Shown here piece by piece: positions 1 to 64,000 of a stretch of 64,000 bases of DNA; within the stretch, counting starts at the first letter, position 1, and every line of letters begins with the position of its first letter. Origin of the DNA: Streptomyces dangxiongensis (GTDB lineage Bacteria > Actinomycetota > Actinomycetes > Streptomycetales > Streptomycetaceae); NCBI RefSeq assembly GCF_003675325.1, contig NZ_CP033073.1, positions 186,001 through 250,000 on the forward strand, in the 5' to 3' direction. Below the pieces are notes generated by a model, which was not told the DNA's origin, made no database searches, and worked only from the letters and a program-made list of their open reading frames with translations. The position numbers were made by a program, and so were the translations under genes.

Positions 1-2
1 GC

Positions 3-395
3 TTGGCGGTCGACGAGTTCCTGCGGTACGAGGCACCGGTGTGCATGGCCACCGTCCGGTTCACCGACCAGCCGGTCGACATCGGCGGTGTGGAGATCCC
101 GGCCGGTGAACTGGTCATGCTCTCGCTGGGCGCCGCCAACCGGGACCCGCGGCGGTTCTCCGACCCCGACCGGCTGCTGTTGCGTCGCAACGACCCGGGC
201 CACCTGGCGTTCGGCCACGGCATCCACCGCTGTCTCGGTGCGTTCCTCGGCCGCATGGAGGCCCAGATCGCGCTCGGTGGCGTGATAAGCCGGTTCCCGC
301 AGATGGCACTGGCGGTCGACCAGGCGGACCTGCCGTGGCGGAACACGACCATGCTGCGCGGACTCGAATCGCTCCCGGTGACGCTCCGTGGCTAG
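3..395 (+). CDS. Cytochrome P450, C-terminal part (gene starts left of the window)
   Basis: The reading frame enters from the left edge, so only the last 130 or so residues are visible. They include the K-helix ExxR motif (EFLR, about residues 5-8) and the haem-binding loop FGHGIHRCLG (about residues 71-80), whose Cys ligates the haem iron. Spacing and flanking sequence match soluble bacterial class I P450s such as CYP105/CYP107-type enzymes, which hydroxylate small molecules with electrons from ferredoxin. The frame ends in TAG at 393-395. The substrate cannot be told from this part. The next 270 bases hold no recognisable gene. Confidence 0.93.
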   Translation: MAVDEFLRYEAPVCMATVRFTDQPVDIGGVEIPAGELVMLSLGAANRDPRRFSDPDRLLLRRNDPGHLAFGHGIHRCLGAFLGRMEAQIALGGVISRFPQMALAVDQADLPWRNTTMLRGLESLPVTLRG

Positions 396-669
396 GACGG
401 CGAGCAGCGCGGCCGGACGGCCCGGAAACCGCGGGAAAGGCGCGGGCCTCAGGGGAGCGGGATCACCGACCCCGGCCCGCCATTGGCCCTGCGCGGGAAG
501 ACGGGCAGCACGTATGCCGGTCCGCGCGCCGTCTGCCGTTCCGAGGGTTCCCGGCCCTGCTCGTCTGCCTCGGCTTCGCCGCTGAACACGACGCATCGCG
601 GGACGGGCCGACTGTGCCCGTCTGCCACCGGCTGTCAGGGGCCGGGCTGTTGAGGATGGCTTCCGCGTC

Positions 670-1431
670 TCATAGAGGGGCGCTACGCGCCGCGTCCGCG
701 GCTCGGCCCGGTGTGTGACCGAAAGCGCGGCGGAAGACATCGATGAACGCGCTCGCCGAGGACCACCCGCACCGGTGCGCCACCACCGTCACCGGCGTGT
801 CCTGGGCCAGCAGCACCAGCGCGTGGGAGAGCCGCAGTTGCGTGCGCCACTGCGGGAACGTCATTCCGAGGTCGGTCCTGAACAGCCGGGACAGTGTGCG
901 GTCGCTGGCGCCGACCTGTCTGCCCAGGGCCCCCAGGGTGCGGTTGTCAGCCGGGTCGGCGTGCAGGATCTCGCACAGGGCCTTCAGTTGCGGCGTGGTC
1001 GGAGCCGGCACGTGCAGCGGTTGCCGGGGAGCGATTCGTAGCTGGTCGCACAGGACGGCGCGCAGGCGCCGGTGTTCCGGGCTGTCGTCCGCCGGGTCGC
1101 GGGTGCAGGCGAAGATCAGTTCCCGCAGCAGCGGGCTGACGAGGAGCACCGTGGGCTTGTCCGTGCCGAGCGGGTGGGTGTCCGCGGGGAGGCCGATCAG
1201 GTGCAGCTCCAGCTCGCCGTGCGCCTGGTGGGAGTGCACGGTGCCGCCCGGTATCCAGATCGCCCGGGTGGCTGGGGCGGTCCATGAGCCGGCGCCGGTG
1301 GTGACGACGAGCACGCCCCGGCCCGCGTAGACGAGCTGGTGGTCGTCGTGCCGGTGGGCGTCGATCCCCGTCCCCGCTGCCAGCCGGCGGGCGCTGGTCG
1401 GTGCCACCGGCTCGTGGCGGACTTGCGTCAT
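670..1431 (-). CDS. AraC-family transcriptional regulator with N-terminal cupin
   Basis: A protein of about 253 residues. The N-terminal part is cupin-like (DAHRHDDHQLVYAGRG near the start, then IWIPGGTVHSH). The C-terminal part has the two AraC helix-turn-helix motifs, the second in CGWSSASAFIDVFRRAFGHTP. This is the architecture of NimR-like repressors that control a neighbouring exporter. The ATG at 1431 was chosen because the divergent MFS gene starts at 1486, leaving a 54-bp shared control region. An upstream in-frame ATG at 1479 would almost abut the MFS start. By context it probably regulates the MFS gene; that is inferred. Confidence 0.85.
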   Translation of the reverse strand: MTQVRHEPVAPTSARRLAAGTGIDAHRHDDHQLVYAGRGVLVVTTGAGSWTAPATRAIWIPGGTVHSHQAHGELELHLIGLPADTHPLGTDKPTVLLVSPLLRELIFACTRDPADDSPEHRRLRAVLCDQLRIAPRQPLHVPAPTTPQLKALCEILHADPADNRTLGALGRQVGASDRTLSRLFRTDLGMTFPQWRTQLRLSHALVLLAQDTPVTVVAHRCGWSSASAFIDVFRRAFGHTPGRAADAARSAPL

Positions 1432-1485
1432 CGGTTGGCAGATTATCGGAAGTGCGACAGGGCGGCCACGGGCAACCATGGCGCC

Positions 1486-2694
1486 ATGCCGAAGAACAAG
1501 TCGATCGTTCTGTTGGCCGCCGGACATGCCTGTGTGGACGTCTACCAGGGCGCCGTGGCGGCCCTCGTTCCGTTCTTCGTCGCCGAGCGTGCCTACACGT
1601 ACGCCGCGGCCTCGGGCCTCGTCCTGGCCGCCAGCCTGTTGTCCTCGGTGGCGCAGCCCTTGTTCGGCGTGCTCACCGACCGCTACGCCGTCCCCTGGCT
1701 GCTGCCGGTGAGCACAGTCCTCGGCGGGCTCGGCATGGCTCTGAGCGGGGTCAGCGGCTCGTACCCGCTCACGTTGCTGTTCGTGGCGCTGTCCGGAGTC
1801 GGGGTCGCCGCGTACCACCCGGAGTCCGCGCGGGTCGCGCGGGTCGTCGGTCGGGGCAGCCACAGGTCCATGGGGTGGTTCTCCCTGGGCGGCAACGTCG
1901 GCTTCGCGGCGGCTCCCCTCCTGGTCAGTGTCGTGATCGCCACGGGTGGACTCCGGTTCTCACCCCTGCTCATCCTGCCCGCGCTGATCGGCAGCGTGCT
2001 GACGCTGCCGGTGCTGCGGGCGCTGGACGAGGCGCCGTCCCCCGCCGGTGACAAGCGGGCCGCGAAGGGACGGGACGACTGGGCGTCCTTCGTGCGGCTG
2101 TCGCTCGCGGTGGTGTGCAGGTCGGTCGTCTTCGTCGGGATGAGCACGTTCGTCGCCTTCCACGTCCGGGCACGGACGGGCGGCGGTACGGCGGCGGGGA
2201 CGGTCGCGCTGTTCGTCCTCTATCTCGGCGGTGCCGTCGGCACGGTCGTCGGCAGCCGGCTGGCCCACCGCTGGGACCGGGTCGCGGTGGTGAGGACGTC
2301 CTACCTGAGCACGGTCGCGGCCGTCGCCGGCGTCGTTTTCGTGCCCGGCCCGGCGATCTACCCGTGCGTGGCACTGACCTCGGTCGGCCTGTACGTCCCC
2401 TTCTCGTTGCAGGTCACCCTCGCCCAGGACTATCTGCCCACGCGCGTCGGAACGGCCGGCGGCATCACCCTGGGCCTCACGGTCAGCGTCGGCGGCCTGA
2501 CCAGTCCCGTCATCGGCCGCTTCGCCGACGCCACCTCGCTGCGCACAGCTCTGATGCCCCTGATCGCGATGCCCGCCATTAGCTGGCTGCTGTTCCGCAC
2601 CCTGCCCGAACCGGCCGTCCCGGAGCTGCCGGGAGACGGCGCGGAGGCCGCGCGGGAGGCCGGGAGCGACGCCCCCGAGCGCAGCGGCCTCTGA
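1486..2694 (+). CDS. MFS transporter, fosmidomycin-resistance (Fsr)-like
   Basis: About 402 residues with twelve predicted hydrophobic segments. The region AYHPESARVA followed by SMGWFSLGGNVGFAAAP (residues about 110-150) is characteristic of the Fsr family of drug exporters. The start ATGCCGAAGAACAAG at 1486 gives a short cytoplasmic N-terminus before the first membrane segment. It is transcribed divergently from the AraC-type regulator, the usual arrangement for a locally regulated exporter. The exported compound is unknown. The 258 bases after its stop hold no clear gene. Confidence 0.85.
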   Translation: MPKNKSIVLLAAGHACVDVYQGAVAALVPFFVAERAYTYAAASGLVLAASLLSSVAQPLFGVLTDRYAVPWLLPVSTVLGGLGMALSGVSGSYPLTLLFVALSGVGVAAYHPESARVARVVGRGSHRSMGWFSLGGNVGFAAAPLLVSVVIATGGLRFSPLLILPALIGSVLTLPVLRALDEAPSPAGDKRAAKGRDDWASFVRLSLAVVCRSVVFVGMSTFVAFHVRARTGGGTAAGTVALFVLYLGGAVGTVVGSRLAHRWDRVAVVRTSYLSTVAAVAGVVFVPGPAIYPCVALTSVGLYVPFSLQVTLAQDYLPTRVGTAGGITLGLTVSVGGLTSPVIGRFADATSLRTALMPLIAMPAISWLLFRTLPEPAVPELPGDGAEAAREAGSDAPERSGL

Positions 2695-2952
2695 CCGGCC
2701 CGGTCGCTGACCGTGACAGCGGAGTCTCCCTCGCTCCCGGAAGCGAGGTGGCCTGATCGCGCGGACAGGCGGCTTCGCGCCGAGGACCACGTCCGAAGGG
2801 GGGTCCGGCGGACGGGCGGGCGGAGCCGAGGTGCGGCGGCGCCCGACAGGCACCCCGGTGCCCAGCGTGCGGGGACGATGAACAGGGACGACGACTCGGC
2901 GGCTGGGTGTGTCGTGCGTGCCAGTAGGGTGAGAGGTCCGAGGGAAGGAGCG

Positions 2953-3647
2953 GTGAGAGCGGCGCGCACTTTGGCGAGACTCGACGAGGTCGGCACTGGT
3001 GACCACGTCTGCCAGCTACTGGGTCCAGCGGACGATGTCATGGACCGCAGCCGGGCCTTCGTCGCGAACGGAGCCCCAGCAAGGCCTTCGCGCACAGCCC
3101 CGCCTGGTGGCTGCTGTGCCCCTACAACACCGGCGGCGAGAGGGCCGCGCTGGAGAGCATGACCCGCTGCCACCCCGAGATCCGCGCGGACGGTCGCACA
3201 AGCGCGTGCGCGGACTACAGCCCGCATGCCTCCTTCGACTTCGCCGCGCTGACCGACCCCTGCGACCCGTACGACGAGTTGTCCTACGCCCGCGGCAGCC
3301 TTCCCGCGCTGCGGGAGAAGATCACGGCCTGTGCCGAACGCCACGGGCTGGGCGGCCGGCGGCTGCACGAACTCCACCTCGCCGCTACCGACGTCGCCAC
3401 CAACAGCATCCGGCACGGCGGAGGCGAGGGCGTGCTGCGCACCTGGAGCGAGGAGCGCCGGCTGATCTGCGAGTTCCGCGACGCCGGGTACATCGAGGAT
3501 CCCCTCGCGGGACGCTCCAGGCCCACCCGCACCCAGCTCGGCGGACGCGGCCTGTGGCTCGTGCACTAGCTGTGCGACCTCGTCGAGATACGGTCCACCC
3601 CACAGACCGGTACCACCGTCCGCCTCCACACGGAACTGCCCGACTGA
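2953..3647 (+). pseudogene. Broken MEDS-HATPase anti-sigma/sensor protein
   Basis: The 5' end is well formed: a -10 box TAGGGT at 2925-2930, ribosome site AAGGAG and GTG at 2953, encoding LDEVGTGDHVCQLLG as in MEDS sensor domains. After about residue 35 the frame breaks. Sequence resumes two frames over with AWWLLCPYNTGGERAALESM and an RsbW-like ATPase domain with the N-box ATDVATNSIRHGGGEG. A TAG at 3567-3569 interrupts GRGLWLVH*LCDLVEIRS where relatives have Gln (CAG). The frame then continues to TGA at 3645. So there is an internal deletion in MEDS, a frameshift and a late nonsense codon. A shortened ATPase from ATG 3159 is conceivable but would lack the end of the fold. Confidence 0.8.
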
Positions 3648-3730
3648 CCACCACCATCGGCCCGCATGCATCGATGTGCATGCCGTCCCTGATGGGGAAC
3701 TCGGCCCTCAGAGACGAAGGGGAGCCCGAG

Positions 3731-3913
3731 ATGGCTGACGACGACTTCTACACACGTGACCGCCCGGACGATCCGCAGTACGTGGAGGACCGCCCGAGAG
3801 GAGGGGGACCGGAAGACACCCACCGGAGGAACCGCCGGGGTGGCAAGTCAGTGTGGATGGTGATCCTCCTGATAGTCGTGGTGGTTGTACTCCTCGCCCT
3901 TTTCATGCCCTGA
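3731..3913 (+). CDS. Small tail-anchored membrane protein, unknown function
   Basis: A 60-residue protein. The first 38 residues are hydrophilic and charged (many Asp, Arg, Pro, Gly). A single membrane segment of about 20 residues (WMVILLIVVVVVLLALF) ends two residues before the C-terminus, predicting a tail anchor with the charged part in the cytoplasm. An AAGGGGAG ribosome site precedes the ATG at 3731. Proteins of this size and shape are common in Streptomyces and have no assigned function. I do not recognise the family with confidence. Confidence 0.7.
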   Translation: MADDDFYTRDRPDDPQYVEDRPRGGGPEDTHRRNRRGGKSVWMVILLIVVVVVLLALFMP

Positions 3914-3997
3914 GCCGTCAGCGGATCCGTCCCGGGACGCCACCCTGCCGCAGGGCAGGACCGCCTCGGGGCGCTTCGCGCGCTAGCCTGCCTGACC

Positions 3998-4429
3998 ATG
4001 ACGCGAGCCTGGTTCTTACCGATAGTGGTTCTCCTGTGCGGGTCAGTCGTTGTGACGGGGCTGGTGTTCAAAGGCAGCCTCGGCGAGGCCGGATCGGTCC
4101 TGCTGGTGTTCGTGCTCCTCGCAGGCCTGAATTCATCTCTGGTCTTCCCGAGATCGATAGGGGCGCTGGAGGCACGACGCCGCAGCGCGGACGACGGCCG
4201 GCCGGTCGTCTACTGGCGGCCGGGGTGCCCGTACTGCCTGCGGCTGCGCTTGCGGTTGGGCCGCGGCGCCCGCCAGTTGCATTGGGTCGACATCTGGCGG
4301 GACCCGGCGGGCGCGGCAGCGGTGAGAGCGGTCAACAACGGCGATGAGACCGTGCCGACCGTCATCGTGGCGGGCCGGCCGCATGTCAACCCCGATCCCG
4401 CATGGGTACGCGAACAACTGCCCTCATAG
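3998..4429 (+). CDS. Membrane protein with C-terminal glutaredoxin-like domain
   Basis: 143 residues. Two membrane segments (about 5-25 and 30-48) are followed by a cytoplasmic thioredoxin-fold domain beginning PVVYWRPGCPYC. The CPYC dithiol motif is that of glutaredoxin/mycoredoxin-type proteins, and the cis-Pro stretch ETVPTVIV is present. Such proteins reduce disulfides or mixed mycothiol disulfides; the membrane tether suggests action at the inner face of the membrane. A -10 box TAGCCT at 3984-3989 lies eight bases before the ATG, so the mRNA is probably leaderless. Confidence 0.82.
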   Translation: MTRAWFLPIVVLLCGSVVVTGLVFKGSLGEAGSVLLVFVLLAGLNSSLVFPRSIGALEARRRSADDGRPVVYWRPGCPYCLRLRLRLGRGARQLHWVDIWRDPAGAAAVRAVNNGDETVPTVIVAGRPHVNPDPAWVREQLPS

Positions 4430-4534
4430 GGTGATCGGTGAGCGGTGCCGTGCCGGAGAGGGACGGCAGGGGTGCGGCGTCGATCCGCCGGCGTACGAGT
4501 TCGCCGTGGCACAGCAGCAGCGTGGGCACGCCCC

Positions 4535-5659
4535 TCAGATCGCGTACGGCCAGACGGTGAGCATGTAGGCGCCGTACCAGCAGCCGAACAGCGCGCCGCC
4601 GGTCACGGCGATCGCGGCCGTGGTGGTGCGTGCCCGGGCCAGTGCACGGGCGAGAGGGATGAGGAAGAGCACGGCGGGGATCATGAGGCGCAGCTTGGAG
4701 TGGTAGAAGCTGGTCTGCCCGAGCGTCAGGACCAGGATGCCGGAGCCGTAGACCAGCAGGGGTGGCCAGGTGTCCCGGCGCCAGGTGACGGCCGTGGCGT
4801 CGACGAGGGCCAGCAGGAGGACCGCGGTGCTGACGGGCACCCATCCGTCACCGTGCGCCAGCGTCTCGCCGAGGAAGCGCACGAAGGACCTGCCGCTGTC
4901 CCAACGGGTGCCCCACCCGGCCTGCTCGATGCTGAACCAGGCATCCGGCCGCCCGGCCCGGCGACCCACCCACCAGAGGTAGCCGGGCGTGCCCGCGCAG
5001 GCGAGAGCGACCGCCACGAGGGGGCGCCAGGCGGGTCTGCGGGTCCTCGCCAAGGACAGGGCGACGGCGACGGCGAGAGCCGCCACCACCGCCACGCCGG
5101 CCGGCCGCGTCAGGCCGGCCAGCATGGCCGAGACGCCCGCGGTGAGCCACGCCCGCCGATGGACGGCCAGCAGGGTGCCGGCGGACAGGGCGAGGAACAG
5201 TGACTCGCTGTAGGCCATGACGAAGACGAGCGCCATGGGTTGTGCGGCGGCGAGCAGTACGACCGCGATGAGGGCCGTACGCCGTCCGTGGAGGCGGGTC
5301 AGCAGCAGGTCGACGGTGATCAGCGCGGCGGCGAAGGCCAGGTTGGCGGTGACGATCGCGGCGTTGCCGTAGTCGAGGCGGGTCACGGTGTGGACGGCGC
5401 GGATCAGTAAGGGGAACAGCGGGAAGAACGCGAGATTGTTACCGGTGAGCAAGCCCGTGGACGAGTAGGTGAAACCGTCGGGATAGCCATGTGCGGCGAT
5501 CTGTGTGTACAGCCGGCCGTCCCAGGCGAGCAGGCGGTCGCGGAGGCCGGGCCCGTCCGGCGGGTTCATGACAGCCAGGACGACGAGGTGCAGGAGCGTG
5601 GCCGCGCCGTAGACGGTGAGCGCCGGCCATATCTCGCGCACGGACCGAGGACGACGCAC
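4535..5659 (-). CDS. PIG-V-like membrane mannosyltransferase
   Basis: About 374 residues, polytopic, with roughly ten hydrophobic segments. After the first membrane span comes LLAWDGRLYTQIAAHGYP, the conserved luminal Asp-containing loop of GT-C mannosyltransferases (PIG-V/Mannosyl_trans2). NNLAFFPLFPLLIR and YSESLFLALS are also typical. These enzymes move mannose from polyprenyl-phosphate-mannose onto an acceptor outside the membrane. The GTG at 5659 is preferred because AAGGAG lies nine bases upstream; the frame stays open to ATG 5809. It is convergent with the glutaredoxin-like gene. The acceptor is unknown. Confidence 0.75.
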   Translation of the reverse strand: MRRPRSVREIWPALTVYGAATLLHLVVLAVMNPPDGPGLRDRLLAWDGRLYTQIAAHGYPDGFTYSSTGLLTGNNLAFFPLFPLLIRAVHTVTRLDYGNAAIVTANLAFAAALITVDLLLTRLHGRRTALIAVVLLAAAQPMALVFVMAYSESLFLALSAGTLLAVHRRAWLTAGVSAMLAGLTRPAGVAVVAALAVAVALSLARTRRPAWRPLVAVALACAGTPGYLWWVGRRAGRPDAWFSIEQAGWGTRWDSGRSFVRFLGETLAHGDGWVPVSTAVLLLALVDATAVTWRRDTWPPLLVYGSGILVLTLGQTSFYHSKLRLMIPAVLFLIPLARALARARTTTAAIAVTGGALFGCWYGAYMLTVWPYAI

Positions 5660-5956
5660 ACCGACGCGCTCCTTCTGCCGCGGCTCGTCGAACCACTGCG
5701 CCGCGCTCCGGAACGAGCGACGTCTCACCTCACTTCTCACCGCCTCGGGCCGAGGGACGGGCGTGGTCCGATATTGCGCCTGATCTGCGCCTGCGGCGAC
5801 TTCGATCACCGGCCCGGTGGTCCGGTCGGGGCGGCGGGCGAGGCGTCGGGCCTCATCGGTCGTGCCGGCTCAGCGGGTGTCCGGCCGGTCTGGAGTTGGC
5901 GTCCGACCGCGGCGGTACGACCCTGGAAGCATGAACCTCGCCCGAAAGGCGGCCCG

Positions 5957-6160
5957 ATGATGAGCTGGCTGGGGCAGTTGAACCCTCAGGTGGCGCACGT
6001 GATCGCGGCTTTCGTGGGCATCGGCCTGATGTGCCTCTACGCGCTGCTGGTGGTGCTGGTCCGCAAGCTCCAGGGGAGGCCCGTCAGCGGACTGCCACCG
6101 AGAGACGACCAGCGCGTCGTGGCTGGGTCCACCCGTCCCCCCAATTCGGCCGGTGAGTGA
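5957..6160 (+). CDS. Small single-span membrane protein, unknown function
   Basis: 67 residues starting MMSWLGQLNPQVAHVIAAF with one membrane span (about residues 14-36), then a basic cytoplasmic stretch (VRKLQGRPVSG) and a flexible tail. A GAAAGGCGG ribosome site precedes ATG 5957. I do not recognise the family. It stands alone between divergent and unrelated neighbours. The existence of the gene is supported by start, composition and membrane topology only. Confidence 0.55.
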   Translation: MMSWLGQLNPQVAHVIAAFVGIGLMCLYALLVVLVRKLQGRPVSGLPPRDDQRVVAGSTRPPNSAGE

Positions 6161-6261
6161 TCACCACTGACGGCACCCAGTGCCGGTCAGCGGTGGCGCA
6201 CGCCGTACCCCCGCGAAGTAATCGGGTGCCCCGGCAGACGGGACGCGTTATCTTCACTGTC

Positions 6262-6330
6262 ATGAACGTCACAGGCCGAAGCATCACCGCGACCGCGCGA
6301 GCGACCAGCTCGCCGGTTGCCGCCGTCTGA
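6262..6330 (+). CDS. Possible 22-residue leader peptide before the AlaRS-like gene
   Basis: ATG at 6262 begins a 22-codon frame (MNVTGRSITATARATSSPVAAV) ending TGA at 6330. A TATCTT -10-like box at 6249-6254 lies eight bases upstream, consistent with a leaderless start. Five of the 22 codons are alanine, and the frame is followed by a stable hairpin and then an alanyl-tRNA-synthetase-like gene. That would suit translational attenuation by alanyl-tRNA supply. Alanine-rich short frames are common in GC-rich DNA, so this is a suggestion only. Confidence 0.25.
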   Translation: MNVTGRSITATARATSSPVAAV

Positions 6331-6344
6331 CGTACTTCCCCGTT

Positions 6345-6375
6345 CCACCGGCGACCGGACACGGTCTGCCGGTGG
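6345..6375 (+). promoter_or_regulatory. Hairpin between leader frame and AlaRS-like gene
   Basis: CCACCGGC at 6345-6352 pairs perfectly with GCCGGTGG at 6368-6375, and inner GACC/GGTC extends the stem to about 12 bp around a six-base loop. No run of T follows. It could act as an attenuator or 5'-UTR structure, or be incidental to high GC. Confidence 0.35.
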
Positions 6376-6463
6376 TTCCTCGGCGTTCTCCGCCCCGGTT
6401 CCGACGCCCGTGCGGACGTGTTGTCCGGTGCCTCCCCCGCTGCACACGCGAAGGAGCCACCCC

Positions 6464-7630
6464 ATGAACACCGACCAGATCGTACGCACGTTCCTCGAGT
6501 ACTTCGAGGACCGCGGCCACCGCCGGATCACCGGTTCGACTCTGCTGCCTCCGCCGGGAGACTCCGTGCTGTTCACCACCTCGGGCATGCACCCGCTCAC
6601 CCCCTACCTGGAGGGGCGCCCGCATCCCCTCGGCAGGAGGCTGACCAACGTACAGCGGTGTCTGCGCACCACAGACCTCGACGAGGTCGGCGACCGGACC
6701 CATCTGACCGTCTTCGAGATGCTCGGAACCTGGTCCCTCGGGGACTACGGAGGCCCGTCGAGCCTCGACTGGGGCTACGGTCTGCTCACCGAGGGCCTCG
6801 GAATCGATCCGGGTCTGCTGCATGTCACGGTCTTCGGTGGCGACGACCTGACCGGGCCGGACACCGCCTCCCTGGAGGTGTGGCAGGGACGCGGGGTGCC
6901 GGTGGAACTCACCGTCGAGGACAACTGGTGGTCCAACGGACCGACCGGCCCGTGCGGCCCCGACTCGGAGATCTTCCTGTGGACCGGCGACACCCCGCCG
7001 GAGTCGACACCCACAGGTGACGAACGCTGGGTCGAGGTATGGAACCACGTGATGATGCGCTACCGACGGCTCGCCGACGGTTCACTCGTGCCACTCCCCC
7101 AGCACAACGTCGACACCGGACTCGGCGTGGAACGACTGGCCTCGCTCTTGCAGGGCCGGACGTCGGTGTTCGAGTGCGACGTCTTCGACCCCTGGCGTCG
7201 CCTCCTGCCGGCCCTGTGGCAGCTCGACGAAGTGTCGCTGCGGTTGGTCTGTGACCACGTGCGCTCAGCCATTGTGGTGATCGGCGACGGGGTCCGCCCG
7301 GCCAGCACCGGCCGCGGCTACGTGCTGCGCCGCCTGCTGCGGCGGGTGCTCACCGTGCTGCGGCGGGACGATCCGTCGCGCGGCCTGGGAGATCTGCCGG
7401 ACGAGCTGGTGCGGCACACCCTGGACCGCTTCCGCCAGGACGAGGATCCGGACGTCGTGCGCCGGGTGCTGCTGGACGAGGAGCACCGTTTCGGCCGGCT
7501 CCTGGAACGTGGCCGGCAGGTACTGGCCCGACCGCGGTTCCGGGGCCCGCTGAGCGAGGAGGACCTCCACCACCTCCACGACACCTACGGCCTGCCGCGT
7601 GACCTCGTCCTGAACCTTCGGCCGCAGTGA
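6464..7630 (+). CDS. Stand-alone alanyl-tRNA synthetase catalytic module
   Basis: 388 residues, against about 880 for normal AlaRS. It keeps the whole class II aminoacylation core: the QRCLRTTDLDEVG region, motif 2 VFEMLGTWSLGDY, GPCGPDSEIF, WNHVMMRYRR and motif 3 NVDTGLGVERL. It also keeps the tRNA-recognition helices up to the LHDTYGLPRDL segment, then stops exactly where the editing domain would begin. The editing HxxxH zinc site and the C-Ala domain are absent. AAGGAG lies seven bases before ATG 6464. It may charge tRNA for a dedicated pathway or form alanyl-adenylate, but it cannot be a proofreading housekeeping enzyme. Its role is unknown. Confidence 0.88.
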   Translation: MNTDQIVRTFLEYFEDRGHRRITGSTLLPPPGDSVLFTTSGMHPLTPYLEGRPHPLGRRLTNVQRCLRTTDLDEVGDRTHLTVFEMLGTWSLGDYGGPSSLDWGYGLLTEGLGIDPGLLHVTVFGGDDLTGPDTASLEVWQGRGVPVELTVEDNWWSNGPTGPCGPDSEIFLWTGDTPPESTPTGDERWVEVWNHVMMRYRRLADGSLVPLPQHNVDTGLGVERLASLLQGRTSVFECDVFDPWRRLLPALWQLDEVSLRLVCDHVRSAIVVIGDGVRPASTGRGYVLRRLLRRVLTVLRRDDPSRGLGDLPDELVRHTLDRFRQDEDPDVVRRVLLDEEHRFGRLLERGRQVLARPRFRGPLSEEDLHHLHDTYGLPRDLVLNLRPQ

Positions 7631-7902
7631 CGGCCCGGCCCCGGCCTCGTCGTCGTCGCCTGAGCCGTCGGCTCCGGGGCATGCAGTGAGCCGACCGGGT
7701 CGGCGTCGTACCCGACGGCCTCGACGCCGCCGGCCGGCCGCGGGGTGACGGCCGGCCGGGGTGACACTCGCGCAGCGTGACGCGCGCCGGCGGCCGTGCG
7801 TGGCGACGGTGTTCCCCCCAGAGACGAGGAGGTTCCCGGAGACGATGAGTTTTCCCGGACCGGAGAGTCCCTTCACCGTCATCGCCATCGAAGGAGGAAC
7901 TC

Positions 7903-8547
7903 GTGCCTCAGCTGCTGAGAGTCCAGAATTTCAATGTGTCGAGCGACGGCATCGGTGCCGGCGCGGACCAGAGCATCGAGCGTCCGTTCGGCCACGTCGA
8001 TCCCGCAAGGCTGTTCGCCTGGGCCGGCGCCACGGCGAGCTGGCCCATGCGCACCGATCCCGGGGGCAGCCGGGGCCTCGACGACTACTTCACCCGAGAC
8101 TACGCACGCAACATCGGTGCCGAGATCATGGGGCGCAACAAGTTCGGGCCCCAGCGCGGGCCCTGGCGCGACGACGAGTGGCGTGGCTGGTGGGGGGACG
8201 AACCCCCCTTCCACACCCCGGTGTTCGTCATGACCCACCACGAGCGCCCTTCGCTCACGCTCTCCGACACCACGTTCCACTTCGTCGCCGGCGACCCGGC
8301 CGCGGTCCTCCAGCGGGCGCGGGAGGCGGCACAGGGCAAGGACGTCCGGCTGGGCGGCGGGGTCACCACCATCCGGCAGTTCCTCGACGCCGGCCTCGTC
8401 GACACCATGCACGTGGCGGTCTCACCGATGAAACTCGGCTCCGGACTACGACTGTGGGAGTCACCTGATGAACTGCTCGACCGGTTCCACCTGGACGTCG
8501 TTCCCAGCCCGAGCGGCGTGACGCACCACCTGTTCTGGAGGAAGTGA
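7903..8547 (+). CDS. RibD C-terminal/dihydrofolate-reductase-fold protein
   Basis: 214 residues, start GTG 7903 after a strong AAGGAGG. The sequence follows the RibD_C/DHFR-like family: N-terminal NFNVSSDGIGAG, a central AEIMGRNKFGP, PVFVMTHHERPS and the NADPH-loop DVRLGGGVTTIRQFLDAGLVD, ending in PMKLGSGLRLWE. Members are NADPH-dependent reductases. Many Streptomyces paralogues are of unknown substrate and are called dihydrofolate reductase family proteins. It is monocistronic by appearance, 270 bases after the AlaRS-like gene. Confidence 0.87.
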   Translation: MPQLLRVQNFNVSSDGIGAGADQSIERPFGHVDPARLFAWAGATASWPMRTDPGGSRGLDDYFTRDYARNIGAEIMGRNKFGPQRGPWRDDEWRGWWGDEPPFHTPVFVMTHHERPSLTLSDTTFHFVAGDPAAVLQRAREAAQGKDVRLGGGVTTIRQFLDAGLVDTMHVAVSPMKLGSGLRLWESPDELLDRFHLDVVPSPSGVTHHLFWRK

Positions 8548-8666
8548 CCAGGCGTCAGATCGGCCCGGACGCTCCGACGAGGCGGACGGAAAGGGGCTGC
8601 GGGCCGCGGGCCGACTGTGCAACGATCCCGGCAGGAACCGGGAGAACCGAGTGATCTGGTGGGCGG

Positions 8667-9560
8667 ATGGGCACGATGCACGCGGACGAGGTGGAGACCG
8701 ACGCCGGTCTGGTCCGGAGGCTGCTGCGTGCTCAGTTCCCCCGGTGGGCCGACCTGCCGGTCTCCCGGCTCGCCTCGGGAGGCACGGTCAACGCGATCTA
8801 CCGGCTCGGCGAGGACCTGACCGTCCGGCTGCCGTTGCGTCCCGGTGGCGCCGAGGCCATCGTGCTGGAGGCACGTCTGCTCCCTCGGCTGGCCCCGCTG
8901 CTGCCGCTGCCGATCCCGGAGGTGGTGGCGACCGGCGCCCCGGGTGAGGGGTATCCCCTGGCCTGGGCGGTGCACCGGTGGATCGAGGGGCGCACCCCGG
9001 TCGAGGGCGACCTGGCCGAGCCCGGACTCGTCGCCCGTGACCTCGCGGAGTTCGCGGTCGCCCTCCGCAAGATCGGTCTTCCCGGCGGTCCGCCCGCGCA
9101 CCGGGGCGAGCCGCTGACCACCGAGGATCGGGAGACGCGGGCGTCGATCGAGGCGCTGCGCGGCACCGACGAACCGTTTGACGCGGACGAGATGACCGCG
9201 GCCTGGGAGGAGGCACTCGCGGCACCACGGTGGACGGGCCCCGCCTGCTGGACACACTCCGACCTGATGCCGAGCAATCTGCTGCTCACCGGCGACCGCG
9301 TCTCGGCGGTCATCGACTTCGGCGCCGTGGGCATGGGCGAACCGGCCACCGACCTCATCCCCGCGTGGAACCTGCTGCCCGCCCCGGCGCGGCGGGCGTA
9401 CCGCCAGGCGGTGGATGTGGACGACGCGACCTGGGCGCGCGGCCGGGGCTGGGCGCTGTCCATGGCGGTCACCCAGTTGTCGTACTACCGGACGACCAAT
9501 CCGATCATCTCCGCCAACGCCCGGTACGTCATCAGGGAGATCCTCCGCAGCTCCGGGTAG
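8667..9560 (+). CDS. Aminoglycoside phosphotransferase (APH) family kinase
   Basis: 297 residues with a protein-kinase-like fold. Visible motifs are the nucleotide loop SGGTVNAIYRLGEDLTVRLP (about residues 34-53), the catalytic Brenner motif CWTHSDLMPSNLLL (H-x-D-x4-N) and the metal-binding VIDFGAVGMGEPATDL (about 215-230). This family phosphorylates small-molecule hydroxyls, but most actinobacterial members have unknown substrates. ATG 8667 is chosen; ATG 8676 is possible and neither has a strong ribosome site. The 3' end overlaps the antisense MFS remnant. Confidence 0.87.
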   Translation: MGTMHADEVETDAGLVRRLLRAQFPRWADLPVSRLASGGTVNAIYRLGEDLTVRLPLRPGGAEAIVLEARLLPRLAPLLPLPIPEVVATGAPGEGYPLAWAVHRWIEGRTPVEGDLAEPGLVARDLAEFAVALRKIGLPGGPPAHRGEPLTTEDRETRASIEALRGTDEPFDADEMTAAWEEALAAPRWTGPACWTHSDLMPSNLLLTGDRVSAVIDFGAVGMGEPATDLIPAWNLLPAPARRAYRQAVDVDDATWARGRGWALSMAVTQLSYYRTTNPIISANARYVIREILRSSG

Positions 9561-9569
9561 GACAGCACC

Positions 9570-9805
9570 GCACCGGCGCCGGTGGTCAGCAGCTCCCCGG
9601 CGAGGAAGGTGCCGCGGGACGCGACGGCCACCGTCCCGCCGTAACCGGTGATCAGCAGACCCACCGCCGGCACTGACACGCGCAGGCTCTCGGAGATCGG
9701 CTCCAGGAGGCCGACCGGCAGATTCTCGGCGGTGTTGAAGGTGAAGGCGGCCAGCATCAGGGCCACGAACACCGCCGCCCTGCGCCACGGAGCCGGTCGC
9801 GTCAT
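9570..9805 (-). pseudogene. MFS transporter remnant (N-terminal two spans only)
   Basis: Reading left from ATG 9805, the first 63 residues match the start of drug-efflux MFS proteins: FTFNTAENLPVGLLEPI followed by VGLLITGYGGTVAVAS, where intact relatives continue with the first cytoplasmic loop and ten more spans. Here the similarity stops and the frame runs antisense into the end of the APH gene. The gene is therefore truncated, keeping about 15% of its length. Nothing recognisable lies in the 300 bases between it and the next gene at 10105. Confidence 0.7.
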
Positions 9806-10104
9806 GTCCGCGCGGACACGTCCCGTCCGCGCCTGCCGAACCTGCTCCGTCGCACCGCCCACAAAAACACCTCACCGGGCCCACCGGCCCCACCGCAACC
9901 GAATTCGGGTGGCGCGGCAGTGCCACCGGCGGCGACTGGGCCATCTGGCGCCCCGTTCGGACTCGATCGTGGTCCCGCCCTCGCCGGCCTGGCCGGACGG
10001 AGTGGCCAGGCCGGTGCGGGTCCGGTGCCGGGCGGCCGACTCGCGAGGGGTCGGTTGGGCCCTGAGGATGGAGCGACGCGACCATCTATTCCTTGGACGG
10101 CAGC

Positions 10105-10743
10105 ATGTCGGTGAGACGACTCAGAGGTTCTGGAGGGGGCCGGCGCCGGATGGCCATGGGGAGTGCCCTCGGCATCCTTCTGCTCGTGGGTGGGCTCGTG
10201 GGCTGTGGCGGCGGGAGCGGTCAGGACAGCGGTTCCTCGGCTCAGGCGAGTACTCCCCTCACGCCGAATGCCTCGTCGTTCTCCGGAACACCGCCGTCGG
10301 CATTGGCGTCTGCCGCCTCTTCGGCGATCAGCTCTGCCCGTGCCGCCGCCTCTGCCGCGGCGTCGTCGGCCTCGGCTCGGGCCTCCGAGTTCGAGGCATC
10401 CGTGGACGCCGAGACCCAGCGCAGGAGCACGACAGCGCAAAAGGCGCTGAAAGATGTCCAGGGCCGAGGAAACGCGCTGTCCGACGTCGCCATGACGGGG
10501 ATGCCGAAAGCGCAGACCGGCGGAGTACTCGCCGTCCTGGTCAAAATCACCAATACGACGGACAGCGAAGCCTCGTATGCCGTGCAGATCGACTTCAAGA
10601 ACGCATCCGGCAAGGTGGTCGAGACGCGGTACGTGGGTGCGGAACACCTGAAGCCCGGGGAGAAGAAGCAGCCCATCGCGTTCAGTCATCAGCCACCGGA
10701 GCCGAAGCTCACGCCCGTTCTCGCCAAGGCGCAGCGCTACTGA
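10105..10743 (+). CDS. Ser/Ala-rich lipoprotein with FxLYD-like domain
   Basis: About 212 residues. A basic n-region (RRLRGSGGGRRR) and hydrophobic h-region end in the lipobox LVGC, predicting lipidation at Cys and extracytoplasmic anchoring. A low-complexity Ser/Ala helix follows (about 60-110), likely a wall-spanning linker. The C-terminal part (LAVLVKITNTTDSEASYAVQ then VVETRYVGAEHLKPGEKK) resembles FxLYD/immunoglobulin-like extracellular domains. ATG 10105 is preferred because it keeps the arginines of the signal; ATG 10150 with a GGAGGGGG site is an alternative. Function unknown. Confidence 0.72.
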   Translation: MSVRRLRGSGGGRRRMAMGSALGILLLVGGLVGCGGGSGQDSGSSAQASTPLTPNASSFSGTPPSALASAASSAISSARAAASAAASSASARASEFEASVDAETQRRSTTAQKALKDVQGRGNALSDVAMTGMPKAQTGGVLAVLVKITNTTDSEASYAVQIDFKNASGKVVETRYVGAEHLKPGEKKQPIAFSHQPPEPKLTPVLAKAQRY

Positions 10744-10755
10744 CCTCGACCGCAC

Positions 10756-10832
10756 GGGACGGCGGGACGGCGGGGCGGCGGGGCGGCGGGGCGGCGGGGC
10801 GGCGGGGCGGCGGGGCGGCGGGGCGGCGGGGC
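10756..10832. repeat. 8-bp tandem repeat GGGGCGGC
   Basis: Two variant units (GGGACGGC, 10756-10771) are followed by seven perfect GGGGCGGC units (10772-10827) and a partial unit. The strand has more than nine G-runs and could form a G-quadruplex. It lies just after the lipoprotein stop, between two genes that converge. Confidence 0.9.
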
Positions 10833-10884
10833 AGGCTGACGCGGTGCGGTGCGCCCGGGCGGGGCGTGGTGAGGCCCGCCCGGC

Positions 10885-11085
10885 CTACCGCTGGCCGGGC
10901 CAGGTGGCCAGCACGTCGCCGGTCTCCTCGTCCGTGAGGGTGACGCGTGCGTCGGGCATGGCACCGTACTCGCCGACCCAGCGCCGGAATTTGTCCCGCG
11001 CGGTCTCCTCACGGCCCCACCAGCCGTGCTGCACCGGTCTGCCGGCGGCGAAGAGCCGCAGGTGGTAGCGGCCGGGGTCGGTCAT
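10885..11085 (-). CDS. Small hypothetical protein next to ku
   Basis: From ATG 11085 the frame gives 66 residues beginning MTDPGRYHLRLFAAGRPVQHG and ending LATWPGQR. The regular pattern (RYHLRLFAAGRPVQHGWW, RVTLTDEETGDVLATW) looks like a small beta-rich domain, and short proteins of this kind are common in Streptomyces. The frame stays open upstream to ATG 11205 through an unusual pentapeptide repeat, so a 106-residue product is also possible. It runs in the same direction as ku and downstream of it. I do not recognise a function. Confidence 0.6.
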   Translation of the reverse strand: MTDPGRYHLRLFAAGRPVQHGWWGREETARDKFRRWVGEYGAMPDARVTLTDEETGDVLATWPGQR

Positions 11086-11205
11086 GTGGGGTGGCCCTAT
11101 GTCCGTTGGCACCATGTCCAGTGGTCCCATGTGCGGGAGCCCCGTGTGCGGCAGCCCCATGTGCAGCGGCCCCACGTCCGGTGGTCCCATGTGCGCGAGC
11201 CCCAT
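11083..11205. repeat. 15-bp tandem repeat, eight units
   Basis: Eight consecutive 15-bp units of the form CATGTGCGGGAGCCC (degenerate) run from 11083 to 11202, with a ninth CAT at 11203. On the minus strand they are in frame with the downstream small gene and encode five-residue units of the pattern M/T/V-G-L/P-P/A-H/D. Most units contain ATG in that frame, so the translation start is ambiguous. Confidence 0.85.
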
Positions 11206-11253
11206 GTGCGGTGGCGTCCTCGTCGTCGGCCCGACTCGGGGACGCTCGTGCGG

Positions 11254-12180
11254 TCATGCACTTCTCGGCCGGCGTCCGGTCGTCTTCTTGGCCGTAGCCT
11301 TTTTGGCCGCGGTCTTCTTGGCCGCAGGCTGCTTCTTCGCGGCCGCCTTCTTCTTCGGCGTGGGAAGCTCGTGCACGTCGGCCGGCCCCGCCTCCCCGGT
11401 GCGGGACGCCTTGGCCTTCTGTACCGACTCCTGCAACGCCGCCATCAGGTCGAGTACCTGGGCCGGCTGCTCCGGCGCCGGTGCTTCCGGCAGCGGTTTC
11501 TCCTCGCGCTTGGCCTCGATGATCCGCGCGACGGCCTCGGTGTACCGGTCCTGGAACTCCTCCCCTTCGAGTTTGTCGACGGTCATGGTGTCCATGAGGG
11601 CGAGCGCGCCCTCGATCTCGGCCTCGGACACCTCCACCGGCGGCGGCAGCAGCTCGCTGGGCTCGCGGATCTCGTCGGGCCAGCGCATGGCGTGCAGGAC
11701 CAGGACGTCGTCGCGTACCCGCAGCAGTCCGAGCCGTTCCCTGCCGGACCAGGCGTACTTCGCCACGGCCACCTTGGCCGAACGGCTGAGCGCCTTCACG
11801 AGCAGTTTGTACGGCTTGGCCGCGACCTGGCCGGCCGGCTGGAGGTAGTAGCCCTCAGCGATCCGGATCGGATCCACCGAGTCCAGCGGCACGAACGCGT
11901 CGATCTCGATCGCCTTCGCGGTCGGCAGCGGCAGATTGCTCAGGTCCTCGTCCGTGATGGGGATGACCATGGTCTTGGTCAGCTCGTACCCCTTGCCGAT
12001 CTCCTCCTGGGCGACCTCGCGGTCCTCCAGTTCGCACACCTTGCGGTAGTGGACCCGGCCCTGGTCGGGCAGGTGGTACTGGTGGAACCGGATGCTGTGG
12101 TCCTCGGTGGCGCTGACCACGTTGATGGGCACCGTGACCAGACCGAAGGAGATCGCGCCGGACCAGATCGTTCGGGGCAT
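11254..12180 (-). CDS. ku: Ku protein, non-homologous end joining
   Basis: 308 residues. The start MPRTIWSGAISFGLVTVPI and the beta-barrel sequence through HQYHLPDQGRVHYRKVCE are diagnostic of bacterial Ku, which forms a homodimeric ring on broken DNA ends and recruits LigD. After the Ku core (to about residue 255) comes an extended basic tail of Lys/Ala/Pro repeats (KKKAAAKKQPAAKKTAAKKA) that in other actinobacteria helps DNA binding and threading. No ligD lies beside it. Many streptomycetes carry several ku genes, so this may be one paralogue. Confidence 0.96.
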   Translation of the reverse strand: MPRTIWSGAISFGLVTVPINVVSATEDHSIRFHQYHLPDQGRVHYRKVCELEDREVAQEEIGKGYELTKTMVIPITDEDLSNLPLPTAKAIEIDAFVPLDSVDPIRIAEGYYLQPAGQVAAKPYKLLVKALSRSAKVAVAKYAWSGRERLGLLRVRDDVLVLHAMRWPDEIREPSELLPPPVEVSEAEIEGALALMDTMTVDKLEGEEFQDRYTEAVARIIEAKREEKPLPEAPAPEQPAQVLDLMAALQESVQKAKASRTGEAGPADVHELPTPKKKAAAKKQPAAKKTAAKKATAKKTTGRRPRSA

Positions 12181-12410
12181 GGCTGTCCTTTCGCGGGCAC
12201 CCCGAGCACCACCAGGCTATGGACGCCGCGGACGGTTCGCATGCGCAGACAGCGCGGCTCTCCCCCCGGTCACCCACCTGGCCGCCAGCCCACATGACCC
12301 CCAGCCCACATGGCCGCCGGACAGTGCCGCCGGACAGCGGACCGGTCGCGGCCACGACTCGTTTCCGGCCGGGGGCTCCCCCGAGCCGGGTACATCGGGG
12401 ATCATGCGGC

Positions 12411-12972
12411 ATGCGCCCGGATGACTGGCACCTCACCGATGACGTCGACGACTTCCACGCCCGCGCCGGCATCTTCCTGCGCTCGCGCCCCGCACTGCAC
12501 ACCATGCCGCTGACGGTCACCGAGAAGCTGCGCACGAACGGGGCGAGTGGGCACGGCGCCGGGGCCCCGGTGTTCGGCCGGCTGGAGGAGCCAGGGGCGT
12601 CGACGCCGTCGGGGAGGTTCCCGCCGTGGACGCCGACTCCTGGGCCGGCTCGCGCTTCGCCGACAGGCGCTTCACGTTCTGGGAGACTCCGGAGGGCACT
12701 CCCGTCTCCATGGCTGCCGCGACATCGATGGTGGCCGGCATGGTCCGGGTGGACCCCTGTACACCCCGGCCCACCTCCGGGGCCGCGGCTATGCGGGCGC
12801 CGTGACCGCCGAGGTGAGCAGGGCCGCGCTGGCCGCGGGCGCGACGGACGTCGTGCTCTTCGCGGACCCGGCCAACCCCACCAGCAACGCCCTGTACCAG
12901 CGCATCGGTTACGTCCCGCTTGCCGGCTGGGCCGTCTACGACTTCTCCTCCGACGCACCAGGGGCCGGTTAG
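12411..12972 (+). pseudogene. GNAT acetyltransferase, internal deletion plus frameshift
   Basis: ATG 12411 opens RPDDWHLTDDVDDFHARAG, the N-terminus of a two-part GNAT family. About 62 residues later (near 12598) the frame shifts and sequence resumes far downstream in the fold with DADSWAGSRFADRRFTFWE and GTPVSMAAATSMVAGMVRVD. A further one-base loss at about 12757 (GACCCCTGTACACC where VDPVYTPAH is expected) shifts the frame again into LRGRGYAGAVTAEVSRAAL, the acetyl-CoA-binding Q/RxxGxG/A region. The frame ends TAG at 12970. Roughly 100 residues are missing, so it should be inactive. Confidence 0.8.
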
Positions 12973-13019
12973 GGAGCCGGCCGGCACAGAACGCGGCACA
13001 GGCTCGGCGGGCGGTGCCG

Positions 13020-13250
13020 GAGCGCAGCTCGCCGAGGTCGAGAAAGGCGGGCGACTCGCCCACCATCCCCATGTACCGCTCGACATCCTCGCCCACCTGG
13101 CCGCCACCGTCAGGATCGGACCGGCCCTGCTGCCGCGCCTCGCTGCCGCCACTCCGGCCGAGGTCGAGGAGCTGTCCACGTCGTCCGAACCGGCGGTGCG
13201 GATGCTCCTGGCCGCACGGCGCGATCTGCCGGCCGACACCGACCCTGCCC
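13020..13250 (+). pseudogene. Remnant of a leucine-rich-repeat-variant (LRV) protein
   Basis: One frame encodes HHPHVPLDILAHLAATVRIG, then LLPRLAAATPAEVEELS and EPAVRMLLAARRDLPAD, the short helical repeats of LRV/HEAT-like proteins. No start codon fits upstream and the similarity stops abruptly at about 13250, where an unrelated antisense fragment begins. Identification is from repeat pattern only. Confidence 0.5.
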
Positions 13251-13405
13251 CACAGAGTGACCTCGAGGAAGTCCCCGTAGCCGACGGTTGCCGCCGTTTC
13301 GATCGACGACCGCAGCGCCCTCGGGTACGACGTCGAGTTGGCACCCCGCGCCGCCTCCTCAGCGGCCGGGGCGGCCCAGGAGGCGCAGAGCATCACCAGG
13401 ATTCA
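13244..13405 (-). pseudogene. Remnant of a voltage-gated-type potassium channel
   Basis: On the minus strand the frame encodes RGANSTSYPRALRSSIETAA, followed by TVGYGDFLEVTLWGR. TVGYGD is the K+ selectivity filter and the surrounding pore helix and VTLWGR match bacterial two- or six-span K+ channels. An in-frame stop lies just upstream at about 13405 and the similarity ends after LWGR, so only the pore loop survives. It abuts the LRV remnant tail to tail. Confidence 0.6.
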
Positions 13406-13570
13406 GGGCGAGGGCCGGGAGCGAGTGCTTGTCGATCACGCCAGGCGAACGAAGCCGTCACGCTGGCGTCGGCCGACGGCACCCGGGCGTGCCGTCCCAC
13501 CCCGGTGCGGGGCCCGCGACCGGCGTTAGAGTCGTGGCTGGGCATTGTCACCGAGGAGGGGGCCCCGAGG

Positions 13571-14113
13571 ATGAACGGGACAGTGACGGCGGTCAGCAGC
13601 AACGGCGAGTACTCGTTCACCAAGCCGAACCGGGACAGCATCACGCTGCTCGCCGGGCTCGGGGTGGAGGGCGACGTACATGCCGGCGTGACGGTCAAGC
13701 ACCGTTCCCGGGTCGCCCAGGACCCCACCCAGCCGAACCTTCGTCAGGTCCACCTCATCCATGAGGAGTTGTTCGCCGAGGTCGGTGCGGAGGGATTCCG
13801 GGTGGCACCCGGTGACCTCGGCGAGAACATCACCACCAGCGGCATCGATCTGCTCAGCCTGCCGGTCGGCACGCTGCTGCGCGTCGGCGACGAGGCGGTG
13901 CTGGAGGTGACCGGCCTGCGCAACCCGTGCCGGCAGATCGACCGCTTCCAGGACGGACTGCTGAAGCGGGTCGTCGGCCGTGACGAAACCGGGCACGTCG
14001 TGCTCAAGGCCGGGATCATGAGCGTCGTGAGGCACGGTGGTGCGGTGCGTCCGGGCGACGCTATCCGCGTGCAGCTTCCCAGCCAGCCGCACCGACGCCT
14101 GAAGCGGGTCTGA
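13571..14113 (+). CDS. MOSC-domain protein
   Basis: 180 residues. The MOSC (molybdenum cofactor sulfurase C-terminal) domain covers most of it: GLGVEGDVHAGVTVKHRSR, then RQVHLIHEELF, PGDLGENITTSGIDLLSLPV and the conserved Cys in LRNPCRQIDRF (about residue 121). Stand-alone MOSC proteins of this type (YiiM-like) bind molybdenum cofactor or handle sulfur groups, for example reducing N-hydroxylated compounds. A -10 box TAGAGT at 13526-13531 and GAGGAGGGG upstream of ATG 13571 support the start. Confidence 0.88.
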   Translation: MNGTVTAVSSNGEYSFTKPNRDSITLLAGLGVEGDVHAGVTVKHRSRVAQDPTQPNLRQVHLIHEELFAEVGAEGFRVAPGDLGENITTSGIDLLSLPVGTLLRVGDEAVLEVTGLRNPCRQIDRFQDGLLKRVVGRDETGHVVLKAGIMSVVRHGGAVRPGDAIRVQLPSQPHRRLKRV

Positions 14114-14372
14114 CGCCCCTCCCCCGGCGGGCCGGACACGTGGCCGTCTCCTTGGCGTTGTCCCGCGTCCGACATCGCACGGGTACGCGGGCCGGGGGCG
14201 TAACGGGTCCGGTATCGGGCATGATCTTGGTGTTTGACAATAATGGTCCTCAGGCAACAATGGGACCGTGTCGGACCGATACTGCGGAAGGGCGGGGCGT
14301 GGCCCCGTCGGACGGACAGGGCTCCGCGTGCCGCCGGCGGGCGGGGACCGCGGTGAGGCCGCCACGGGCGGT

Positions 14373-14861
14373 TCAGGCGGTCCGGCTGCCGGAGTCCGGG
14401 GCGCCGTGGCCCAGTACCTGCGTCGCCGCGGTGGCGCAGAACGCCTCCAGCCCCTCCAGCAGCGCGGTCCGCTTGGCCGCGGGCATGTCCGCCAGCACCT
14501 TGCGCAACTCCCTCTCCCTGCGGCCGCGCAGGTCGTCGAGGAACGCGCGGCCCCGGCCGCTGAGATGAAGCCGCACCTCACGCCTGTCCTGTGCACTCAC
14601 CGCCCGCTCGACGAACCCGGCGGCCACCAGCCGGTCGCACAGGCGGCTGGTGGACGGCGGGGTGGACGCGAGGGACTCGGCGAGGGTGCGCAGGTTGATG
14701 CCGTCGTGGTGTTCGAGGATGTGCAGCACGCGGAGCTGGGACGCGGACGTGGGCGCGGTGGAGGCGCGGCCCCACACGACTTCCAGCAGCTCGACGGCCG
14801 TTGTGGTCACACGCGCGACCTCTTCGGGCTCTGGACGGCGGCGGAAGGCAGTCACGGTCAC
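14373..14861 (-). CDS. MarR-family regulator (left of the Rsb cluster)
   Basis: 162 residues with a winged helix-turn-helix of the MarR family: SQLRVLHILEHHDGINLRTL, then STPPSTSRLCDRLVAAGFVE (recognition helix) and the wing SAQDRREVRLHLSGRG (about residues 42-105). It is transcribed away from the RsbR operon at 15294. A close paralogue lies at the other end of that operon (20487-20999), and both have the rare TSRLCDRL-type recognition helix. This suggests the pair controls the same genes; that is inferred from position. Confidence 0.88.
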   Translation of the reverse strand: MTVTAFRRRPEPEEVARVTTTAVELLEVVWGRASTAPTSASQLRVLHILEHHDGINLRTLAESLASTPPSTSRLCDRLVAAGFVERAVSAQDRREVRLHLSGRGRAFLDDLRGRRERELRKVLADMPAAKRTALLEGLEAFCATAATQVLGHGAPDSGSRTA

Positions 14862-15293
14862 ACTCTCGCAGGCACTGGGGCGCCTGTCAGCGTACTAGGC
14901 ACATGCGCTGGCTACAGATGTTCCAGGGCGACCGGCGCAGTCCCTTCACAAAGCTTGGACCGGTCCTCCGCGGCCCGGCTGTGGAGGCTGCGGTACGGCG
15001 TCGTCGAACACGTCGGTTCCGAGGGCCAGTTGCCGCTGGATATGGTCGAGGGGACCGACTACGTGGTGCGGGAGGTCGAGCCCGGGGACCGGCCGCTGGA
15101 CGATGCCGTGACCGTCTGCCCGGACCGGCACGGGAGGCCGGCCGGCAGGTGACCGGTGTGACCGGTGTGACCGCGCGGTTGCGCCGATCGCGTGTTGTTC
15201 CCCTCCTGGCCTCGCGCTAATGTTTGCCATAAAGCAATAATTGTCTGATGGCTCGTCGTTCGGCCGGCCGCAGAAGCCCACAGCAGGGAGACG
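14862..15293. other. Intergenic region before the Rsb operon
   Basis: 432 bases without a convincing gene. A short plus frame at about 14980-15150 (VVEHVGSEGQLPLDMVEG) has no start or family. The last 100 bases are AT-rich for this genome and hold the candidate control site at 15234-15251. Confidence 0.5.
15234..15251. promoter_or_regulatory. Candidate operator GCAATAATTGTCTGATGG
   Basis: An AT-rich island 43 bases before rsbR. Its ATTGTCTGA core recurs upstream of the second MarR gene at 21141-21149, and the inverse GACAAT occurs at 14236-14241. Shared presence near both MarR genes suggests a MarR-type or shared promoter site. Confidence 0.35.
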
Positions 15294-16190
15294 ATGCAGG
15301 TGGCGGAGCACGACGCGGCCTCCGAGGTGCCGCAGCGGCTGGGCGGCTTCCTGGAACGGCGCCGCGAGCAGATCGCCCAGCGGTGGGCGGACGCCACCCT
15401 GTTCCGTACCGTCTTCATCGTCTCCCGGGGCGAGGCGGTCGAGGCGTGCGAGGCTGTGGTCGACGCCCTGGCCGAGGTGGCCCGGACCGGACGGCTGGAG
15501 GACATCGAGGCCACCGGCTTCGCCGCGGTGCGCGAGCAGCTCGGCCGGATGTCCGCCTCCCGGGCCCGGGCCGGGTCCAGCCCGTCGCAGATCGCGGGTG
15601 AGGTCGCCGGCCTGCGCGAGCCGGTGATCGCCTTGCTGGACGCCGAGTTCGCGGACCCCGGCGACGAGCAGGCGCACGCGTGCAGGCTCGCGCTGACGGT
15701 CCTGATGGGCACGCTCCGCCTGGTGGTCATGGAGACGGCGGTGAGCGCGGGCGAGGAACTGATCGCCCGGCAGCGCCATCAACTGCTGGAGGTGGCCACT
15801 CCGGTCATCCGGCTGTGGGACGGCGTCGTCGCCGTACCGCTGATCGGCACCCTGGACAGCGCCCGCAGTCAGACCGTGATGGAGAGCCTGCTGGAGGCGA
15901 TCGTGGACCAGCGGGCCCGGTTCGCCATCCTCGACATCACCGGGGTGCCGACCGTCGACTCGCTCGTGGCCCAGCACCTGATGAAGACCGTCGCCGCGGC
16001 CCGTCTGATGGGCGCGGAGTGCATCGTCTCGGGTATACGTCCCGCCATCGCGCAGACCATCGTCCAGCTCGGCATCGACCTCGGGTCGATCATCACGCGG
16101 GCCGGCCTCGCCGACGCGCTGGCGTACGCGCTGGGCCGGCAGGGCATCGTCGTCTCTCCGGCCCCGGCCGCGGGAGCGATCCCGCGGTGA
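15294..16190 (+). CDS. rsbR: RsbR-type stressosome protein with STAS domain
   Basis: 298 residues. The N-terminal half (about 1-160) is an all-helical RsbR-type sensory domain (GFLERRREQIAQRWADATLF). The C-terminal half is a STAS domain, beginning VIRLWDGVVAVPLIGTLD, with the phosphorylation-site region ILDITGVPTVDSLVAQHLMK and ECIVSGIRPAIAQTIVQLGI. RsbR with RsbS forms the stressosome that holds the RsbT kinase until stress. It is the first gene of an operon in which every following gene overlaps or nearly overlaps; its stop overlaps the rsbS GTG. Confidence 0.93.
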   Translation: MQVAEHDAASEVPQRLGGFLERRREQIAQRWADATLFRTVFIVSRGEAVEACEAVVDALAEVARTGRLEDIEATGFAAVREQLGRMSASRARAGSSPSQIAGEVAGLREPVIALLDAEFADPGDEQAHACRLALTVLMGTLRLVVMETAVSAGEELIARQRHQLLEVATPVIRLWDGVVAVPLIGTLDSARSQTVMESLLEAIVDQRARFAILDITGVPTVDSLVAQHLMKTVAAARLMGAECIVSGIRPAIAQTIVQLGIDLGSIITRAGLADALAYALGRQGIVVSPAPAAGAIPR

Positions 16191-16618
16191 CCCGCTCGCC
16201 CGCCACCCGTCCGGTGCCGGTACTGGCGCTGGGAGATGTCCTGCTGGTCACGCTGCAAGGAGAGCTGCGCGACGAGGCGGCCGAACAACTGCGGTACGAC
16301 ATCGTCCGTCGCATCGGGGCCGGCCCGTCGCCGGTGGGCGGTGTCGTGATCGACGTCTCCGGTGTGGAGACGGTCGACTCCTTCCTCGGCCGCGTCCTGG
16401 CCGAGATCGCCGGGAGCGCGCGCCTGCTGGCCACGCGGACCGTCCTGTCCGGCATGCGCCCGGCCGTGGCCATCACCCTGGTCGAGCTGGGGCTCATGCT
16501 GCCCGGCCTGGTCACGGCCCTGGACGTGGAAAGTGCCCTGTCGCTGCTGAAGGACACGCCCTCGCAGACGCTCCCCGGTCATCCGGCTCACCCGGCTTTT
16601 ACGGAAGAGGGTGCGTGA
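16187..16618 (+). CDS. rsbS: RsbS-type STAS scaffold protein
   Basis: About 143 residues starting at GTG 16187, which overlaps the rsbR stop (GTGA). A single STAS domain with the switch site VIDVSGVETVDSFLGRVLAE, where Ser is the target for RsbT phosphorylation, and TVLSGMRPAVAITLVELGL. It would form the core of the stressosome with RsbR and bind RsbT. A short unstructured tail follows about residue 120. Its TGA overlaps the ATG of rsbT by one base. Confidence 0.92.
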   Translation: MTRSPATRPVPVLALGDVLLVTLQGELRDEAAEQLRYDIVRRIGAGPSPVGGVVIDVSGVETVDSFLGRVLAEIAGSARLLATRTVLSGMRPAVAITLVELGLMLPGLVTALDVESALSLLKDTPSQTLPGHPAHPAFTEEGA

Positions 16619-17061
16619 TGCATGATCCCCTCTCCCCGACCACGCGCCTGCCCATCGATTCGGACGCGGATCTCTCGCGGGTGCGCCAGCGGGTGCGCCA
16701 GGCCGCTGCCGACCTCGGTTTCCGGCTGGTTCCGCAGACGAAGCTGGTGACCGCGGCCAGCGAACTGGCCCGGAACACCCTCGTCCACGGGGGTGGCGGA
16801 CACATGGAGATGACGTTGCTCGGGGACGGTGCCCGTCGCGGGCTGCGGTTGTCCTTCGTCGACACCGGCCCCGGGATCCCGGACGTCGAACGGGCCATGA
16901 CCGACGGCTACTCCACCGGTGGCGGCCTGGGTCTCGGCCTGGGCGGGGCCCGGCGGCTCGTCCGGGAGTTCGCCCTCGACACCCGCCCCGGCCGGGGCAC
17001 CACCGTCACCATCACCGACTGGGCCACCGGCCTGCCCTCGCCCCGCACGGGTGCGTCATGA
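16618..17061 (+). CDS. rsbT: RsbT-type switch kinase
   Basis: About 147 residues of the GHKL ATPase fold: the N-box AASELARNTLVHGGGG, G1 FVDTGPGIPD and G2 GGGLGLGLGGARRLV, then GRGTTVTITDW. All catalytic elements are present. RsbT phosphorylates RsbS/RsbR and, once released, activates an RsbU-type phosphatase, here likely the 620-residue product at 17426. ATG 16618 overlaps the rsbS stop; GTG 16615 is an alternative. Its own TGA is overlapped by the next ATG (17058). Confidence 0.93.
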   Translation: MHDPLSPTTRLPIDSDADLSRVRQRVRQAAADLGFRLVPQTKLVTAASELARNTLVHGGGGHMEMTLLGDGARRGLRLSFVDTGPGIPDVERAMTDGYSTGGGLGLGLGGARRLVREFALDTRPGRGTTVTITDWATGLPSPRTGAS

Positions 17062-17429
17062 GCGGGGTCCGGCACATTCCGGTCCGGGGCGGCACCAGGG
17101 TGCGGGACGTCCGCGTCGCCCCGGAGCACGCCTGCGCCCGCACCGGGCGGGACGCGCGTTCCAGGGCGGCCGCGGTGCCGGTCGCCACCGGGCCGGCGTC
17201 CGGCCTCGTCGAGCACGCGAGCGGCGGTCACCTCGTCATCCGCACGGCCGGCCGGTCCGGCATCCTCGCGGAGAACGCCCCGTGCGTGGGGATCGCCCCG
17301 CCCGACCGTGGCATGGACGCGCCGGTGGCACTACGCGTCCCGCGGGACGCCGGCAGCGCCGTGCACCCATACGACGACGCCAGCAGTGTGGCCGTACTGA
17401 CCCCTGACCCACCGGACGGACGTCCATGA
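17058..17429 (+). CDS. Degenerate second RsbT-like ATPase domain
   Basis: 123 residues in the position where related operons encode a second GHKL ATPase. The start MSGVRHIPVRGGTRVRDVRV and the middle LVEHASGGHLVI still match RsbT-like proteins, but the N-box Glu and Asn are gone (VATGPASGLVEHA where ATELASNLVKHA is expected). The G1 region reads PPDRGMDAPVA without its glycines and no G2 box is seen. ATP binding therefore looks lost. The frame is nevertheless intact and keeps 4-base overlaps with both neighbours, so it may act as a non-enzymatic partner or be in early decay. Confidence 0.65.
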   Translation: MSGVRHIPVRGGTRVRDVRVAPEHACARTGRDARSRAAAVPVATGPASGLVEHASGGHLVIRTAGRSGILAENAPCVGIAPPDRGMDAPVALRVPRDAGSAVHPYDDASSVAVLTPDPPDGRP

Positions 17430-19288
17430 CCGCAACCCCCGATGTCTGGAAGATCGCGTCCGTCGGTGATGCGGCCCGGGCTCGCGCAGCCGTCGACCGC
17501 GTCGCCACGGCCGGCGGCGCGCCGGCGCTGGACCGCGCCCGCTTGCTGACGTCCCTGACGGCACGGCTGCGCCGCTGCCTCGACCAGGGCGGCACGTGGG
17601 AACTCCGGCTCCACGCCCGGCCGACCGCGGCCGCCGGGGAAGGCCGGCTCGAGGTCTCCCTGCGGCCGGCCGACTCACCGGTGCCGGACCCGGACGTCGA
17701 ATCCGCCCTCGCCTGCGCCCTGCCGCACCGGCCCGCCCCGGACGGCCCGGCCGTCGACAGGACGCTGCCCGAGGCCCTGCTGCGCGCCGACGAGAACACC
17801 GCGGCCGTACTGGAGGTCCTGGACGAACAGGAACGCCTCGTCCGGCTGCACCTGGAGGAGTTGCACCAGACCAACCAGGGCGTCCTGGCGCTGCACTCCG
17901 ACCTGGAGGCCGCGGTACTGGCCCAGCGCGAACTCCTCGAAGCCGAGCGGACCGCGCGCGCCGAGGCGGAGCGGGCCCGGCGGTTGCTGACGTTCCTCGG
18001 GGACGCCAGCGCCGCCATCACGGCGTCGCTCAGCCATACGGCCATCCTCCGGCGCCTGTCCGGCATGCTGGTCCCGGAGTACGCGGAACACCTCGACGTG
18101 TGGCTCTTCGACGAGGAGGACGCGGAGCAGCAGGAGTACGGAGCGGACGCGCAGCACCTTCGGGAGCGGCCGGCCGTCGCGGTGGCCGCCGCCCGCACCG
18201 GCCGTCCCCAGCACGCCGCCGCCCACGCCGGGAAGCTGCCCGGCACCGACGACCTCCCGTCCTCCGCGCCGCCCCCGCGGCGCCCGGTACTGGCCATCCC
18301 CCTGGTGGCGCACCGTCAACTGGGCGTCCTCACCCTCACCGCGCCCGGGCCGCGCTTCGACGCGGACACCACCGTGATGCTGGTCGAACTCGCCCGCCGG
18401 GTCGGTGTCGCCCTGGACAACGCCCGCCGCTACGAGCAGTACCGCGACACCGCCGAGACCCTGCAGCACGCCCAGCTCACCGATCTGCCCACCGTGCCCG
18501 GTCTGCTCCTGGCCGCGCGTTACCTCCCCGCCACCCGGGGCCTGAACATCGGCGGCGACTGGTACGACGCCTTCCTCCAGCCCGACGGCAGTCTGCTGGC
18601 CGTCATCGGCGACGTCACCGGGCACGGTCTGCACGCCGCCGTGGTCATGGGCCAGCTGCGTACCGCGCTGCGCGCGTACGCCGTCGAGAACGACAGCCCG
18701 GGCGACATCCTCACGCACCTGCACCGCATGCTGCGGCACCTGCAACCGGAGCTGTACGCCACCGCCATGATCGCCCGTTTCCGGCCGGGCGAGCCGGGGG
18801 TGGTCTGGGCTTCGGCCGGTCACCCGCCCGCCGTGGTGCGCGACGCCGACGGCACCGTACGCGTGCTGAACGCGAAGCCCGGTGTGATGCTGGGCATCCC
18901 CGTGCCCTACGCGTACGCGGACCAACGGGCGGACCTGCCCGCCGGTTCGTCCCTGGTGCTGTACACCGACGGTCTGGTCGAGCGCCGGGCGCAGGGCATC
19001 GACCCGGGCATCGAGCGTCTGGGCCGGGCACTGGGCACGCTGACCACCGCGGAACTGGGACAGCACCTGGACGCCGCGGCCGACGCCCTGCTCAAGCCCC
19101 TGCTGCACGACTCCGAACGCGACGACGACGTCTGCGTGCTGATGTGCCACACCATGACGCCGGCCGGAGGGGAACCGCGGTGGGAGGGGGACGGGGGCCC
19201 GTCTCCCACCCGGCGTCCTGGAGGTGGGTCTCCTCGGGGTAGCGTGGAGGACACGAGGCGAGAGGGTGGATGCCGTGAAAGCTTCTGA
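17426..19288 (+). CDS. RsbU-like PP2C (SpoIIE) phosphatase with GAF domain
   Basis: 620 residues. An N-terminal region of about 110 residues resembles a worn ATPase domain. Then come a coiled coil (about 125-185), a GAF-like sensor (about 190-335) and a SpoIIE/PP2C domain (about 350-585). Metal-binding motifs are present: NIGGDWYDAF, VIGDVTGHGLHAAVVMGQL and the C-terminal DDDVCVLMC. It would dephosphorylate an anti-sigma antagonist after RsbT activation. Its ATG overlaps the preceding stop. The last 40 residues are low complexity and carry the promoter-like TAGCGT (19240-19245) of the next gene. Confidence 0.9.
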   Translation: MTATPDVWKIASVGDAARARAAVDRVATAGGAPALDRARLLTSLTARLRRCLDQGGTWELRLHARPTAAAGEGRLEVSLRPADSPVPDPDVESALACALPHRPAPDGPAVDRTLPEALLRADENTAAVLEVLDEQERLVRLHLEELHQTNQGVLALHSDLEAAVLAQRELLEAERTARAEAERARRLLTFLGDASAAITASLSHTAILRRLSGMLVPEYAEHLDVWLFDEEDAEQQEYGADAQHLRERPAVAVAAARTGRPQHAAAHAGKLPGTDDLPSSAPPPRRPVLAIPLVAHRQLGVLTLTAPGPRFDADTTVMLVELARRVGVALDNARRYEQYRDTAETLQHAQLTDLPTVPGLLLAARYLPATRGLNIGGDWYDAFLQPDGSLLAVIGDVTGHGLHAAVVMGQLRTALRAYAVENDSPGDILTHLHRMLRHLQPELYATAMIARFRPGEPGVVWASAGHPPAVVRDADGTVRVLNAKPGVMLGIPVPYAYADQRADLPAGSSLVLYTDGLVERRAQGIDPGIERLGRALGTLTTAELGQHLDAAADALLKPLLHDSERDDDVCVLMCHTMTPAGGEPRWEGDGGPSPTRRPGGGSPRGSVEDTRREGGCRESF

Positions 19289-20453
19289 ACCGCTCCCGTC
19301 GGCGGAGGCGCTTCTGCGCGCGGCCGCGCCCCACGCGCTGGTCGCCACCTCCCGCCGCATCCTCGCCGAGGGTGTCGGAGCGCAGGAGGTCACCCTCCTT
19401 CTCGCCGACTACGGCCTGACGGTTCTGCAGCCGGTGTCCCACCTGCCGCACACCGGTACCCCGGTATCGGCCCACGACGGCCCCGCGGGCAGCGCCTTCC
19501 TCACCCAGAACCCGGTGATCGAGGTCCTCCAGGAGCCGGCCGGCCATCTGGTGCATCTGCCCATCACGGTGCGCGGCGACCGTCTGGGCGTGTTGTCCGT
19601 ACGCCTGCCGGCGGGGGCCGCGGGCCCGGACACGGTGCTCCAGCTCGGTCGCTTCGCCACGGCGCTGGGCCATGAGGTCACCACCGCCGGCCGCGACACG
19701 GACCTCTACCTCCAGGCCCGCCGCACCCGCCGTCTCACCCTCGCCGCGGAGATGCAGTGGCAGCTTCTGCCCGGCCGCGGCTGTGCCCGCGACGAGTACG
19801 TCATCGGCGCCCACCTGGAACCCGCCTACACGATCGGCGGGGACAACTTCGACTGGTCCACCGACGCCGACCACCTCGTCCTCACCGTCACCGACGGCAT
19901 GGGGCAGGGTATCGACGCCTCCTTGCTCACCAGCCTCACCGTGGGCGCCCTGCGCAACGCCCGCCGCGCCGGCATCGGCCTGGCCGACCAGGCGTCCCTC
20001 GCCGACCAGGCGGTCTACGCCCAGTACGGCGGCAAGATGTACGCCTCCACCCTGCTGCTGAGGTTCGACCTGACCACCGGCGCGGCGCGCGCGGTGGACG
20101 CGGGCTCGCCCCAGCTGTTCCGCGAGCGCGACGGCCACACCGAGCGGATCGAGCTGGAGGCCCAGATGCCGCTGGGGATGTTCGAGGAGACGGTCTACGA
20201 GGAGCAGGCCTTCCAGGTCGAGCCCGGCGACCGGCTGCTCGTGGTCAGCAGCGGTGTGCACAGCACCCGTTCCGCGGGCGGTGACCTCTTCGGCGAACAG
20301 GCCCTGCGTCTGATCCTCGGCGCCACCCGCTCCGCACCGCCGCACGAGACGGCCCGGGCTGTCGTCGCCGGACTGATCGAGCACCACGGGAGCAGCGAGC
20401 TGATGTCGGACGCCGCCGTGGTCTGTCTCGACTGGCACGGCCCCCCGAGCTGA
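19275..20453 (+). CDS. RsbX-like PP2C phosphatase
   Basis: About 392 residues from GTG 19275, preceded by GAGAGGG. A GAF-like N-terminus (about 15-140) with PVSHLPHTGTPVSAHDGPAG is followed by a PP2C domain starting at AAEMQWQLLPGRGC. The metal motifs are variant but present: TIGGDNFDWS and TVTDGMGQGIDASLL, ending SDAAVVCLDW. In partner-switching modules the last phosphatase resets RsbR/RsbS. A TAGCGT -10-like box inside the previous gene suggests it can also be transcribed separately. Confidence 0.88.
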   Translation: MKASEPLPSAEALLRAAAPHALVATSRRILAEGVGAQEVTLLLADYGLTVLQPVSHLPHTGTPVSAHDGPAGSAFLTQNPVIEVLQEPAGHLVHLPITVRGDRLGVLSVRLPAGAAGPDTVLQLGRFATALGHEVTTAGRDTDLYLQARRTRRLTLAAEMQWQLLPGRGCARDEYVIGAHLEPAYTIGGDNFDWSTDADHLVLTVTDGMGQGIDASLLTSLTVGALRNARRAGIGLADQASLADQAVYAQYGGKMYASTLLLRFDLTTGAARAVDAGSPQLFRERDGHTERIELEAQMPLGMFEETVYEEQAFQVEPGDRLLVVSSGVHSTRSAGGDLFGEQALRLILGATRSAPPHETARAVVAGLIEHHGSSELMSDAAVVCLDWHGPPS

Positions 20454-20486
20454 CACCGAGGAGCACCGGGGCGGGCGCGGCGCGTT

Positions 20487-20999
20487 TCAGGGCTCGGGGC
20501 CGTCGGGCACCCGGCCGGGGTCGGCCTGAGCGGCCAGGAATGCCCGCATCCCCCGGCTCAGCGCGTCCCGCTCGCCGGGCGCCATGGCCGCGAGGATCGC
20601 GGCGAGCGCCTGCGCCCTGCGCGCGGCCACCTCGCTGAGGACATTGCGGCCGTGGCCGGTGAGGACCAGCCGCACCTCTCGCCGCTTGTGCGGATGCAGC
20701 AGCCGTTCGAGCAGACCGGCCGCCTCCAGCCGGTCGCACAGCCGGCTGGCGGTCGGTGGCCCTATCTCCATTCCCATGGCCAGAGCGGTGAGATTGAGCC
20801 CCGGCTGTGACTCCAGGATCCTGAGGGCCCGTAGCTGGTGGGGCGACAGCCGCAGGCTCGCCCCCTGGGCGGCCACCGACCACAGGGTCGCCAGACCGTC
20901 CGCGGCATCGGCGATCTCCAGCGCGAGGGACAGAGGGTCGTCGTCCCCCGGTCCGCCCGGCCGGTCGTCCCCCGAGCCACTGAGACGAGTCACGAACAC
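20487..20999 (-). CDS. MarR-family regulator (right of the Rsb cluster)
   Basis: 170 residues, MarR fold: SPHQLRALRILESQPGLNLT, GPPTASRLCDRLEAAGLLER (recognition helix) and KRREVRLVLTGHGRNVL. It converges on the PP2C gene with a 33-base gap. It is clearly related to the MarR protein at 14373-14861, and the two bracket the Rsb operon. An ATTGTCTGA site lies about 145 bases upstream of its start. Confidence 0.87.
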   Translation of the reverse strand: MFVTRLSGSGDDRPGGPGDDDPLSLALEIADAADGLATLWSVAAQGASLRLSPHQLRALRILESQPGLNLTALAMGMEIGPPTASRLCDRLEAAGLLERLLHPHKRREVRLVLTGHGRNVLSEVAARRAQALAAILAAMAPGERDALSRGMRAFLAAQADPGRVPDGPEP

Positions 21000-21133
21000 T
21001 TCGCTTTCAGTAATAGCCTGCCCATACGGATACCACCCTCATTCAAACGCGGTTACCCGACGAGCCGCCGGGCAAGCACCGCCGGCCGGGCCATCGTAGG
21101 AGCCGAGGTGACCGAAAGAGCCCGTTACGGTCC

Positions 21134-21151
21134 GACAACTATTGTCTGAGG
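21134..21151. promoter_or_regulatory. Candidate operator GACAACTATTGTCTGAGG
   Basis: GACAA and TTGTC form an imperfect inverted repeat, GACAACTATTGTC. The right part TATTGTCTGAGG matches the island before rsbR (AATTGTCTGATGG at 15238). It lies between the right-hand MarR gene and the phospholipase gene. Confidence 0.35.
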
Positions 21152-21245
21152 GAAATTTCTTCGTACCCGCCCGCCCGTGCCCGGGCAAGAGGCAGGGCCG
21201 ATCCCGTCCGGGGGCCTCGATACGGACGGGGACGCGGCCGGGGGG

Positions 21246-22454
21246 TCACAGGAACCGTCGGACCGGGGTGACGGCGGCCTCCTTGGCGCGCTGGAGGACC
21301 GCGCGCCGTCTCCAGCGGGCGAGGTCGATGGCCACGCTGTGCCGCAGGTCCTCGTCGTAGTCACGGTCGAGTTCGGCGGTGAACGTCTCGTCCAGGACGG
21401 CGAGCATGACCTCTTCGTCGTGGTCCATGGACCGGCGGTTGAAGTTGGTGGAACCGATCAGGGCGGCGACCGAGTCCACCGTGATGATCTTGGCGTGCAT
21501 CATGGTCGGCTGGTACTGCCGGATATGCACGCCCGCCTCGAGCAGGCGGGTGTAGTGGTGCTGGCCGGCGAGCTGGCAGGCACGCTGGTCGGTGTGGGGG
21601 CCGGGGAGCAGGATCTCCACGCGCACACCGCGCCGGGCGGTCCCGCACAGCAGGTCGATGAAGTACGTGTCGGGGGCGAAGTAGGCGGTGGCGAGGCGGA
21701 AGCGCTCCTCGGCGGAGGTGAGCATGACCCGGATGAGGGTCTGCATGTCCTGCCAGCCGATGCTCGCCGAACCGCGCACGACCTGCACGACGGACGAGCC
21801 GGCCTGACGGTGCTCGGTGAAGCGGTCGCGGTCGTCGAAGAGTTCGTCGTGGCACTCGGCCCAGTTCTGCGCGAACGCGGCCGCGATGCCGTCCACGGCC
21901 GGACCGCGCACCTGGACGTGGGTGTCGCGCCACTCGCCGGGATCGCGGGCGTCGCCGCACCACTCCTCCGCGATGCCGACCCCGCCGGTGAACGCGGTGT
22001 GCTCGTCGACGATCAGGGCCTTGCGGTGGCAGCGGTGGTTCTGCTTGAACGGCGACAGCCAGACGGGCCTGCGGAACCAGGCCACCTGCACACCCGCCGT
22101 GTGCATGAGGTCGAGCAGGTCCCGCTCGATCTCCTTGGCACCGAAACCGTCCAGCAGCAGGCGCACCCGGATCCCCTCACGGGCGCGGTCGGCGAGGGCG
22201 GCGGCGAAGTCACGGGCGATCTGCCCCCGCCAGTACACGAACGTCATCATGTCGATCGTGTGCCGGGCCGAACGGATCGCGCCGAGCATCGCGGGGAAGA
22301 TCTTGTCGCCGTTGCGCAGGGGGAGCAGTTCGTTGCCCTCGGTGGCGGCGATGCCGATCAGCCGCTCCAGGCGGCGGCGCAGGCGCTGCTTGCGGCCAGC
22401 CGCGTCGGGCGCGGGGCCACGGGTGGGAGCTGCCGGTATGCCGTCGAGGATCAC
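21246..22454 (-). CDS. Phospholipase D family / cardiolipin synthase-like protein
   Basis: About 402 residues with two HKD catalytic motifs: HRKALIVDEHTAFTGG in the first half and MMHAKIITVDSVAALIGSTN in the second, plus NFNRRSMDHDEE. The order and spacing match bacterial cardiolipin synthases and related PLD-family phosphatidyltransferases. However, the usual N-terminal membrane spans are missing: the protein starts with a short basic region (GRKQRLRRRLERLIG). GTG 22454 is chosen because GGAG lies nine bases upstream; the frame is open further but without a good start. It may be a soluble or peripheral PLD. Confidence 0.85.
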   Translation of the reverse strand: MILDGIPAAPTRGPAPDAAGRKQRLRRRLERLIGIAATEGNELLPLRNGDKIFPAMLGAIRSARHTIDMMTFVYWRGQIARDFAAALADRAREGIRVRLLLDGFGAKEIERDLLDLMHTAGVQVAWFRRPVWLSPFKQNHRCHRKALIVDEHTAFTGGVGIAEEWCGDARDPGEWRDTHVQVRGPAVDGIAAAFAQNWAECHDELFDDRDRFTEHRQAGSSVVQVVRGSASIGWQDMQTLIRVMLTSAEERFRLATAYFAPDTYFIDLLCGTARRGVRVEILLPGPHTDQRACQLAGQHHYTRLLEAGVHIRQYQPTMMHAKIITVDSVAALIGSTNFNRRSMDHDEEVMLAVLDETFTAELDRDYDEDLRHSVAIDLARWRRRAVLQRAKEAAVTPVRRFL

Positions 22455-22655
22455 GCAGGTACTCCGTAGGGCCGGGGAGACGGATGGGTACGGGCCGCGC
22501 CGGACGAGCCCGCAGAAGCACATGCCCGGCGGGCCGTGTCTCACTCCCCCGCCCGGACCGCACCGGCCGGCCACCGGGAGCGACCGCAGGTCCACCCGAT
22601 CGGGCGACACGTCCGACGGTCGGCGCGTCCCGTGCGCCGATTAGGATACGTCCCC

Positions 22656-22898
22656 GTGGCAGACGTCCCCGATGAGCTGATCAGGCTGGAACGAAGCGCG
22701 CAGGAAGAACGGGCCGCGCTCGCCGGCCTCACCGGTGACGAGTACGAGGCGCAGTGGCGCCGCTGGCGGGCGGCGTCCGAGGCGGCGCGGGCGGCCGTCA
22801 CCCGGCGCGCCGAGACCACCGGGGCCGATGAGCACGAGCTGGAACAGGCCGTGCAGAAGGCTGTCCGGCAGGGCCAGGAGGACCCGGCCGTCGAGTAG
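22656..22898 (+). CDS. Small helical hypothetical protein
   Basis: 80 residues, almost entirely charged helix: ADVPDELIRLERSAQEERAA, then DEYEAQWRRWRAASEAARAA, ending EQAVQKAVRQGQEDPAVE. It is likely a short coiled coil. Similar short proteins are widespread in Streptomyces without known role. A TAGGAT -10 box at 22642-22647 lies eight bases before GTG 22656, predicting a leaderless mRNA. Confidence 0.72.
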   Translation: MADVPDELIRLERSAQEERAALAGLTGDEYEAQWRRWRAASEAARAAVTRRAETTGADEHELEQAVQKAVRQGQEDPAVE

Positions 22899-22942
22899 GT
22901 GCCGACGGCCGGGCCGGACCTGCATGAACGATTCTCCGATGG

Positions 22943-24226
22943 TTACACCGGACTCAGTGGATGGGCCGCCGTGGCGGACCGGGGCGGCCAGGCCTGGGGG
23001 GAGAGGATGCCGAGCACGTAGGCGCGGGCGACCAGGGCCGGGCGGGTGGCGGCGCCCAGCAGGTCGCGCAGCCGGCTCAGGTGGTAGTCGACCGTCTGCC
23101 GTGACAGGTGCAGCGTTCCCGCGATGTCCGCGTTGCTGTGCCCGGCGGCCAGCAGGGCGAGGATGCGTACCTGGCTGGCCGTCAGGGGCGGTTGCGCCTC
23201 GTGGCGCGGGCCGACGTGGGTGATGACGGCCCACACACCGGGCACGCGGTCAGCGGCGTGGCACACGGCGCTCAGATGGACCCGTACGCGGCGCTGCCGG
23301 CTGTCCCCGTCGACGAGCACCGCCGTGGTCCGGGCGCTTCTGCGCCGGCCGCCGACGAGGTCGTGCCAGATCCGGTGCACAGCGGTGCGTTCGGGTGTCC
23401 TCGCCAGCAGGGCGTCGGCCGACAGCCCGATCAGGTCGGAGAGGCGGACGCGCAGGAGTTCGGCGACCGCGGTGCCGGCCTCCCCCACCAGTCCGTCGGT
23501 GGACAGGCGGACGCAGAGGAGGCCGCTGTGGTCGCGCAGGGTCCTCAGCTCCTCCTCGGCCCGGCGTCGCTGGTCCAGCGCCCGGGTGTGGTCGGTGACG
23601 TCGACGTAGATGCCGGCCACGCAGCGGCGCCCGCTCCAGCGGACGGGGAAGCGGTACCCCGCGGCCTGCCCGGAGGTTCCGTCGGGGCGCCGGTAGGTGA
23701 GGGTGTGCCGTACGGGCCTGCCCTCGGCCAGGACGGCCCGGTCCAGAGCGAGGAACCGGGTGACGTCGCCCGGTTCGTCGACGTCGGCGAGGTGGCGGCC
23801 GATCACGGCGTCGCGCGTGGTGCCGTACAGGTGGGCGTAGGCGTGGTTGGCCCACAGGTAGCGGCCGGTGACGTCGCGCACGAAGGCCGCGGCCGGGGTG
23901 AGGTCGGCGAACGCGGCGTACGGGTTGTCCTCCGGCCGGCCGCTCACCTCGACCGCCACCCCCCTGCTGCCGTCGCGGTCGGCGCCGTCGTGGCGAGCCG
24001 GCCAGTTGACGTGGAAGGTACGGCCCTCGAAGCACGCCCGGTAGGGCGCGTCGGGGGTGCCGGACGGCCCGTCGCGGTCGGCGCGGAGGGCTTCGAGGAA
24101 GCGGCGTGCGGTCCGGTCGTCGTCGAACGCGCCGCCCCCGCTGTCGACCACTTCCAGCCCGCCGTCGGCTTCCCACCAGGACACCGGAAGGGGGGCGAGC
24201 AGCGTCTTGAAATCGGCCTCGTCCAC
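22943..24226 (-). CDS. PAS-domain LuxR-family regulator
   Basis: 427 residues. A PAS domain (about 105-215) holds FVRDVTGRYLWANHAYAHLY and AGIYVDVTDHTRALDQ, followed by a second PAS-like stretch (about 230-340). The C-terminus carries a LuxR/GerE helix-turn-helix: LTASQVRILALLAAGHSNAD, then SRQTVDYHLSRLRDLLG (about 355-405). It reads away from the ATP-grasp/dikinase/MFS cassette and shares a 345-bp control region with it, so it is the natural candidate to control that cassette. The ligand of the PAS domains is unknown. Confidence 0.85.
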   Translation of the reverse strand: MDEADFKTLLAPLPVSWWEADGGLEVVDSGGGAFDDDRTARRFLEALRADRDGPSGTPDAPYRACFEGRTFHVNWPARHDGADRDGSRGVAVEVSGRPEDNPYAAFADLTPAAAFVRDVTGRYLWANHAYAHLYGTTRDAVIGRHLADVDEPGDVTRFLALDRAVLAEGRPVRHTLTYRRPDGTSGQAAGYRFPVRWSGRRCVAGIYVDVTDHTRALDQRRRAEEELRTLRDHSGLLCVRLSTDGLVGEAGTAVAELLRVRLSDLIGLSADALLARTPERTAVHRIWHDLVGGRRRSARTTAVLVDGDSRQRRVRVHLSAVCHAADRVPGVWAVITHVGPRHEAQPPLTASQVRILALLAAGHSNADIAGTLHLSRQTVDYHLSRLRDLLGAATRPALVARAYVLGILSPQAWPPRSATAAHPLSPV

Positions 24227-24484
24227 GACCCAACTCCTTCAATGGTCCACCACATTACGTTGAGTGACACAGCATGCGTATCCCGTGGCGGAGCAGACAT
24301 GCGGAGCGGGCGGATGCCGTGCGCGTGCGCACCGACCGGGCACTAGCGCATCACGCGGTCTCCACATGTCGCCAACTGGTCGCGGTAGTCCGGCATTTGC
24401 CTGAACGGAGCGCCTAGCAGCGTGTGTCGGGGGGCAGTTGGGGCTGGTTCGCTTGAAGGAGACGGCGGGTCGACTGGCTTCACA

Positions 24485-24504
24485 CCGGCGGAAGTGTCCG
24501 CCGG
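24485..24504. promoter_or_regulatory. Perfect inverted repeat in the cassette leader
   Basis: CCGGCGGA (24485-24492) and TCCGCCGG (24497-24504) flank a four-base loop, 68 bases before the ATP-grasp GTG. It could be an operator for the PAS-LuxR regulator or an mRNA hairpin. The remaining 345-bp intergenic region has an AT-rich stretch (24240-24285) suited to divergent promoters. Confidence 0.35.
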
Positions 24505-24571
24505 CCGCCGTTTCCCGTCCGGGCGCGGCCCGCGTCCGGGCCTTCGGGACGACCAAGGGAGTTGGGTATCG

Positions 24572-25945
24572 GTGAGCAAGGTGCTGTACGTGCATGCCAA
24601 GGGCGGCCCCCCGGTGGGACATGCCCTCGCGCGGGTGGCCGCGAGGTCCGCGGTGCACCTGCTGGCACTCAGCGAACTGCCCGCCACGGTGGCGGAACGG
24701 GCCGCCGGCCTGTGCGACTCGGTGGTCACGCACGCCGCCTCTGAGGGGCGCGACCTGGTGGACGCCATCACGGCCCGGGCCCGGGAGGTGGGCGCGGAGG
24801 CGGTCGTCACCTTCTCCGAGTACGCGGTGGTGGCGGTCGCCGAGGCGTCCCGGCGGTCAGGACTGCGCGGTGCCGGGCCCGCCGCCGCGCTCGCCCGGGA
24901 CAAGCGGCTGATGCGCGCGGCGTGGGAGCGCCGGGGAATACCACAGCCCCGGTTCCGCGCGGTCACGACCGCGGCCGAACTGGAGCGCGCCGCGGCGGAG
25001 TTGTCGTTCCCGCTGCTGTTGAAGGCCGCGTGGAGCGCCGGATCGACCGCCCACCAGATCATCGAGACGCCCGGGGACGTGCAGAACGCCTGGCAGCGGT
25101 CGCGCGCGGTGATGGCGGAGTCGGCGCTGCTCGGGTTAGCGGAGCTGCATGTCGCCGGGGCCGGCGAGGACTTCATCGTCGAGGAGATCGTCAGCGGATG
25201 CGCCGAGGAGTGGTTCGACGGTTCCGGCTGGGGTGACTACGTCAGCGTGGAGGGCGTGGTCGTCGGCGGTGTGTTCCGCCCGGTCTGCGTGAGCGGCCGG
25301 ATGCCGACGGTGGCGCCGTTCACCGAACGCGCCGGTATCACCCCGGCGGCGCTCGGGAGCGAGGCCCAGGACAGGATCGTGGAACTGGCCCGGCGCGCCG
25401 TGGACGCCCTGGGCCTGGAGGACTGCGGCACGCACACGGAGATCAAGCTGGGCTCGGACGGCCGTATGTGGGTGATCGAGACGGCGGCGCGGTTCGGCGG
25501 CGCGATGACGGTGCCGCAGATCGAGCAGGTCTTCGGACTGGACCTGGCCGGCATGTTCACCGATCACCTGCTCGGCGGCTCACCCGCCTGGCCGGACCGG
25601 GCGTTGGCGCCTCAGGACGCCGTCGGCGCGGCCGGGTCCCTGGTGGTGCTGGCCGTGAACGGTGACGGTTCGCCCTGGACCCGTCGCCATCTGTGGGACT
25701 CCGCGACGGTCGTCCGTTCGGCTCCCCTCGGGGCGGGCAGCACGCTGTCCGTCGTGGCCGAGAGCGCCCTGCCCGACGGTGCGCCCGTGCCGGTCTACGA
25801 CCCTGCCGCCGGCGCCAACACCATGGCGGCCGTGTGCCTGCTGTCGGCCGACCGGCCGCAGACCGTCGTCCGCGACTTCGCCGCCGTGGTGGACGCCCTG
25901 CCGCGGATCCTGCCCACGGATGTCACCGAGGAGGCCCGCGCATGA
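24572..25945 (+). CDS. ATP-grasp ligase
   Basis: About 457 residues with an ATP-grasp fold: a Rossmann-like N-domain (VLYVHAKGGPPVGHALARVA), a preATP-grasp stretch AVVTFSEYAVVAVAEASRRS, LARDKRLMRAAWERRGIPQP, the nucleotide-binding FPLLLKAAWSAGSTAH and DFIVEEIVSG. The metal-binding end is HTEIKLGSDGRMWVIETAAR followed by FGGAMTVPQIEQVFGLDL. It resembles carboxylate-amine ligases of the BacD/L-amino-acid-ligase kind, which activate a carboxylate as acyl phosphate. GTG 24572 is chosen; AAGGGAG lies 14 bases upstream. Its TGA overlaps the next ATG. Confidence 0.87.
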   Translation: MSKVLYVHAKGGPPVGHALARVAARSAVHLLALSELPATVAERAAGLCDSVVTHAASEGRDLVDAITARAREVGAEAVVTFSEYAVVAVAEASRRSGLRGAGPAAALARDKRLMRAAWERRGIPQPRFRAVTTAAELERAAAELSFPLLLKAAWSAGSTAHQIIETPGDVQNAWQRSRAVMAESALLGLAELHVAGAGEDFIVEEIVSGCAEEWFDGSGWGDYVSVEGVVVGGVFRPVCVSGRMPTVAPFTERAGITPAALGSEAQDRIVELARRAVDALGLEDCGTHTEIKLGSDGRMWVIETAARFGGAMTVPQIEQVFGLDLAGMFTDHLLGGSPAWPDRALAPQDAVGAAGSLVVLAVNGDGSPWTRRHLWDSATVVRSAPLGAGSTLSVVAESALPDGAPVPVYDPAAGANTMAAVCLLSADRPQTVVRDFAAVVDALPRILPTDVTEEARA

Positions 25946-27954
25946 CGCACGCACCGGCCGGGGCGGTCGTGCCCGACGCCACCGGCGACCGTACCGTCGT
26001 CGGCGCGAACCTGTCGCTGCCGCTGTTCCGCTCGCTGTCCGGGGTACTGGCCGGACACCCTTACCTCAAGGTCGTCGTGGATCGTGCCGAGAAGACCTGG
26101 CATCTGCTCGACACCCGGGTGCATCCCTTCCACGTCGACTACATCGCGACCCGCGTCCTCGGCATGACGCTGGACGAACTCGACGCGGACCTCGACGCGT
26201 TCAACGCGTCGGTGTACATGGACCCCGGACGCCGGTTCCTCCTCGGGGTGGTGTCCCTGCACACCGAGGAGGAGGCCGACGGCTCCGAGCGGCCCTTCCT
26301 CGTGCTGGAGACGACCGAGGCGGACACCATGCCGGGGCCCTTGCTCGAGGAGTTCTACCACTACGTGCGCGGACGGGTGGACGGCCGTCTGCCGCTGCTG
26401 CTCAAACCCGCCAACCACGGTCAGGAGCACGAGCTGGCCGCGATCGGCGAGGCGCGTGTGCCGCGCGTCCTCAGCCACGAGCTGTTCGGCAACCGCACCC
26501 GCACCTGCCTCAACCCGGGCGAGGCCGAGGGGCGGCTGCGCTACTTCCGCACCACGGCGGAGTACGAGAGCGCGGCCGGGGAGCTGGGCTGGTCGGACAT
26601 CGTGGCGATGCCCCGGCTGCCCGACGACGTGCCCCGGACCGCCGGCCTCGTCAACACGGTCCCCACGACACCGCTTTCGCACACCAACGTCCTCGCGGCG
26701 GGCTGGGGGATCCCGAACGCGATCGTCCGCGACCTGGACGCCCTCGTCCGGCAGGACGGCCTCGACGGCGCGTGGGTGCGCTACCGAGTGCGTGAGGACG
26801 CCGTCACCCTGGAGCGGCTGCCCCACGCACCGGCTCTGGAACGGCCCGCCTGGCACCAGCAGCGCATCCGCATCGAGACACCGCTGCTGGAGGAGGCCCC
26901 GATCCTGGAGCTGCACCGGCTGCGGTGCGCCGACCGGGACAGTTACGGCACCAAGGCGGCCAACCTCGGGGAGCTGCACCACGTCCTGGACAGCCGCACG
27001 GCGGACCTGACGGCGTTCTACGCGCGCCCGCGTCCGCCGCGGCCCGATCTGCTCGGCCACCTCGCCGCCCGGCTGGGCGAGTCGGGAGCGTCACCTCGGC
27101 GGCTGCGCGCCGCGGCGGCCGAACGCGTGGCGCGGACGGTCCGCGCCCCGCGGGGCGTGGCGTTGCCGTTCCGGCTGCACCATCTGTTCCTCACCTCCTC
27201 CCCCGCCCTCCAACAGGGCATCGGCAAGCTGAAGATGGCGCTCGAACTCGACGCCCTCGACGTGATCGACCCGCTGTCCCTGCACCTTCAGCACCTGACG
27301 TGCAGCACGCCGATGCCCGAGGAGGTGACGCGGGCGATCACCGCCTCCGTGGCGGCGCTCATGGCCGACGGACGCCGTCTGGTCGTGCGCTCCTCCTCCA
27401 ATGCCGAGGACCTGCCCGGCTTCTCGGCCGCCGGGATCTACGACTCGGTGACCACCGTGCGCGGCACGGACCAGCTCATGGACGCCGTACGACAGGTGTG
27501 GGCGTCACTGTTGTCGCCGCGCAGCGTGCGCCTGCGGCACCAGGTCGGCATCCCCCTGGACGACACCTACATGGGCGTGATCGTCCAGGAGTACGTGCCC
27601 GCCGGTCTGGGGGGCGTGCTCGTGACCTGCGATCCCACCCGCCCCGAGGACTTCCGCAACGTGTACCTGAACTGCACGCCCGGCTCGCCCGAGCAGGTGG
27701 TCGACGGCACGGTGCTACCGCAGCAGTACCTCTACAACACCGTGGAGGGCGGCGGGCGTACGGTCGGCATCGGCTCGTCGGGACAGGACCTCCCGGCGGC
27801 GACACGCGCCTCGCTGGCCGAACTCGCCCTCGTCGGACGTCTGCTGCAGTCCCACTTCAGCGAGGACGATCCCGACGGCGCCCTGGACATCGAGTGGCTC
27901 ATGACCGCGGAGGGGGCCTTCCACCTGGTCCAGGTCCGCCCCTACGCCCGGTGA
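25942..27954 (+). CDS. PEP-synthase/PPDK-like dikinase with unusual domain order
   Basis: 670 residues. The N-terminal 200 (GANLSLPLFRSLSGVLAGHP) are not recognised. Then comes a phosphohistidine swivel-like motif, TTPLSHTNVLAAGWGIPNAI, with the candidate His at about residue 247. It is followed by the PEP/pyruvate-binding ATP-grasp domain: YGTKAANLGELH (about 335-346), RLVVRSSSNAEDLPGFSAAG (about 478-497), VIVQEYVP and the terminal HLVQVRPYAR. Normal PEP synthase has the ATP domain first and the His domain second, and a C-terminal PEP barrel that is absent here. It is translationally coupled to the ligase (ATGA overlap). Confidence 0.83.
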   Translation: MTHAPAGAVVPDATGDRTVVGANLSLPLFRSLSGVLAGHPYLKVVVDRAEKTWHLLDTRVHPFHVDYIATRVLGMTLDELDADLDAFNASVYMDPGRRFLLGVVSLHTEEEADGSERPFLVLETTEADTMPGPLLEEFYHYVRGRVDGRLPLLLKPANHGQEHELAAIGEARVPRVLSHELFGNRTRTCLNPGEAEGRLRYFRTTAEYESAAGELGWSDIVAMPRLPDDVPRTAGLVNTVPTTPLSHTNVLAAGWGIPNAIVRDLDALVRQDGLDGAWVRYRVREDAVTLERLPHAPALERPAWHQQRIRIETPLLEEAPILELHRLRCADRDSYGTKAANLGELHHVLDSRTADLTAFYARPRPPRPDLLGHLAARLGESGASPRRLRAAAAERVARTVRAPRGVALPFRLHHLFLTSSPALQQGIGKLKMALELDALDVIDPLSLHLQHLTCSTPMPEEVTRAITASVAALMADGRRLVVRSSSNAEDLPGFSAAGIYDSVTTVRGTDQLMDAVRQVWASLLSPRSVRLRHQVGIPLDDTYMGVIVQEYVPAGLGGVLVTCDPTRPEDFRNVYLNCTPGSPEQVVDGTVLPQQYLYNTVEGGGRTVGIGSSGQDLPAATRASLAELALVGRLLQSHFSEDDPDGALDIEWLMTAEGAFHLVQVRPYAR

Positions 27955-29312
27955 GGCGCCGTATGTCCCTCCTGCGGTCCTCGCCCCCCGTACCGGCGCC
28001 GCCCCCGGCCGCGCGCCACGTCATCCGCCTCAACAACGGGTTCCAGTTGCTGTTCAACCTGCTGTGGTGGATGCCCGTGTTCTACGCCTACCAGCGTGAC
28101 GCGGGTCTGTCCGACGGGCAGATCTTCGGCATCCAGAGCATCTACTACATCGCCTTCTGCCTGTTCGAGATACCGACCGGAGCCATCGCCGACCGCATCG
28201 GCGCCCGCAACTGCCTGCGCGCGGGAGCGGTGGTCATGACGGCGGCGAACCTGGCGCCGGTGCTGGCCCCGACGTACACCGGTTTCCTCGCGCACTTCCT
28301 CGCCATCGCGGCCGGGCGTTCCCTGGCGTCGGGCGCGGCGAGCGCCTATCTGTACGACGGGCTGCGCGCCGAGCGGGCGGAGGCCCACTATCTCAAGGCG
28401 GAGGGCACGGCGCGCGCCCTCGGGCTCGCCGCCAAGGTCGTGTGCTGGCCGCTCGTCGGGCCGCTGATGACCCTGGCCCCGCAGACACCGTACGTACTCA
28501 GCGCGGCGTGCGCGGCCGGTTCCCTCGGCTGCGCCCTCGCCCTGCCGCGGCTCGCCACGGGCGGCACGGACACCCGCCGCCGTGACCCGGCGCGGCGCGG
28601 CGGCGGCGTCCTGCACGACACGGGCGCCGCCCTGCGCGCCCTGTGGTCGTCGCCGTGGCTGGCGCTGCTCATGGTCCAGGGCGTCGCCGTGTTCACGCTG
28701 TCGCGGATCTGCCAGGTCAACCTGTTCCAGCCGGTGCTGCTGGAGCACGGCATCAAGGAGAGCGCGCACGGCAGTGTGCTCGCGGCGATGACGGTCGCCG
28801 AGGCCGTGGCGTCGGCCCGTCCCCAGTGGCTGAGCCGCCGGCTGCCGCCCGCCGGCTGGGTGTCGCTGCTGAGCGTGGCCCTGGCCGCCGTTCTGGCGGG
28901 CACCGTAGTAGGCGGCCCGTGGACCGTGGTCGCGCTGCTGTGCGCGTTCGCCGCGATCACCGGGTTCGTCTATCCGGTGCAGCGCAAGCTCATCAACGAC
29001 GCCATCCCGGTGCACGCGCCGCGGGCCACGCTGCTGTCGGTGGAGAGCATCGTGGACCGCGGCGTGTGCGCGGCGGCCGCGGTGGCCGCGGGTGCCTGTC
29101 TGGCGGCGGGGCGACTGGACGCGCTGCTCTGGTACAGCGCCGCGATCACCGGCGTCGTGATGCCGGCGCTCCACCTGGCCCTGCGCCGGACCGGCCGGCG
29201 CGATACCCCGGCCGGGAAGGCCCGCGCCACGGCCGCTCCCCGCGCGGGCGCCCCGGCGCCGGACGAGCCCGTCTCCCTGCCCGTCGACGAGGGAGCGGCA
29301 CCGCGCGCCTGA
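27951..29312 (+). CDS. MFS transporter of the cassette
   Basis: About 453 residues with eleven to twelve hydrophobic segments. FEIPTGAIADRIGARNCLRA (about residues 75-95) is the MFS loop 2-3 motif. The sequence resembles the MFS subgroup with FCLFEIPTGAIADR often annotated as multidrug or product exporters. The C-terminal 50 residues are a disordered Ala/Pro tail. GTG 27951 overlaps the preceding stop; ATG 27963 is an alternative. Position at the end of the operon suggests export of, or resistance to, the product of the ligase and dikinase. Confidence 0.85.
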   Translation: MRRRMSLLRSSPPVPAPPPAARHVIRLNNGFQLLFNLLWWMPVFYAYQRDAGLSDGQIFGIQSIYYIAFCLFEIPTGAIADRIGARNCLRAGAVVMTAANLAPVLAPTYTGFLAHFLAIAAGRSLASGAASAYLYDGLRAERAEAHYLKAEGTARALGLAAKVVCWPLVGPLMTLAPQTPYVLSAACAAGSLGCALALPRLATGGTDTRRRDPARRGGGVLHDTGAALRALWSSPWLALLMVQGVAVFTLSRICQVNLFQPVLLEHGIKESAHGSVLAAMTVAEAVASARPQWLSRRLPPAGWVSLLSVALAAVLAGTVVGGPWTVVALLCAFAAITGFVYPVQRKLINDAIPVHAPRATLLSVESIVDRGVCAAAAVAAGACLAAGRLDALLWYSAAITGVVMPALHLALRRTGRRDTPAGKARATAAPRAGAPAPDEPVSLPVDEGAAPRA

Positions 29313-29400
29313 CCGGCGCGCCCCGCCGGGCGACCCGGTCGGGCGCGAGAGAGGTCCTTCTCGGACACCGGGAAGGGCCTCCCGCCCACAGGGCCCCGGC

Positions 29401-29419
29401 CCGGCGGACTCTCCGCCGG
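29401..29419. terminator. Inverted repeat after the cassette
   Basis: CCGGCGGA (29401-29408) and TCCGCCGG (29412-29419) with a CTC loop, about 90 bases after the MFS stop. It has no T-run, as is usual in this genus. Its arms are identical to those of the hairpin before the cassette (24485-24504). Confidence 0.4.
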
Positions 29420-29484
29420 ACCGGTGGTGCCCTTCCGTCGGTGGCCGCGGGTGTTCCGGTGCGCGGGTGCGGCACCATGGACGC

Positions 29485-29877
29485 ATGCGGACGCAACCTG
29501 TACTGGTCTACGACGGTGACTGCGGCTTCTGCACGGCCTCCCTGGCGCTCGCCCGGAAGTGGATCGAGCCTCGCTGCGAGGTGGTGGCCCAGCAGCACGC
29601 ACCGCTGGACGAACTGGGCGTCACCACGCGGCGAGCCGCGTACGAGGCGCTGTGGGTCACCCCGGACGGGACCGTGTACGGGGGTGCCCAGGCGGTCGCC
29701 CGGCTGCTGTCCAGCCGGGGCGGCGGCTGGGGCGTTCTCGGCGCACTGCTGCGGCTCCCCCCGATGCGCTGGATCGCCCACGGCGTCTACCGCCTCGTCG
29801 CCCGCAACCGGCACCGGCTGCCGGGCGGTACGGCGGCCTGCGCCCTGCCGGTCGGGGCCGGCCCCGACCGCCGGTAG
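29485..29877 (+). CDS. DCC-family thiol-disulfide protein (DUF393)
   Basis: 130 residues with the defining YDGDCGFCTASLALARKW at residues 9-26 (DxxCxxC-type dithiol motif). It continues with the family pattern EALWVTPDGTVYGGAQAVAR and RLPPMRWIAHGVYRLVARNR. DUF393 proteins have a thioredoxin-like fold and are presumed disulfide oxidoreductases. ATG 29485 is used. It is separated from the MFS gene by 172 bases including a hairpin, so it is probably not part of that operon. Confidence 0.85.
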   Translation: MRTQPVLVYDGDCGFCTASLALARKWIEPRCEVVAQQHAPLDELGVTTRRAAYEALWVTPDGTVYGGAQAVARLLSSRGGGWGVLGALLRLPPMRWIAHGVYRLVARNRHRLPGGTAACALPVGAGPDRR

Positions 29878-29903
29878 CCGGACGCCGGACCCCCGAAACC
29901 GGT

Positions 29904-29937
29904 GGCCGGCGGCCGGCGGCCGGCGGCCGGCGGCCGG
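29904..29937. repeat. 7-bp tandem repeat GGCCGGC
   Basis: Four perfect copies and most of a fifth between the DUF393 gene and the GH31 gene, which converge here. It is followed by a looser GTGCCGGTGC-type repetition to about 30005. No gene is seen in 29878-30064. Confidence 0.8.
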
Positions 29938-30064
29938 AACGAACCCGCCGGGCCGACACCCGGTGCCGGTGCAGATGCCGGTGCCCATACCCGTGCCGGT
30001 GTTGCCCGCGGCGGGGTGGCCCGCCTGCCGTCGGTGCCGGCGGTGGTCTCCCCGGGCCGGCCGG

Positions 30065-32341
30065 TCACCGCAGCGGGACCGTGACCTCACCCGTGCCGTC
30101 GGTGTGCGCGCCGCCGGCGACCCGCACGGTGAAGGGCCGGTCGAAACCGTCCGCGGTGACGCGCAGGAGGCCGCCCTCGCGCCGGACGCGGAACCGCGCG
30201 GCCGGCGAGCCGGTCAGGTCGGGGACGCTGACCTCGTGGGTGTACTCGGCGGTGGCCGACGGGTGGACGAGCAGGGTGGGGTTGTCCAGCCAGTCGCCGT
30301 CGGGCCGCTGGTCGTCGGTGGCCAGCGGCAGGACGGCGCCCTCACGTACGTAGAGCGGAAGACTGTCGTAGCCGTGCCGTTCGGTGCGCCACACCGGGCC
30401 GGTGACCTGCTCGCCGCTGAGCAGGTGGGTCCAGGTGCCCTCGGGGAGATAGACCTCCACCTGGCCGTCGTCACCGAACACGGGGGCGACCAACAGGTCC
30501 GGGCCGAGCATGTACTGCCGGTCGAGCGGGCGGCATGCGGGGTCGCGCGGGAACTCCAGGACCATGGGGCGCATCACGGGGACGCCGGTGTGGTGGGCCT
30601 CGGACGCGGCGCCGTACAGATAGGGCATGAGGCGGTGCTTGAGCAGGGTGAACCGCCGGGCGACGTCGACGGCCTCGGCACCGAACTCCCACGGCACGCG
30701 GTACGACGACGAGCCGTGCAGGCGGCTGTGGGAGGACAGCAGACCGAAGGCCAGCCAGCGCTTGAAGACCGCCGGGTCGGGGGTGCCCTCGAAGCCTCCG
30801 ATGTCGTGGCTCCAGAAACCGAAGCCGCTCAGGGACAGGGACAGACCGCCCCTGAGCGACTCGGCCATGGCCTCGAAGGACGCCCAGCAGTCGCCGCCCC
30901 AGTGCACGGGGTACTGCTGGCCGCCGGCGGTCGCGGAGCGGGCGAAGAGCACGGCCTCGCCCGCTCCGCGCTCCTCCTCGAGGAGTTCGAACACGGTCCG
31001 GTTGTACAGGTGGGTGTAGTAGTTGTGCATCCGCTGCGGATCGGAGCCGTCGTGCCAGACGACGTCGGTCGGGACGCGCTCGCCGAAGTCGGTCTTGAAG
31101 CAGTCCACGCCCTGCTCCAGCAGGGGCTTCAGCTTGGACCGGAACCAGGCGCGGGCGTCGGGGCTGGTGAAGTCGACCAGTCCCATGCCGGCCTGCCACA
31201 GGTCCCACTGCCACACGTCGCCGTCGGGCCGGCGCACGAGGTGGCCGAGCGCGGCCGCCTCGTCGAACAGCGGGGACTTCTGCGCGATGTACGGGTTGAT
31301 CCAGGCGCTGACCCGCAGCCCCCTGGCCTTCAGCCGGGCGAGCATGCCCTCCGGGTCGGGGAAGACCTCGGGGTCCCACGCGAAGTCGCACCACTGGTAC
31401 TCGCGCATCCAGAAGCAGTCGAAGTGGAACACCGACAGCGGGATGCCGCGCTCGGCCATGCCGTCGACGAACGACATCACCGTCGGCTCGTCGTAGTCGG
31501 TGGTGAAGGAGGTGGTCAGCCACAGGCCGAAGGACCAGGCGGGCGGCAGGGCCGGGCGGCCCGTGAGGGCGGTGTAGCGGGTGAGGACGTCCTTAGGGGA
31601 GGGCCCGGCGACGATGTGGTACTCCACCGTCTGGTCCTCGACGCTGAACTGCACCTGCCCCACGGATTCGGAGCCGACCTCGAAGGAGACCCTGCCCGGG
31701 TGGTTGACGAAGACGCCGTAGCCGCGTGAGGACAGGTAGAACGGGATGTTCTTGTAGGCCTGTTCGCTGCTGGTGCCGCCGTCGGCCTGCCAGACATCGA
31801 CGGTCTGGCCGTTCTTGACGAACGGTGTGAAGCGCTCGCCGAGGCCGTAGACCTGCTCACCGACGCCGAGCGCAAGCTGGGCGAGGACGTGGTGGGCACC
31901 GTCGTCGGTGGTGGCGAACGCGGTGCCCTTGCGGCCGGCCCGGGTCAGCTCCCGTCCGTCCGCGTCGTGGAAGGTCAGGGCCCAGGGAGCGGCCCGGTCC
32001 AGGCGCAGGGTCAGCGGGCCGCTGGTCAGCTCGGTGACGGTGCCGTCCCGCCGGATCTCGCCCGTACCCGCGCCGCCGGGCCCGGCCGCCAGGTCGAACT
32101 CCGGGCCCGGCCGCGTCCTGCCGGCGTGGTGGGTGACGCGCACACCGATGACACCCTCGGCGGGCGAGAAGCAGTCGACGGTGAGGAGCGGCGCGTTGAG
32201 CGTGTCCCCTCTGCGCGTCACCTTCTGTGTGGCGGCATAGGCGGTGAAGCGCTTCGATTCGATGCGCACGTCGCGCACCTCGGCGGCGTAGGCGATGTGA
32301 ACGCCATCGCGGACGCGCCAGAACCCGTTGGTGAACTTCAT
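30065..32341 (-). CDS. Glycoside hydrolase family 31 (alpha-xylosidase/alpha-glucosidase)
   Basis: 758 residues, full length for YicI-type GH31. It has the N-terminal beta-sandwich (GVGEQVYGLGERFTPFVKNG), then the (beta/alpha)8 barrel with the catalytic nucleophile Asp in DCFKTDFGERVP, the acid/base region YPVHWGGDCWASFEAM, and SGFGFWSHDIGGFEG. YicI-like proteins release xylose or glucose from alpha-linked oligosaccharides such as isoprimeverose. No signal peptide is visible, so it is cytoplasmic and acts on imported sugar. ATG 32341 has GAGGA six bases upstream. It diverges from an ABC importer operon. Confidence 0.94.
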   Translation of the reverse strand: MKFTNGFWRVRDGVHIAYAAEVRDVRIESKRFTAYAATQKVTRRGDTLNAPLLTVDCFSPAEGVIGVRVTHHAGRTRPGPEFDLAAGPGGAGTGEIRRDGTVTELTSGPLTLRLDRAAPWALTFHDADGRELTRAGRKGTAFATTDDGAHHVLAQLALGVGEQVYGLGERFTPFVKNGQTVDVWQADGGTSSEQAYKNIPFYLSSRGYGVFVNHPGRVSFEVGSESVGQVQFSVEDQTVEYHIVAGPSPKDVLTRYTALTGRPALPPAWSFGLWLTTSFTTDYDEPTVMSFVDGMAERGIPLSVFHFDCFWMREYQWCDFAWDPEVFPDPEGMLARLKARGLRVSAWINPYIAQKSPLFDEAAALGHLVRRPDGDVWQWDLWQAGMGLVDFTSPDARAWFRSKLKPLLEQGVDCFKTDFGERVPTDVVWHDGSDPQRMHNYYTHLYNRTVFELLEEERGAGEAVLFARSATAGGQQYPVHWGGDCWASFEAMAESLRGGLSLSLSGFGFWSHDIGGFEGTPDPAVFKRWLAFGLLSSHSRLHGSSSYRVPWEFGAEAVDVARRFTLLKHRLMPYLYGAASEAHHTGVPVMRPMVLEFPRDPACRPLDRQYMLGPDLLVAPVFGDDGQVEVYLPEGTWTHLLSGEQVTGPVWRTERHGYDSLPLYVREGAVLPLATDDQRPDGDWLDNPTLLVHPSATAEYTHEVSVPDLTGSPAARFRVRREGGLLRVTADGFDRPFTVRVAGGAHTDGTGEVTVPLR

Positions 32342-32629
32342 GGTCTTCCTCGGGGGAGCAGGGCTGTTCGGCGGGGACTGCGGAGGCTGTCGTCCCGGCG
32401 TGGGGATCGTACACACGGCGGGCGGGGGCCGTCGGCACCCGATGCCGGAAAAACCCGGTGGGAGCTGGGCTTATTCGGATATGGACAACAGGGGTGAGGG
32501 CGGAGGGCGGGAGAACGGATTCGTGCACGGGACTAGCGGGACGGCTGGGTTCTGACGTATTAGTCATCGCAGCGAACAAAAGCACCGGTGAGGATGCCGA
32601 CGACACGACAGCAAGGGCCGCAGCATGTC

Positions 32630-32639
32630 GAAGCGCTTC
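32630..32639. promoter_or_regulatory. Candidate LacI-type operator GAAGCGCTTC
   Basis: A perfect 10-bp palindrome (in TCGAAGCGCTTCAA) 72 bases before the importer GTG. The same 10-mer occurs inside the start of the divergent GH31 gene at 32246-32255, though there it is also explained by codons. Central-CG palindromes are typical of LacI-family sugar repressors. The 370-bp intergenic region otherwise holds only promoter-like AT-rich patches. Confidence 0.4.
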
Positions 32640-32711
32640 AACGAAATGCGTCACCGCCTTCGCGGCGCCCACTGACGCCCGTCCCTCCCCCTCCCACGCA
32701 AGGGCACCCAC

Positions 32712-33965
32712 GTGACAGCACCCACTCCTGCTGCCGCGCGCCGCGCACGCTCCCGCAGGGCCGTGACGCCGCTCGCCGCCGTCTGCGTCCTGGTCGCCGG
32801 GGCGGCCCTGACCGGATGCGGCTCGCAGCGCGACAGCGACGTCTACACCGTGATGAACTCCTCGACCGACGAGTCCTACCATCGCTGGGACGCCCGGGCG
32901 ATGGCCCGCTGCGGCCGGCGGCTGGGCGTCACCGTCGAGCAGCGAAGCGTCCCGGCCGCGCAGGTGATGACGAAGGCGCTGCGCATGGCGTCCTCCGAGT
33001 CGCTGCCCGACATCGTCCAGTTCGACGCCTCCGAGATGCCGACGTTCGCCGGGGCCGGCGGGCTGATCGACCTCAGGACCCTGGGCCTGCGCACCGACGG
33101 CATCCCCCGGGGCATCGTCGACTTCGGTTCCTACAAGGGGACGTACTACGGCGCGGCCCGCTCGGTGAACACGCTCGCGCTGTTCTACGACAAGGACGCC
33201 CTCGCCGGGGCGGGGCTCGGGGTCCCGCGCACCTGGGCCGAGTTGCGCGCGGCGGCGAAGAAGCTGACCCACGGCAAGCGGTACGGTCTGGCGCTCAGCG
33301 CGGGCGGCGCCGAGGACGGCGTCTTCCAGTTCACCCCGTTCATGTGGTCCAACGGCGGCGACGAGAGGCATCTCGACGGGCCGCGGGTCGTCGAGGCGCT
33401 GGACTTCTGGAAGTCCCTGCTGGACGACGGTTCGCTGTCGAGGTCGACGGTCGGCTGGACGCAGGCGGACGTCAACGACCGGTTCATGGCGGGCAACGCG
33501 GCTATGATGATCAACGGGCCGTGGCAGGTGGAGACGCTGAACACCCACAAGTCGCTGCACTGGGGCATCGCACGGATTCCGGTGCCGAAGGCCGGGGACA
33601 GGTCGGTGGGTCCCCTCGGCGGTGCGGTTCTCACGGTCCCGAACACCGGGGACAGGCCGCGGGAGAGGATGGCCGGGCGGATCGTCGCATGTCTGTCCGG
33701 TGCGAAGGAGCAGCTGACGTACGCGCTCAATAGCTGGATGGTGCCGGCTGCCGAGAAGGCCGCCGCGGTGTGGCGCGAGCGGGTGCCCGAGCTGGACGCC
33801 CTCGCCGACCAGGTGGCCACGGCCCGCTCCCGCACGGCCGAGCTGGGCGCCGGCTGGCCGGGCGTGTCGCTCGCCCTCCAGAGCGCCTTCCAGTCCGCGC
33901 TGACCGGCGAGTCCAGCAAGGCCGCCCTGACACGGGCCCAGCAGCGGGCCACGAGCGGGAACTGA
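32712..33965 (+). CDS. Sugar ABC transporter substrate-binding lipoprotein (system 1)
   Basis: 417 residues. A basic n-region and hydrophobic segment end in the lipobox ALTGC, so the protein is lipid-anchored outside. The rest is a family 1 extracellular solute-binding fold: LPDIVQFDASEMPTFAGAGG, YYGAARSVNTLALFYDKDAL and AAMMINGPWQVETLN are typical. GTG 32712 is used. It starts a binding protein-permease-permease operon and diverges from the GH31 gene, suggesting uptake of an alpha-linked oligosaccharide that GH31 then degrades. Confidence 0.9.
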   Translation: MTAPTPAAARRARSRRAVTPLAAVCVLVAGAALTGCGSQRDSDVYTVMNSSTDESYHRWDARAMARCGRRLGVTVEQRSVPAAQVMTKALRMASSESLPDIVQFDASEMPTFAGAGGLIDLRTLGLRTDGIPRGIVDFGSYKGTYYGAARSVNTLALFYDKDALAGAGLGVPRTWAELRAAAKKLTHGKRYGLALSAGGAEDGVFQFTPFMWSNGGDERHLDGPRVVEALDFWKSLLDDGSLSRSTVGWTQADVNDRFMAGNAAMMINGPWQVETLNTHKSLHWGIARIPVPKAGDRSVGPLGGAVLTVPNTGDRPRERMAGRIVACLSGAKEQLTYALNSWMVPAAEKAAAVWRERVPELDALADQVATARSRTAELGAGWPGVSLALQSAFQSALTGESSKAALTRAQQRATSGN

Positions 33966-33976
33966 GGTACGCGCAC

Positions 33977-34918
33977 ATGACCACGTCCACCGTCACCGTC
34001 CCGGCGCGCGGGGCGGCCGGCGCCCCGGGTCCGGGACGGCTGCGCCTGCGGCGCCGCCTGGCACAGTGGGGGTTCGTCGCCCCCGCGGTCGTCTTCATGC
34101 TGCTGTTCTTCGGCTACCCGCTCGTCCGCAATGTCGTGATGAGCTTCCAGCACTACACACCGGAGACGTTCTTCACCGGCAGGGCCCCCTTCAACGGCGT
34201 CGACAACTGGTCGCACGTCCTGCGGGACGCCCTGTTCGGCAGGGCGCTGTGGCACACGCTCGTGTTCACCGCCGGATCGCTGCTCGGGCAGTTCTGCGCC
34301 GGTCTCGCGCTCGCGGTGTTCTTCAGCCGCAGGTTCCCGCTCAACGGCGTCCTGCGGTCGCTGATCCTGCTGCCCTGGCTGGTGCCCATGGTGGTGTCGG
34401 GCATCGTGTGGCGGCGGATCCTGGACCAGGACACGGGCGTGCTGAACTCGTTCCTGGACACGCTCGGCCTCGGCGGCCACACCCCGTGGCTGACCAGTCC
34501 CCACCTGGCCCTGCTGTCGGTCATCCTGGTCAACATCTGGATCGGTGTCCCGTTCAACATGGTCATCCTCTACGGCGGTCTCCAGGAGATCCCCGCGGAG
34601 CTGTACGAGGCCGCCTCGCTGGACGGTGCCTCGGCCTGGCGGACGTTCCGCTCCGTGACCCTGCCGATGCTCAGGCCGGTGATCACCGTCGTCCTGGTCC
34701 TCGGCTTCATGTCGACGGTGAAGATCCTCGACCTGATCCTCGCGCTCACCGACGGCGGCCCGGCCGACGCCACCCAGACCCTGGGCACGCTGACCTACCA
34801 GAACTCGTTCGTGCAACTGGACTTCGGGGCGGGCGCGGTCGTCGGCAACGTCCTGATTCTCGTCTCCGCGGTGTTCGCGGTCATCTACCTGCGGGCCGGC
34901 CGCAGCGAGGGGAAGTGA
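33977..34918 (+). CDS. Sugar ABC transporter permease, MalF-type (system 1)
   Basis: 313 residues with six membrane segments. The coupling-loop EAA motif reads ELYEAASLDGASAWRTFRSV (about residues 205-225), the site that docks the ATPase. An N-terminal Pro/Ala/Gly-rich cytoplasmic stretch precedes the first span (WGFVAPAVVFMLLFFGYPLV). ATG 33977 follows the binding-protein stop by 11 bases with GAGG upstream. It pairs with the next gene. Confidence 0.93.
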   Translation: MTTSTVTVPARGAAGAPGPGRLRLRRRLAQWGFVAPAVVFMLLFFGYPLVRNVVMSFQHYTPETFFTGRAPFNGVDNWSHVLRDALFGRALWHTLVFTAGSLLGQFCAGLALAVFFSRRFPLNGVLRSLILLPWLVPMVVSGIVWRRILDQDTGVLNSFLDTLGLGGHTPWLTSPHLALLSVILVNIWIGVPFNMVILYGGLQEIPAELYEAASLDGASAWRTFRSVTLPMLRPVITVVLVLGFMSTVKILDLILALTDGGPADATQTLGTLTYQNSFVQLDFGAGAVVGNVLILVSAVFAVIYLRAGRSEGK

Positions 34919-34923
34919 CGTCC

Positions 34924-35751
34924 ATGGCCTCCCGTACGCCCACGACTTCCGGTCGCCGCTGGGGTTCCACCCTCGCCGGTGTGCTCATCCTGTGCGTGAT
35001 GCTCTTCCCGCTGTACTGGATGCTCGACACCGCTCTCCAGCCCGCGTCGGGACTGCTCCAGGTCGATCCGGTGCCGAGCCGCCCGGACCTGTCCGGCTTC
35101 TCCAAGGCCCTCGGTGACCAGGGCGGGCACCTGCTGACCTCCCTGGCCGTCTCGCTCGGCGCGGTCGTCCTCTGCCTGGCGGTCTCCGCGCCGGCGGCGT
35201 ACGGACTGGCCCGGTTCGGGCTGCGGGGCACCCGGACGATCGTGTTCGGCACCCTGATCACCCAGATGGTCCCGGGCATCGTCATCGCCAACGCGCTGTA
35301 CGACTCGTACGTCGAACTGGGCTTGGTCAACTCCTACTTCGGGCTGATGCTGGCGGACTCCTCGCTCGGCATCCCGTTCTCCATCGTGCTGATGCGGTCC
35401 TTCATGCTGTCGATCCCGGGGGAGGTCGTCGAGGCGGCGCAGATGGACGGTGCCGGGCCGGTGCGGACGTTCGTGCGGGTGGTGCTGCCGATGAGCCGCA
35501 ACGCGCTCATCACCTCGGGCCTGTTCGCGTTCCTGTTCTCGTGGAGCGACTTCATGTTCGCCCTGACCCTGAACACCACCGACGACGTCAAGCCGGTCAC
35601 GCTGGGCATCTACCAGTACATCGGCGCGCACGTCGGCGACTGGGGCTCGGTGATGGCCGCGTCCGTCCTGTCCGCGGTGCCGGCGGCGATCCTGCTCGTC
35701 CTCGCCCAGAAGTACATCGCCGCCGGCATCACCGGCGGTTCCGTCAAGTGA
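34924..35751 (+). CDS. Sugar ABC transporter permease, MalG-type (system 1)
   Basis: 275 residues, six spans, with the EAA loop EVVEAAQMDGAGPVRTFVRV and the typical LFPLYWMLDTALQP near the N-terminus and FLFSWSDFMFALTL in the fifth span. It starts five bases after the MalF-type gene. No ATPase follows; as in other streptomycetes the shared MsiK ATPase probably energises it. Immediately downstream is the broken GH1 gene. Confidence 0.93.
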   Translation: MASRTPTTSGRRWGSTLAGVLILCVMLFPLYWMLDTALQPASGLLQVDPVPSRPDLSGFSKALGDQGGHLLTSLAVSLGAVVLCLAVSAPAAYGLARFGLRGTRTIVFGTLITQMVPGIVIANALYDSYVELGLVNSYFGLMLADSSLGIPFSIVLMRSFMLSIPGEVVEAAQMDGAGPVRTFVRVVLPMSRNALITSGLFAFLFSWSDFMFALTLNTTDDVKPVTLGIYQYIGAHVGDWGSVMAASVLSAVPAAILLVLAQKYIAAGITGGSVK

Positions 35752-35781
35752 CCCGCACCTCCTTCGGGACGGGCCCCTCTC

Positions 35782-36050
35782 ATGAGTGACTTCCCCATGT
35801 TCCCGCCCGGCTTCGTCCTCGGCGCCGCGACCGCCTCGTACCAGATCGAGGGAGCGGTGCGGGAGGACGGCCGCGGCCCGTCGATCCGGGACACCTACCG
35901 CCACACCCCCGCAGGCGGTTCGGGATCGTCCGGGTCGACTATGACACCCAGGAACGCACCCCCAAGGACAGCTACCGCTGGTACCGGGCGATGATCCCCG
36001 CACAGCCCCGCCGACCGGGTCCGCCGCCCCTGGGTGTCCGCGAGGGCTGA
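35782..36050 (+). pseudogene. GH1 beta-glucosidase, middle deleted
   Basis: ATG 35782 encodes [20 protein letters not shown] and [17 protein letters not shown], the unmistakable N-terminus of GH1 enzymes. At about 35915 the sequence jumps, in another frame, to [20 protein letters not shown] and [10 protein letters not shown], the extreme C-terminus of the same family, ending TGA 36048-36050. About 380-400 residues, including both catalytic glutamates, are gone. The gene was the fourth of the importer operon (30 bases after the permease), so the system originally coupled import with beta-glycoside cleavage. Confidence 0.9.
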
Positions 36051-36062
36051 ACGCGGTGTCCG

Positions 36063-36881
36063 TCAGGTGGGCGAGACCTTCGTCTCGCTCAGGGCGTAGA
36101 AGTGGACGGGCGAGTTCGGCCGGAAGCCGATACGGGGGTACACGGGAGCCCCGGCCGCGGTCGCGTGCAGGGTGGCGCGGGTCAGGCCGGTGGCGCGGGC
36201 GCCCTCGTACAGGGCCTTGCGCGTCACCGCCTCTGCGTAGCCCCTGCGCTCCCACCCCGGGGCGGTGGCGACGAGGACGACGAAGAGCCGGCCCTCCGCC
36301 TCGACCGTTCCCGCGCACGTCACCGGGACACCGTCCCGTACCCCCAGGTAGGCGTGCACCTGGCTCTTCCACGCCGCGGACCCGAGCAGCCCGTCGCGGC
36401 CGGCCTCCAGCGGGAACCCGTAGGCGCGTGAGTTCAGGTCCGCGTACGCCCGGAGGTGTTCGTCCGTGGTCACGCGGACGAACGTCAGCTCGGGGTGGGA
36501 CGGTTCGGGGACGGGGAGGAGGTCTCCGGCCATGCCGGTGCCGGAGAAGGCGTACACGAGGCCCGCCCGCTCGGCCGCCGTCCGCACGTGCCCGAGTGCC
36601 CCGTCACCGAGGAGGTCCTCGAAGAGCCACAGGAATCCGGGGTGTGTCTTGGCGCGCATGATGTCCGCGGCCCGGCTCAGTCGTCGCCCGGCGAGCGCGG
36701 CGTCCGCGCCGACGTCCGTCAGGGTGACGCAGTTCCAGAAGGGGAACCGGCAGTCGGCCCAGCGGACGGCGATGCCCGGAAGGTCCCGCACATCGGCGCC
36801 CGCGTCGCGGTCGAGCACCAGCGCCCGCCAGACGACGGTGAGTTGTTCCATCGATTCGACCGCTTCCGTACGATCCCTCAT
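36063..36881 (-). CDS. GNAT-family N-acetyltransferase
   Basis: 272 residues. The C-terminal half carries the acetyl-CoA motif VVLVATAPGWERRGYAEAVT (residues about 200-220, matching the R/QxxGxG/A signature) and ATLHATAAGAPVYPRIGFRP near the end. The N-terminal half (AVRWADCRFPFWNCVTLTD) is a divergent GNAT-like domain, giving the two-lobed arrangement of several Streptomyces acetyltransferases. The start at 36881 overlaps the end of the radical SAM remnant by four bases. Substrate unknown. Confidence 0.83.
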   Translation of the reverse strand: MRDRTEAVESMEQLTVVWRALVLDRDAGADVRDLPGIAVRWADCRFPFWNCVTLTDVGADAALAGRRLSRAADIMRAKTHPGFLWLFEDLLGDGALGHVRTAAERAGLVYAFSGTGMAGDLLPVPEPSHPELTFVRVTTDEHLRAYADLNSRAYGFPLEAGRDGLLGSAAWKSQVHAYLGVRDGVPVTCAGTVEAEGRLFVVLVATAPGWERRGYAEAVTRKALYEGARATGLTRATLHATAAGAPVYPRIGFRPNSPVHFYALSETKVSPT

Positions 36882-37312
36882 CGTTCTCCCGGGTGGTGGA
36901 GTTGCCGCTGTCCGCTTCCCGGCCACGCTACGTCAACGGGCGGACGCGCAGGGTCGTTCCGGTGCGCCGGGACACGTTCCGGGACACCGCCGGCGAAGAC
37001 GTCGTACAGCGGGAGCGTCTCCAGGTGGACGTAGCCGATGTGACAGTCGCGCACCGCCAGGGGGCAGGGGCACGGTCGCAGGGCCGCGCGGTAGGAGCCG
37101 TCGTAGAGGTTGCCGAGGCCGGCGCGCACGAAGTGGCAGCGGCGGACGGTGCCGTCGTCGTCGACCGAGATCACCGACTCGCCGGTGCGTCAGGGCAGTG
37201 CAGCGCAGGTGTGCGGGTGCCGGCCGTAGGGGAAGGGAGGGTCCAGCCGGGTCCGCGCGGCGGCGTCCGCGTCGTCGTACGTGTGGCCCCCGGCGGCGTT
37301 CACCCACACAAC
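36878..37312 (-). pseudogene. STM4011-type radical SAM protein, 5'-truncated with stop codon
   Basis: The frame encodes VVWVNAAGGHTYDDADAAAR and FPYGRHPHTCAALP, then TGA at 37190-37192 where relatives have Cys, then RTGESVISVDDDGTVRRCHF, GNLYDGSYRAALRP and HIGYVHLETLPLYDVFAGG. This is the C-terminal third of the STM4011 family of radical SAM proteins. The iron-sulfur CxxxCxxC core is missing, one C-terminal Cys is Arg (CPLAVRDCHIGY), and the original stop appears lost, since the frame runs on to overlap the next ATG. None of the usual partner genes (STM4012-4014) is nearby. Confidence 0.75.
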
Positions 37313-37473
37313 GCGGACTGCCGGGACGGTCCCGCAGGCGATGCCGGTGGCCGGCCCCGCTGCCGCTGCCTTGCAGGCGGTGGCGCGCGCCCTGGGAACG
37401 GACCGGCAGGCGGGACACCGGTTCGGTGTCCGTTCGGCGCCGGTGGTCGGCCGGGAACGGGACCGGACGGTTC

Positions 37474-38436
37474 CTACCGCTGTGGGCCGGGGCGCGGGTG
37501 CGCGGCGGAGAACGCGTCCCAGTCGGCGTGCCCTCCGGCGCCCAGCACTTCCACGTCGTCCGCCAGTCCCGCCCCGGAACGTGCCCGGAGTTCGCGCCGG
37601 GCGAGCCGGGCGACCAGGGCGGGGAAGAGCGGCCTCAAGGGCTGGCACCAGCGCAGCCACGGCGGGGCGTAGACGTGGTGGGCGCGGTGCAGGACGCCGG
37701 TGGTGAGCCAGTCGGCCACCTGCGCGGGCGTGTGGACCCGGCGTGCGAACCAGGGCTGGTTCTGGCGCAGGGCCCGCAGGACGGGATGGTCGTCGATGCC
37801 GCTGATCATGTCCGTGCCGGTCCAGTGGAGGTAGGCGATGCCGACGGCGACGCCGTCGGGTTCGACCTCGCCGCGCAGCGCCTGGGCGAAGGATTCCACG
37901 CCCGCCTTGGAGGCGCAGTAGGCGCTCATCATGGGGGCGGAGCCGAAGGCCGCGGTGGAGGCGATCTGGAGGAAGTAGCCCCGTGTGCGGGTGAGTTGCG
38001 GCAGGAAGGCCCTGGCGGTGTTGGCGGCGCCGACCAGGTTGACGTCGATGACCCGTTGCCACAGGCCGGCTTCCGTGCGGCTGAACGGGCCGCCGACGGC
38101 GATGCCCGCGTTGGCCACGAGCACGCTGGCCGGGCCGAGCTGTTCGGCGACCTGCCGGGCTGCACGGTCGAGCGCGGCACGGTCGGTGACGTCCGCTTCG
38201 ACGCAGAGGCTCGGCGAGGGCAGGGCCGCGGCCGCCTGCCGCAGGGTCTCCGCTTCACGGCCGAGCAGCGCCACCTTCATCCCGGCGCCGGACAGGCGCC
38301 GGGCGAGCGCCTCACCGACTCCCCGGGCCGCTCCGGTGACGACGGCGACGCGTCCCTGCAAAGGTGTGCCATGACCGGGGGCCTGCCCGCCGGTGCCCGC
38401 GATGTCGCGCATCCGATCCTCGTGTTCGTCGGCCAC
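37474..38436 (-). CDS. Short-chain dehydrogenase/reductase
   Basis: 320 residues of classical SDR type: NAD(P)-binding TGAARGVGEALARRL (about residues 34-48), the structural VANAGIAVGG, the catalytic Ser in QIASTAAFG and Tyr/Lys in YCASK (about residue 170). A C-terminal extension of about 100 residues (QPLRPLFPALVARLARRELR) suggests membrane association, as in SDRs acting on lipophilic substrates. Preceded by a short hydrophilic N-terminus. Substrate unknown; no operon partner on this strand. Confidence 0.9.
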   Translation of the reverse strand: MADEHEDRMRDIAGTGGQAPGHGTPLQGRVAVVTGAARGVGEALARRLSGAGMKVALLGREAETLRQAAAALPSPSLCVEADVTDRAALDRAARQVAEQLGPASVLVANAGIAVGGPFSRTEAGLWQRVIDVNLVGAANTARAFLPQLTRTRGYFLQIASTAAFGSAPMMSAYCASKAGVESFAQALRGEVEPDGVAVGIAYLHWTGTDMISGIDDHPVLRALRQNQPWFARRVHTPAQVADWLTTGVLHRAHHVYAPPWLRWCQPLRPLFPALVARLARRELRARSGAGLADDVEVLGAGGHADWDAFSAAHPRPGPQR

Positions 38437-38845
38437 CCGCGGTGGCGTTCTCTACGGCACTACCCGGAACGGACGGATCTGGCTCTCCGCCATGCGGAGT
38501 GACCGGGCTGAGCCAGGTCGGGGACGGCGTGACCGTAGAGCCGGCGGGCGTCACCCGTCTGCGTTCGCGCTCGGCCATCGCGATCCGCGTCATGGGCGTT
38601 GGCGACCCGCGTCACTGGCGTTCGCGGCTCGCCACGAAGGGCGCGAGCCCGCCTTCGCCGGCCTCGACGCCGACGCCCCTGGCCCCGGCACGCCGGCCCC
38701 CACCCCGCACCCTGGACACCCGGCCGACCGATGCCGTCAGTGGGCCGGCCGCCCGGCGACGGCGGTTTTCGCGCGCCCTGACCCCTTTGTGCCGCTCGGG
38801 CGTTGCACGGTGTGCGTCGGCCGGTCACAGAGTGGTTGAGACCTC
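38437..38845. other. Region without recognisable gene
   Basis: About 400 bases between the SDR gene and the promoter of the second importer. Six-frame translations give only Arg/Pro/Gly-rich shadow sequences with no family likeness or ribosome sites. It could be a fully eroded gene. Confidence 0.4.
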
Positions 38846-38875
38846 TTGTGGGCGTGTTCATGATGTCTCTAGCCT
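38846..38875 (+). promoter_or_regulatory. Promoter of the second ABC importer
   Basis: TTGTGG (38846-38851) and TAGCCT (38870-38875) with 18-bp spacing give a good housekeeping-type promoter 65 bases before the ATG. The inverted repeat at 38904-38920 lies just downstream of the expected start point. Confidence 0.5.
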
Positions 38876-38903
38876 CCTTGGTGTTGTGCAGAGCGAAACC
38901 GTC

Positions 38904-38920
38904 ATTGCACATACTGCAAT
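38904..38920. promoter_or_regulatory. Perfect inverted repeat ATTGCACATACTGCAAT (operator)
   Basis: Six-base arms ATTGCA/TGCAAT around a five-base spacer, 20 bases before the ATG of the binding protein and just after the promoter, so a bound repressor would block transcription. AT-rich symmetry like this is rare in 73%-GC DNA. No regulator gene is adjacent. Confidence 0.6.
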
Positions 38921-38940
38921 ACACCTCGGAGGAGTACTCG

Positions 38941-40239
38941 ATGAAGCTGTCCGTCCGTCTTGCCGGATTCACCGCGCTCGCCGTCACCCTGGCCACCGCC
39001 TGCGCGCCCCAGACCTCCGGCAACTCCTCCTCGGGCAAGGACGAGAAGACCGGCACTCTGCGCGTCTGGCTCTTCCAGGAGGTCGACAACCGGCCCAAGC
39101 AGCGTGTCGTCGACGCGGTCCTCGCCGGCTTCGAGAAGGCGCACAAGGGCGCCGAGGTCACCGTCGAGTACATCCCGGTGGAGACCCGCGCCCAGCGCAT
39201 CAAGGCCGCCTTCAACGACCCGAAGTCCGCGCCCGACGTGATCGAGTACGGCAACACCGACACCGCCGGCTACGTACGGGACGGCGGACTCGCGGACGGC
39301 ACCCGGGACTTCAACGCCTGGAGCGAGGCCGAGGACACCGATCCGACCGCCCGGCAGTCGGTCACCGTGGACGGCAAGGTCTACGGGGCGCCGTACTTCG
39401 TCGGTGTCCGGGCGCTGTACTACCGGACCGACATACTCGGCGAACTCGGCCTCGGCGTACCGAGGTCACAGGCCGAGCTGGTCTCCACCGCGCAGCGGAT
39501 CCGGGCCGCCAGACCTGACCTGTACGGTCTCGCCGTCGGCGGCGCCTACACGTACGGCGCGATGCCGTTCATCTGGGCCCACGGCGGTGAACTGGCCACC
39601 GGCAAGAGCGGTTCGTACGCCTCCGTCATCGACAGCCCTGCCGCCCGGAAGGGCATCGAGGCGTACACCTCCCTCTTCGGCGACGACAACTGTCCCGCCG
39701 CCAAGTGCGCGGGCATGGGCGGCAACGACACGGTGACCGCCTTCGCCTCCGGCAAGGCGGCCATGGCGATCGGTGGCGACTTCAGCCATGCCGCGGTGGA
39801 AGCCGGGAAGGTCGGGGGGAAGTACGCGGTGGTGCCGCTGCCGGGGGTGAAGCCCGGCTCGATCGCGCCGGCGTTCGCGGGCGGCAACAACATCGGCGTC
39901 CTGAAGAGCACGTCGCACCGCACCCTCGCCGTGGAGCTGATGAAGCGGCTGGCCTCGAAGCGGACGCAGGGCCGCCTCTTCGACGCCATGGGCTTTCTCC
40001 CGACGTTCGCGGACGTACGGCAGCAGGCCGCGGCCAAGAAGCCGTACGTGAAGCCGTTCGTGCGGACCCTCGCCGCCGGCACCAAGTTCGTGCCGGCCTC
40101 GCCCGCGTGGGCACAGATCGACTCCTCACTGGTGCTGCCGACCATGTTCCAGGAGATCGTCAGCGGCAAGAAGGACGTGACCGCCGCCTCCGCCGACGCG
40201 GCGAAGAAGATGAACGACGCGTTCGGATCCGTGGGATGA
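38941..40239 (+). CDS. Sugar ABC transporter substrate-binding lipoprotein (system 2)
   Basis: 432 residues, start ATG 38941 after GGAGG. The signal peptide ends in the lipobox TAC of LATAC, followed by a Ser/Gly linker. Family 1 binding-protein features include LRVWLFQEVDNRPKQRVVDA, APDVIEYGNTDTAGYVRDGG, GVRALYYRTDILGELGLGVP and AAMAIGGDFSHAAVEAGK. It begins the second importer operon, which has no glycosidase beside it, so the sugar cannot be named. Confidence 0.93.
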   Translation: MKLSVRLAGFTALAVTLATACAPQTSGNSSSGKDEKTGTLRVWLFQEVDNRPKQRVVDAVLAGFEKAHKGAEVTVEYIPVETRAQRIKAAFNDPKSAPDVIEYGNTDTAGYVRDGGLADGTRDFNAWSEAEDTDPTARQSVTVDGKVYGAPYFVGVRALYYRTDILGELGLGVPRSQAELVSTAQRIRAARPDLYGLAVGGAYTYGAMPFIWAHGGELATGKSGSYASVIDSPAARKGIEAYTSLFGDDNCPAAKCAGMGGNDTVTAFASGKAAMAIGGDFSHAAVEAGKVGGKYAVVPLPGVKPGSIAPAFAGGNNIGVLKSTSHRTLAVELMKRLASKRTQGRLFDAMGFLPTFADVRQQAAAKKPYVKPFVRTLAAGTKFVPASPAWAQIDSSLVLPTMFQEIVSGKKDVTAASADAAKKMNDAFGSVG

Positions 40240-41282
40240 CGCGGCTGACCGACGCCGCTCCCCCGCCGGAGCGGGGCGGCCCGACGACCACCGCCGGACG
40301 GCCGAGGGTCACGCGGCCGGGCCGGACGACGGCGTCCGTCCCCGCCTCGGGCAAGTCGGCGCGGCCGTACGCTCCGGCTCCCGAGCGGCCCCGCCGGTGG
40401 CCACGCCCGCGCGGGGGCTGGACCCCCTGGCTCTACCTCGCCCCCGCCCTCCTCGTCCTCGGCGGACTGCTGGTCTACCCCGTCTACCAGCTCGGGCTGA
40501 TGTCCGTGCTCCACTACACCCAGGCCCAGGTCAGCGGCGGCGAACCGACCAGCTTCCGGGGCCTGGCCAACTACACCGAGCTGTTCGCCGACGACCAGTT
40601 CTGGCAGGTGCTGCTGGCGACGGTCGGCTTCGCGGCGGCCTGCGTGCTGTCCACGCTGGCGGTGGGCTGCGCGCTCGCCGTCCTGCTCACCCGCGTCCGC
40701 GCCGTCCCGCGACTCGCGCTGATGCTGGCCGCGCTGGGGGCGTGGGCGACGCCGACGGTCACCGGTTCCACGGTCTGGCTGTTCCTCTTCGACCCCGACT
40801 TCGGCCCGGTCGACCGTCTCCTCGGGCTCGGCGACTTCTCCTGGACCTACGGCCGTTACAGCGCCTTTCTCCTGGTCCTGCTCGAAGTGGTGTGGTGCTC
40901 CTTCCCCTTCGTGATGGTCACCGTCTACGCCGGCATCCGCGCCGTGCCGGGCGAGGTACTGGAGGCCGCCGCCCTGGACGGCGCCTCACAGTGGCGGATC
41001 TGGCGCTCGGTGCTGGCCCCGGCCCTCGGGCCGATCCTGGTCATCGTCACCGTCCAGTCCGTGATCTGGGACTTCAAGGTCTTCACCCAGATCTACGTGA
41101 TGACCGACGGCGGCGGCATCGCCGGCCAGAACCTGGTCCTGAACGTCTACGCCTACCAGAAGGCGTTCGCGTCCTCGCAGTACAGCCTGGGCTCGGCGAT
41201 CGGCGTGGTGACGCTGCTGATCCTGCTCGCCGTCACGCTCGGCTATCTGCGGCTGCTGCGCCGCCAAGGGGAGGAACTGTGA
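40236..41282 (+). CDS. Sugar ABC transporter permease, MalF-type (system 2)
   Basis: 348 residues. An unusually long, Pro/Arg-rich cytoplasmic N-terminus (about 62 residues) precedes six spans starting WLYLAPALLVLGGLLVYPVY. EAA loop: EVLEAAALDGASQWRIWRSV. ATG 40236 overlaps the binding-protein stop (ATGA) and the stop overlaps the next GTG, so the three genes are translated together. Confidence 0.93.
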   Translation: MTRLTDAAPPPERGGPTTTAGRPRVTRPGRTTASVPASGKSARPYAPAPERPRRWPRPRGGWTPWLYLAPALLVLGGLLVYPVYQLGLMSVLHYTQAQVSGGEPTSFRGLANYTELFADDQFWQVLLATVGFAAACVLSTLAVGCALAVLLTRVRAVPRLALMLAALGAWATPTVTGSTVWLFLFDPDFGPVDRLLGLGDFSWTYGRYSAFLLVLLEVVWCSFPFVMVTVYAGIRAVPGEVLEAAALDGASQWRIWRSVLAPALGPILVIVTVQSVIWDFKVFTQIYVMTDGGGIAGQNLVLNVYAYQKAFASSQYSLGSAIGVVTLLILLAVTLGYLRLLRRQGEEL

Positions 41283-42157
41283 GCAGGGGAGGAGCCTCGG
41301 GCGGGGTGACCCCGCGTCCTGTACGTGGTCCTGTGCGGCGCCCGTGGCGGCTGGCGGCCGAGGCGACCGCGCTGCTGACCGCCGCGGTCGTCGCCTTCCC
41401 CCTCTACTGGATGGTGCTCAGCGCGTTCCGGCCGGCCGAGGAGATCGAGTCCACCCGGCCGAGACCCTGGACCTCTTCCCCGTCGCTGGACTCCTTCCGG
41501 CGCGTTCTCCGACAGCACGAGTTCGGCCGGTACTTCGTCAACAGCCTCGTCGTCGCGGTGAGTGTCGTGGTCGCCTCCGCGCTGATCGCCTTCCTAGCCG
41601 CGACCGCCGTGACCCGCTTCCGGTTCCGCTTCCGCACCACCCTGCTGATCATGTTCCTGGTGGCGCAGATGGTGCCGGTGGAGGCGCTCACCATCCCCTT
41701 GTTCTTCCTCATGCGCGACTTCGGCCAGCTCAACACGCTGGGTGCACTGATCCTGCCGCACATCGCCTTCTCGCTGCCGTTCGCGATCTGGATGCTGCGG
41801 GGGTTCGTGAAGGCCGTGCCGGAGTCGCTGGAGGAGGCGGCCTACCTGGACGGGGCGAGCCGCGCGCGCTTCCTGTGGCAGATCCTTCTTCCGCTCGTCC
41901 TGCCGGGCCTGGTGGCCACGAGCGTGTTCTCCTTCATCTCCGCCTGGAACGACTTCCTGTTCGCCAAGTCCTTCATCATCAGCGACACTTCGCAGTCGAC
42001 CCTGCCGATGGCGCTGCTCGTCTTCTACAAGCCCGACGAGCCGGACTGGGGCGGGGTCATGGCGGCGTCCACGGTGATGACGGTGCCGGTGCTGGTGTTC
42101 TTCGTACTCGTACAGCGACGCCTGGTCTCCGGGCTGGGCGGAGCCGTGAAGGACTGA
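41279..42157 (+). CDS. Sugar ABC transporter permease, MalG-type (system 2)
   Basis: 292 residues from GTG 41279 (GTGA overlap). Six spans: VVAFPLYWMVLSAFRPAEEI near the N-terminus, the EAA loop SLEEAAYLDGASRARFLWQI and FSFISAWNDFLFAKSFI. No ATPase gene follows, implying use of a shared ATPase. The operon ends here; a 90-base gap leads to the convergent EF-hand gene. Confidence 0.93.
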   Translation: MSRGGASGGVTPRPVRGPVRRPWRLAAEATALLTAAVVAFPLYWMVLSAFRPAEEIESTRPRPWTSSPSLDSFRRVLRQHEFGRYFVNSLVVAVSVVVASALIAFLAATAVTRFRFRFRTTLLIMFLVAQMVPVEALTIPLFFLMRDFGQLNTLGALILPHIAFSLPFAIWMLRGFVKAVPESLEEAAYLDGASRARFLWQILLPLVLPGLVATSVFSFISAWNDFLFAKSFIISDTSQSTLPMALLVFYKPDEPDWGGVMAASTVMTVPVLVFFVLVQRRLVSGLGGAVKD

Positions 42158-42248
42158 CGGGCGAACGCGTCCGGACCGGGAGGCCACCGGGAGTTCTTCC
42201 TCTCACCGCCCAGGCGCCGGCCCGGTCAGGGGCCTCGGCCGGACCGGT

Positions 42249-42755
42249 TCAGCGGACGGCGACCAGGGCGTCGTACATGGGCGATGTGCCCTCGCTGACG
42301 AAGGCACGGATGGCGGAGAGGTACTCGTCACGGTCGACGCGCCCGTCGCCGTCGGCGTCCAGCGCGTCGAACGCCTCCCCCGCGTTGCCGGCGCTGTTGC
42401 CCAGGACCTCCCGCAGCCGGGTGAACTCCTCGCGGTCCAGCATGCCGTCGCCGTCGGTGTCGGCGAGGTCGAACAGGGAGCCCAGGGCCTGCCGGCAGAC
42501 GTCGTCGAAGGTGTGGGCTCCCGCCCAGGCCGCGTACTCCTGGAAGGTCACCCTGCCGTCTCCGTCCGCGTCCATCGAGTCGTAGACGCGTTCGTGCCGG
42601 CTACGGGCGACGGCGACGAGCGGGTCGTTGACACCGCGGCCCAGCCTCGCCGCCGCCCGGTCCGGGCGGGTCAGGTACTCGTCGCGGGTGATCACACCGT
42701 CGTTGTCCGCATCCAGCGTGCGGAAGACGCGGTCCCTCGCGGCCATGACGTCCAT
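42249..42755 (-). CDS. Four-EF-hand calcium-binding protein (calerythrin-like)
   Basis: 168 residues with four canonical EF-hand loops: DADNDGVITRDE (about 15-26), DADGDGRVTFQE (about 61-72), DTDGDGMLDREE (about 98-109) and DADGDGRVDRDE (about 132-143). All have acidic residues at positions 1, 3, 5 and 12, so all four should bind Ca2+. The order and length match bacterial calerythrin/CabB-type proteins, which buffer or sense calcium and are linked to aerial growth and spores in Streptomyces. No signal peptide, so it is cytoplasmic. Confidence 0.93.
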   Translation of the reverse strand: MDVMAARDRVFRTLDADNDGVITRDEYLTRPDRAAARLGRGVNDPLVAVARSRHERVYDSMDADGDGRVTFQEYAAWAGAHTFDDVCRQALGSLFDLADTDGDGMLDREEFTRLREVLGNSAGNAGEAFDALDADGDGRVDRDEYLSAIRAFVSEGTSPMYDALVAVR

Positions 42756-42921
42756 AAGGCTCCCTCACCCGGACTTCGGAGACGATCCAGAAAGTCACTA
42801 TAAGCACGGAATCGAGCGCGGAACGTGATGACAGTCCGCCGCGCACCAAGAACGCCCCGGCGGCGGGATCGCCGGTGACCGCTCCCGGACACTGCCTCAG
42901 ATCAGGGAGCGACCATGCGCT

Positions 42922-43011
42922 AAACCGGTTTTGTAAAGTCGGACAACACGGGCAGGCTCCCAAGTCAATTTCACCACCGTCAACTGAACTCGAACTAAAC
43001 TTAACCGGTTT
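42922..43011. promoter_or_regulatory. Two AACCGGTT operators before the mannanase gene
   Basis: AAACCGGTTT (42922-42931, perfect 10-bp palindrome) and TAACCGGTTT (43002-43011) stand in AT-rich DNA upstream of the promoter at 43023. Matching sites lie between the beta-mannosidase and importer genes (48412-48421, 48522-48532). The centre-CG palindrome is typical of LacI-family operators, pointing to the adjacent LacI regulator. Confidence 0.65.
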
Positions 43012-43022
43012 GGTTCGAATGG

Positions 43023-43051
43023 TTGTCCCCGCGACAGTCTCGTTCTAGCCT
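43023..43051 (+). promoter_or_regulatory. Promoter of the mannanase gene
   Basis: TTGTCC (43023-43028) and TAGCCT (43046-43051) with 17-bp spacing, directly after the second operator. The expected start leaves a 5'-UTR of about 280 bases, unusually long, in which no gene is seen. Confidence 0.5.
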
Positions 43052-43339
43052 CTCTCCCAGCCGTCGACGAAGGGGATTTCGAGCCACCCATCTCCTGGCG
43101 AGGTCTCGTGGGTGTCCCTCTTCGGCGATCAGCCGTCCCGCTGCCCGGTGCGAGCCGCGAACCAACGCCCGGGCAGCGGGATCTCAACCGGGCTCGCTCC
43201 TTGCCATTCCGGACCGTCGGCGCCCCGCCGGGACCGGACGGACGAGCCGGACGCACAGCCATGCAGTGAACGGCCGTGCCGTGCGCGCCGGAGACGTCCT
43301 CGTGTCCGGCGCGCACGCGCCACCATCCTGGGAGCAGTC

Positions 43340-44674
43340 ATGAGAAAGACACTGGCCACCGCGGCGGGAGCGCTGCTGGCCCTCGCCGCCTCGCTACTGG
43401 CCGCGCCGTCCCCCGCGCAGGCGGACACACAGGCCGCGCCGGGCTTCCACGTCGCCGACGGGCGGCTGTTGGACGCGACCGGCAAGGACTTCGTCCTGCG
43501 GGGCGTGAACCACGCCCACGCCTGGTATCCCACGAGGACGGCGCAGGCCCTGAAGGACGTCAAGGCGCTGGGCGCCAACTCGGTGCGCGTGGTGCTCGCC
43601 ACCGGTGACCGCTGGACGAAGAACGACACCGCCGATGTCGCGTCCGTCGTCGCGCAGTGCAAGGAGAACCGGCTCGTCTGCGTCCTGGAGGCCCACGACA
43701 CCACCGGTTACGGCGAGCAGGACGGCGCCGTGTCCCTCTCCCGCGCCGTCGCCTACTGGACCAGCGTCAAGGCCGCGGTGCAGGGCCAGGAGAAGTACGT
43801 CGTCCTGAACATCGGGAACGAGCCCTACGGCAACACCGGGTACGCGGCGTGGACGTCCGACACCGCCGACGCCGTGGCCCGTATGCGCGCCGCCGGATTC
43901 CGTCACACCCTCATGGTCGACGCCCCCAACTGGGGTCAGGACTGGTCGTTCACGATGCGCGACCACGCCGCGGAGGTGTTCGCCGCGGACCCCGACCGCA
44001 ACACGGTGTTCTCGATCCACATGTACGGCGTGTTCAACACCGCCGACAAGGTCAAGAGTTACCTGGAGCGGTTCACCTCCCAGCATCTCCCCATAGTCGT
44101 CGGTGAGTTCGGCAACATGCACTCGGACGGCGACCCGGACGAGGACGCCATCATGGCCACCGCGCAGCAGCTCGGCGTGGGCTACCTCGGCTGGTCCTGG
44201 AGCGGCAACGGCGGTGGCGTGGAGTACCTGGACATGGCCACCGGGTTCGACGCCTCCCGGCTCACCGCCTGGGGACAGCGGATCTTCTCCGGCACCAACG
44301 GCATCAAGCAGACCGCCAAGGAAGCCGGCGTGTTCAGCGACGCCGGTCCGGCCACCGGAAGCTGCGCGGTCAGCTACAACCTCAGCGACTGGGGCAACTG
44401 GTTCAACGCGGACGTCACCATCCGCAACACCGGTACGACGGCCGTCAAGGGCTGGCAGCTCGCCTTCGCCTTCCCCGGCGCCCAGAAGCTGAACTCGGTG
44501 TGGAACGCCAAGGCCGTCCAGCAGGGCAATGAGGTCCGGGCGGGCAACGAGTCCTGGACGGAGACGATCCCGGCCGGCTCCTCCGTGAGTTTCGGTTTCA
44601 ACGGCTCCTCCACCGGCACCAACGGCGTCCCGGCCGCCTTCACCCTCAACGGGAACACCTGCACCAAGAGCTGA
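43340..44674 (+). CDS. Secreted GH5 endo-beta-1,4-mannanase with CBM2
   Basis: 444 residues. Signal peptide to about residue 28 (ending PSPAQA). A GH5 subfamily 8-like catalytic barrel (about 35-335) starts GFHVADGRLLDATGKDFVLR and contains GVNHAHAWYP, with acid/base Glu161 in NIGNEPYG and nucleophile Glu256 in VVGEFGNM. A short linker leads to a family 2 carbohydrate-binding module (about 342-444; SCAVSYNLSDWGNWFNADVT, with Trp pairs and terminal Cys). It should cut mannan or glucomannan outside the cell. GGAG precedes ATG 43340. Converges on lacI with a strong terminator between. Confidence 0.92.
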   Translation: MRKTLATAAGALLALAASLLAAPSPAQADTQAAPGFHVADGRLLDATGKDFVLRGVNHAHAWYPTRTAQALKDVKALGANSVRVVLATGDRWTKNDTADVASVVAQCKENRLVCVLEAHDTTGYGEQDGAVSLSRAVAYWTSVKAAVQGQEKYVVLNIGNEPYGNTGYAAWTSDTADAVARMRAAGFRHTLMVDAPNWGQDWSFTMRDHAAEVFAADPDRNTVFSIHMYGVFNTADKVKSYLERFTSQHLPIVVGEFGNMHSDGDPDEDAIMATAQQLGVGYLGWSWSGNGGGVEYLDMATGFDASRLTAWGQRIFSGTNGIKQTAKEAGVFSDAGPATGSCAVSYNLSDWGNWFNADVTIRNTGTTAVKGWQLAFAFPGAQKLNSVWNAKAVQQGNEVRAGNESWTETIPAGSSVSFGFNGSSTGTNGVPAAFTLNGNTCTKS

Positions 44675-44690
44675 CACCACTCCCCCGGTG

Positions 44691-44731
44691 TGCCGGAGGG
44701 CCGCGTCCGCACCGGACGCGGCCCTCCGGCA
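44691..44731. terminator. Bidirectional terminator hairpin
   Basis: Perfect 19-bp arms (44691-44709 and 44713-44731) around a 3-base loop, between the convergent mannanase and LacI genes. The hairpin is far longer than chance would give. Confidence 0.9.
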
Positions 44732-44734
44732 TCA

Positions 44735-45772
44735 CTACGCGTCCGTTCCCGGCGCCGGCGCGGTGGAGCCGCGCGGGGTCAGGGACGGCGTCGGCACCTG
44801 ATGGCCGCCGGTGTGCGTGCCGTTGACCACGTCGAAGAGCACGCGCGCCACCTCGGCACCGAAGTGGTGCACGTCGTGGCTCATCGCGGTCATCGCCGGG
44901 TGGGTGATCCGGCAGAGCTGGGAGTCGTCCCACGCCAGCAGCGACAGATCGTCGGGGACGGTGAACCCCATCTCCGCCGCGACGCCCGCTCCCGCGACCG
45001 CCATGATGTCGTTGTCGTAGACGATCGCGGTGGGCCGGTCGGCCGCGAGCAGCAGGGTGCGGGTGGCGCGGGCGCCCTCCTTCTCGTCGAAGCCGGTGGC
45101 GATCTGCCGCGCCTCCTCCAGGCCCAGTTCCCGGGTCGTGGCGGCGAAGGCGCGGGCCCGGATGGCGCTGTGCCCGAGGTCGGCCGGGCCGCCGACGCGG
45201 GCGATGCGCCGGTGGCCGAGGGCCGCCAGATAGCGGACCGCCTCGGCGACCGCGGACGCGTCGTCCGTCCACACCGCCGGGAAGGTGCCCGTGAGGGAGG
45301 GGTGGCCGACCGCGACCGCGGGCAGGCCGAGGCCCTGGAGAGAGGGCACCCGGGGGTCGTCCTCGCGGAAGTCCACGAGGATCGCGCCGGCGATCATCCG
45401 GCCGCGCCACCATTCGCGGTAGACCGCGATCTCCTCGTCGAGGTCGCGCACCAGGCGCAGCAGCAGCGAGCAGGACCGTTCCGCCAGGACGCTCTCGATA
45501 CCCGAGATGAAGTCCATGTAGAACGGTTCCAGGCCGAGCAGCCGGGCGGGCCGGCACAGGGCCAGCCCGACGATGTCGACCCGCTGGCTGGACAGGCTGC
45601 GGGCGGTGGCGCTGGGGGCCCAGCCCAGTTCCTGGGCCGCCGCGAAGATCCGCTCGCGCGTGGCCTGGGAGACGCCGGGCTTGTGGTTGAAGGCGAGCGA
45701 CACCGCCCCCTTGGACACCCCGGCCCGAGCCGCGACGTCCTTGATGGTGACGCGCTGGGGGGAGCCGCTCAC
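44735..45772 (-). CDS. LacI-family regulator of the mannan locus
   Basis: 345 residues. The N-terminal helix-turn-helix reads VTIKDVAARAGVSKGAVSLA and the hinge RSLSSQRVDIVGL. The effector domain follows (FISGIESVLAERSCSLLLRL; HRRIARVGGPADLGHSAIRA; DDLSLLAWDDSQLCRITHPA). It is the second gene of the beta-mannosidase operon (ATGA overlap at 45769-45772). Four AACCGGTT-type sites in the region, at the mannanase promoter and the mannosidase/importer control region, are its likely operators. The inducer is probably a manno-oligosaccharide. Confidence 0.93.
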   Translation of the reverse strand: MSGSPQRVTIKDVAARAGVSKGAVSLAFNHKPGVSQATRERIFAAAQELGWAPSATARSLSSQRVDIVGLALCRPARLLGLEPFYMDFISGIESVLAERSCSLLLRLVRDLDEEIAVYREWWRGRMIAGAILVDFREDDPRVPSLQGLGLPAVAVGHPSLTGTFPAVWTDDASAVAEAVRYLAALGHRRIARVGGPADLGHSAIRARAFAATTRELGLEEARQIATGFDEKEGARATRTLLLAADRPTAIVYDNDIMAVAGAGVAAEMGFTVPDDLSLLAWDDSQLCRITHPAMTAMSHDVHHFGAEVARVLFDVVNGTHTGGHQVPTPSLTPRGSTAPAPGTDA

Positions 45773-48330
45773 ACCACGTCCACGCAGAACAGGGCGGCCC
45801 TGACGGCGTCAGGGGTGACGGGGCCGCAGCCCTGGACCCGGATGCGCGTCCGCTCGCCGGGCAGCAGGGTCTGCCGGCCCCGGTCACAGACGGCGGCCGG
45901 GCCGAGCCGGTCGGGCTGGAGCAGGAGGTCTCTGACGAGAGTACGGGCGCTCACCACGACGTCGACTCTATCTCCCTGGCCGGGAACGGGCTCCAGCGTG
46001 ACGTCGTAGCGCGGCCGGGGGTAGGCGAAGTCCTTGTCGGGAACCGGGAAGTGCAGGGCGCGCAGTCCCTCCCCGCCCTCGGCCCCTTTCCCACGCTCGA
46101 CTTCTCCCCCACGCTCGACTTCTCCCCCACGCTCGACTTCTCCCCCACGCTCGACTTCGCTCGCGCGGGGGGACCCCCATGCGCGGGAGGACCCCCATGC
46201 GCGGGAGGACCCCCATGCGCGGGAGGACTCCGACGCGTCGGCGACCAGGAACTCCTTGGCGGACCGCTCGTCCGGTACGAGCGCTTCGGGCACCGCGGTC
46301 CGGGTGACGGAACGGGGGTCGGCGGTGATGTCGAGGAGGGTCTCGGCGACCACGGTGCCGTCCGCCTCCACCCGCCGCAGCGTCACCGTCGTACGCCAGG
46401 TTTCGGCGGACTGGTTGACCGCGGCGAGGACGAGGCCGTCGGCGTCCGGCTGGAGGGTGAGGAGCCGGTCGGCGTAGACGCGGCGCAGCTCGTGGTAGAG
46501 CGGCTTGGGGCGCCCGTCGCCGTCGATGGCGGCCCAGGACGTGACCGGCCAGCAGTCGTTGAGCTGCCAGACGATCGTTCCCGCGCACACCGGCCAGTGG
46601 GCGCGCCAGTGCTCGATGCCCGCGGCGACGGCGCGGGCCTGGACGAGCTGGGTCAGGTAGTGCCACCGGTCGAAGTCGTCCTCGGGCAGCGGGAAGTGGC
46701 GGGCGACGCCGCGATCGAGCTTGCCGTTGCCGTCCTCGGCCTTCTGGTGGTGGAGCATGCCCGGGGAGTCGGGGGCGAGTTCCTCGCCGGGCAGGGCGCG
46801 GCGCAGGGTGGCCAGCGCGGGCGGCGCCTGCCAGCCGAACTCCGCGACGAAGCGGGGCACGTTCGCCCGGTACTCGGCGTAGTCCTGGCGGTTCCACACC
46901 TCCCACGAGTGGTGGGTGCCGTGGGCCGGGTCGTTGGGATGGTGGTCCCAGGAGCCGGACCAGGGGCTGCCGGCGGTGTAGGGGCGGGTGGGGTCGAGTT
47001 CGGCGACGATGCGGGGCAGCAGACCGAGGTAGTAGCCCTCGCCCCAGGAGTCGCCGGCGAGCGGTTCCTCCCAGTCCCAGTCGCGGAAGCCCCAGAGGTT
47101 CTCGTTGTTGCCGTTCCACAGCACCAGCGAGGGGTGCGGCATGAGCCGGACAACGTTGTCGCGGGCCTCGGCCTCGATCTCCCCGCGCAGCGGCTGCTCC
47201 TCCGGATAGGCGGAGCAGGCGAAGAGGAAGTCCTGCCAGACCATGAGGCCCAGTTCGTCACAGGTGTCGTAGAAGGCGTCGTCCTCGTAGATGCCGCCGC
47301 CCCACACGCGCACCAGGTCGATGTTGGCGTCGGCGGCCTGGGTGAGGCGGGTGCGGTAGCGCTCGGGGGTGATCCGGGAGGGGAAGGCGTCGTCGGGGAT
47401 CCAGTTGACGCCGCGGGCGAAGATCCGGACCCCGTTGACGAGGAGGGTGAAGCCGGTGCCGTGTCCGTCGGCCGACCGGTCGAGTTCGACGGTGCGGAAG
47501 CCGATCCGGCGGTGCCAGGTGTCGAGCGGGCCCGCCTCGTCGCCGAGGGTGATGTCGAGGTCGTACAGGGGCTGTTCGCCGTAACCGCGGGGCCACCACA
47601 GGCGCGGGTGGGGGACGTCGAGGCGCAGCACCGCCGTGTCGCCGGTGACGGTGGCCTCGGCGCGGACGCCGGCCACCCGGGCCTCGGCGCGCAGGGTGCG
47701 TCCCCGCCCCTGCGCGGTGCGCTCCACTTCCAGTCGCACCTCGACCCGGCCGGTGCCGCCGTCGACGGTGACCAGGGGCCGCACCCGGGCGATGCGCGCG
47801 GTGGACCAGTGCTCCAGCCGGGCCGGCCGCCAGATGCCCGCGGTCACCAGGGTCGGCCCCCAGTCCCAGCCGAAGTTGCACGCCATCTTGCGGATGTACT
47901 GCGAGGGCTCGGGATAGACGTTGGGCCGCTCCCCCGTGACCGCGCGGACGGCCGCCGCCTCGTCGTAGGCGGAGGCGAAGCGGACCTCCAGCTCACCGGC
48001 GCGTCCGGTGACGTCGAACCGGTAGCCGCGGTGCATGTTGCGCGTCGTGCCGACGGGGCGCCCGTCCAGGGTGACGTACGCGGCCGTGTCGAGGCCCTCG
48101 AAGACGAGATCGGTGCGCTCGTGGACGCTGTCGTGACCGAGGTGGCGGACGTAGGTCCAGGCGCGGCGCCCCACCCAGGCGACGTCGGCCTCGTTGCGGT
48201 CGAGGAAGGGATCGGGGATGACCCGGGCCGCCAGCAGGTCGGTGTGGACGCAGCCGGGCACCCTGGCCTCCAGCAGGTCCTCCCCGTGGCGCAGGCTCCA
48301 GCCCCCGGTGAGCGGGGTGACGTCCTTCAT
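45769..48330 (-). CDS. GH2 beta-mannosidase with in-frame repeat insertion
   Basis: 853 residues, cytoplasmic. GH2 domains are in order: sugar-binding (LTGGWSLRHGEDLLEARVPG), immunoglobulin-like and TIM barrel. NFGWDWGPTLVTAGIWRP, RVWGGGIYEDDAFYDTCDEL, the acid/base LVLWNGNNENLWGF and the nucleophile FVAEFGWQAPP are those of beta-mannosidases. It would split imported mannobiose. Near the C-terminus (about residues 703-748) two runs of hexapeptide repeats, (SSRAWG)3 and (GEVERG)4-like, interrupt the last beta domain. They are encoded by 18-bp tandem repeats, and the frame is kept. ATG 48330 follows the operator region; lacI is co-transcribed. Confidence 0.93.
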   Translation of the reverse strand: MKDVTPLTGGWSLRHGEDLLEARVPGCVHTDLLAARVIPDPFLDRNEADVAWVGRRAWTYVRHLGHDSVHERTDLVFEGLDTAAYVTLDGRPVGTTRNMHRGYRFDVTGRAGELEVRFASAYDEAAAVRAVTGERPNVYPEPSQYIRKMACNFGWDWGPTLVTAGIWRPARLEHWSTARIARVRPLVTVDGGTGRVEVRLEVERTAQGRGRTLRAEARVAGVRAEATVTGDTAVLRLDVPHPRLWWPRGYGEQPLYDLDITLGDEAGPLDTWHRRIGFRTVELDRSADGHGTGFTLLVNGVRIFARGVNWIPDDAFPSRITPERYRTRLTQAADANIDLVRVWGGGIYEDDAFYDTCDELGLMVWQDFLFACSAYPEEQPLRGEIEAEARDNVVRLMPHPSLVLWNGNNENLWGFRDWDWEEPLAGDSWGEGYYLGLLPRIVAELDPTRPYTAGSPWSGSWDHHPNDPAHGTHHSWEVWNRQDYAEYRANVPRFVAEFGWQAPPALATLRRALPGEELAPDSPGMLHHQKAEDGNGKLDRGVARHFPLPEDDFDRWHYLTQLVQARAVAAGIEHWRAHWPVCAGTIVWQLNDCWPVTSWAAIDGDGRPKPLYHELRRVYADRLLTLQPDADGLVLAAVNQSAETWRTTVTLRRVEADGTVVAETLLDITADPRSVTRTAVPEALVPDERSAKEFLVADASESSRAWGSSRAWGSSRAWGSPRASEVERGGEVERGGEVERGGEVERGKGAEGGEGLRALHFPVPDKDFAYPRPRYDVTLEPVPGQGDRVDVVVSARTLVRDLLLQPDRLGPAAVCDRGRQTLLPGERTRIRVQGCGPVTPDAVRAALFCVDVV
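46091..46159. repeat. 18-bp tandem repeat, about 3.8 copies, inside GH2 gene
   Basis: Unit CCACGCTCGACTTCTCCC at 46091-46108, 46109-46126 and 46127-46144, with a partial fourth unit to 46159. Each unit is in frame and adds six residues (GEVERG type) to the mannosidase. Confidence 0.92.
46173..46226. repeat. 18-bp tandem repeat, three exact copies, inside GH2 gene
   Basis: Unit ACCCCCATGCGCGGGAGG at 46173-46190, 46191-46208 and 46209-46226. It is separated from the first repeat by CGCTCGCGCGGGGGG-like sequence. Together the block resembles the CACGCTCG...GCGGGGGGACCCCCAT elements scattered between genes of many Streptomyces genomes. Confidence 0.92.
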
Positions 48331-48380
48331 GGTGCGGCTCCAATCGCCTGACTCAGGCCGTTCGAGGGACAACGGCGGAC

Positions 48381-48421
48381 AACCTAACGCGCTGATCTGC
48401 ACACTGTCTATAAACCGGTCT
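48381..48421 (-). promoter_or_regulatory. Beta-mannosidase promoter with overlapping operator
   Basis: Reading leftward: -35 TAGACA (complement of 48405-48410), 18-bp spacer, -10 TAGGTT (complement of 48381-48386). The operator AAACCGGTCT (48412-48421) touches the -35 box, so a bound LacI protein would exclude polymerase. Confidence 0.55.
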
Positions 48422-48520
48422 AGTGACCCCAGTCGGGCGACTCTCCGGCGAGAGTGCCACGTCGCAGGGGGCGAGAGCCATCGGACGGTAACAATTACGC
48501 ATCGCGCTCGAAATTTTAGC

Positions 48521-48549
48521 TTTACCGGTTAACCGAGGGCTGACATAGT
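48521..48549 (+). promoter_or_regulatory. Importer promoter with overlapping operator
   Basis: TTACCGGTTAA (48522-48532) matches the other three LacI-type sites. A possible promoter, TTTACC (48521-48526) and CATAGT (48544-48549) with 17-bp spacing, overlaps it, 50 bases before the binding-protein ATG. Confidence 0.5.
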
Positions 48550-48600
48550 GCCGACATCCCACTCGCAGAGCTGAGCCGCCAACCTGAAGGAGCTGGGCAC

Positions 48601-49920
48601 ATGGGGAAGACGAAGACACTGACCGGAGCGCTTCTGACGACCGCGATACTGACCGTCGCGGGCTGCGGGGGCGGGGGCACGGCCTCCACCGAGACCGCGA
48701 AGGCACCCGCCGACCCGGCCGACGCGTCGGGCACGATCAAGGTGCTGACGGCCCGCACCGACCTCGTCCAGAACGGCACGATGGCCAGGTACGCCGACGA
48801 GTTCAACAAGACCTACCCCAAGGTCAAGGTGAAGTTCGAGGCCCTCACCGACTACGAGGGCGAGGTCAAGATCCGGATGAACACCGAGGACTACGGTGAC
48901 GTCCTCATGATCCCGGCCGCCGTCGCCAAGAACGACTACCCGAAGTTCTTCGCCCCGCTGGGCACCGATGCGGACCTGAGCGCCACGTACCGGTTCAGCG
49001 ACAAGACCGACGTCGGGGGCAAGGTCTACGGCATCGCCCAGTTCGGCACGGCCAACGGCTTCCTCTACAACAAGGCCGTCTGGAAGAAGGCCGGCATCAC
49101 CAGGTGGCCGGCCACCCCGCAGGAGTTCCTCACCGACCTGAAGGCCGTCAAGGCGAAGACGGACGCCCTGCCGTACTACACGAACTTCAAGGACGGCTGG
49201 CCGCTGACCGCCTGGACCAACAACATCGGCTCCGCCACCTGCGACGCCAAGGCGAACGACAAGCTCGCCGGCGCCGTCTCCCCGTGGAAGCGGGGCGGTG
49301 AACTGAACACGATCGACACCCTGCTCTACGACATCGTCAAGGGCGGCCTGTCCGAGAAGGACCCCAGCACGACCAACTGGGAGGCGTCCAAGGGACTGAT
49401 CGCCCAGGGCAAGGTCGCCACCATGCAGCTCGGCTCGTGGGCCGTCACGCAGATGCAGGACGCCGCCGAGAAGGCCGGCACCGACCCCGGCGACATCGGC
49501 TTCATGCCCTTCCCCGTACAGAAGGGCGGCAAGTACTGCGCCGTCCTCGCCAGCGACTACCAGCAGGCGGTCAACATCCACTCCTCGCACAAGGCGGCCG
49601 CCCGGGCCTGGATCGACTGGTTCACCCAGAAGTCGGGCTACTCGGCGAAGGAGGGCGCCGTGCCGGTCCTGAAGTCCGCTCCCATGCCCAGCACCCTGAA
49701 GGACTTCGTTGACAACGATGTCACCTTCATGGAGCGTTCCGAGGCGAAGACCGGCGAGGTCAACACGATCGACAACGCCGCCGAGATCGGCCTGAACAAA
49801 CCGGACTACCGCCAGAAGCTGGTCGACCTCGCCCGCGGCGCGCAGCACGGCAGTCTCGACGACTACCTCGCGGACCTCGACAAGCGGTGGAACGAGGCGG
49901 CCCGGACCGCCGGTTCCTGA
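48601..49920 (+). CDS. Manno-oligosaccharide-type ABC binding lipoprotein (system 3)
   Basis: 439 residues, ATG 48601 after GGAG. Lipobox VAGC at about residue 22, a Gly/Thr/Ala linker, then a family 1 binding-protein fold (IKVLTARTDLVQNGTMARYA; YGDVLMIPAAVAKNDYPKFF; GKVYGIAQFGTANGFLYNKA; QLGSWAVTQMQDAAEKAG). It diverges from the mannosidase-lacI operon across a control region with two shared operators, so mannobiose or other manno-oligosaccharides are the likely ligands. Confidence 0.92.
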   Translation: MGKTKTLTGALLTTAILTVAGCGGGGTASTETAKAPADPADASGTIKVLTARTDLVQNGTMARYADEFNKTYPKVKVKFEALTDYEGEVKIRMNTEDYGDVLMIPAAVAKNDYPKFFAPLGTDADLSATYRFSDKTDVGGKVYGIAQFGTANGFLYNKAVWKKAGITRWPATPQEFLTDLKAVKAKTDALPYYTNFKDGWPLTAWTNNIGSATCDAKANDKLAGAVSPWKRGGELNTIDTLLYDIVKGGLSEKDPSTTNWEASKGLIAQGKVATMQLGSWAVTQMQDAAEKAGTDPGDIGFMPFPVQKGGKYCAVLASDYQQAVNIHSSHKAAARAWIDWFTQKSGYSAKEGAVPVLKSAPMPSTLKDFVDNDVTFMERSEAKTGEVNTIDNAAEIGLNKPDYRQKLVDLARGAQHGSLDDYLADLDKRWNEAARTAGS

Positions 49921-50024
49921 GCGGCGCCGGTGCTCCCGGCCCGGCCGGACGCCGGTACCGGCCCCGTCCGCACCCCGGACGGGGCCACCGCCCGTCGCTC
50001 ACCCGCGAAGACGAAAGGCCCGAT

Positions 50025-50984
50025 ATGACCGAGACGACCCGCACGGCACCCGCGAAGGTGCCGGGCACCGCCCCGCCGCCCTCCAGGACGCCCGCCGGGG
50101 GCGAGGGCCGCCGGGGCGTACGCGTCCTGCGCCGGCTCACCCCGTGGTTCTTCCTGGCCGTCCCCCTCCTCCTGCTGGTCACGTTCACCTACGTGCCCGT
50201 GGGCAACATGATCTACTACAGCTTCACCGACTGGGACGGCGTCAGCCCCGACCGCCGTTTCACCGGCGTCGACAACTACGAGCAGATCTTCACCCGTCCC
50301 GAGTTGTTCCGGGTGTTCTTCGTCAGCTTCTACTACCTGGCCGCGTCGGCCGTGCAGATCGTGATCGCCCTGTACTTCGCGACCGTGCTCAGCTTCGACC
50401 TGCGCTGCCGCAACCTGTTCAAGGGGATCCTGTTCTTCCCCTACCTCATCAACGGCGTGGCCATCGGTTTCGTCTTCCTGTACTTCTTCCAGGACGGCGG
50501 CACGCTCGACTCGGTGCTGTCCTGGTTCGGCGCCGGCTCCGGCCACGCCTGGCTCGGTGACCCGTCCTCGGCGAACACCTCGCTGGCGGGAGTGTCCGTC
50601 TGGCGCTTCACCGGGCTGAACTTCGTCCTGTTCCTCGGCGCGATCCAGTCGATCCCCGCCGAGCTGTACGAGGCGGCCCAACTGGACGGGGCCACGCGCT
50701 GGCAGCAGTTCCGGCACATCATCGCTCCGGGCATCCGGCCGGTTGTCAGCCTGAGCGTCATCCTGGCGGTCTCCGGATCCCTGTCCGTGTTCGAGATCCC
50801 GTACATCATGACCGGCGGCGCGACCGGCACGACGACGTTCGTCATCCAGACGGTCAAACTCGCCTTCCAGTTCAACAAGACCGGCCTGGCCTCGGCGGCC
50901 GCCGTCGTCCTGCTCCTGATCATCCTGCTGATCACCTGGATCCAGCGCCGCCTCGTGCCCGACGAGAAGGTGGACCTCGTATGA
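50025..50984 (+). CDS. Sugar ABC transporter permease, MalF-type (system 3)
   Basis: 319 residues, six spans. It starts at ATG 50025 after GAAAGG, 104 bases behind the binding-protein gene. Features: WFFLAVPLLLLVTFTYVPVG (first span), YYSFTDWDGVS, and the EAA loop ELYEAAQLDGATRWQQFRHI. Its TGA overlaps the next ATG. Membrane subunit for uptake by the mannan system. Confidence 0.93.
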   Translation: MTETTRTAPAKVPGTAPPPSRTPAGGEGRRGVRVLRRLTPWFFLAVPLLLLVTFTYVPVGNMIYYSFTDWDGVSPDRRFTGVDNYEQIFTRPELFRVFFVSFYYLAASAVQIVIALYFATVLSFDLRCRNLFKGILFFPYLINGVAIGFVFLYFFQDGGTLDSVLSWFGAGSGHAWLGDPSSANTSLAGVSVWRFTGLNFVLFLGAIQSIPAELYEAAQLDGATRWQQFRHIIAPGIRPVVSLSVILAVSGSLSVFEIPYIMTGGATGTTTFVIQTVKLAFQFNKTGLASAAAVVLLLIILLITWIQRRLVPDEKVDLV

Positions 50985-51823
50985 CCACGCCCCTGCCCGC
51001 CCGCCGCCGGATCGCACCCGCACTGACCTACCTGTCGCTGATCGCGGCCTCCCTGGTCGTGCTGATCCCGCTCGTCGTCGTCTTCCTCACCTCCCTCAAG
51101 ACCTCCGAAGAGGTCTCGGACGGCGGTGCGCTGTCACTGCCGGGCGACTGGCTGAACTTCGACAACTACGCGACGGCGTTCAGCGACGGCAAGATGCTGT
51201 CCGCCTTCGCCAACACGACCTTCATCCTGCTGTTCTCCATCACCGGCACGGTGATCATCGGCTCGATGACCGCGTACGCCATCGACCGCTTCGACTTCCG
51301 GGCGAAGAAGTTGATCATGGGGCTGTTCCTGGTCGCCACCCTGGTACCCGGCGTCACCACACAGGTCGCGACCTTCCAGGTGGTCAACAGCTTCGGGCTG
51401 TTCAACAGCATCTGGGCGCCGATCCTGCTCTACATGGGCACGGACATCGTCTCGATCTACATCTTCCTCCAGTTCATCCGGGGCATCCCGGTCTCCCTCG
51501 ACGAGGCCGCGCGCCTGGACGGGGCGAACACCTTCACCATCTACTGGAGGATCATCCTGCCGCTGCTCAAACCGGCGATCGCCACGGTCGTCATCATCAA
51601 GGGCATCACCGTCTACAACGACTTCTACATACCGTTCCTCTACATGCCGTCCGAGGACCTGGGCACCATCTCCACCGCGCTCTTCCGCTTCAAGGGGCCG
51701 TTCGGAGCGCACTGGGAGGACATCTCCGCCGGCACGATCCTGGTGATCCTGCCGACCCTCCTCGTCTTCCTCTTCCTGCAGCGGTACATCTACAACGGCT
51801 TCGCCCAGGGCGCGACCAAGTGA
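50981..51823 (+). CDS. Sugar ABC transporter permease, MalG-type (system 3)
   Basis: 280 residues, six spans, EAA loop SLDEAARLDGANTFTIYWRI, ATGA overlap with the preceding gene. It ends the operon. No ATPase is encoded, as for the other two systems. A perfect GC-rich palindrome lies 50 bases downstream. Confidence 0.93.
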   Translation: MTTPLPARRRIAPALTYLSLIAASLVVLIPLVVVFLTSLKTSEEVSDGGALSLPGDWLNFDNYATAFSDGKMLSAFANTTFILLFSITGTVIIGSMTAYAIDRFDFRAKKLIMGLFLVATLVPGVTTQVATFQVVNSFGLFNSIWAPILLYMGTDIVSIYIFLQFIRGIPVSLDEAARLDGANTFTIYWRIILPLLKPAIATVVIIKGITVYNDFYIPFLYMPSEDLGTISTALFRFKGPFGAHWEDISAGTILVILPTLLVFLFLQRYIYNGFAQGATK

Positions 51824-51872
51824 CCTCCGCGCTCCGGCGGCCGACCTCCCCGCCGGCCGGGGGCCCTGGCGT

Positions 51873-51894
51873 GCCCGCCGGGGCCCCGGCGGGC
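51873..51894. terminator. GC palindrome after the importer operon
   Basis: A perfect 22-bp palindrome (two 11-base arms, no spacer) between the convergent permease and nucleotidyltransferase genes; a likely termination hairpin. Confidence 0.5.
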
Positions 51895-51910
51895 CGTGGT
51901 GGGGCTGCCG

Positions 51911-52726
51911 TCAGGAGGTGAGCCGCCCGCAGATCTCGGCGGCCAGGTCGTCCGCCGCGTCCAACGCGGCGCGCAGGGTGTCCGGGGTGGTGCCGAGCGC
52001 GGCGAACAGCCCGTGAGCCCGCGCGACGAAAGCGGGGACAGCGGCAGGGAGGTCTCCCGTGGCCCGGACCGCGCCCTTCTCGTTCAGCACCCAGGAGCGC
52101 GCGTGGGCGTGCAGGGCGTGCACGAGGAGACCCACCGCGCGAAAGAGGCAGCCGGCGACGTAGAAGGTGTCACCACGTGCCGCTCCCTTGCGGGCGGCCG
52201 CCAGGATGAACGGGGTCTCCCACCGCGCGTCGGCGATGAGTGCTTCGCGCAGCGGTTCCGGGTATCGGCGTGCCCGCTCCTTCAGGGCCTGAAGCTCGCC
52301 GCCGGGGTCGGCGAGGACGCGCCCGACGGCCACCTCGCCGACGTACGTGTGGGAGTAGACCCCCAGCGGATGGCCGGGCTGAGCGCCCACTTCGAAGCGT
52401 CCGTCCTGGCAGTCCGCCCAGATCCGGCGCACCCGGTCCAGGTCACGGTAGATCCAGTCGACGCGGTGGCCGTCCACGGTGAGCCAGGCTCCGCCGTCCA
52501 CCCACGGCCCCCAGCCGCCGGGCTCTGTCACCTCGACCGGCACGCCGGTCAGTTCGGCCGCGAGGTGCCGCAGGGCGTCGGTGTCCAGGGGCGGCCGGTA
52601 GTACAGGCCGAGGTCGTGGTCGGAGTCGGGGTGGGGCGTCCCCGTCGCCCGGCTGCCACCGAGGGCCACCGCGACGACACCCCTGACCTGGGCCAGCCGA
52701 TCGGCGATCTCTGTCAGACGGTCCAC
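51911..52726 (-). CDS. Nucleotidyltransferase-fold protein
   Basis: 271 residues from GTG 52726. The N-terminal nucleotidyltransferase motif reads VAVALGGSRATGTPHPDSDH, with the metal-binding Asp pair in HPDSDHDLGLYY (about residues 34-45), and a third Asp candidate in RVDWIYRDLDRVR. The C-terminal helical half (AARKGAARGDTFYVAGCLFR) resembles DUF4037/kanamycin-nucleotidyltransferase-like domains. It may adenylylate a small molecule or protein. Substrate unknown. Confidence 0.8.
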   Translation of the reverse strand: MDRLTEIADRLAQVRGVVAVALGGSRATGTPHPDSDHDLGLYYRPPLDTDALRHLAAELTGVPVEVTEPGGWGPWVDGGAWLTVDGHRVDWIYRDLDRVRRIWADCQDGRFEVGAQPGHPLGVYSHTYVGEVAVGRVLADPGGELQALKERARRYPEPLREALIADARWETPFILAAARKGAARGDTFYVAGCLFRAVGLLVHALHAHARSWVLNEKGAVRATGDLPAAVPAFVARAHGLFAALGTTPDTLRAALDAADDLAAEICGRLTS

Positions 52727-52926
52727 ACCCCGGAGTGTGCCGGACCGTGCCACCGTCCGCGACCGGTTTTCGGGCGGCTCGGCCGGCGGGGGTGATCTCC
52801 CTCGCTCAGCCGGCCGTGTCGGGCGAGCGGAGCACCTTCCGGAACGTGGTCCTCGGTGCACCCGGGCGGCGTCGGCCGCTTGGCCGACTTGTGTGCCCCG
52901 GCATCGTGACCACCGGGGTCACACTG

Positions 52927-54141
52927 ATGGCCATGGAGAGTGAGACGTGGACATCCACCGGCACGCGGCCCGTGCCGGCGAGCGGCAGCGGCACGTCACA
53001 GAGCCTCGGCGGCGAGCCCGCGCTCACGGTCGGTGTGGAGGAGGAGTACCTGCTGGTGGATCCGGTCTCCCGGGAGCTGAGCACCCGGGCGGACAAGGTC
53101 GTGGCGCAGGCCGCGGAGCGGCTCGGTGACCGGGTCACCACCGAACTGACCCGGTTCCAGGTCGAGGTGCGCACCGATCCGCACGGCAGCCTGGCCGGCC
53201 TGGGCGCGGAGTTGAGCGGGACGCGCCAGGCCGTGGCAGACGCCGCCGCCCGTCTCGGACTGCGCATCGTCTCCAGCGGCACACCGGTCCTCGGCCGGCA
53301 CAGTCCCCCACCGCTGACCGCCGGGGCCCGCTACGCCCAGAGCCTGGCGACCTTCCGCGCCCTGGACAACGAGCAGAGCGTCTGCGCATGCCACGTCCAC
53401 GTCGGCATCCCCGACCTGGCCACCGCGCTGGAGGTCGCCAACCATCTGCGGCCCTGGCTGCCGGCGTTGATCGCGCTGAGTGCGAACTCGCCGTACTGGG
53501 ACGCGCAGGACACCGGCTACGACGGCTGGCGCACGCTCACCTGGGGGCGGTGGCCGGTGGCCGGCGCCCCGCCGTACTTCGAGTCCGTCTCCCACTTCGA
53601 GGACCTCGTCGGCCGGCTCATCGCGAGCGGGACCCTCCTCGACCGCGGGGGGCTGTACTGGGACATCCGTCCCTCCCATCACGTGCCCACCCTGGAGATC
53701 CGGGTCGCCGACGCCGCGCCCACGGTCGATGACACACTGCTCCTCGCCGCGGCCGTCAAGGGTCTGGCCGGCGCCGCCCTGTCCGCCGTACGGGACGGGC
53801 GGCCCGCCCCGCGCCCGCAGCCCGAGTTGCTGCGGGCCGCGTACTGGCGCGCCGCCCGCGACGGCATCCGGGGCCGGGCCCTCGACCAGCGGACCGGCCG
53901 GCTTGAACCGGCGGCCGTGCACCTCGACCGGCTCTGGCGCACCGCCCTGCCGGCCCTCGCTCCGGCGGAGCGCCGCCTGGTCCGTGCGGCGCGGGAACGC
54001 CTCGGCACCGCGGGCAACGGTGCCGACCGCCAACGCCGGGCGTACCGCCGCCGGCACAGCCTCTCCGACGTGGTCGACCACCTCATCCAGCAGACCACCG
54101 CCGGCCGCGCGACGCCCGCCCCGCCGCCCCGCCCGGCCTGA
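52927..54141 (+). CDS. YbdK-type carboxylate-amine ligase (GCS2 family)
   Basis: 404 residues. The glutamate-cysteine ligase 2 signature LTVGVEEEYLLVDPVSREL is at residues about 35-53. It is followed by ELTRFQVEVRTDPHGSLAGL, CACHVHVGIPDLATALEVAN, ALSANSPYWDAQDTGYDGWR and HHVPTLEIRVADAAPTVDDT. All are conserved in YbdK/EgtA-like enzymes, which form gamma-glutamyl or other amide bonds with ATP. Streptomyces makes mycothiol rather than glutathione, so another amine acceptor is likely. ATG 52927 or 52933 are both possible. A C-terminal Pro/Ala tail follows about residue 390. Confidence 0.92.
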   Translation: MAMESETWTSTGTRPVPASGSGTSQSLGGEPALTVGVEEEYLLVDPVSRELSTRADKVVAQAAERLGDRVTTELTRFQVEVRTDPHGSLAGLGAELSGTRQAVADAAARLGLRIVSSGTPVLGRHSPPPLTAGARYAQSLATFRALDNEQSVCACHVHVGIPDLATALEVANHLRPWLPALIALSANSPYWDAQDTGYDGWRTLTWGRWPVAGAPPYFESVSHFEDLVGRLIASGTLLDRGGLYWDIRPSHHVPTLEIRVADAAPTVDDTLLLAAAVKGLAGAALSAVRDGRPAPRPQPELLRAAYWRAARDGIRGRALDQRTGRLEPAAVHLDRLWRTALPALAPAERRLVRAARERLGTAGNGADRQRRAYRRRHSLSDVVDHLIQQTTAGRATPAPPPRPA

Positions 54142-54220
54142 CCGACGGCGCCCCGGGGCGACGGCCGGGGCGGAGCCGGGGCGGTCCAGCCCGAAGATCG
54201 TGAGCCCGTACGTTGTCACC

Positions 54221-54556
54221 ATGGTGCAGGGGGCGAAGACCACGGCGCGGACCGCGTCATCGGGACAGCGAGCACGGGGGCGGCATGCCGCCCGGCGGGA
54301 CCGGACGGCGACGGGAGAACCGGCCCGCTCCTCGCTGCCGATGGTGGTGGGCACGGTCGCCTCCCGGACAACGGGACTCGTCCGGCAGGTACTTCAGGCC
54401 ACCGCGCTGGGCACGGGGCTCCTGGCCAGTACCCACAACACGGTGCCGACCAGCCTGTACACGCTCCTGATCGGCGGTGCACTCAACGCCGGGGCCCTCG
54501 CCCTCGCCGCGGGAACGCTGACGCTGACCGTGGCCTACCTCGGCTCGCCCGCCTGA
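54221..54556 (+). pseudogene. MurJ/MviN lipid II flippase fragment
   Basis: 111 codons. After a basic N-terminus the sequence SSLPMVVGTVASRTTGLVRQ, then LQATALGTGLLASTHNTVPT and SLYTLLIGGALNA, matches the first two spans of MurJ. It then jumps to a hydrophobic LALAAGTLTLTVAYLGSPA, like the end of a last span, and stops. MurJ normally has 13-14 spans and over 500 residues, so the middle is deleted while the frame is kept. It cannot be a functional flippase; an essential intact copy must lie elsewhere. Confidence 0.72.
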
Positions 54557-54730
54557 TGAGGATCGGTGAGCTGCGGCGTCTGCCCGGGACGCGGTGAGGG
54601 GTGTCCCACGGTGCGCCGGACACGGGCGGGCCCTTCGTGGACCGGGAGGAGGGGCCGCCCGCCCGTCGGCAGCGCGGCACGGCGTCCTCGGGCGCGGGCC
54701 TTCCCCGCGTGGGCGCGGGGGGGCTCCGCG

Positions 54731-55474
54731 TCAGGCCGGGCCGAGGACGCAGAACTCGTTGCCCTCCGGGTCGGTCAGGACCTGCCACGGGAAGTCGCCC
54801 CGGCCCGCGTCGGCGGACGTCGCGCCGAGGGCTCCGAGCCGGGCCACCTCCGCCGCTTGACGTCGACCGTCGAAGGGGTGGGGCGCCAGGTCGAGATGGA
54901 GGCGGTGCCGCACGTCCGTCAGGTGGGGCGTGCGGAGGAACTCCAGATACGGGCCGACACCCTTGGCGGAGCGCAGCAGCGCACGATCGTCGGTCACGTC
55001 GTGGACGGTCCAGTCCATCGCCTCGCCCCAGAACCGGGCCATGGCCCGCGGGTCCGCGCAGTCGACGACCACCGCGGCGATCGGTCCGGTGTCCCGGTGG
55101 GTCTCCCGGGGCTCCAGGACGCAGAACACGTTGCCCTCCGGGTCGGCCAGGACCGTCCGCGCGAGGTCGCCGTGGCCCTCATCGGCGGGTGTCGCGCCCA
55201 GTTCCTCAAGGCGCGCCACCGACTCCGCGTGATGGGCCGCGGAGTCGGTCGCGAGTTCGATGTGCGCGCGGTACTTCACTGTTTCGGGGTCCGGGACGGC
55301 GATGACATCGATGCGGACGGCGGCGGGGTCCGGCCAGACGGGACCCACGGGCTTGACGCTGGTCGCACCGGGCTCCGCGCTGGAAACGTCCCAGCCGAGC
55401 GCCTCCGCCCAGAACCGGCCCAGCGCCGAGTCGTCCCGGGCTTTGACATTCAGTTCGAAGAGGTGCAGCGCCAT
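54731..55474 (-). CDS. Two-domain VOC (glyoxalase-fold) protein
   Basis: 247 residues made of two glyoxalase-like repeats. The first (about 1-122) has NVKARDDSALGRFWAEALGW and LADPEGNVFCVLEP. The second (about 130-247) has VVVDCADPRAMARFWGEAMD and VLTDPEGNEFCVLGPA. Each half is the DUF/glyoxalase_6-like pattern with DPEGNxFCVL at its end. Such proteins bind a metal or small ligand and may be enzymes or sequestering resistance proteins. No partner gene suggests a substrate. Confidence 0.9.
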   Translation of the reverse strand: MALHLFELNVKARDDSALGRFWAEALGWDVSSAEPGATSVKPVGPVWPDPAAVRIDVIAVPDPETVKYRAHIELATDSAAHHAESVARLEELGATPADEGHGDLARTVLADPEGNVFCVLEPRETHRDTGPIAAVVVDCADPRAMARFWGEAMDWTVHDVTDDRALLRSAKGVGPYLEFLRTPHLTDVRHRLHLDLAPHPFDGRRQAAEVARLGALGATSADAGRGDFPWQVLTDPEGNEFCVLGPA

Positions 55475-55610
55475 GCCGCCACCCTATATCCAGGTGCTGA
55501 ACTTCCAGTGGGGACAAATGAGTTCGGACGGGTGGCCGGAAGTCGATCACCCGGGCACGAGACATGTCCGGTCGGGAGCGTCTCGTCGTGCTCAGGAAGT
55601 TCTCCGGCCT

Positions 55611-56000
55611 CTACCTCGGGACAACCGGTCGGACCACCGGGCGGATCGGACCACCGGTTCTCTGCCGTAGTGCGGCTTCCAGCCGGTCGCGGGCCTCGGT
55701 CTGGGCGGCTATCCGCTCGTCGAGGACCGCCAACCGTTCCGACGCGACGCGCAGACCTCTCTCCGACGGCGGTGCGGCAGCCACGTCGCCGTCCAGGCAC
55801 GGCAGGAACACGCGCACGTCGTCCAGGGTGAGTCCGGCGGCCAGCAGGTAGCGGATGTTGCGCACCCGCACGACCGCCCCCTCGTCGTAGACGCGGTAGC
55901 CGTTGGGCGCCCGCTCGGAGGAGATCAACCCCGCCTGCTCGTAGTGCCGCAGCGCACGGGCGGTCGTCGCAGCGGCCTTGGCCAGCTCACCGATCCGCAC
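55611..56000 (-). CDS. MerR-family regulator
   Basis: 129 residues starting VRIGELAKAAATTARALRHY with a MerR winged helix (about 1-70: EQAGLISSERAPNGYRVYDE) and a dimerisation helix (SERLAVLDERIAAQTEARDR). GTG 56000 was chosen because GGGAGG lies just upstream and this is the usual MerR N-terminus; the frame is open further. No C-terminal metal or drug domain is obvious. It follows an SDR gene by 26 bases on the same strand and probably regulates it. Confidence 0.88.
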   Translation of the reverse strand: MRIGELAKAAATTARALRHYEQAGLISSERAPNGYRVYDEGAVVRVRNIRYLLAAGLTLDDVRVFLPCLDGDVAAAPPSERGLRVASERLAVLDERIAAQTEARDRLEAALRQRTGGPIRPVVRPVVPR

Positions 56001-56026
56001 CCGTCCCACCTCCCGGATCACTCCTA

Positions 56027-56794
56027 TCACGCCACGACCGCTCCGCCGTCGACCGGGAGGACCACTCCGGTCACGAACGACGCCGCCGGTGCGGCAAGTC
56101 GGGTGATCGCCCAGGCCACCTCCTCGGGCCGGCCGACCCGGCCCCATGGGGTGTGCGCCAACTGCCATTCCCGCACCGCGGTCATTCGCTCCGGCGTCAG
56201 GCCCTGATGTTCGCCGATGGGGGTGTCGATCGCGCCGGGGGCGACGGCCACGACCCGGATCCCGCGGGGTGCCAGCTCGATCGCCCAGCTCCGGGTCAGC
56301 AGTTCCAGGGCGGTCTTGGTCGCGGCGTAGACCGAGTTGCCCGGCCAGGCCCGCTGGCCCACCGACGTACTGACGTTGACGATCACCCCGCGCGCCGTCT
56401 CCAGGTGCGGTAGCGCGGCTTGGGCCAGCAGGACGGGGGCAACGAGGTTGGTGGCGAGCTGAGGCGCGATGATCTCCGGCGTCAGCGTCCCGAGGGCGCC
56501 GCTGCGCACGATGCCGGCGTTGTTGACCAACACGTCCAGTCGGCCGTGTGTGTCCAGTACGGCTCGGACGATGCGCTCGGGTTCGCCCTCGGCGGTGATG
56601 TCGGCGGCCAGCGGTGTGATCCGGTCGTGCCCGGCGGCGGTCTCCGCGAGCGGTTCGGTGCGCCGTCCGATCGCGACGACGTGGGCGCCCTCGGCGGCGA
56701 AGGCGCGGGCGGTGGCCCGGCCGATCCCGGTGCCGCCTCCGGTGACGGCGACGACCCTGCTGCTCCGTGGTGCGGTGTTGTTCATGCCGGTCAT
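56027..56794 (-). CDS. Short-chain dehydrogenase/reductase paired with MerR regulator
   Basis: 255 residues, classical SDR: VVAVTGGGTGIGRATARAFA (cofactor, about 14-33), LVNNAGIVRSG, VNVSTSVGQRAW (catalytic Ser), YAATK (Tyr/Lys, about residue 165), and the terminal GVVLPVDGGAVVA. Length and motifs match FabG-like oxidoreductases of unknown substrate. SDR-MerR pairs are common and often respond to reactive compounds. Start ATG 56794 or 56785 (MNNTAPRS). Confidence 0.92.
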   Translation of the reverse strand: MTGMNNTAPRSSRVVAVTGGGTGIGRATARAFAAEGAHVVAIGRRTEPLAETAAGHDRITPLAADITAEGEPERIVRAVLDTHGRLDVLVNNAGIVRSGALGTLTPEIIAPQLATNLVAPVLLAQAALPHLETARGVIVNVSTSVGQRAWPGNSVYAATKTALELLTRSWAIELAPRGIRVVAVAPGAIDTPIGEHQGLTPERMTAVREWQLAHTPWGRVGRPEEVAWAITRLAAPAASFVTGVVLPVDGGAVVA

Positions 56795-56937
56795 CGTCCG
56801 ACCCTGCCGCCGACGTCAAGGTCAAGCAGCCTCCTTCGTACGACCGGCGGTCCACGGTTCACCGGAGAGCGAGCGTCCGGACCTCGGTGTGGAGGCGGAC
56901 CACGCCTCCCTCCGGCCCCTGGCCGTACACGACAGGC

Positions 56938-56979
56938 GGCCGGTGTGCGCCGCGGACGTCACCGCGGCGCACACCGGCC
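56938..56979. terminator. Terminator after rpmJ
   Basis: Perfect 18-bp arms (56938-56955 and 56962-56979) around a six-base loop, 19 bases beyond the rpmJ stop. It ends the ribosomal-protein operon and insulates the SDR gene. Confidence 0.88.
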
Positions 56980-56997
56980 TCGCCACCCTCACCCGGT

Positions 56998-57120
56998 TCA
57001 GCCCTGGCGGGCCTTGAAGCGGGGTTCCTTCTTGTTGAGCACGTAGGTCACTCCCCGCCGGCGCACCACCTGGGCGCCGGGCCGGGACTTCAGCGCGCGC
57101 AGGGACTTACGCACCTTCAT
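56998..57120 (-). CDS. rpmJ: Ribosomal protein bL36, zinc-free paralogue
   Basis: 40 residues: [20 protein letters not shown] and then [20 protein letters not shown]. This is bL36 of the YkgO/type B kind, lacking the CxxC...CxxxxH zinc ribbon of the housekeeping form. C-minus paralogues replace zinc-bearing ribosomal proteins when zinc is short, under Zur control in Streptomyces. It is the last gene of the rpmG-rpmE2-rpmJ operon, 18 bases after rpmE2. Too short for many gene callers. Confidence 0.93.
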
Positions 57121-57138
57121 CCGTGTCCCCTCCCCTCG

Positions 57139-57408
57139 TCACGAGTGCCGGCTGCGGGCCGGCGCGGTACGGCCGTAGCGACGCCGGAAGCGTTCGACGC
57201 GGCCCTCGGTGTCCAGCACGCGGGACGTGCCGGTGTGGAACGGGTGGCTCGCCGAGGAGATCTCGACGTCGATCACCGGGTAGGTGACGCCGTCCTCCCA
57301 CTCGACCGTCCGGTCCGAGCCGGCGGTGGAGCGGGTCAGGAACGCCACGTCCGCGGCACGGTCGCGGAAGACGACCGGGCGGGATACGGGATGGATTCCG
57401 GGCCTCAT
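57139..57408 (-). CDS. rpmE2: Ribosomal protein bL31, type B
   Basis: 89 residues: [40 protein letters not shown], then [20 protein letters not shown] and [10 protein letters not shown]. The conserved HPFYTG-like motif and the absence of the N-terminal Cys residues identify type B (zinc-independent) bL31. Middle gene of the three-gene operon. Confidence 0.96.
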
Positions 57409-57455
57409 GGGGTTGTCCTTCCTCTCAGCGGTCCTGGGGCCGACGCGGGCCCGGG

Positions 57456-57620
57456 TCAGCGCGCCTCACGGAAGAGGACGTGCCGCCCGGCCACCGGGTC
57501 GTACTTGCGCAGGACCAGCCGGTCGGGGTCGTTGAGTCGGTTCTTGCGCGTCACATAGGTGACGCCCGTTCCGGCCGCCGACGTGAGCCGGACGACGGGA
57601 CGCACGGTGCTGCGTGCCAT
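57456..57620 (-). CDS. rpmG: Ribosomal protein bL33, zinc-free paralogue
   Basis: 54 residues: [20 protein letters not shown], then [20 protein letters not shown] and [14 protein letters not shown]. bL33 without the two CxxC pairs. A very strong AAGGAGG ribosome site precedes ATG 57620. First gene of the operon, 47 bases before rpmE2. No convincing Zur box was found upstream; ATGAT on the minus strand at about 57661-57665 is the only hint of one. Confidence 0.95.
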
Positions 57621-58070
57621 GGGACCCTCCTTTCGAAGACCGACACCACGTTGCCGACCGGATCATCTTCTTGGTCCGTGCATGTCAGTCACATGGGTGT
57701 CAACGGGTCCGGGCGCCCGGACATTCCCGCCCGTACATCCCCGCCGGGGCAGGACTTCCCGGGCCCGCCGAGGCGGGATCTCCTGCCGGGGGCGGACACG
57801 TACGGGCATGCGGAATGATCACTCGTTGGTGAGTTCCGCGGGTCTCCCGCCGGCCGCGCGGGCCGCGCTGGCGGCGGTGGCGCGCAAACCGGCGCCGTCC
57901 CGTGCTCGGGCGAGGGGAGAAGACGTGGCTGGGGATGCCGGACGCCGAGGGGGTCCGGACGAGCAGTCCGTGCTGCTCGCGGCGGGGCTTGACACGGCCG
58001 GCCCACCGTCCATCTCGCGCTGCGGTCCGCCGTGGCCCACCGGCCCGGGGCCGCGCAGGCGGCGCACATG
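57621..58070. other. Control region and possible eroded 5' part of the MpaB gene
   Basis: The left part contains the rpmG promoter region. From about 57820 the plus strand encodes LPPAARAALAAVARKPAPSR without a usable continuous frame, possibly the eroded beginning of the oxygenase gene that follows. No other gene is seen. Confidence 0.35.
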
Positions 58071-58613
58071 ACCGTCGAGGGCGCGGAGGCCTACTACTAC
58101 GCCTGGCGGGTGGTCGGCGCGATGCTCGGCGTCGACCAGGACGCCGTACCGAAGACCCTGGAGGACGCGCGGGCCTTCCTCGACCTGTACATGATCCGGC
58201 ACATGGGCCCCTCCGAGGAGGGTGCGGAGCTGACCCGGCAGCTCATCGACCTCTACGAGGAGGTCGTGCCCGGCACCTTCTTCGACCCGATCGTCTCCGT
58301 GCTCATCCGCCATCTCGTCGGCGACACGTGCGCCGACTGGCTGCGGGTGCCCCGTACCCGCTGGGACGTCCAGGTCGAGGCCGTTCCCCGGCTGCTGGGC
58401 GTGCTGGAGACCATCGAGGACCGCTCGCCCCTCGGTGGCTGGGCCCTGGACCGGCTCGGCCATCTGACCACGGTCCTCGACCTGTCCTCCCTCACCCGCG
58501 GGCGGGTCATGCACCACGCCATCCCCGAACATCTGCGGAAGGAGTACGGCGTCGACGGCATGGTGCCCCGCACCCACCGGTGGATGCCGCCCCGCGCCAC
58601 CGTCTCCCCGTGA
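58071..58613 (+). pseudogene. MpaB-family (DUF2236) oxygenase, N-terminal half missing
   Basis: 180 codons matching only the C-terminal half of MpaB/rubber-oxygenase-like proteins: GAEAYYYAWRVVGAMLGVDQ, FLDLYMIRHMGPSEEGAEL, FFDPIVSVLIRHLVGDTCAD and RGRVMHHAIPEHLRKEYGV. The family's b-haem-binding N-terminal half (about 200 residues) is absent, so the product should lack oxygenase activity. ATG 58071 is the first plausible start but has no ribosome site. It is classed as a remnant, though a truncated product might be made. Confidence 0.65.
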
Positions 58614-58703
58614 CCGGTCCGGCGGGCCGGCGAGGTCTTACGGAGCGGTGACGTGCCGGGCCGGTCACCCGTCCCGGCGCGGTCCCCGACCTAGCGTGGC
58701 CGT

Positions 58704-59702
58704 ATGCGTGTACTGGTCACCGGCGGTGCCGGGTTCATCGGGTCCCACGTCGTCGAGGCGCTGCGGGAGCGCGGGCACGAGCCGGTGGTGTACGACGTCC
58801 GGGACGATCCCGCCGCCGACGTACGCGATGCGGCGGCGGTGGCCCGCGCGCTGGCCGGTGTCGACGCCGTGTGCCATCAGGCGGCCATGGTGGGTCTCGG
58901 TACCGGGTTCGCCGACGCGACGGAGTACGTCTCGCGCAACGACCTGGGCACCGCCGTCCTGCTGGGCGCGATGGCCGAGGCGGGCGTGGGGCGGCTGGTG
59001 CTGGCCGGCTCGATGGTGGTGTACGGGGAGGGCCGGTACGAGTGCCGTGCGCACGGGGTGGTGCGGCCGGGGCCGCGAGCCGTGGCCGACCTGGACGCGG
59101 GCCGGTTCGAGCCGCTCTGCCCGGTGTGCGGGCAGGACCTCTCCCCCGGGCTGGTCGGCGAGGACGCACCGGCCGATCCGCGCAACGTGTACGCCACGAC
59201 CAAGCTGGCGCAGGAGCATCTGTCCGCCGCCTGGGCCCGCGTGACGGCCGGGTCGGCGGTGTCGCTGCGCTACCACAACGTGTACGGGCCGCGGATGCCC
59301 CGCGACACCCCGTACGCGGGGGTCGCCTCCTTCTTCCGTTCGGCGCTCGCCCGGGGCGAGGCCCCGCGCGTCTTCGAGGACGGGCGGCAGCGGCGGGACT
59401 TCGTGCACGTCCGGGACGTGGCGGCGGCCAACGTGGCCGCGCTGGAGGCGGACACGGCCGAGGGAGTGCTGCGGGTGTACAACACCGGCAGCGGTGAGCC
59501 GCACTCGGTCGGCGAGATGGCACGGGCGCTGGCCGCGGCACACGGCGGACCCCGGCCCGTGGTCACCGGCGAGTACCGGCTGGGCGACGTCCGGCACATC
59601 ACCGCGGACCCCGCACGGCTGCGGGCGGAACTGGGGTGGCGGCCCGCGGTGGGCTTCGCTGAGGGCATGCGGGAGTTCGCAGCGGCTCCGGACGGGCGGT
59701 GA
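58704..59702 (+). CDS. NAD-dependent sugar-nucleotide epimerase/dehydratase
   Basis: 332 residues, extended SDR. The cofactor motif MRVLVTGGAGFIGSHVVEAL opens the protein. Catalytic Ser/Thr is in LVLAGSMVVYGEGRYECRAH, YATTK gives Tyr/Lys (about residue 164), and VSLRYHNVYGPRMPRDTPYA with DFVHVRDVAAANVAAL bind the sugar. A distinctive insert with CPVCGQDL (about 137-144) and an earlier Cys could bind zinc. A -10 box TAGCGT at 58692-58697 seven bases before ATG 58704 indicates a leaderless mRNA. It probably supplies a sugar for the glycosyltransferase group to the right. Confidence 0.92.
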   Translation: MRVLVTGGAGFIGSHVVEALRERGHEPVVYDVRDDPAADVRDAAAVARALAGVDAVCHQAAMVGLGTGFADATEYVSRNDLGTAVLLGAMAEAGVGRLVLAGSMVVYGEGRYECRAHGVVRPGPRAVADLDAGRFEPLCPVCGQDLSPGLVGEDAPADPRNVYATTKLAQEHLSAAWARVTAGSAVSLRYHNVYGPRMPRDTPYAGVASFFRSALARGEAPRVFEDGRQRRDFVHVRDVAAANVAALEADTAEGVLRVYNTGSGEPHSVGEMARALAAAHGGPRPVVTGEYRLGDVRHITADPARLRAELGWRPAVGFAEGMREFAAAPDGR

Positions 59703-59708
59703 ACGCCC

Positions 59709-60818
59709 CTACGACGGCAGCGGCAGCGTCACCTCGAAGCGGCAGCCGCCGGGGATGTTGCGTACGGCGGTCCGCCCCCGGTGCGCCTCCACGATCCCCC
59801 GGACGATGGCCAGGCCCAGGCCCGCGCCGGCCGGGGGCGTGCGGGCGTCGGTGCCGCGCCAGCCGGTGTCGAAGACGCGGGGCAGGTCCTCCTCGGGGAT
59901 GCCGCCGCAGCCGTCCGACACCGACACGACCACGCCGTCGGGTCCGCGCTCGGCGGCGACGGCCACCGTGCCGTCGGCGGGTGTCCGGCGGATCGCGTTG
60001 ACCAGCAGGTTGCCCAGGACCCTGCTCATCTCCCGGCCGTCGATCTCCACCGGCACCGGCTCGACGTGGGCGCCGACCAGTCGCACCCCGTGCTCGCGGG
60101 CGAGGGGGTCGGCGCCCGCCAGGGCGTCGCCGACCAGGTCGTACAGGGACATGCGGGAGAGGGACAGCGAAAGCGTGCCGGCGTGGATGCGGGAGAGTTC
60201 GAAGAGGTCGCCGACCATCGCGTCGAGGCGCTCGACCTCGGTGCGGATCTGCTTCAGGTAGCGGCCGGGGTCGGCGGCGACCCCGTCCTCCAGGGCCTCG
60301 GCCATGGCACGCAGTCCGGCGAGCGGGGTGCGCAGGTCGTGGGAGATCCAGGCGACGAGTTCACGGCGGGAGGTCTCCGACGCCCTCTCGCGTTGCCGGG
60401 ACTCGGCCAGGCGGGCGCTGGTGGCCGCCAGTTCCCGGCTCAGCGCGTCGAGTTCGGCGGTGGCGGGTCCGGTGGGGGCCCGGAAGGCGCCGGCGTCGCC
60501 GAACGAGCGGGCGGCGGCGGCGAGTTCGTGGCTGCGGGCCACCACCCAGCGGCCCAGCAGCAGGGCGGTGGCCAGGGAGACCACGGCCGCCATGGCGACC
60601 ACGGTCGTGACGACGGTCAGATCGTGCGGGGAGAGGAACATCGCCCAGGCGACGGCGAGGGTGCCCGCCAGCATCGCCAGCACGCCGACCGCCGCGACCA
60701 CGGCGAGCGAGGCGGTGAGCGAGCGGCGTCGGATGAGCCGCAGCACGCCCGCTCCGGCGAGACCGGTCGCCGCGGCGCCGGCGAAGGCGCACAGGGCGAT
60801 GAGGAGGGTGTCGCGCAT
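59709..60818 (-). CDS. Two-component sensor histidine kinase
   Basis: 369 residues. Two or three membrane spans occupy the first 95 residues with almost no extracytoplasmic loop. A HAMP-like linker follows, then the HisKA motif SRRELVAWISHDLRTPLAGL (phosphorylated His at about 160) and an ATPase domain with N-box VLGNLLVNAIRRTP, G1 VSDGCGGIPEEDL and G2 AGAGLGLAIVRGIVEAH. Its cognate regulator lies two bases upstream in the same operon. Signal unknown, probably membrane stress. Confidence 0.93.
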   Translation of the reverse strand: MRDTLLIALCAFAGAAATGLAGAGVLRLIRRRSLTASLAVVAAVGVLAMLAGTLAVAWAMFLSPHDLTVVTTVVAMAAVVSLATALLLGRWVVARSHELAAAARSFGDAGAFRAPTGPATAELDALSRELAATSARLAESRQRERASETSRRELVAWISHDLRTPLAGLRAMAEALEDGVAADPGRYLKQIRTEVERLDAMVGDLFELSRIHAGTLSLSLSRMSLYDLVGDALAGADPLAREHGVRLVGAHVEPVPVEIDGREMSRVLGNLLVNAIRRTPADGTVAVAAERGPDGVVVSVSDGCGGIPEEDLPRVFDTGWRGTDARTPPAGAGLGLAIVRGIVEAHRGRTAVRNIPGGCRFEVTLPLPS

Positions 60819-60820
60819 GG

Positions 60821-61561
60821 TCAGCTCGTCTCCCCGGCGCCGGTCCCGAAGCGGTAGCCCACGCCCCACACGGTCTGGATCAGGCGCGGCCGGGCCGGGT
60901 CGTCCTCGACCTTGCCGCGCAGCCGGCGGACGTGGACGGTGACGGTGGACAGGTCGCCGAAGTCCCAGCCCCACACCTCGCGCATCAGGTCCTCGCGGCC
61001 GAACGCCCGTCCGGGATGGCGCAGGAAGAAGGAGAGCAGGTCGAACTCGCGGAGCGTGAGCGCGAGTTCGGCGCCGTGCTTGGTGGCCCGCCGGGCGGCG
61101 GGGTCGACGGTCAGTCCGGCCGCGCCGATCGGCGGGGCCGGCGAGGCGGCCTGCGGGCGGGTGCGGCGCAGCACGGACTCCACGCGCAGGACCAGTTCGC
61201 GGGGGCTGAAGGGTTTGGTGACGTAGTCGTCGGCGCCGACCTCCAGGCCGAGGATCCGGTCCTCCTCGTCGCCGCGGGCGGTGAGCATGACGACGGGCAC
61301 CGGGCCGCGGGCGCGCAGCCGGCGGCACACCTCCAGGCCGTCCATGCCGGGCAGCATCAGGTCGAGCACCACCAGGTCGGGCCGGTGCGCGTCGGCGCGG
61401 GTGAGGGCCGTGGGGCCGTCGTCGGCGCGGTCGACGAGGTGGCCGGCGCGGTCCAGGTAGCCGGCGACGACCTCCGCGACGGTCGGGTCGTCGTCCACGA
61501 CCAGGATCCGGGTGGGCCGGCCGGCTGTTCGGGCCTCGACGGGCTCGTACTGCTGCTGCAT
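60821..61561 (-). CDS. OmpR-family response regulator
   Basis: 246 residues. Receiver domain: RILVVDDDPTVAEVVAGYLD, phosphorylated Asp in LVVLDLMLPGMDGLEV, Thr in VVMLTARGDEEDRI and Lys in DDYVTKPFSPREL. The C-terminal winged helix has TLREFDLLSFFLRHPGRAFG and TVTVHVRRLRGKVEDDP, then TVWGVGYRFG. The ATG at 61561 precedes the kinase gene in a two-gene operon divergent from the GT2-methyltransferase group. Confidence 0.96.
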   Translation of the reverse strand: MQQQYEPVEARTAGRPTRILVVDDDPTVAEVVAGYLDRAGHLVDRADDGPTALTRADAHRPDLVVLDLMLPGMDGLEVCRRLRARGPVPVVMLTARGDEEDRILGLEVGADDYVTKPFSPRELVLRVESVLRRTRPQAASPAPPIGAAGLTVDPAARRATKHGAELALTLREFDLLSFFLRHPGRAFGREDLMREVWGWDFGDLSTVTVHVRRLRGKVEDDPARPRLIQTVWGVGYRFGTGAGETS

Positions 61562-61685
61562 GCCCCCAGCCTGGCACCGCCTCCCGCCCGGCGTCGCCCC
61601 GGACCGCCCCGGGCGGCTCTCACGTCCTCGTTCCGTAAGGAGCGGAGGTCCGGAATGTGTGGTTCGCGTCCGTAGGGTGAAGGCC

Positions 61686-62398
61686 GTGACCATCTCACCG
61701 CCACCGCGCGACGTCGACGTCGTCCTGCCCTGTCTGAACGAGGCCGAGGCCCTGCCCTGGGTGCTCGCCCGCATCCCGGCCGGCTGGCGTGCCCTCGTCG
61801 TGGACAACGGGTCGTCCGACGGCTCCGCCGAGGTCGCCCGGGCGCTCGGCGCCACCGTGGTGCACGAGCCGCGCCGGGGTTTCGGCGCCCGCCTGCCACG
61901 CCGGTCTGGGCGCCGCCGACGCCGACATCGTCTGCTTCTGCGACTGCGACGCCTCGCTGGACCCGTCGCTGCTGATGCCGTTCGTACGCGACGTGCGGGA
62001 CGGCGTCGCCGACCTGGTGCTGGGCCGGCGCCGTCCGCAGGGCCGGGGCACCTGGCCCGTACACGCCCGCGCCGGGAATCTCGCGGTGACGCGGATGCTG
62101 CGCCGGCGTACCGGTCTGCACCTGCACGATCTGGGCCCGCTGCGCGCCGCCCGCCGTGAGGCGCTGCTCTCCCTGAGCCCTGACCGACCGCCGCAGCGGC
62201 TACCCGCTCCAGATGGTCGTGCGGGCCGCCGACGCCGGCTGGCACGTCACGGAGCACGACGTGCCGTACCGGCCCCGTACGGGCACGTCCAAGGTGACCG
62301 GGACGTGGCGCGGGACCTGGCAGGCGGTCCGGGACATGAGCCGGGTCCTGGCCGAGCGGCCGGCCGGGGCGCCGGGCGGGCGGAGGGCCGTACGGTGA
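61686..62398 (+). pseudogene. Family 2 glycosyltransferase with two one-base frameshifts
   Basis: A -10 box TAGGGT at 61673-61678 lies eight bases before GTG 61686 (leaderless start). The protein begins VDVVLPCLNEAEALPWVLAR and ALVVDNGSSDGSAEVARALG, a GT2 fold. At about 61890 one extra C in GGCGCCCGCC breaks GFGAACHAGLGAADADIVCF. At about 62180 another extra C in GAGCCCTGACC breaks SLTDRRSGYPLQMVVRAADA. The rest, VTGTWRGTWQAVRDMSRVL, is intact. Two C insertions in C runs could be real mutations or sequence errors; without them this is a full GT2 of about 236 residues. Confidence 0.8.
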
Positions 62399-63012
62399 CC
62401 ACGCTCCTCGTCATCGCCAAGGAACCGCGACCGGGACGGGTCAAGACCCGCCTCACCCCGCCGTACACGCCCCACGAAGCGGCCGCGCTGGCCGAGGCGT
62501 GCCTCGCGGACACCCTCGACGTGGTGGCGGCCACCCCGGCCGTCCGCCGTGTCCTCGTCCTGGAGGGCGCTCCCGGCCCCTGGCTGCCGCCCGGTTTCGA
62601 GGTCGTCCCGCAGTGCGCGGGCGGTCTCGACGCGCGGCTGGCGGACGCCTTCGCCGGCTGTACGGGCCCGGCGCTCCTCATCGGCATGGACACCCCGCAG
62701 GTGACACCCGGGCTGCTGACCGTTGACTTCGCCGGCTGCGACGCCTGCTTCGGGCCGTCGGCCGACGGTGGCTTCTGGGCGCTGGGGCTGGCGGAGCCCG
62801 ACCCCGCTCTGCTGCGCGGTGTGCCTATGTCGACCCCGGTGACGGGTGAGGTGCAGCGCGAACGGCTCGTGGACGCCGGGCTGCGGGTGCGTGACCTGCC
62901 CCTGCTGCGGGACGTCGACACGGCGGCCGACGCCCGTGCCGTCGCCGCCCTGGTCCCGCACGGCCGGTTCGCCGCGCGGCTGGCCCGGTACGCGACGGGG
63001 GCGGGCCGATGA
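62395..63012 (+). CDS. DUF2064 family putative glycosyltransferase
   Basis: 205 residues from GTG 62395 overlapping the GT2 stop. It has TLLVIAKEPRPGRVKTRLTP (residues 3-22), the nucleotide-binding start of the TIGR04282/DUF2064 family, then GLDARLADAFAGCTGPALLI, GMDTPQVTPGLL and the DACFGPSADGGFWALGL stretch. The family has a GT-A-like fold and usually sits beside a GT2 gene, as here. It overlaps the next gene by four bases. Confidence 0.9.
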   Translation: MTTLLVIAKEPRPGRVKTRLTPPYTPHEAAALAEACLADTLDVVAATPAVRRVLVLEGAPGPWLPPGFEVVPQCAGGLDARLADAFAGCTGPALLIGMDTPQVTPGLLTVDFAGCDACFGPSADGGFWALGLAEPDPALLRGVPMSTPVTGEVQRERLVDAGLRVRDLPLLRDVDTAADARAVAALVPHGRFAARLARYATGAGR

Positions 63013-63755
63013 GCACCGCCGTGCCCGCGTGGGCCGCCGCCGACTCCTACACGGCCGCCCTGCGGGCCGGACGCGGGCCGCTGTTCCTGCGCCGGGAGGA
63101 CGGCTGGCTGCTGCCGCTGGAGGTGGAACGCTGGTGCGCCCGGGCCGACGCGGCCGACCTGGACGTCCTGGACCGGTGCGAGGGCACCGTGCTGGACGTG
63201 GGGTGCGGGCCCGGGCGGCTGGTGGCGGAACTCGCCAGGCGGGGCCGGGCGGCCCTCGGCATCGACGTCAGCGAGGCCGCCGTCGGCCACGCCGTACGGC
63301 TCGGCGGCCAGGCCCTGCGGCGCTCGGTGTTCGAGCCGCTGCCCGGCGAGGGCCGCTGGGGCACCGTGCTGCTCATGGACGGCAACGTGGGCATCGGCGG
63401 TGACCCCCGCAGGCTCCTGGACCGGGTGACCCGACTGCTGCGTCCCGGCGGCCTGCTGATCGCCGAGACCGCCCCGGTGGACGTCGACGAACGCGCTCAC
63501 GTGCGCGTCGTGGACGCCCCGGGCACCCGCGCGGCCGGCGCCCCCTTCCCGTGGGCGCGGGTCGGGACGCCGGCGCTGCTGCGTCACGCGCGGGGCTGGG
63601 AGCCGGCCGGCCGGTGGGCGGCCGACGGCCGGTCCTTCGTCGCCCTGCGCGGCCGCAGCGCCAGCAGCAGGGCGGAACCACCGAAGAGTACGGCGGTGAT
63701 CAGCAGCCAGCGGGCGGGGAAGCCGTCCGGCGACAGTCCGGTGGCGAGCCGGTAA
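63009..63755 (+). CDS. Class I SAM-dependent methyltransferase
   Basis: 248 residues, ATG 63009 overlapping the previous stop. Motif I is GTVLDVGCGPGRLVAELARR (about 59-78), motif II ALGIDVSEAAV and post-I GGDPRRLLDRVTRLLRPGGL. It completes a GT2-DUF2064-methyltransferase operon. The last 30 residues (SRAEPPKSTAVISSQRAGKP) are low complexity and overlap a gene on the opposite strand by about 170 bases, so the true end of conserved sequence is near FVALRG at about 63650. Confidence 0.88.
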   Translation: MSTAVPAWAAADSYTAALRAGRGPLFLRREDGWLLPLEVERWCARADAADLDVLDRCEGTVLDVGCGPGRLVAELARRGRAALGIDVSEAAVGHAVRLGGQALRRSVFEPLPGEGRWGTVLLMDGNVGIGGDPRRLLDRVTRLLRPGGLLIAETAPVDVDERAHVRVVDAPGTRAAGAPFPWARVGTPALLRHARGWEPAGRWAADGRSFVALRGRSASSRAEPPKSTAVISSQRAGKPSGDSPVASR

Positions 63756-64000
63756 CGCCGGTCCGCCATCCCGCTGATCAGTGGGAACCAGACGAGGAGG
63801 AGCAGCGCGGACAGGGCTGCCGGGACGCGTACGTACATCGTCCACTCCCGGCGGCCGGCCGCGCCGAGCCCCCGTACGACGGCCCGGTCCGCGACCGCGT
63901 ACAGGGGCAGCAGGACGAGGTCGTGCAGGAGGGCCCCACCCACCCACCACAGGGCCACGCCGGGCCGGTCGTCCCCGAGCAGCCGCACCCCCGCGTAGGC
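63584..64000 (-). CDS. Membrane protein, C-terminal part (continues right of the window)
   Basis: The frame enters from the right edge and ends at 63584. It shows three membrane spans: ALWWVGGALLHDLVLLPLYA, LSALLLLVWFPLISGM and WLLITAVLFGGSALLLAL, ending in a basic tail (RPRRATKDRPSAAHRPAGSQ). I do not recognise the family beyond a polytopic membrane protein. It converges on and overlaps the methyltransferase tail. Confidence 0.65.
   Translation of the reverse strand, partial: AYAGVRLLGDDRPGVALWWVGGALLHDLVLLPLYAVADRAVVRGLGAAGRREWTMYVRVPAALSALLLLVWFPLISGMADRRYRLATGLSPDGFPARWLLITAVLFGGSALLLALRPRRATKDRPSAAHRPAGSQPRA

Follow-up and report, generated by a model that had tools for sequence, protein, structure and literature searches.

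A Streptomyces cassette of an ATP-grasp ligase, a dikinase and an MFS transporter as a possible minimal small-molecule pathway

The window, a stretch of 64,000 nucleotides from Streptomyces dangxiongensis, carries at 22943–29312 a cassette consisting of a PAS-LuxR regulator, a BacD-like ATP-grasp ligase, a PPDK-related dikinase and an MFS transporter (Table 1). The host is a soil bacterium, and the gene set is small and self-contained, with a regulator of its own. A sequence-only reading made earlier had the gene set, order and strands right, with Pfam domains in agreement, but the span it gave, 24572–29312, covers the three-gene part and omits both the regulator and a palindrome. It also gave two 4-base overlaps. 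That between ligase and dikinase is present (ATGA, 25942–25945), while the second exists only if the transporter starts at GTG 27951. The ATG at 27963 has a Shine-Dalgarno-like GGTGAGG six bases 5', which leaves an 8-base gap after the dikinase; the equivalent gaps in two annotated relatives are 2 and 59 bases. The transporter scores 54.9 bits against MFS_1 (cut-off 33.4). As had been noted, there are no other biosynthetic genes among the ten neighbouring frames scanned for families, which are two SpoIIE, MarR, PLD-like, DCC1-like, GH31, two sugar-type ABC transporter parts, RsbRD/STAS and one without a family.

Table 1. Features of the cassette and their positions in the window
Feature	Position	Strand	Basis
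PAS-LuxR (PAS_4 + GerE) regulator, divergent from cassette	22943..24226	-	Pfam
Operator-like palindrome TCCGGCATTTGCCTGA, family consensus TCAGGCAWWTGCCTGA	24389..24404	.	Search of window, genome and related loci
ATP-grasp carboxylate-amine ligase, BacD-like	24572..25945, GTG start	+	Pfam ATP-grasp_4, PDB 3wo1
Small-molecule dikinase (likely), 670 aa	25942..27954, ATG start	+	PPDK_N, AlphaFold2 model, conserved residues
Dikinase N-terminal domain, residues 1-186, proposed acceptor site	25942..26499	+	Conserved residues, model
His247 codon in TPLSHTN, proposed phosphohistidine	26680..26682	+	H in 81/81 sequences
MFS transporter	27963..29312, alternative start GTG 27951	+	MFS_1; relatives after dikinase

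The divergent regulator is a PAS-LuxR protein, as first described, with scores of 56 bits for PAS_4 (cut-off 23.1) and 41.1 for GerE (cut-off 23.5), and a divergent relative is present in 14 of the 16 Streptomyces loci. The palindrome has a single match in the window and none in 100 shuffles, and TCMGGCAWWTGCCTGA occurs once in the 8.16-Mb genome when exact matches, with no mismatches allowed, are sought. At up to two mismatches it is found in all 14 loci whose regulator is divergent and in neither of the two that lack one, a pattern that makes it a possible operator for the PAS-LuxR protein.

The ligase scores 35.8 bits against ATP-grasp_4 (cut-off 27), which places it among the ATP-grasp carboxylate-amine ligases, and it matches BacD (PDB 3wo1) over residues 60–345 (E 1.4e-49). 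The family and the BacD match both support the amide-building role proposed for it. While it is an ATP-grasp ligase like BacD, the alanine-anticapsin ligase of bacilysin, it falls far under the BacD equivalog cut-off (NCBIfam NF053745, 182.6 bits against 850). At a BacD position with Trp in the 3wnz sequence but Ala in 3wo1, which presumably sets substrate size, the window ligase has Ala and all relatives compared have Ala, Val or Leu. Ligases of at least 53% identity in the Streptomyces sample adjoin a dikinase, but three relatives of 44–48% identity are sited in other, biosynthetic-looking clusters. Three ligase paralogues adjoin an Asn synthase, methyltransferases, a PLP enzyme or a TauD dioxygenase.

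The domain order of the dikinase appears to be an N-terminal acceptor domain, a swivel domain with His247, and the PPDK_N ATP domain (AlphaFold2 model pLDDT 88.4). PPDK_N (135.3 bits, cut-off 27; E 3.8e-39; residues 399–668 of 670) is the only Pfam domain found, and ends two residues before the C terminus. The swivel domain is predicted from a motif and from secondary structure, without a family match, and its conserved His247 would be the catalytic phosphohistidine. When the catalytic residues are equated by motif with those of rifampin phosphotransferase (RPH), Lys338 is present in 81 of 81 sequences, Arg483 in 80 of 81, and Glu651, Gln664 and Arg666 in 79 of 81, the remaining sequences having gaps. 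All five are thus unchanged wherever aligned; the proposed catalytic residues of this PPDK-type ATP domain are intact, as the phosphoryl transfer attributed to the protein would require. The N-terminal domain (residues 1–186, model pLDDT 90.1) has no match to PDB structures at E≤0.001, and K43, H64, N88, R97, E123, T124, E126, D128, M130, K155 and E162 are identical in 80–81 of the 81 sequences.

The original description of the dikinase as PEP-synthase-like is apt for the ATP domain but not for the remainder. PEP synthase and pyruvate phosphate dikinase likewise have PPDK_N and a swivel His, but also a C-terminal PEP/pyruvate-binding domain, whereas the window dikinase ends after PPDK_N. It is distinct from PEP synthase, and a primary-metabolism PEP synthase was rejected because Pfam finds the PEP-binding domain missing. 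Public records label these dikinases "PEP/pyruvate-binding domain-containing", and some phosphoenolpyruvate synthase, despite the absence of that part. In plant glucan, water dikinases the ATP domain also comes last, after the His domain; in the window dikinase Pfam finds only PPDK_N.

The best solved structure matches to the dikinase model (Foldseek) include HpeI (9goj) and, as the best of all, RPH, and the chemistry is likely that of a small-molecule dikinase. RPH from Listeria (PDB 5HV1/5FBS) is described as phosphorylating a small molecule by means of an ATP-grasp domain and a swivelling phosphohistidine (PMC4844700), a plan that the window dikinase shares. The order given for RPH, ATP domain, rifampin domain and then His (PMC4844700), differs from that seen here, where the His, at residue 247, is not C-terminal but precedes PPDK_N at 399–668 of 670, and the RPH equivalog (NCBIfam NF041857) gives 109.8 bits against a cut-off of 999, its best match covering residues 399–668 only. 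The phenol kinases HpeHI, CreHI and PpsAB have similar small-molecule dikinase chemistry, but each is made of two proteins instead of one, and the swivel motif reported for the HpeHI kind is T/SxxGGxxxH (PMC12167813), compared with TPLSHTN here.

The fact that the top solved matches are rifampin phosphotransferases, which inactivate rifampin, would suit a resistance function, in which the dikinase and transporter inactivate an antibiotic, whether foreign or self-made, and pump it out, and the ligase shares in the inactivation. Plasmid copies of the cassette exist, and a kinase with an exporter is a common layout for resistance. This appears improbable, given the distance from the RPH equivalog, the different domain order, the presence in some loci of a possible outside phosphatase, which would reverse the protection, and the three kinds of ligase found beside these genes, which are unexpected for inactivation.

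The pairing of a ligase with a PPDK-like protein does have the precedent that had been cited for it. In phaseolotoxin biosynthesis, as described in PMC11278893, PhtU is an L-amino acid ligase and PhtL, which is PPDK/PEPS-like, is postulated to form the N-P bond. The likeness is one of description, and the phaseolotoxin cluster has 23 genes for a sulfodiaminophosphinyl tripeptide (PMC11278893), a far larger set than the window cassette. PhtL and the matches to the prodigiosin ligases RedH and PigC (NCBIfam, 82.6 and 63.8 bits, within the ATP domain) would be consistent with the dikinase being an activating or condensing enzyme, or a former of P-N bonds, instead of an O-kinase. The chance of this is likewise small, as the RedH and PigC matches are confined to residues 451–598 and lie far under the cut-offs of 1350 and 1300, the cassette already has a separate ATP-grasp ligase, and phosphatase-type neighbours suggest that a phosphate is added and then removed.

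Of 121 Streptomyces genomes, 15 (this one included) carry ligase, dikinase and transporter together, as does a plasmid of one further strain, with unrelated flanks. That the three genes adjoin each other in these genomes means that the cassette is not due to chance, and the earlier proposal of a self-contained, separately regulated unit is supported. The co-occurrence of ligase and dikinase holds in the Streptomyces sample, where the dikinase was found only with the ligase (15/15 genomes), but not further out. Among the 80 of 280 relatives most similar to a Bdellovibrionota protein, and with neighbour genes chosen by a heuristic script instead of a gene finder, an MFS relative directly follows the dikinase in 77 loci from several phyla. 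The three without it lie at contig ends, L039 ending 321 bases past the dikinase stop, and L058 and L063 before any such stop. A ligase, of one of three ATP-grasp kinds, is beside the dikinase and transporter in 14 of the 80, which excludes L068 with its weak ligase-like match (3.9e-07) some 3–5 kb off; no adjoining ligase was found in the other 66, some of which are on short contigs. The ligase-dikinase pair is therefore not the basic unit, which is instead dikinase plus MFS, with the ligase an add-on. When genomes across phyla were searched with the window dikinase and at most three candidates per genome were scored, it was found in 3 of 396, all of the same genus, and a scan of genome contigs found dikinase relatives in many other phyla. 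The dikinase tree was built from sequences longer than 560 residues, and Fisher tests were run without correction for common descent.

With 66 of 80 loci lacking an adjoining ligase, the dikinase and transporter may act without a biosynthetic partner. In Bdellovibrionales, Elusimicrobia, Eremiobacterota and other groups, recognised biosynthetic genes are mostly missing from beside them. This would fit an uptake function, in which the transporter imports a small molecule, the dikinase traps it in the cell by phosphorylation, the ligase conjugates it further, and HAD-like or PAP2 proteins, where present, free the molecule outside; a scavenging role is described as fitting the related dikinase HpeHI (PMC12167813). 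In 26 of the 80 loci, all from Pseudonocardiales genera by title, there is a nearby gene family that is Edd in both members scanned (L065, L106), with Eda identified in L065, and in two Kutzneria loci a glucose/sorbosone dehydrogenase lies immediately upstream, neighbours that would suit a sugar acid. The Edd neighbourhood, however, is part of a wider chromosomal synteny, with fumarate reductase upstream and, in L065, recA-recX downstream, and an Entner-Doudoroff role was rejected as the general function since this neighbourhood is seen only in Pseudonocardiales and within that synteny. The three kinds of amino-acid-ligase-type genes beside the dikinase and transporter would be odd for plain uptake and suggest that a product is made and not only imported. 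Uptake appears rather unlikely, if less so than resistance.

A further partner, absent from the earlier reading, is a HAD-like protein, probably exported, whose gene is present in 9 of the 80 loci and 8 of the 16 Streptomyces loci, and in L107 it is fused to the transporter. PAP2 genes are found in 4 of the 80, distinct from those with HAD. Both partners would be outside-facing and of phosphatase type. In the HAD-like proteins DLGxT replaces the usual DxDxT, with loss of the second Asp, and the Thr/Ser of motif II varies, so that their phosphatase activity is doubtful.

The preferred reading, with a nearly even chance of being correct, is that the ligase makes an amide, the dikinase phosphorylates through a phosphohistidine, the transporter exports the product, and phosphatases outside may unmask it. 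Under the control of the PAS-LuxR regulator, which may bind the palindrome, the BacD-like ligase would form a dipeptide-like amide from an amine and a carboxylate, the latter probably an amino acid. The dikinase would transfer a phosphate from ATP to His247, yielding AMP and Pi, and the swivel domain would then bring it to the N-terminal domain, where the amide, or a precursor of it, would be phosphorylated on a hydroxyl or a nitrogen; a P-N bond is conceivable. The MFS protein would move the phosphorylated compound outward. In relatives the HAD-like or PAP2 protein may strip the phosphate outside, while in the window strain this would fall to a general phosphatase, or the phosphate would remain. 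The observed basis of this reading is the gene set, its conservation, the conserved residues and the conserved palindrome, from which the substrates, step order, regulator binding, export and unmasking are inferred. The best solved matches of the dikinase, being parts of enzymes that pass phosphate from ATP to His to a small molecule, support it; counting against it, no HAD partner is present in the window genome at E≤1e-6, nor in 29 of 49 dikinase-bearing genomes from the 80 loci searched at E≤1e-10, the other 20 having one.

A wider proposal, more doubtful than this pathway, is that the dikinase inside, its transporter and, on the outer side, an exported protein of HAD-like or PAP2 type form a phylum-spanning module that phosphorylates, exports and unmasks one small molecule. 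Amino-acid ligases would have joined it more than once, perhaps four times, producing minimal pathways to natural products, of which one would occur in roughly one in eight of the Streptomyces species sampled. No description of the cassette or module was found in full-text literature searches, whose reach lay mostly outside subscription literature. Were the model true, the small group of dikinases that act on antibiotics and phenols would gain a kinase family that has an acceptor domain of its own, and the three-gene pathway, with its candidate operator, would be small enough to be expressed whole. The linked HAD-like partner would offer a direct route towards the phosphorylated substrate.

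The cassette (listed in the table below) is conserved as a unit in Streptomyces. The dikinase is present in 15 of 121 Streptomyces genomes, including its own (E<=1e-60), with an MFS relative (E<=1e-50) adjoining it in the same 15. Seventeen genomes carry the ligase (E<=1e-40), among them all 15 with the dikinase; in 14 of these it lies directly 5' of the dikinase, and in genome G090 it sits after the MFS gene instead. The other ligase matches (genomes G068 and G077, and a second copy in G048) are distant, at 45-48% identity. All four genes are also present on two plasmid records, NBC_01471, judged by coordinates to be the same replicon as genome G023, and NBC_00080, a further strain, which with the window and 13 genome loci make a set of 16 Streptomyces loci. 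When a heuristic script is used to call neighbouring genes, the only families common to more than two of the 16 are the cassette's own (counting an antisense shadow of the dikinase) and a HAD-like family.

Features of the cassette, in window coordinates
Feature	Position	Strand	Remarks
PAS-LuxR regulator	22943-24226	-	divergent from the other three genes
Operator-like palindrome	24389-24404		window form TCCGGCATTTGCCTGA; sole match within the window; 0 in 100 shuffles
ATP-grasp ligase	24572-25945	+	
PPDK-related dikinase	25942-27954	+	
MFS transporter	end 29312	+	start GTG 27951 or ATG 27963

Of the 4-base overlaps described in the sequence-only reading, that between ligase and dikinase (ATGA) stands, while that between dikinase and MFS, which requires the GTG start, is uncertain, the ATG having the better ribosome-binding site by eye. 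Elsewhere in the window are two adjoining SpoIIE-type phosphatase genes (17426-20453), the first with GAF domains, with an RsbRD/STAS gene upstream (15294-16190).

The regulator gene is divergent in 14 of the 16 Streptomyces loci, and comparison of intergenic regions across these loci yields the palindrome TCAGGCAWWTGCCTGA. With up to 2 mismatches it is present in all 14, and absent from the two without a divergent regulator (L030 and L031) and from all 80 wider dikinase loci. Exact TCMGGCAWWTGCCTGA occurs once in the 8,157,885-base window genome. From this pattern the cassette is probably under its own switch, and the PAS-LuxR protein would bind the palindrome. A related regulator gene is retained, convergent and 3' of the MFS, in loci L108 and L110-L113.

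The sequence-only reading had ligase, dikinase and MFS as a self-contained unit with its own regulator, an observation borne out in substance and a reading that is half right: the unit holds in the 15 Streptomyces genomes, but most of the wider loci have no adjacent ligase. In a scan using one genome per species, 280 dikinase relatives were found and the best 80 kept, the ranking being by similarity to a protein of Bdellovibrionota, which makes the sample uneven; by title they are from Bdellovibrionales, Oligoflexia, Myxococcota, Elusimicrobia, Eremiobacterota, Pseudonocardiales genera, Nonomuraea, Streptomyces, and others. In 77 of these best 80 the gene after the dikinase encodes an MFS relative, and the other three loci lie at contig ends, whereas a ligase is adjacent in 14. 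The deeper unit is the dikinase and MFS. Eleven of the 14 ligases are BacD-like, and those of L061 (gene divergent), L062, and L067 belong to two further kinds, the L061 and L062 proteins being alike and L067 carrying the L-amino acid ligase domain LAL_C2. In the midpoint-rooted dikinase tree, the 27 bearers of BacD-like ligases (11 wider and 16 Streptomyces loci) make up a single 27-tip group (support 0.983), with L061, L062, and L067 apart, which fits acquisition of ligases several times, perhaps four, with losses as the alternative.

Residues 60-345 of the window ligase match BacD, the alanine-anticapsin ligase (E 1.4e-49), yet the match is far under the BacD equivalog cut-off. Three distant paralogues adjoin methyltransferase, Asn synthase, PLP enzyme, TauD, or MFS genes, and amide natural products are therefore a likely output of the family. 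A position that is Trp in the 3wnz sequence and Ala in 3wo1 is Ala in the window ligase and Ala, Val, or Leu in every relative listed, which is read as a larger pocket, given a role of this Trp in setting substrate size. Three ATP-grasp-like stretches with a PLP enzyme, an O-methyltransferase, and a TauD dioxygenase at L137:8054-17951 are read as an unassigned small amide pathway. One and the same set of Asn synthase, methyltransferase, ATP-grasp ligase, and MFS recurs in two Streptomyces genomes (L138:6671-12062 and L139:7702-13254), with no dikinase nearby.

Pfam identifies PPDK_N alone in the dikinase, at residues 399-668 of 670. The top solved Foldseek matches of its AlphaFold2 model (48 sequences, pLDDT 88.4) are rifampin phosphotransferase (RPH), HpeI, and PEP synthase, and the RPH ATP domain alone (5hv6) gives a TM-score of 0.77 on its own length. 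A swivel domain is recognised at residues 187-292 from the order of strands and helices and from the motif, TPLSHTN surrounding His247. Across 81 dikinases (the window and 80 wider loci), His247, Thr248, Asn249, and Lys338 are in all 81, Arg483 in 80, and Glu651, Gln664, and Arg666 in 79, the exceptions all being gaps. K338 and R483 are equated by motif with Lys22 and Arg117 of RPH (PMC4844700). The N-terminal 186 residues are equally strict (K43, H64, N88, R97, E123, T124, E126, D128, M130, K155, E162), a pattern that would suit a substrate site; a separate model of this domain (52 sequences, pLDDT 90.1) matches nothing in the PDB at E<=0.001, a second look giving a weak result. Since the ATP domain, last here, stands first in RPH, PEP synthase, and PPDK according to the same paper (PMC4844700), and the N-terminal domain lacks a PDB match, the dikinase has, as judged from sequence and model, a different domain order and a different acceptor domain. 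What is new lies in this dikinase family, in how its domains are ordered, and in its partners. A PEP/pyruvate-binding protein from a Mycobacterium branderi plasmid (L033:5803-8559, 918 aa as annotated) is outside this family because its ATP domain is first (by eye); a phosphotransferase-family gene is near it.

The HAD-like gene is a partner that the earlier reading overlooked. It is at 9 of the best 80 of 280 wider loci: 3' of the MFS in L038, L052, L055, L061, L068, and L091, overlapping the MFS stop in all save L091; after the ligase in L062; before the dikinase in L036; and in an Oligoflexia MAG (L107:9957-11717) joined to the C terminus of the MFS as a single open frame directly after the dikinase. 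The family is in 8 of the 16 Streptomyces loci, convergent and downstream of the MFS, and in 12 of the 121 genomes. Eleven of these 12 belong to the 15 that have the dikinase, the HAD-like gene being adjacent in 7 and elsewhere in the genome in 4; the twelfth, G058, lacks the dikinase (Fisher p 1.2e-11, shared ancestry ignored). Among 198 genomes from the phylum of G528, the dikinase (E<=1e-100) is in 2 and the HAD-like gene (E<=1e-10) is nearby in the same 2. Speaking against a partnership, it is absent at E<=1e-6 from the window genome, G023, G033, and G090, and among the 49 dikinase-bearing genomes searched at E<=1e-10, 20 have it and 29 do not. All nine unfused proteins examined (eight wider, plus Streptomyces locus L003) have a hydrophobic N-terminal stretch ahead of the motif, read as a signal peptide, and the L107 fusion has one shortly ahead of its HAD part. 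The first Asp, a Thr, a Lys, and the motif IV acid are retained; catalysis is uncertain, as Gly replaces the second Asp of phosphatases. Four other loci among the best 80 of 280 (L094, L095, L096, and L098, titled Bacteriovoracaceae, Bacteriovorax, Bdellovibrionales, and Nitrosovibrio) have a PAP2 gene in its place, overlapping or closely following the MFS stop, and the three uncut by a contig end have all three PAP2 motifs. PAP2 active sites face outward.

The most likely course, at slightly below an even chance, is that a compound is made, phosphorylated, and exported: the BacD-like ligase would form an amide, the dikinase, via His247, would phosphorylate this or a precursor, the MFS would move the phosphorylated compound, and outside phosphatases, where present, would strip the phosphate. 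That many dikinase-MFS pairs are without a ligase, and that some Pseudonocardiales pairs have a 6-phosphogluconate dehydratase (Edd) neighbourhood, argues instead for uptake and trapping of a small molecule by the pair, a rather unlikely course. The ligases argue for making and exporting. For the pairing of ligase and dikinase, the phaseolotoxin precedent proposed earlier is fair, PhtU being an L-amino acid ligase and PhtL a PPDK/PEPS-like protein postulated for N-P bond formation in a review (PMC11278893), although that 23-gene pathway is likened to the cassette by description, not by sequence.

In Pseudonocardiales, a gene family shared by L065 and 25 other loci lies upstream of the pair; its members in L065 and L106 are identified as 6-phosphogluconate dehydratase (Edd). 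In L065 the upstream stretch (5266-7754) also holds KDPG aldolase, with recA-recX downstream of the pair, and fumarate reductase is in the same region. In Kutzneria (L048 and L054), a glucose/sorbosone dehydrogenase gene is directly upstream of the pair.
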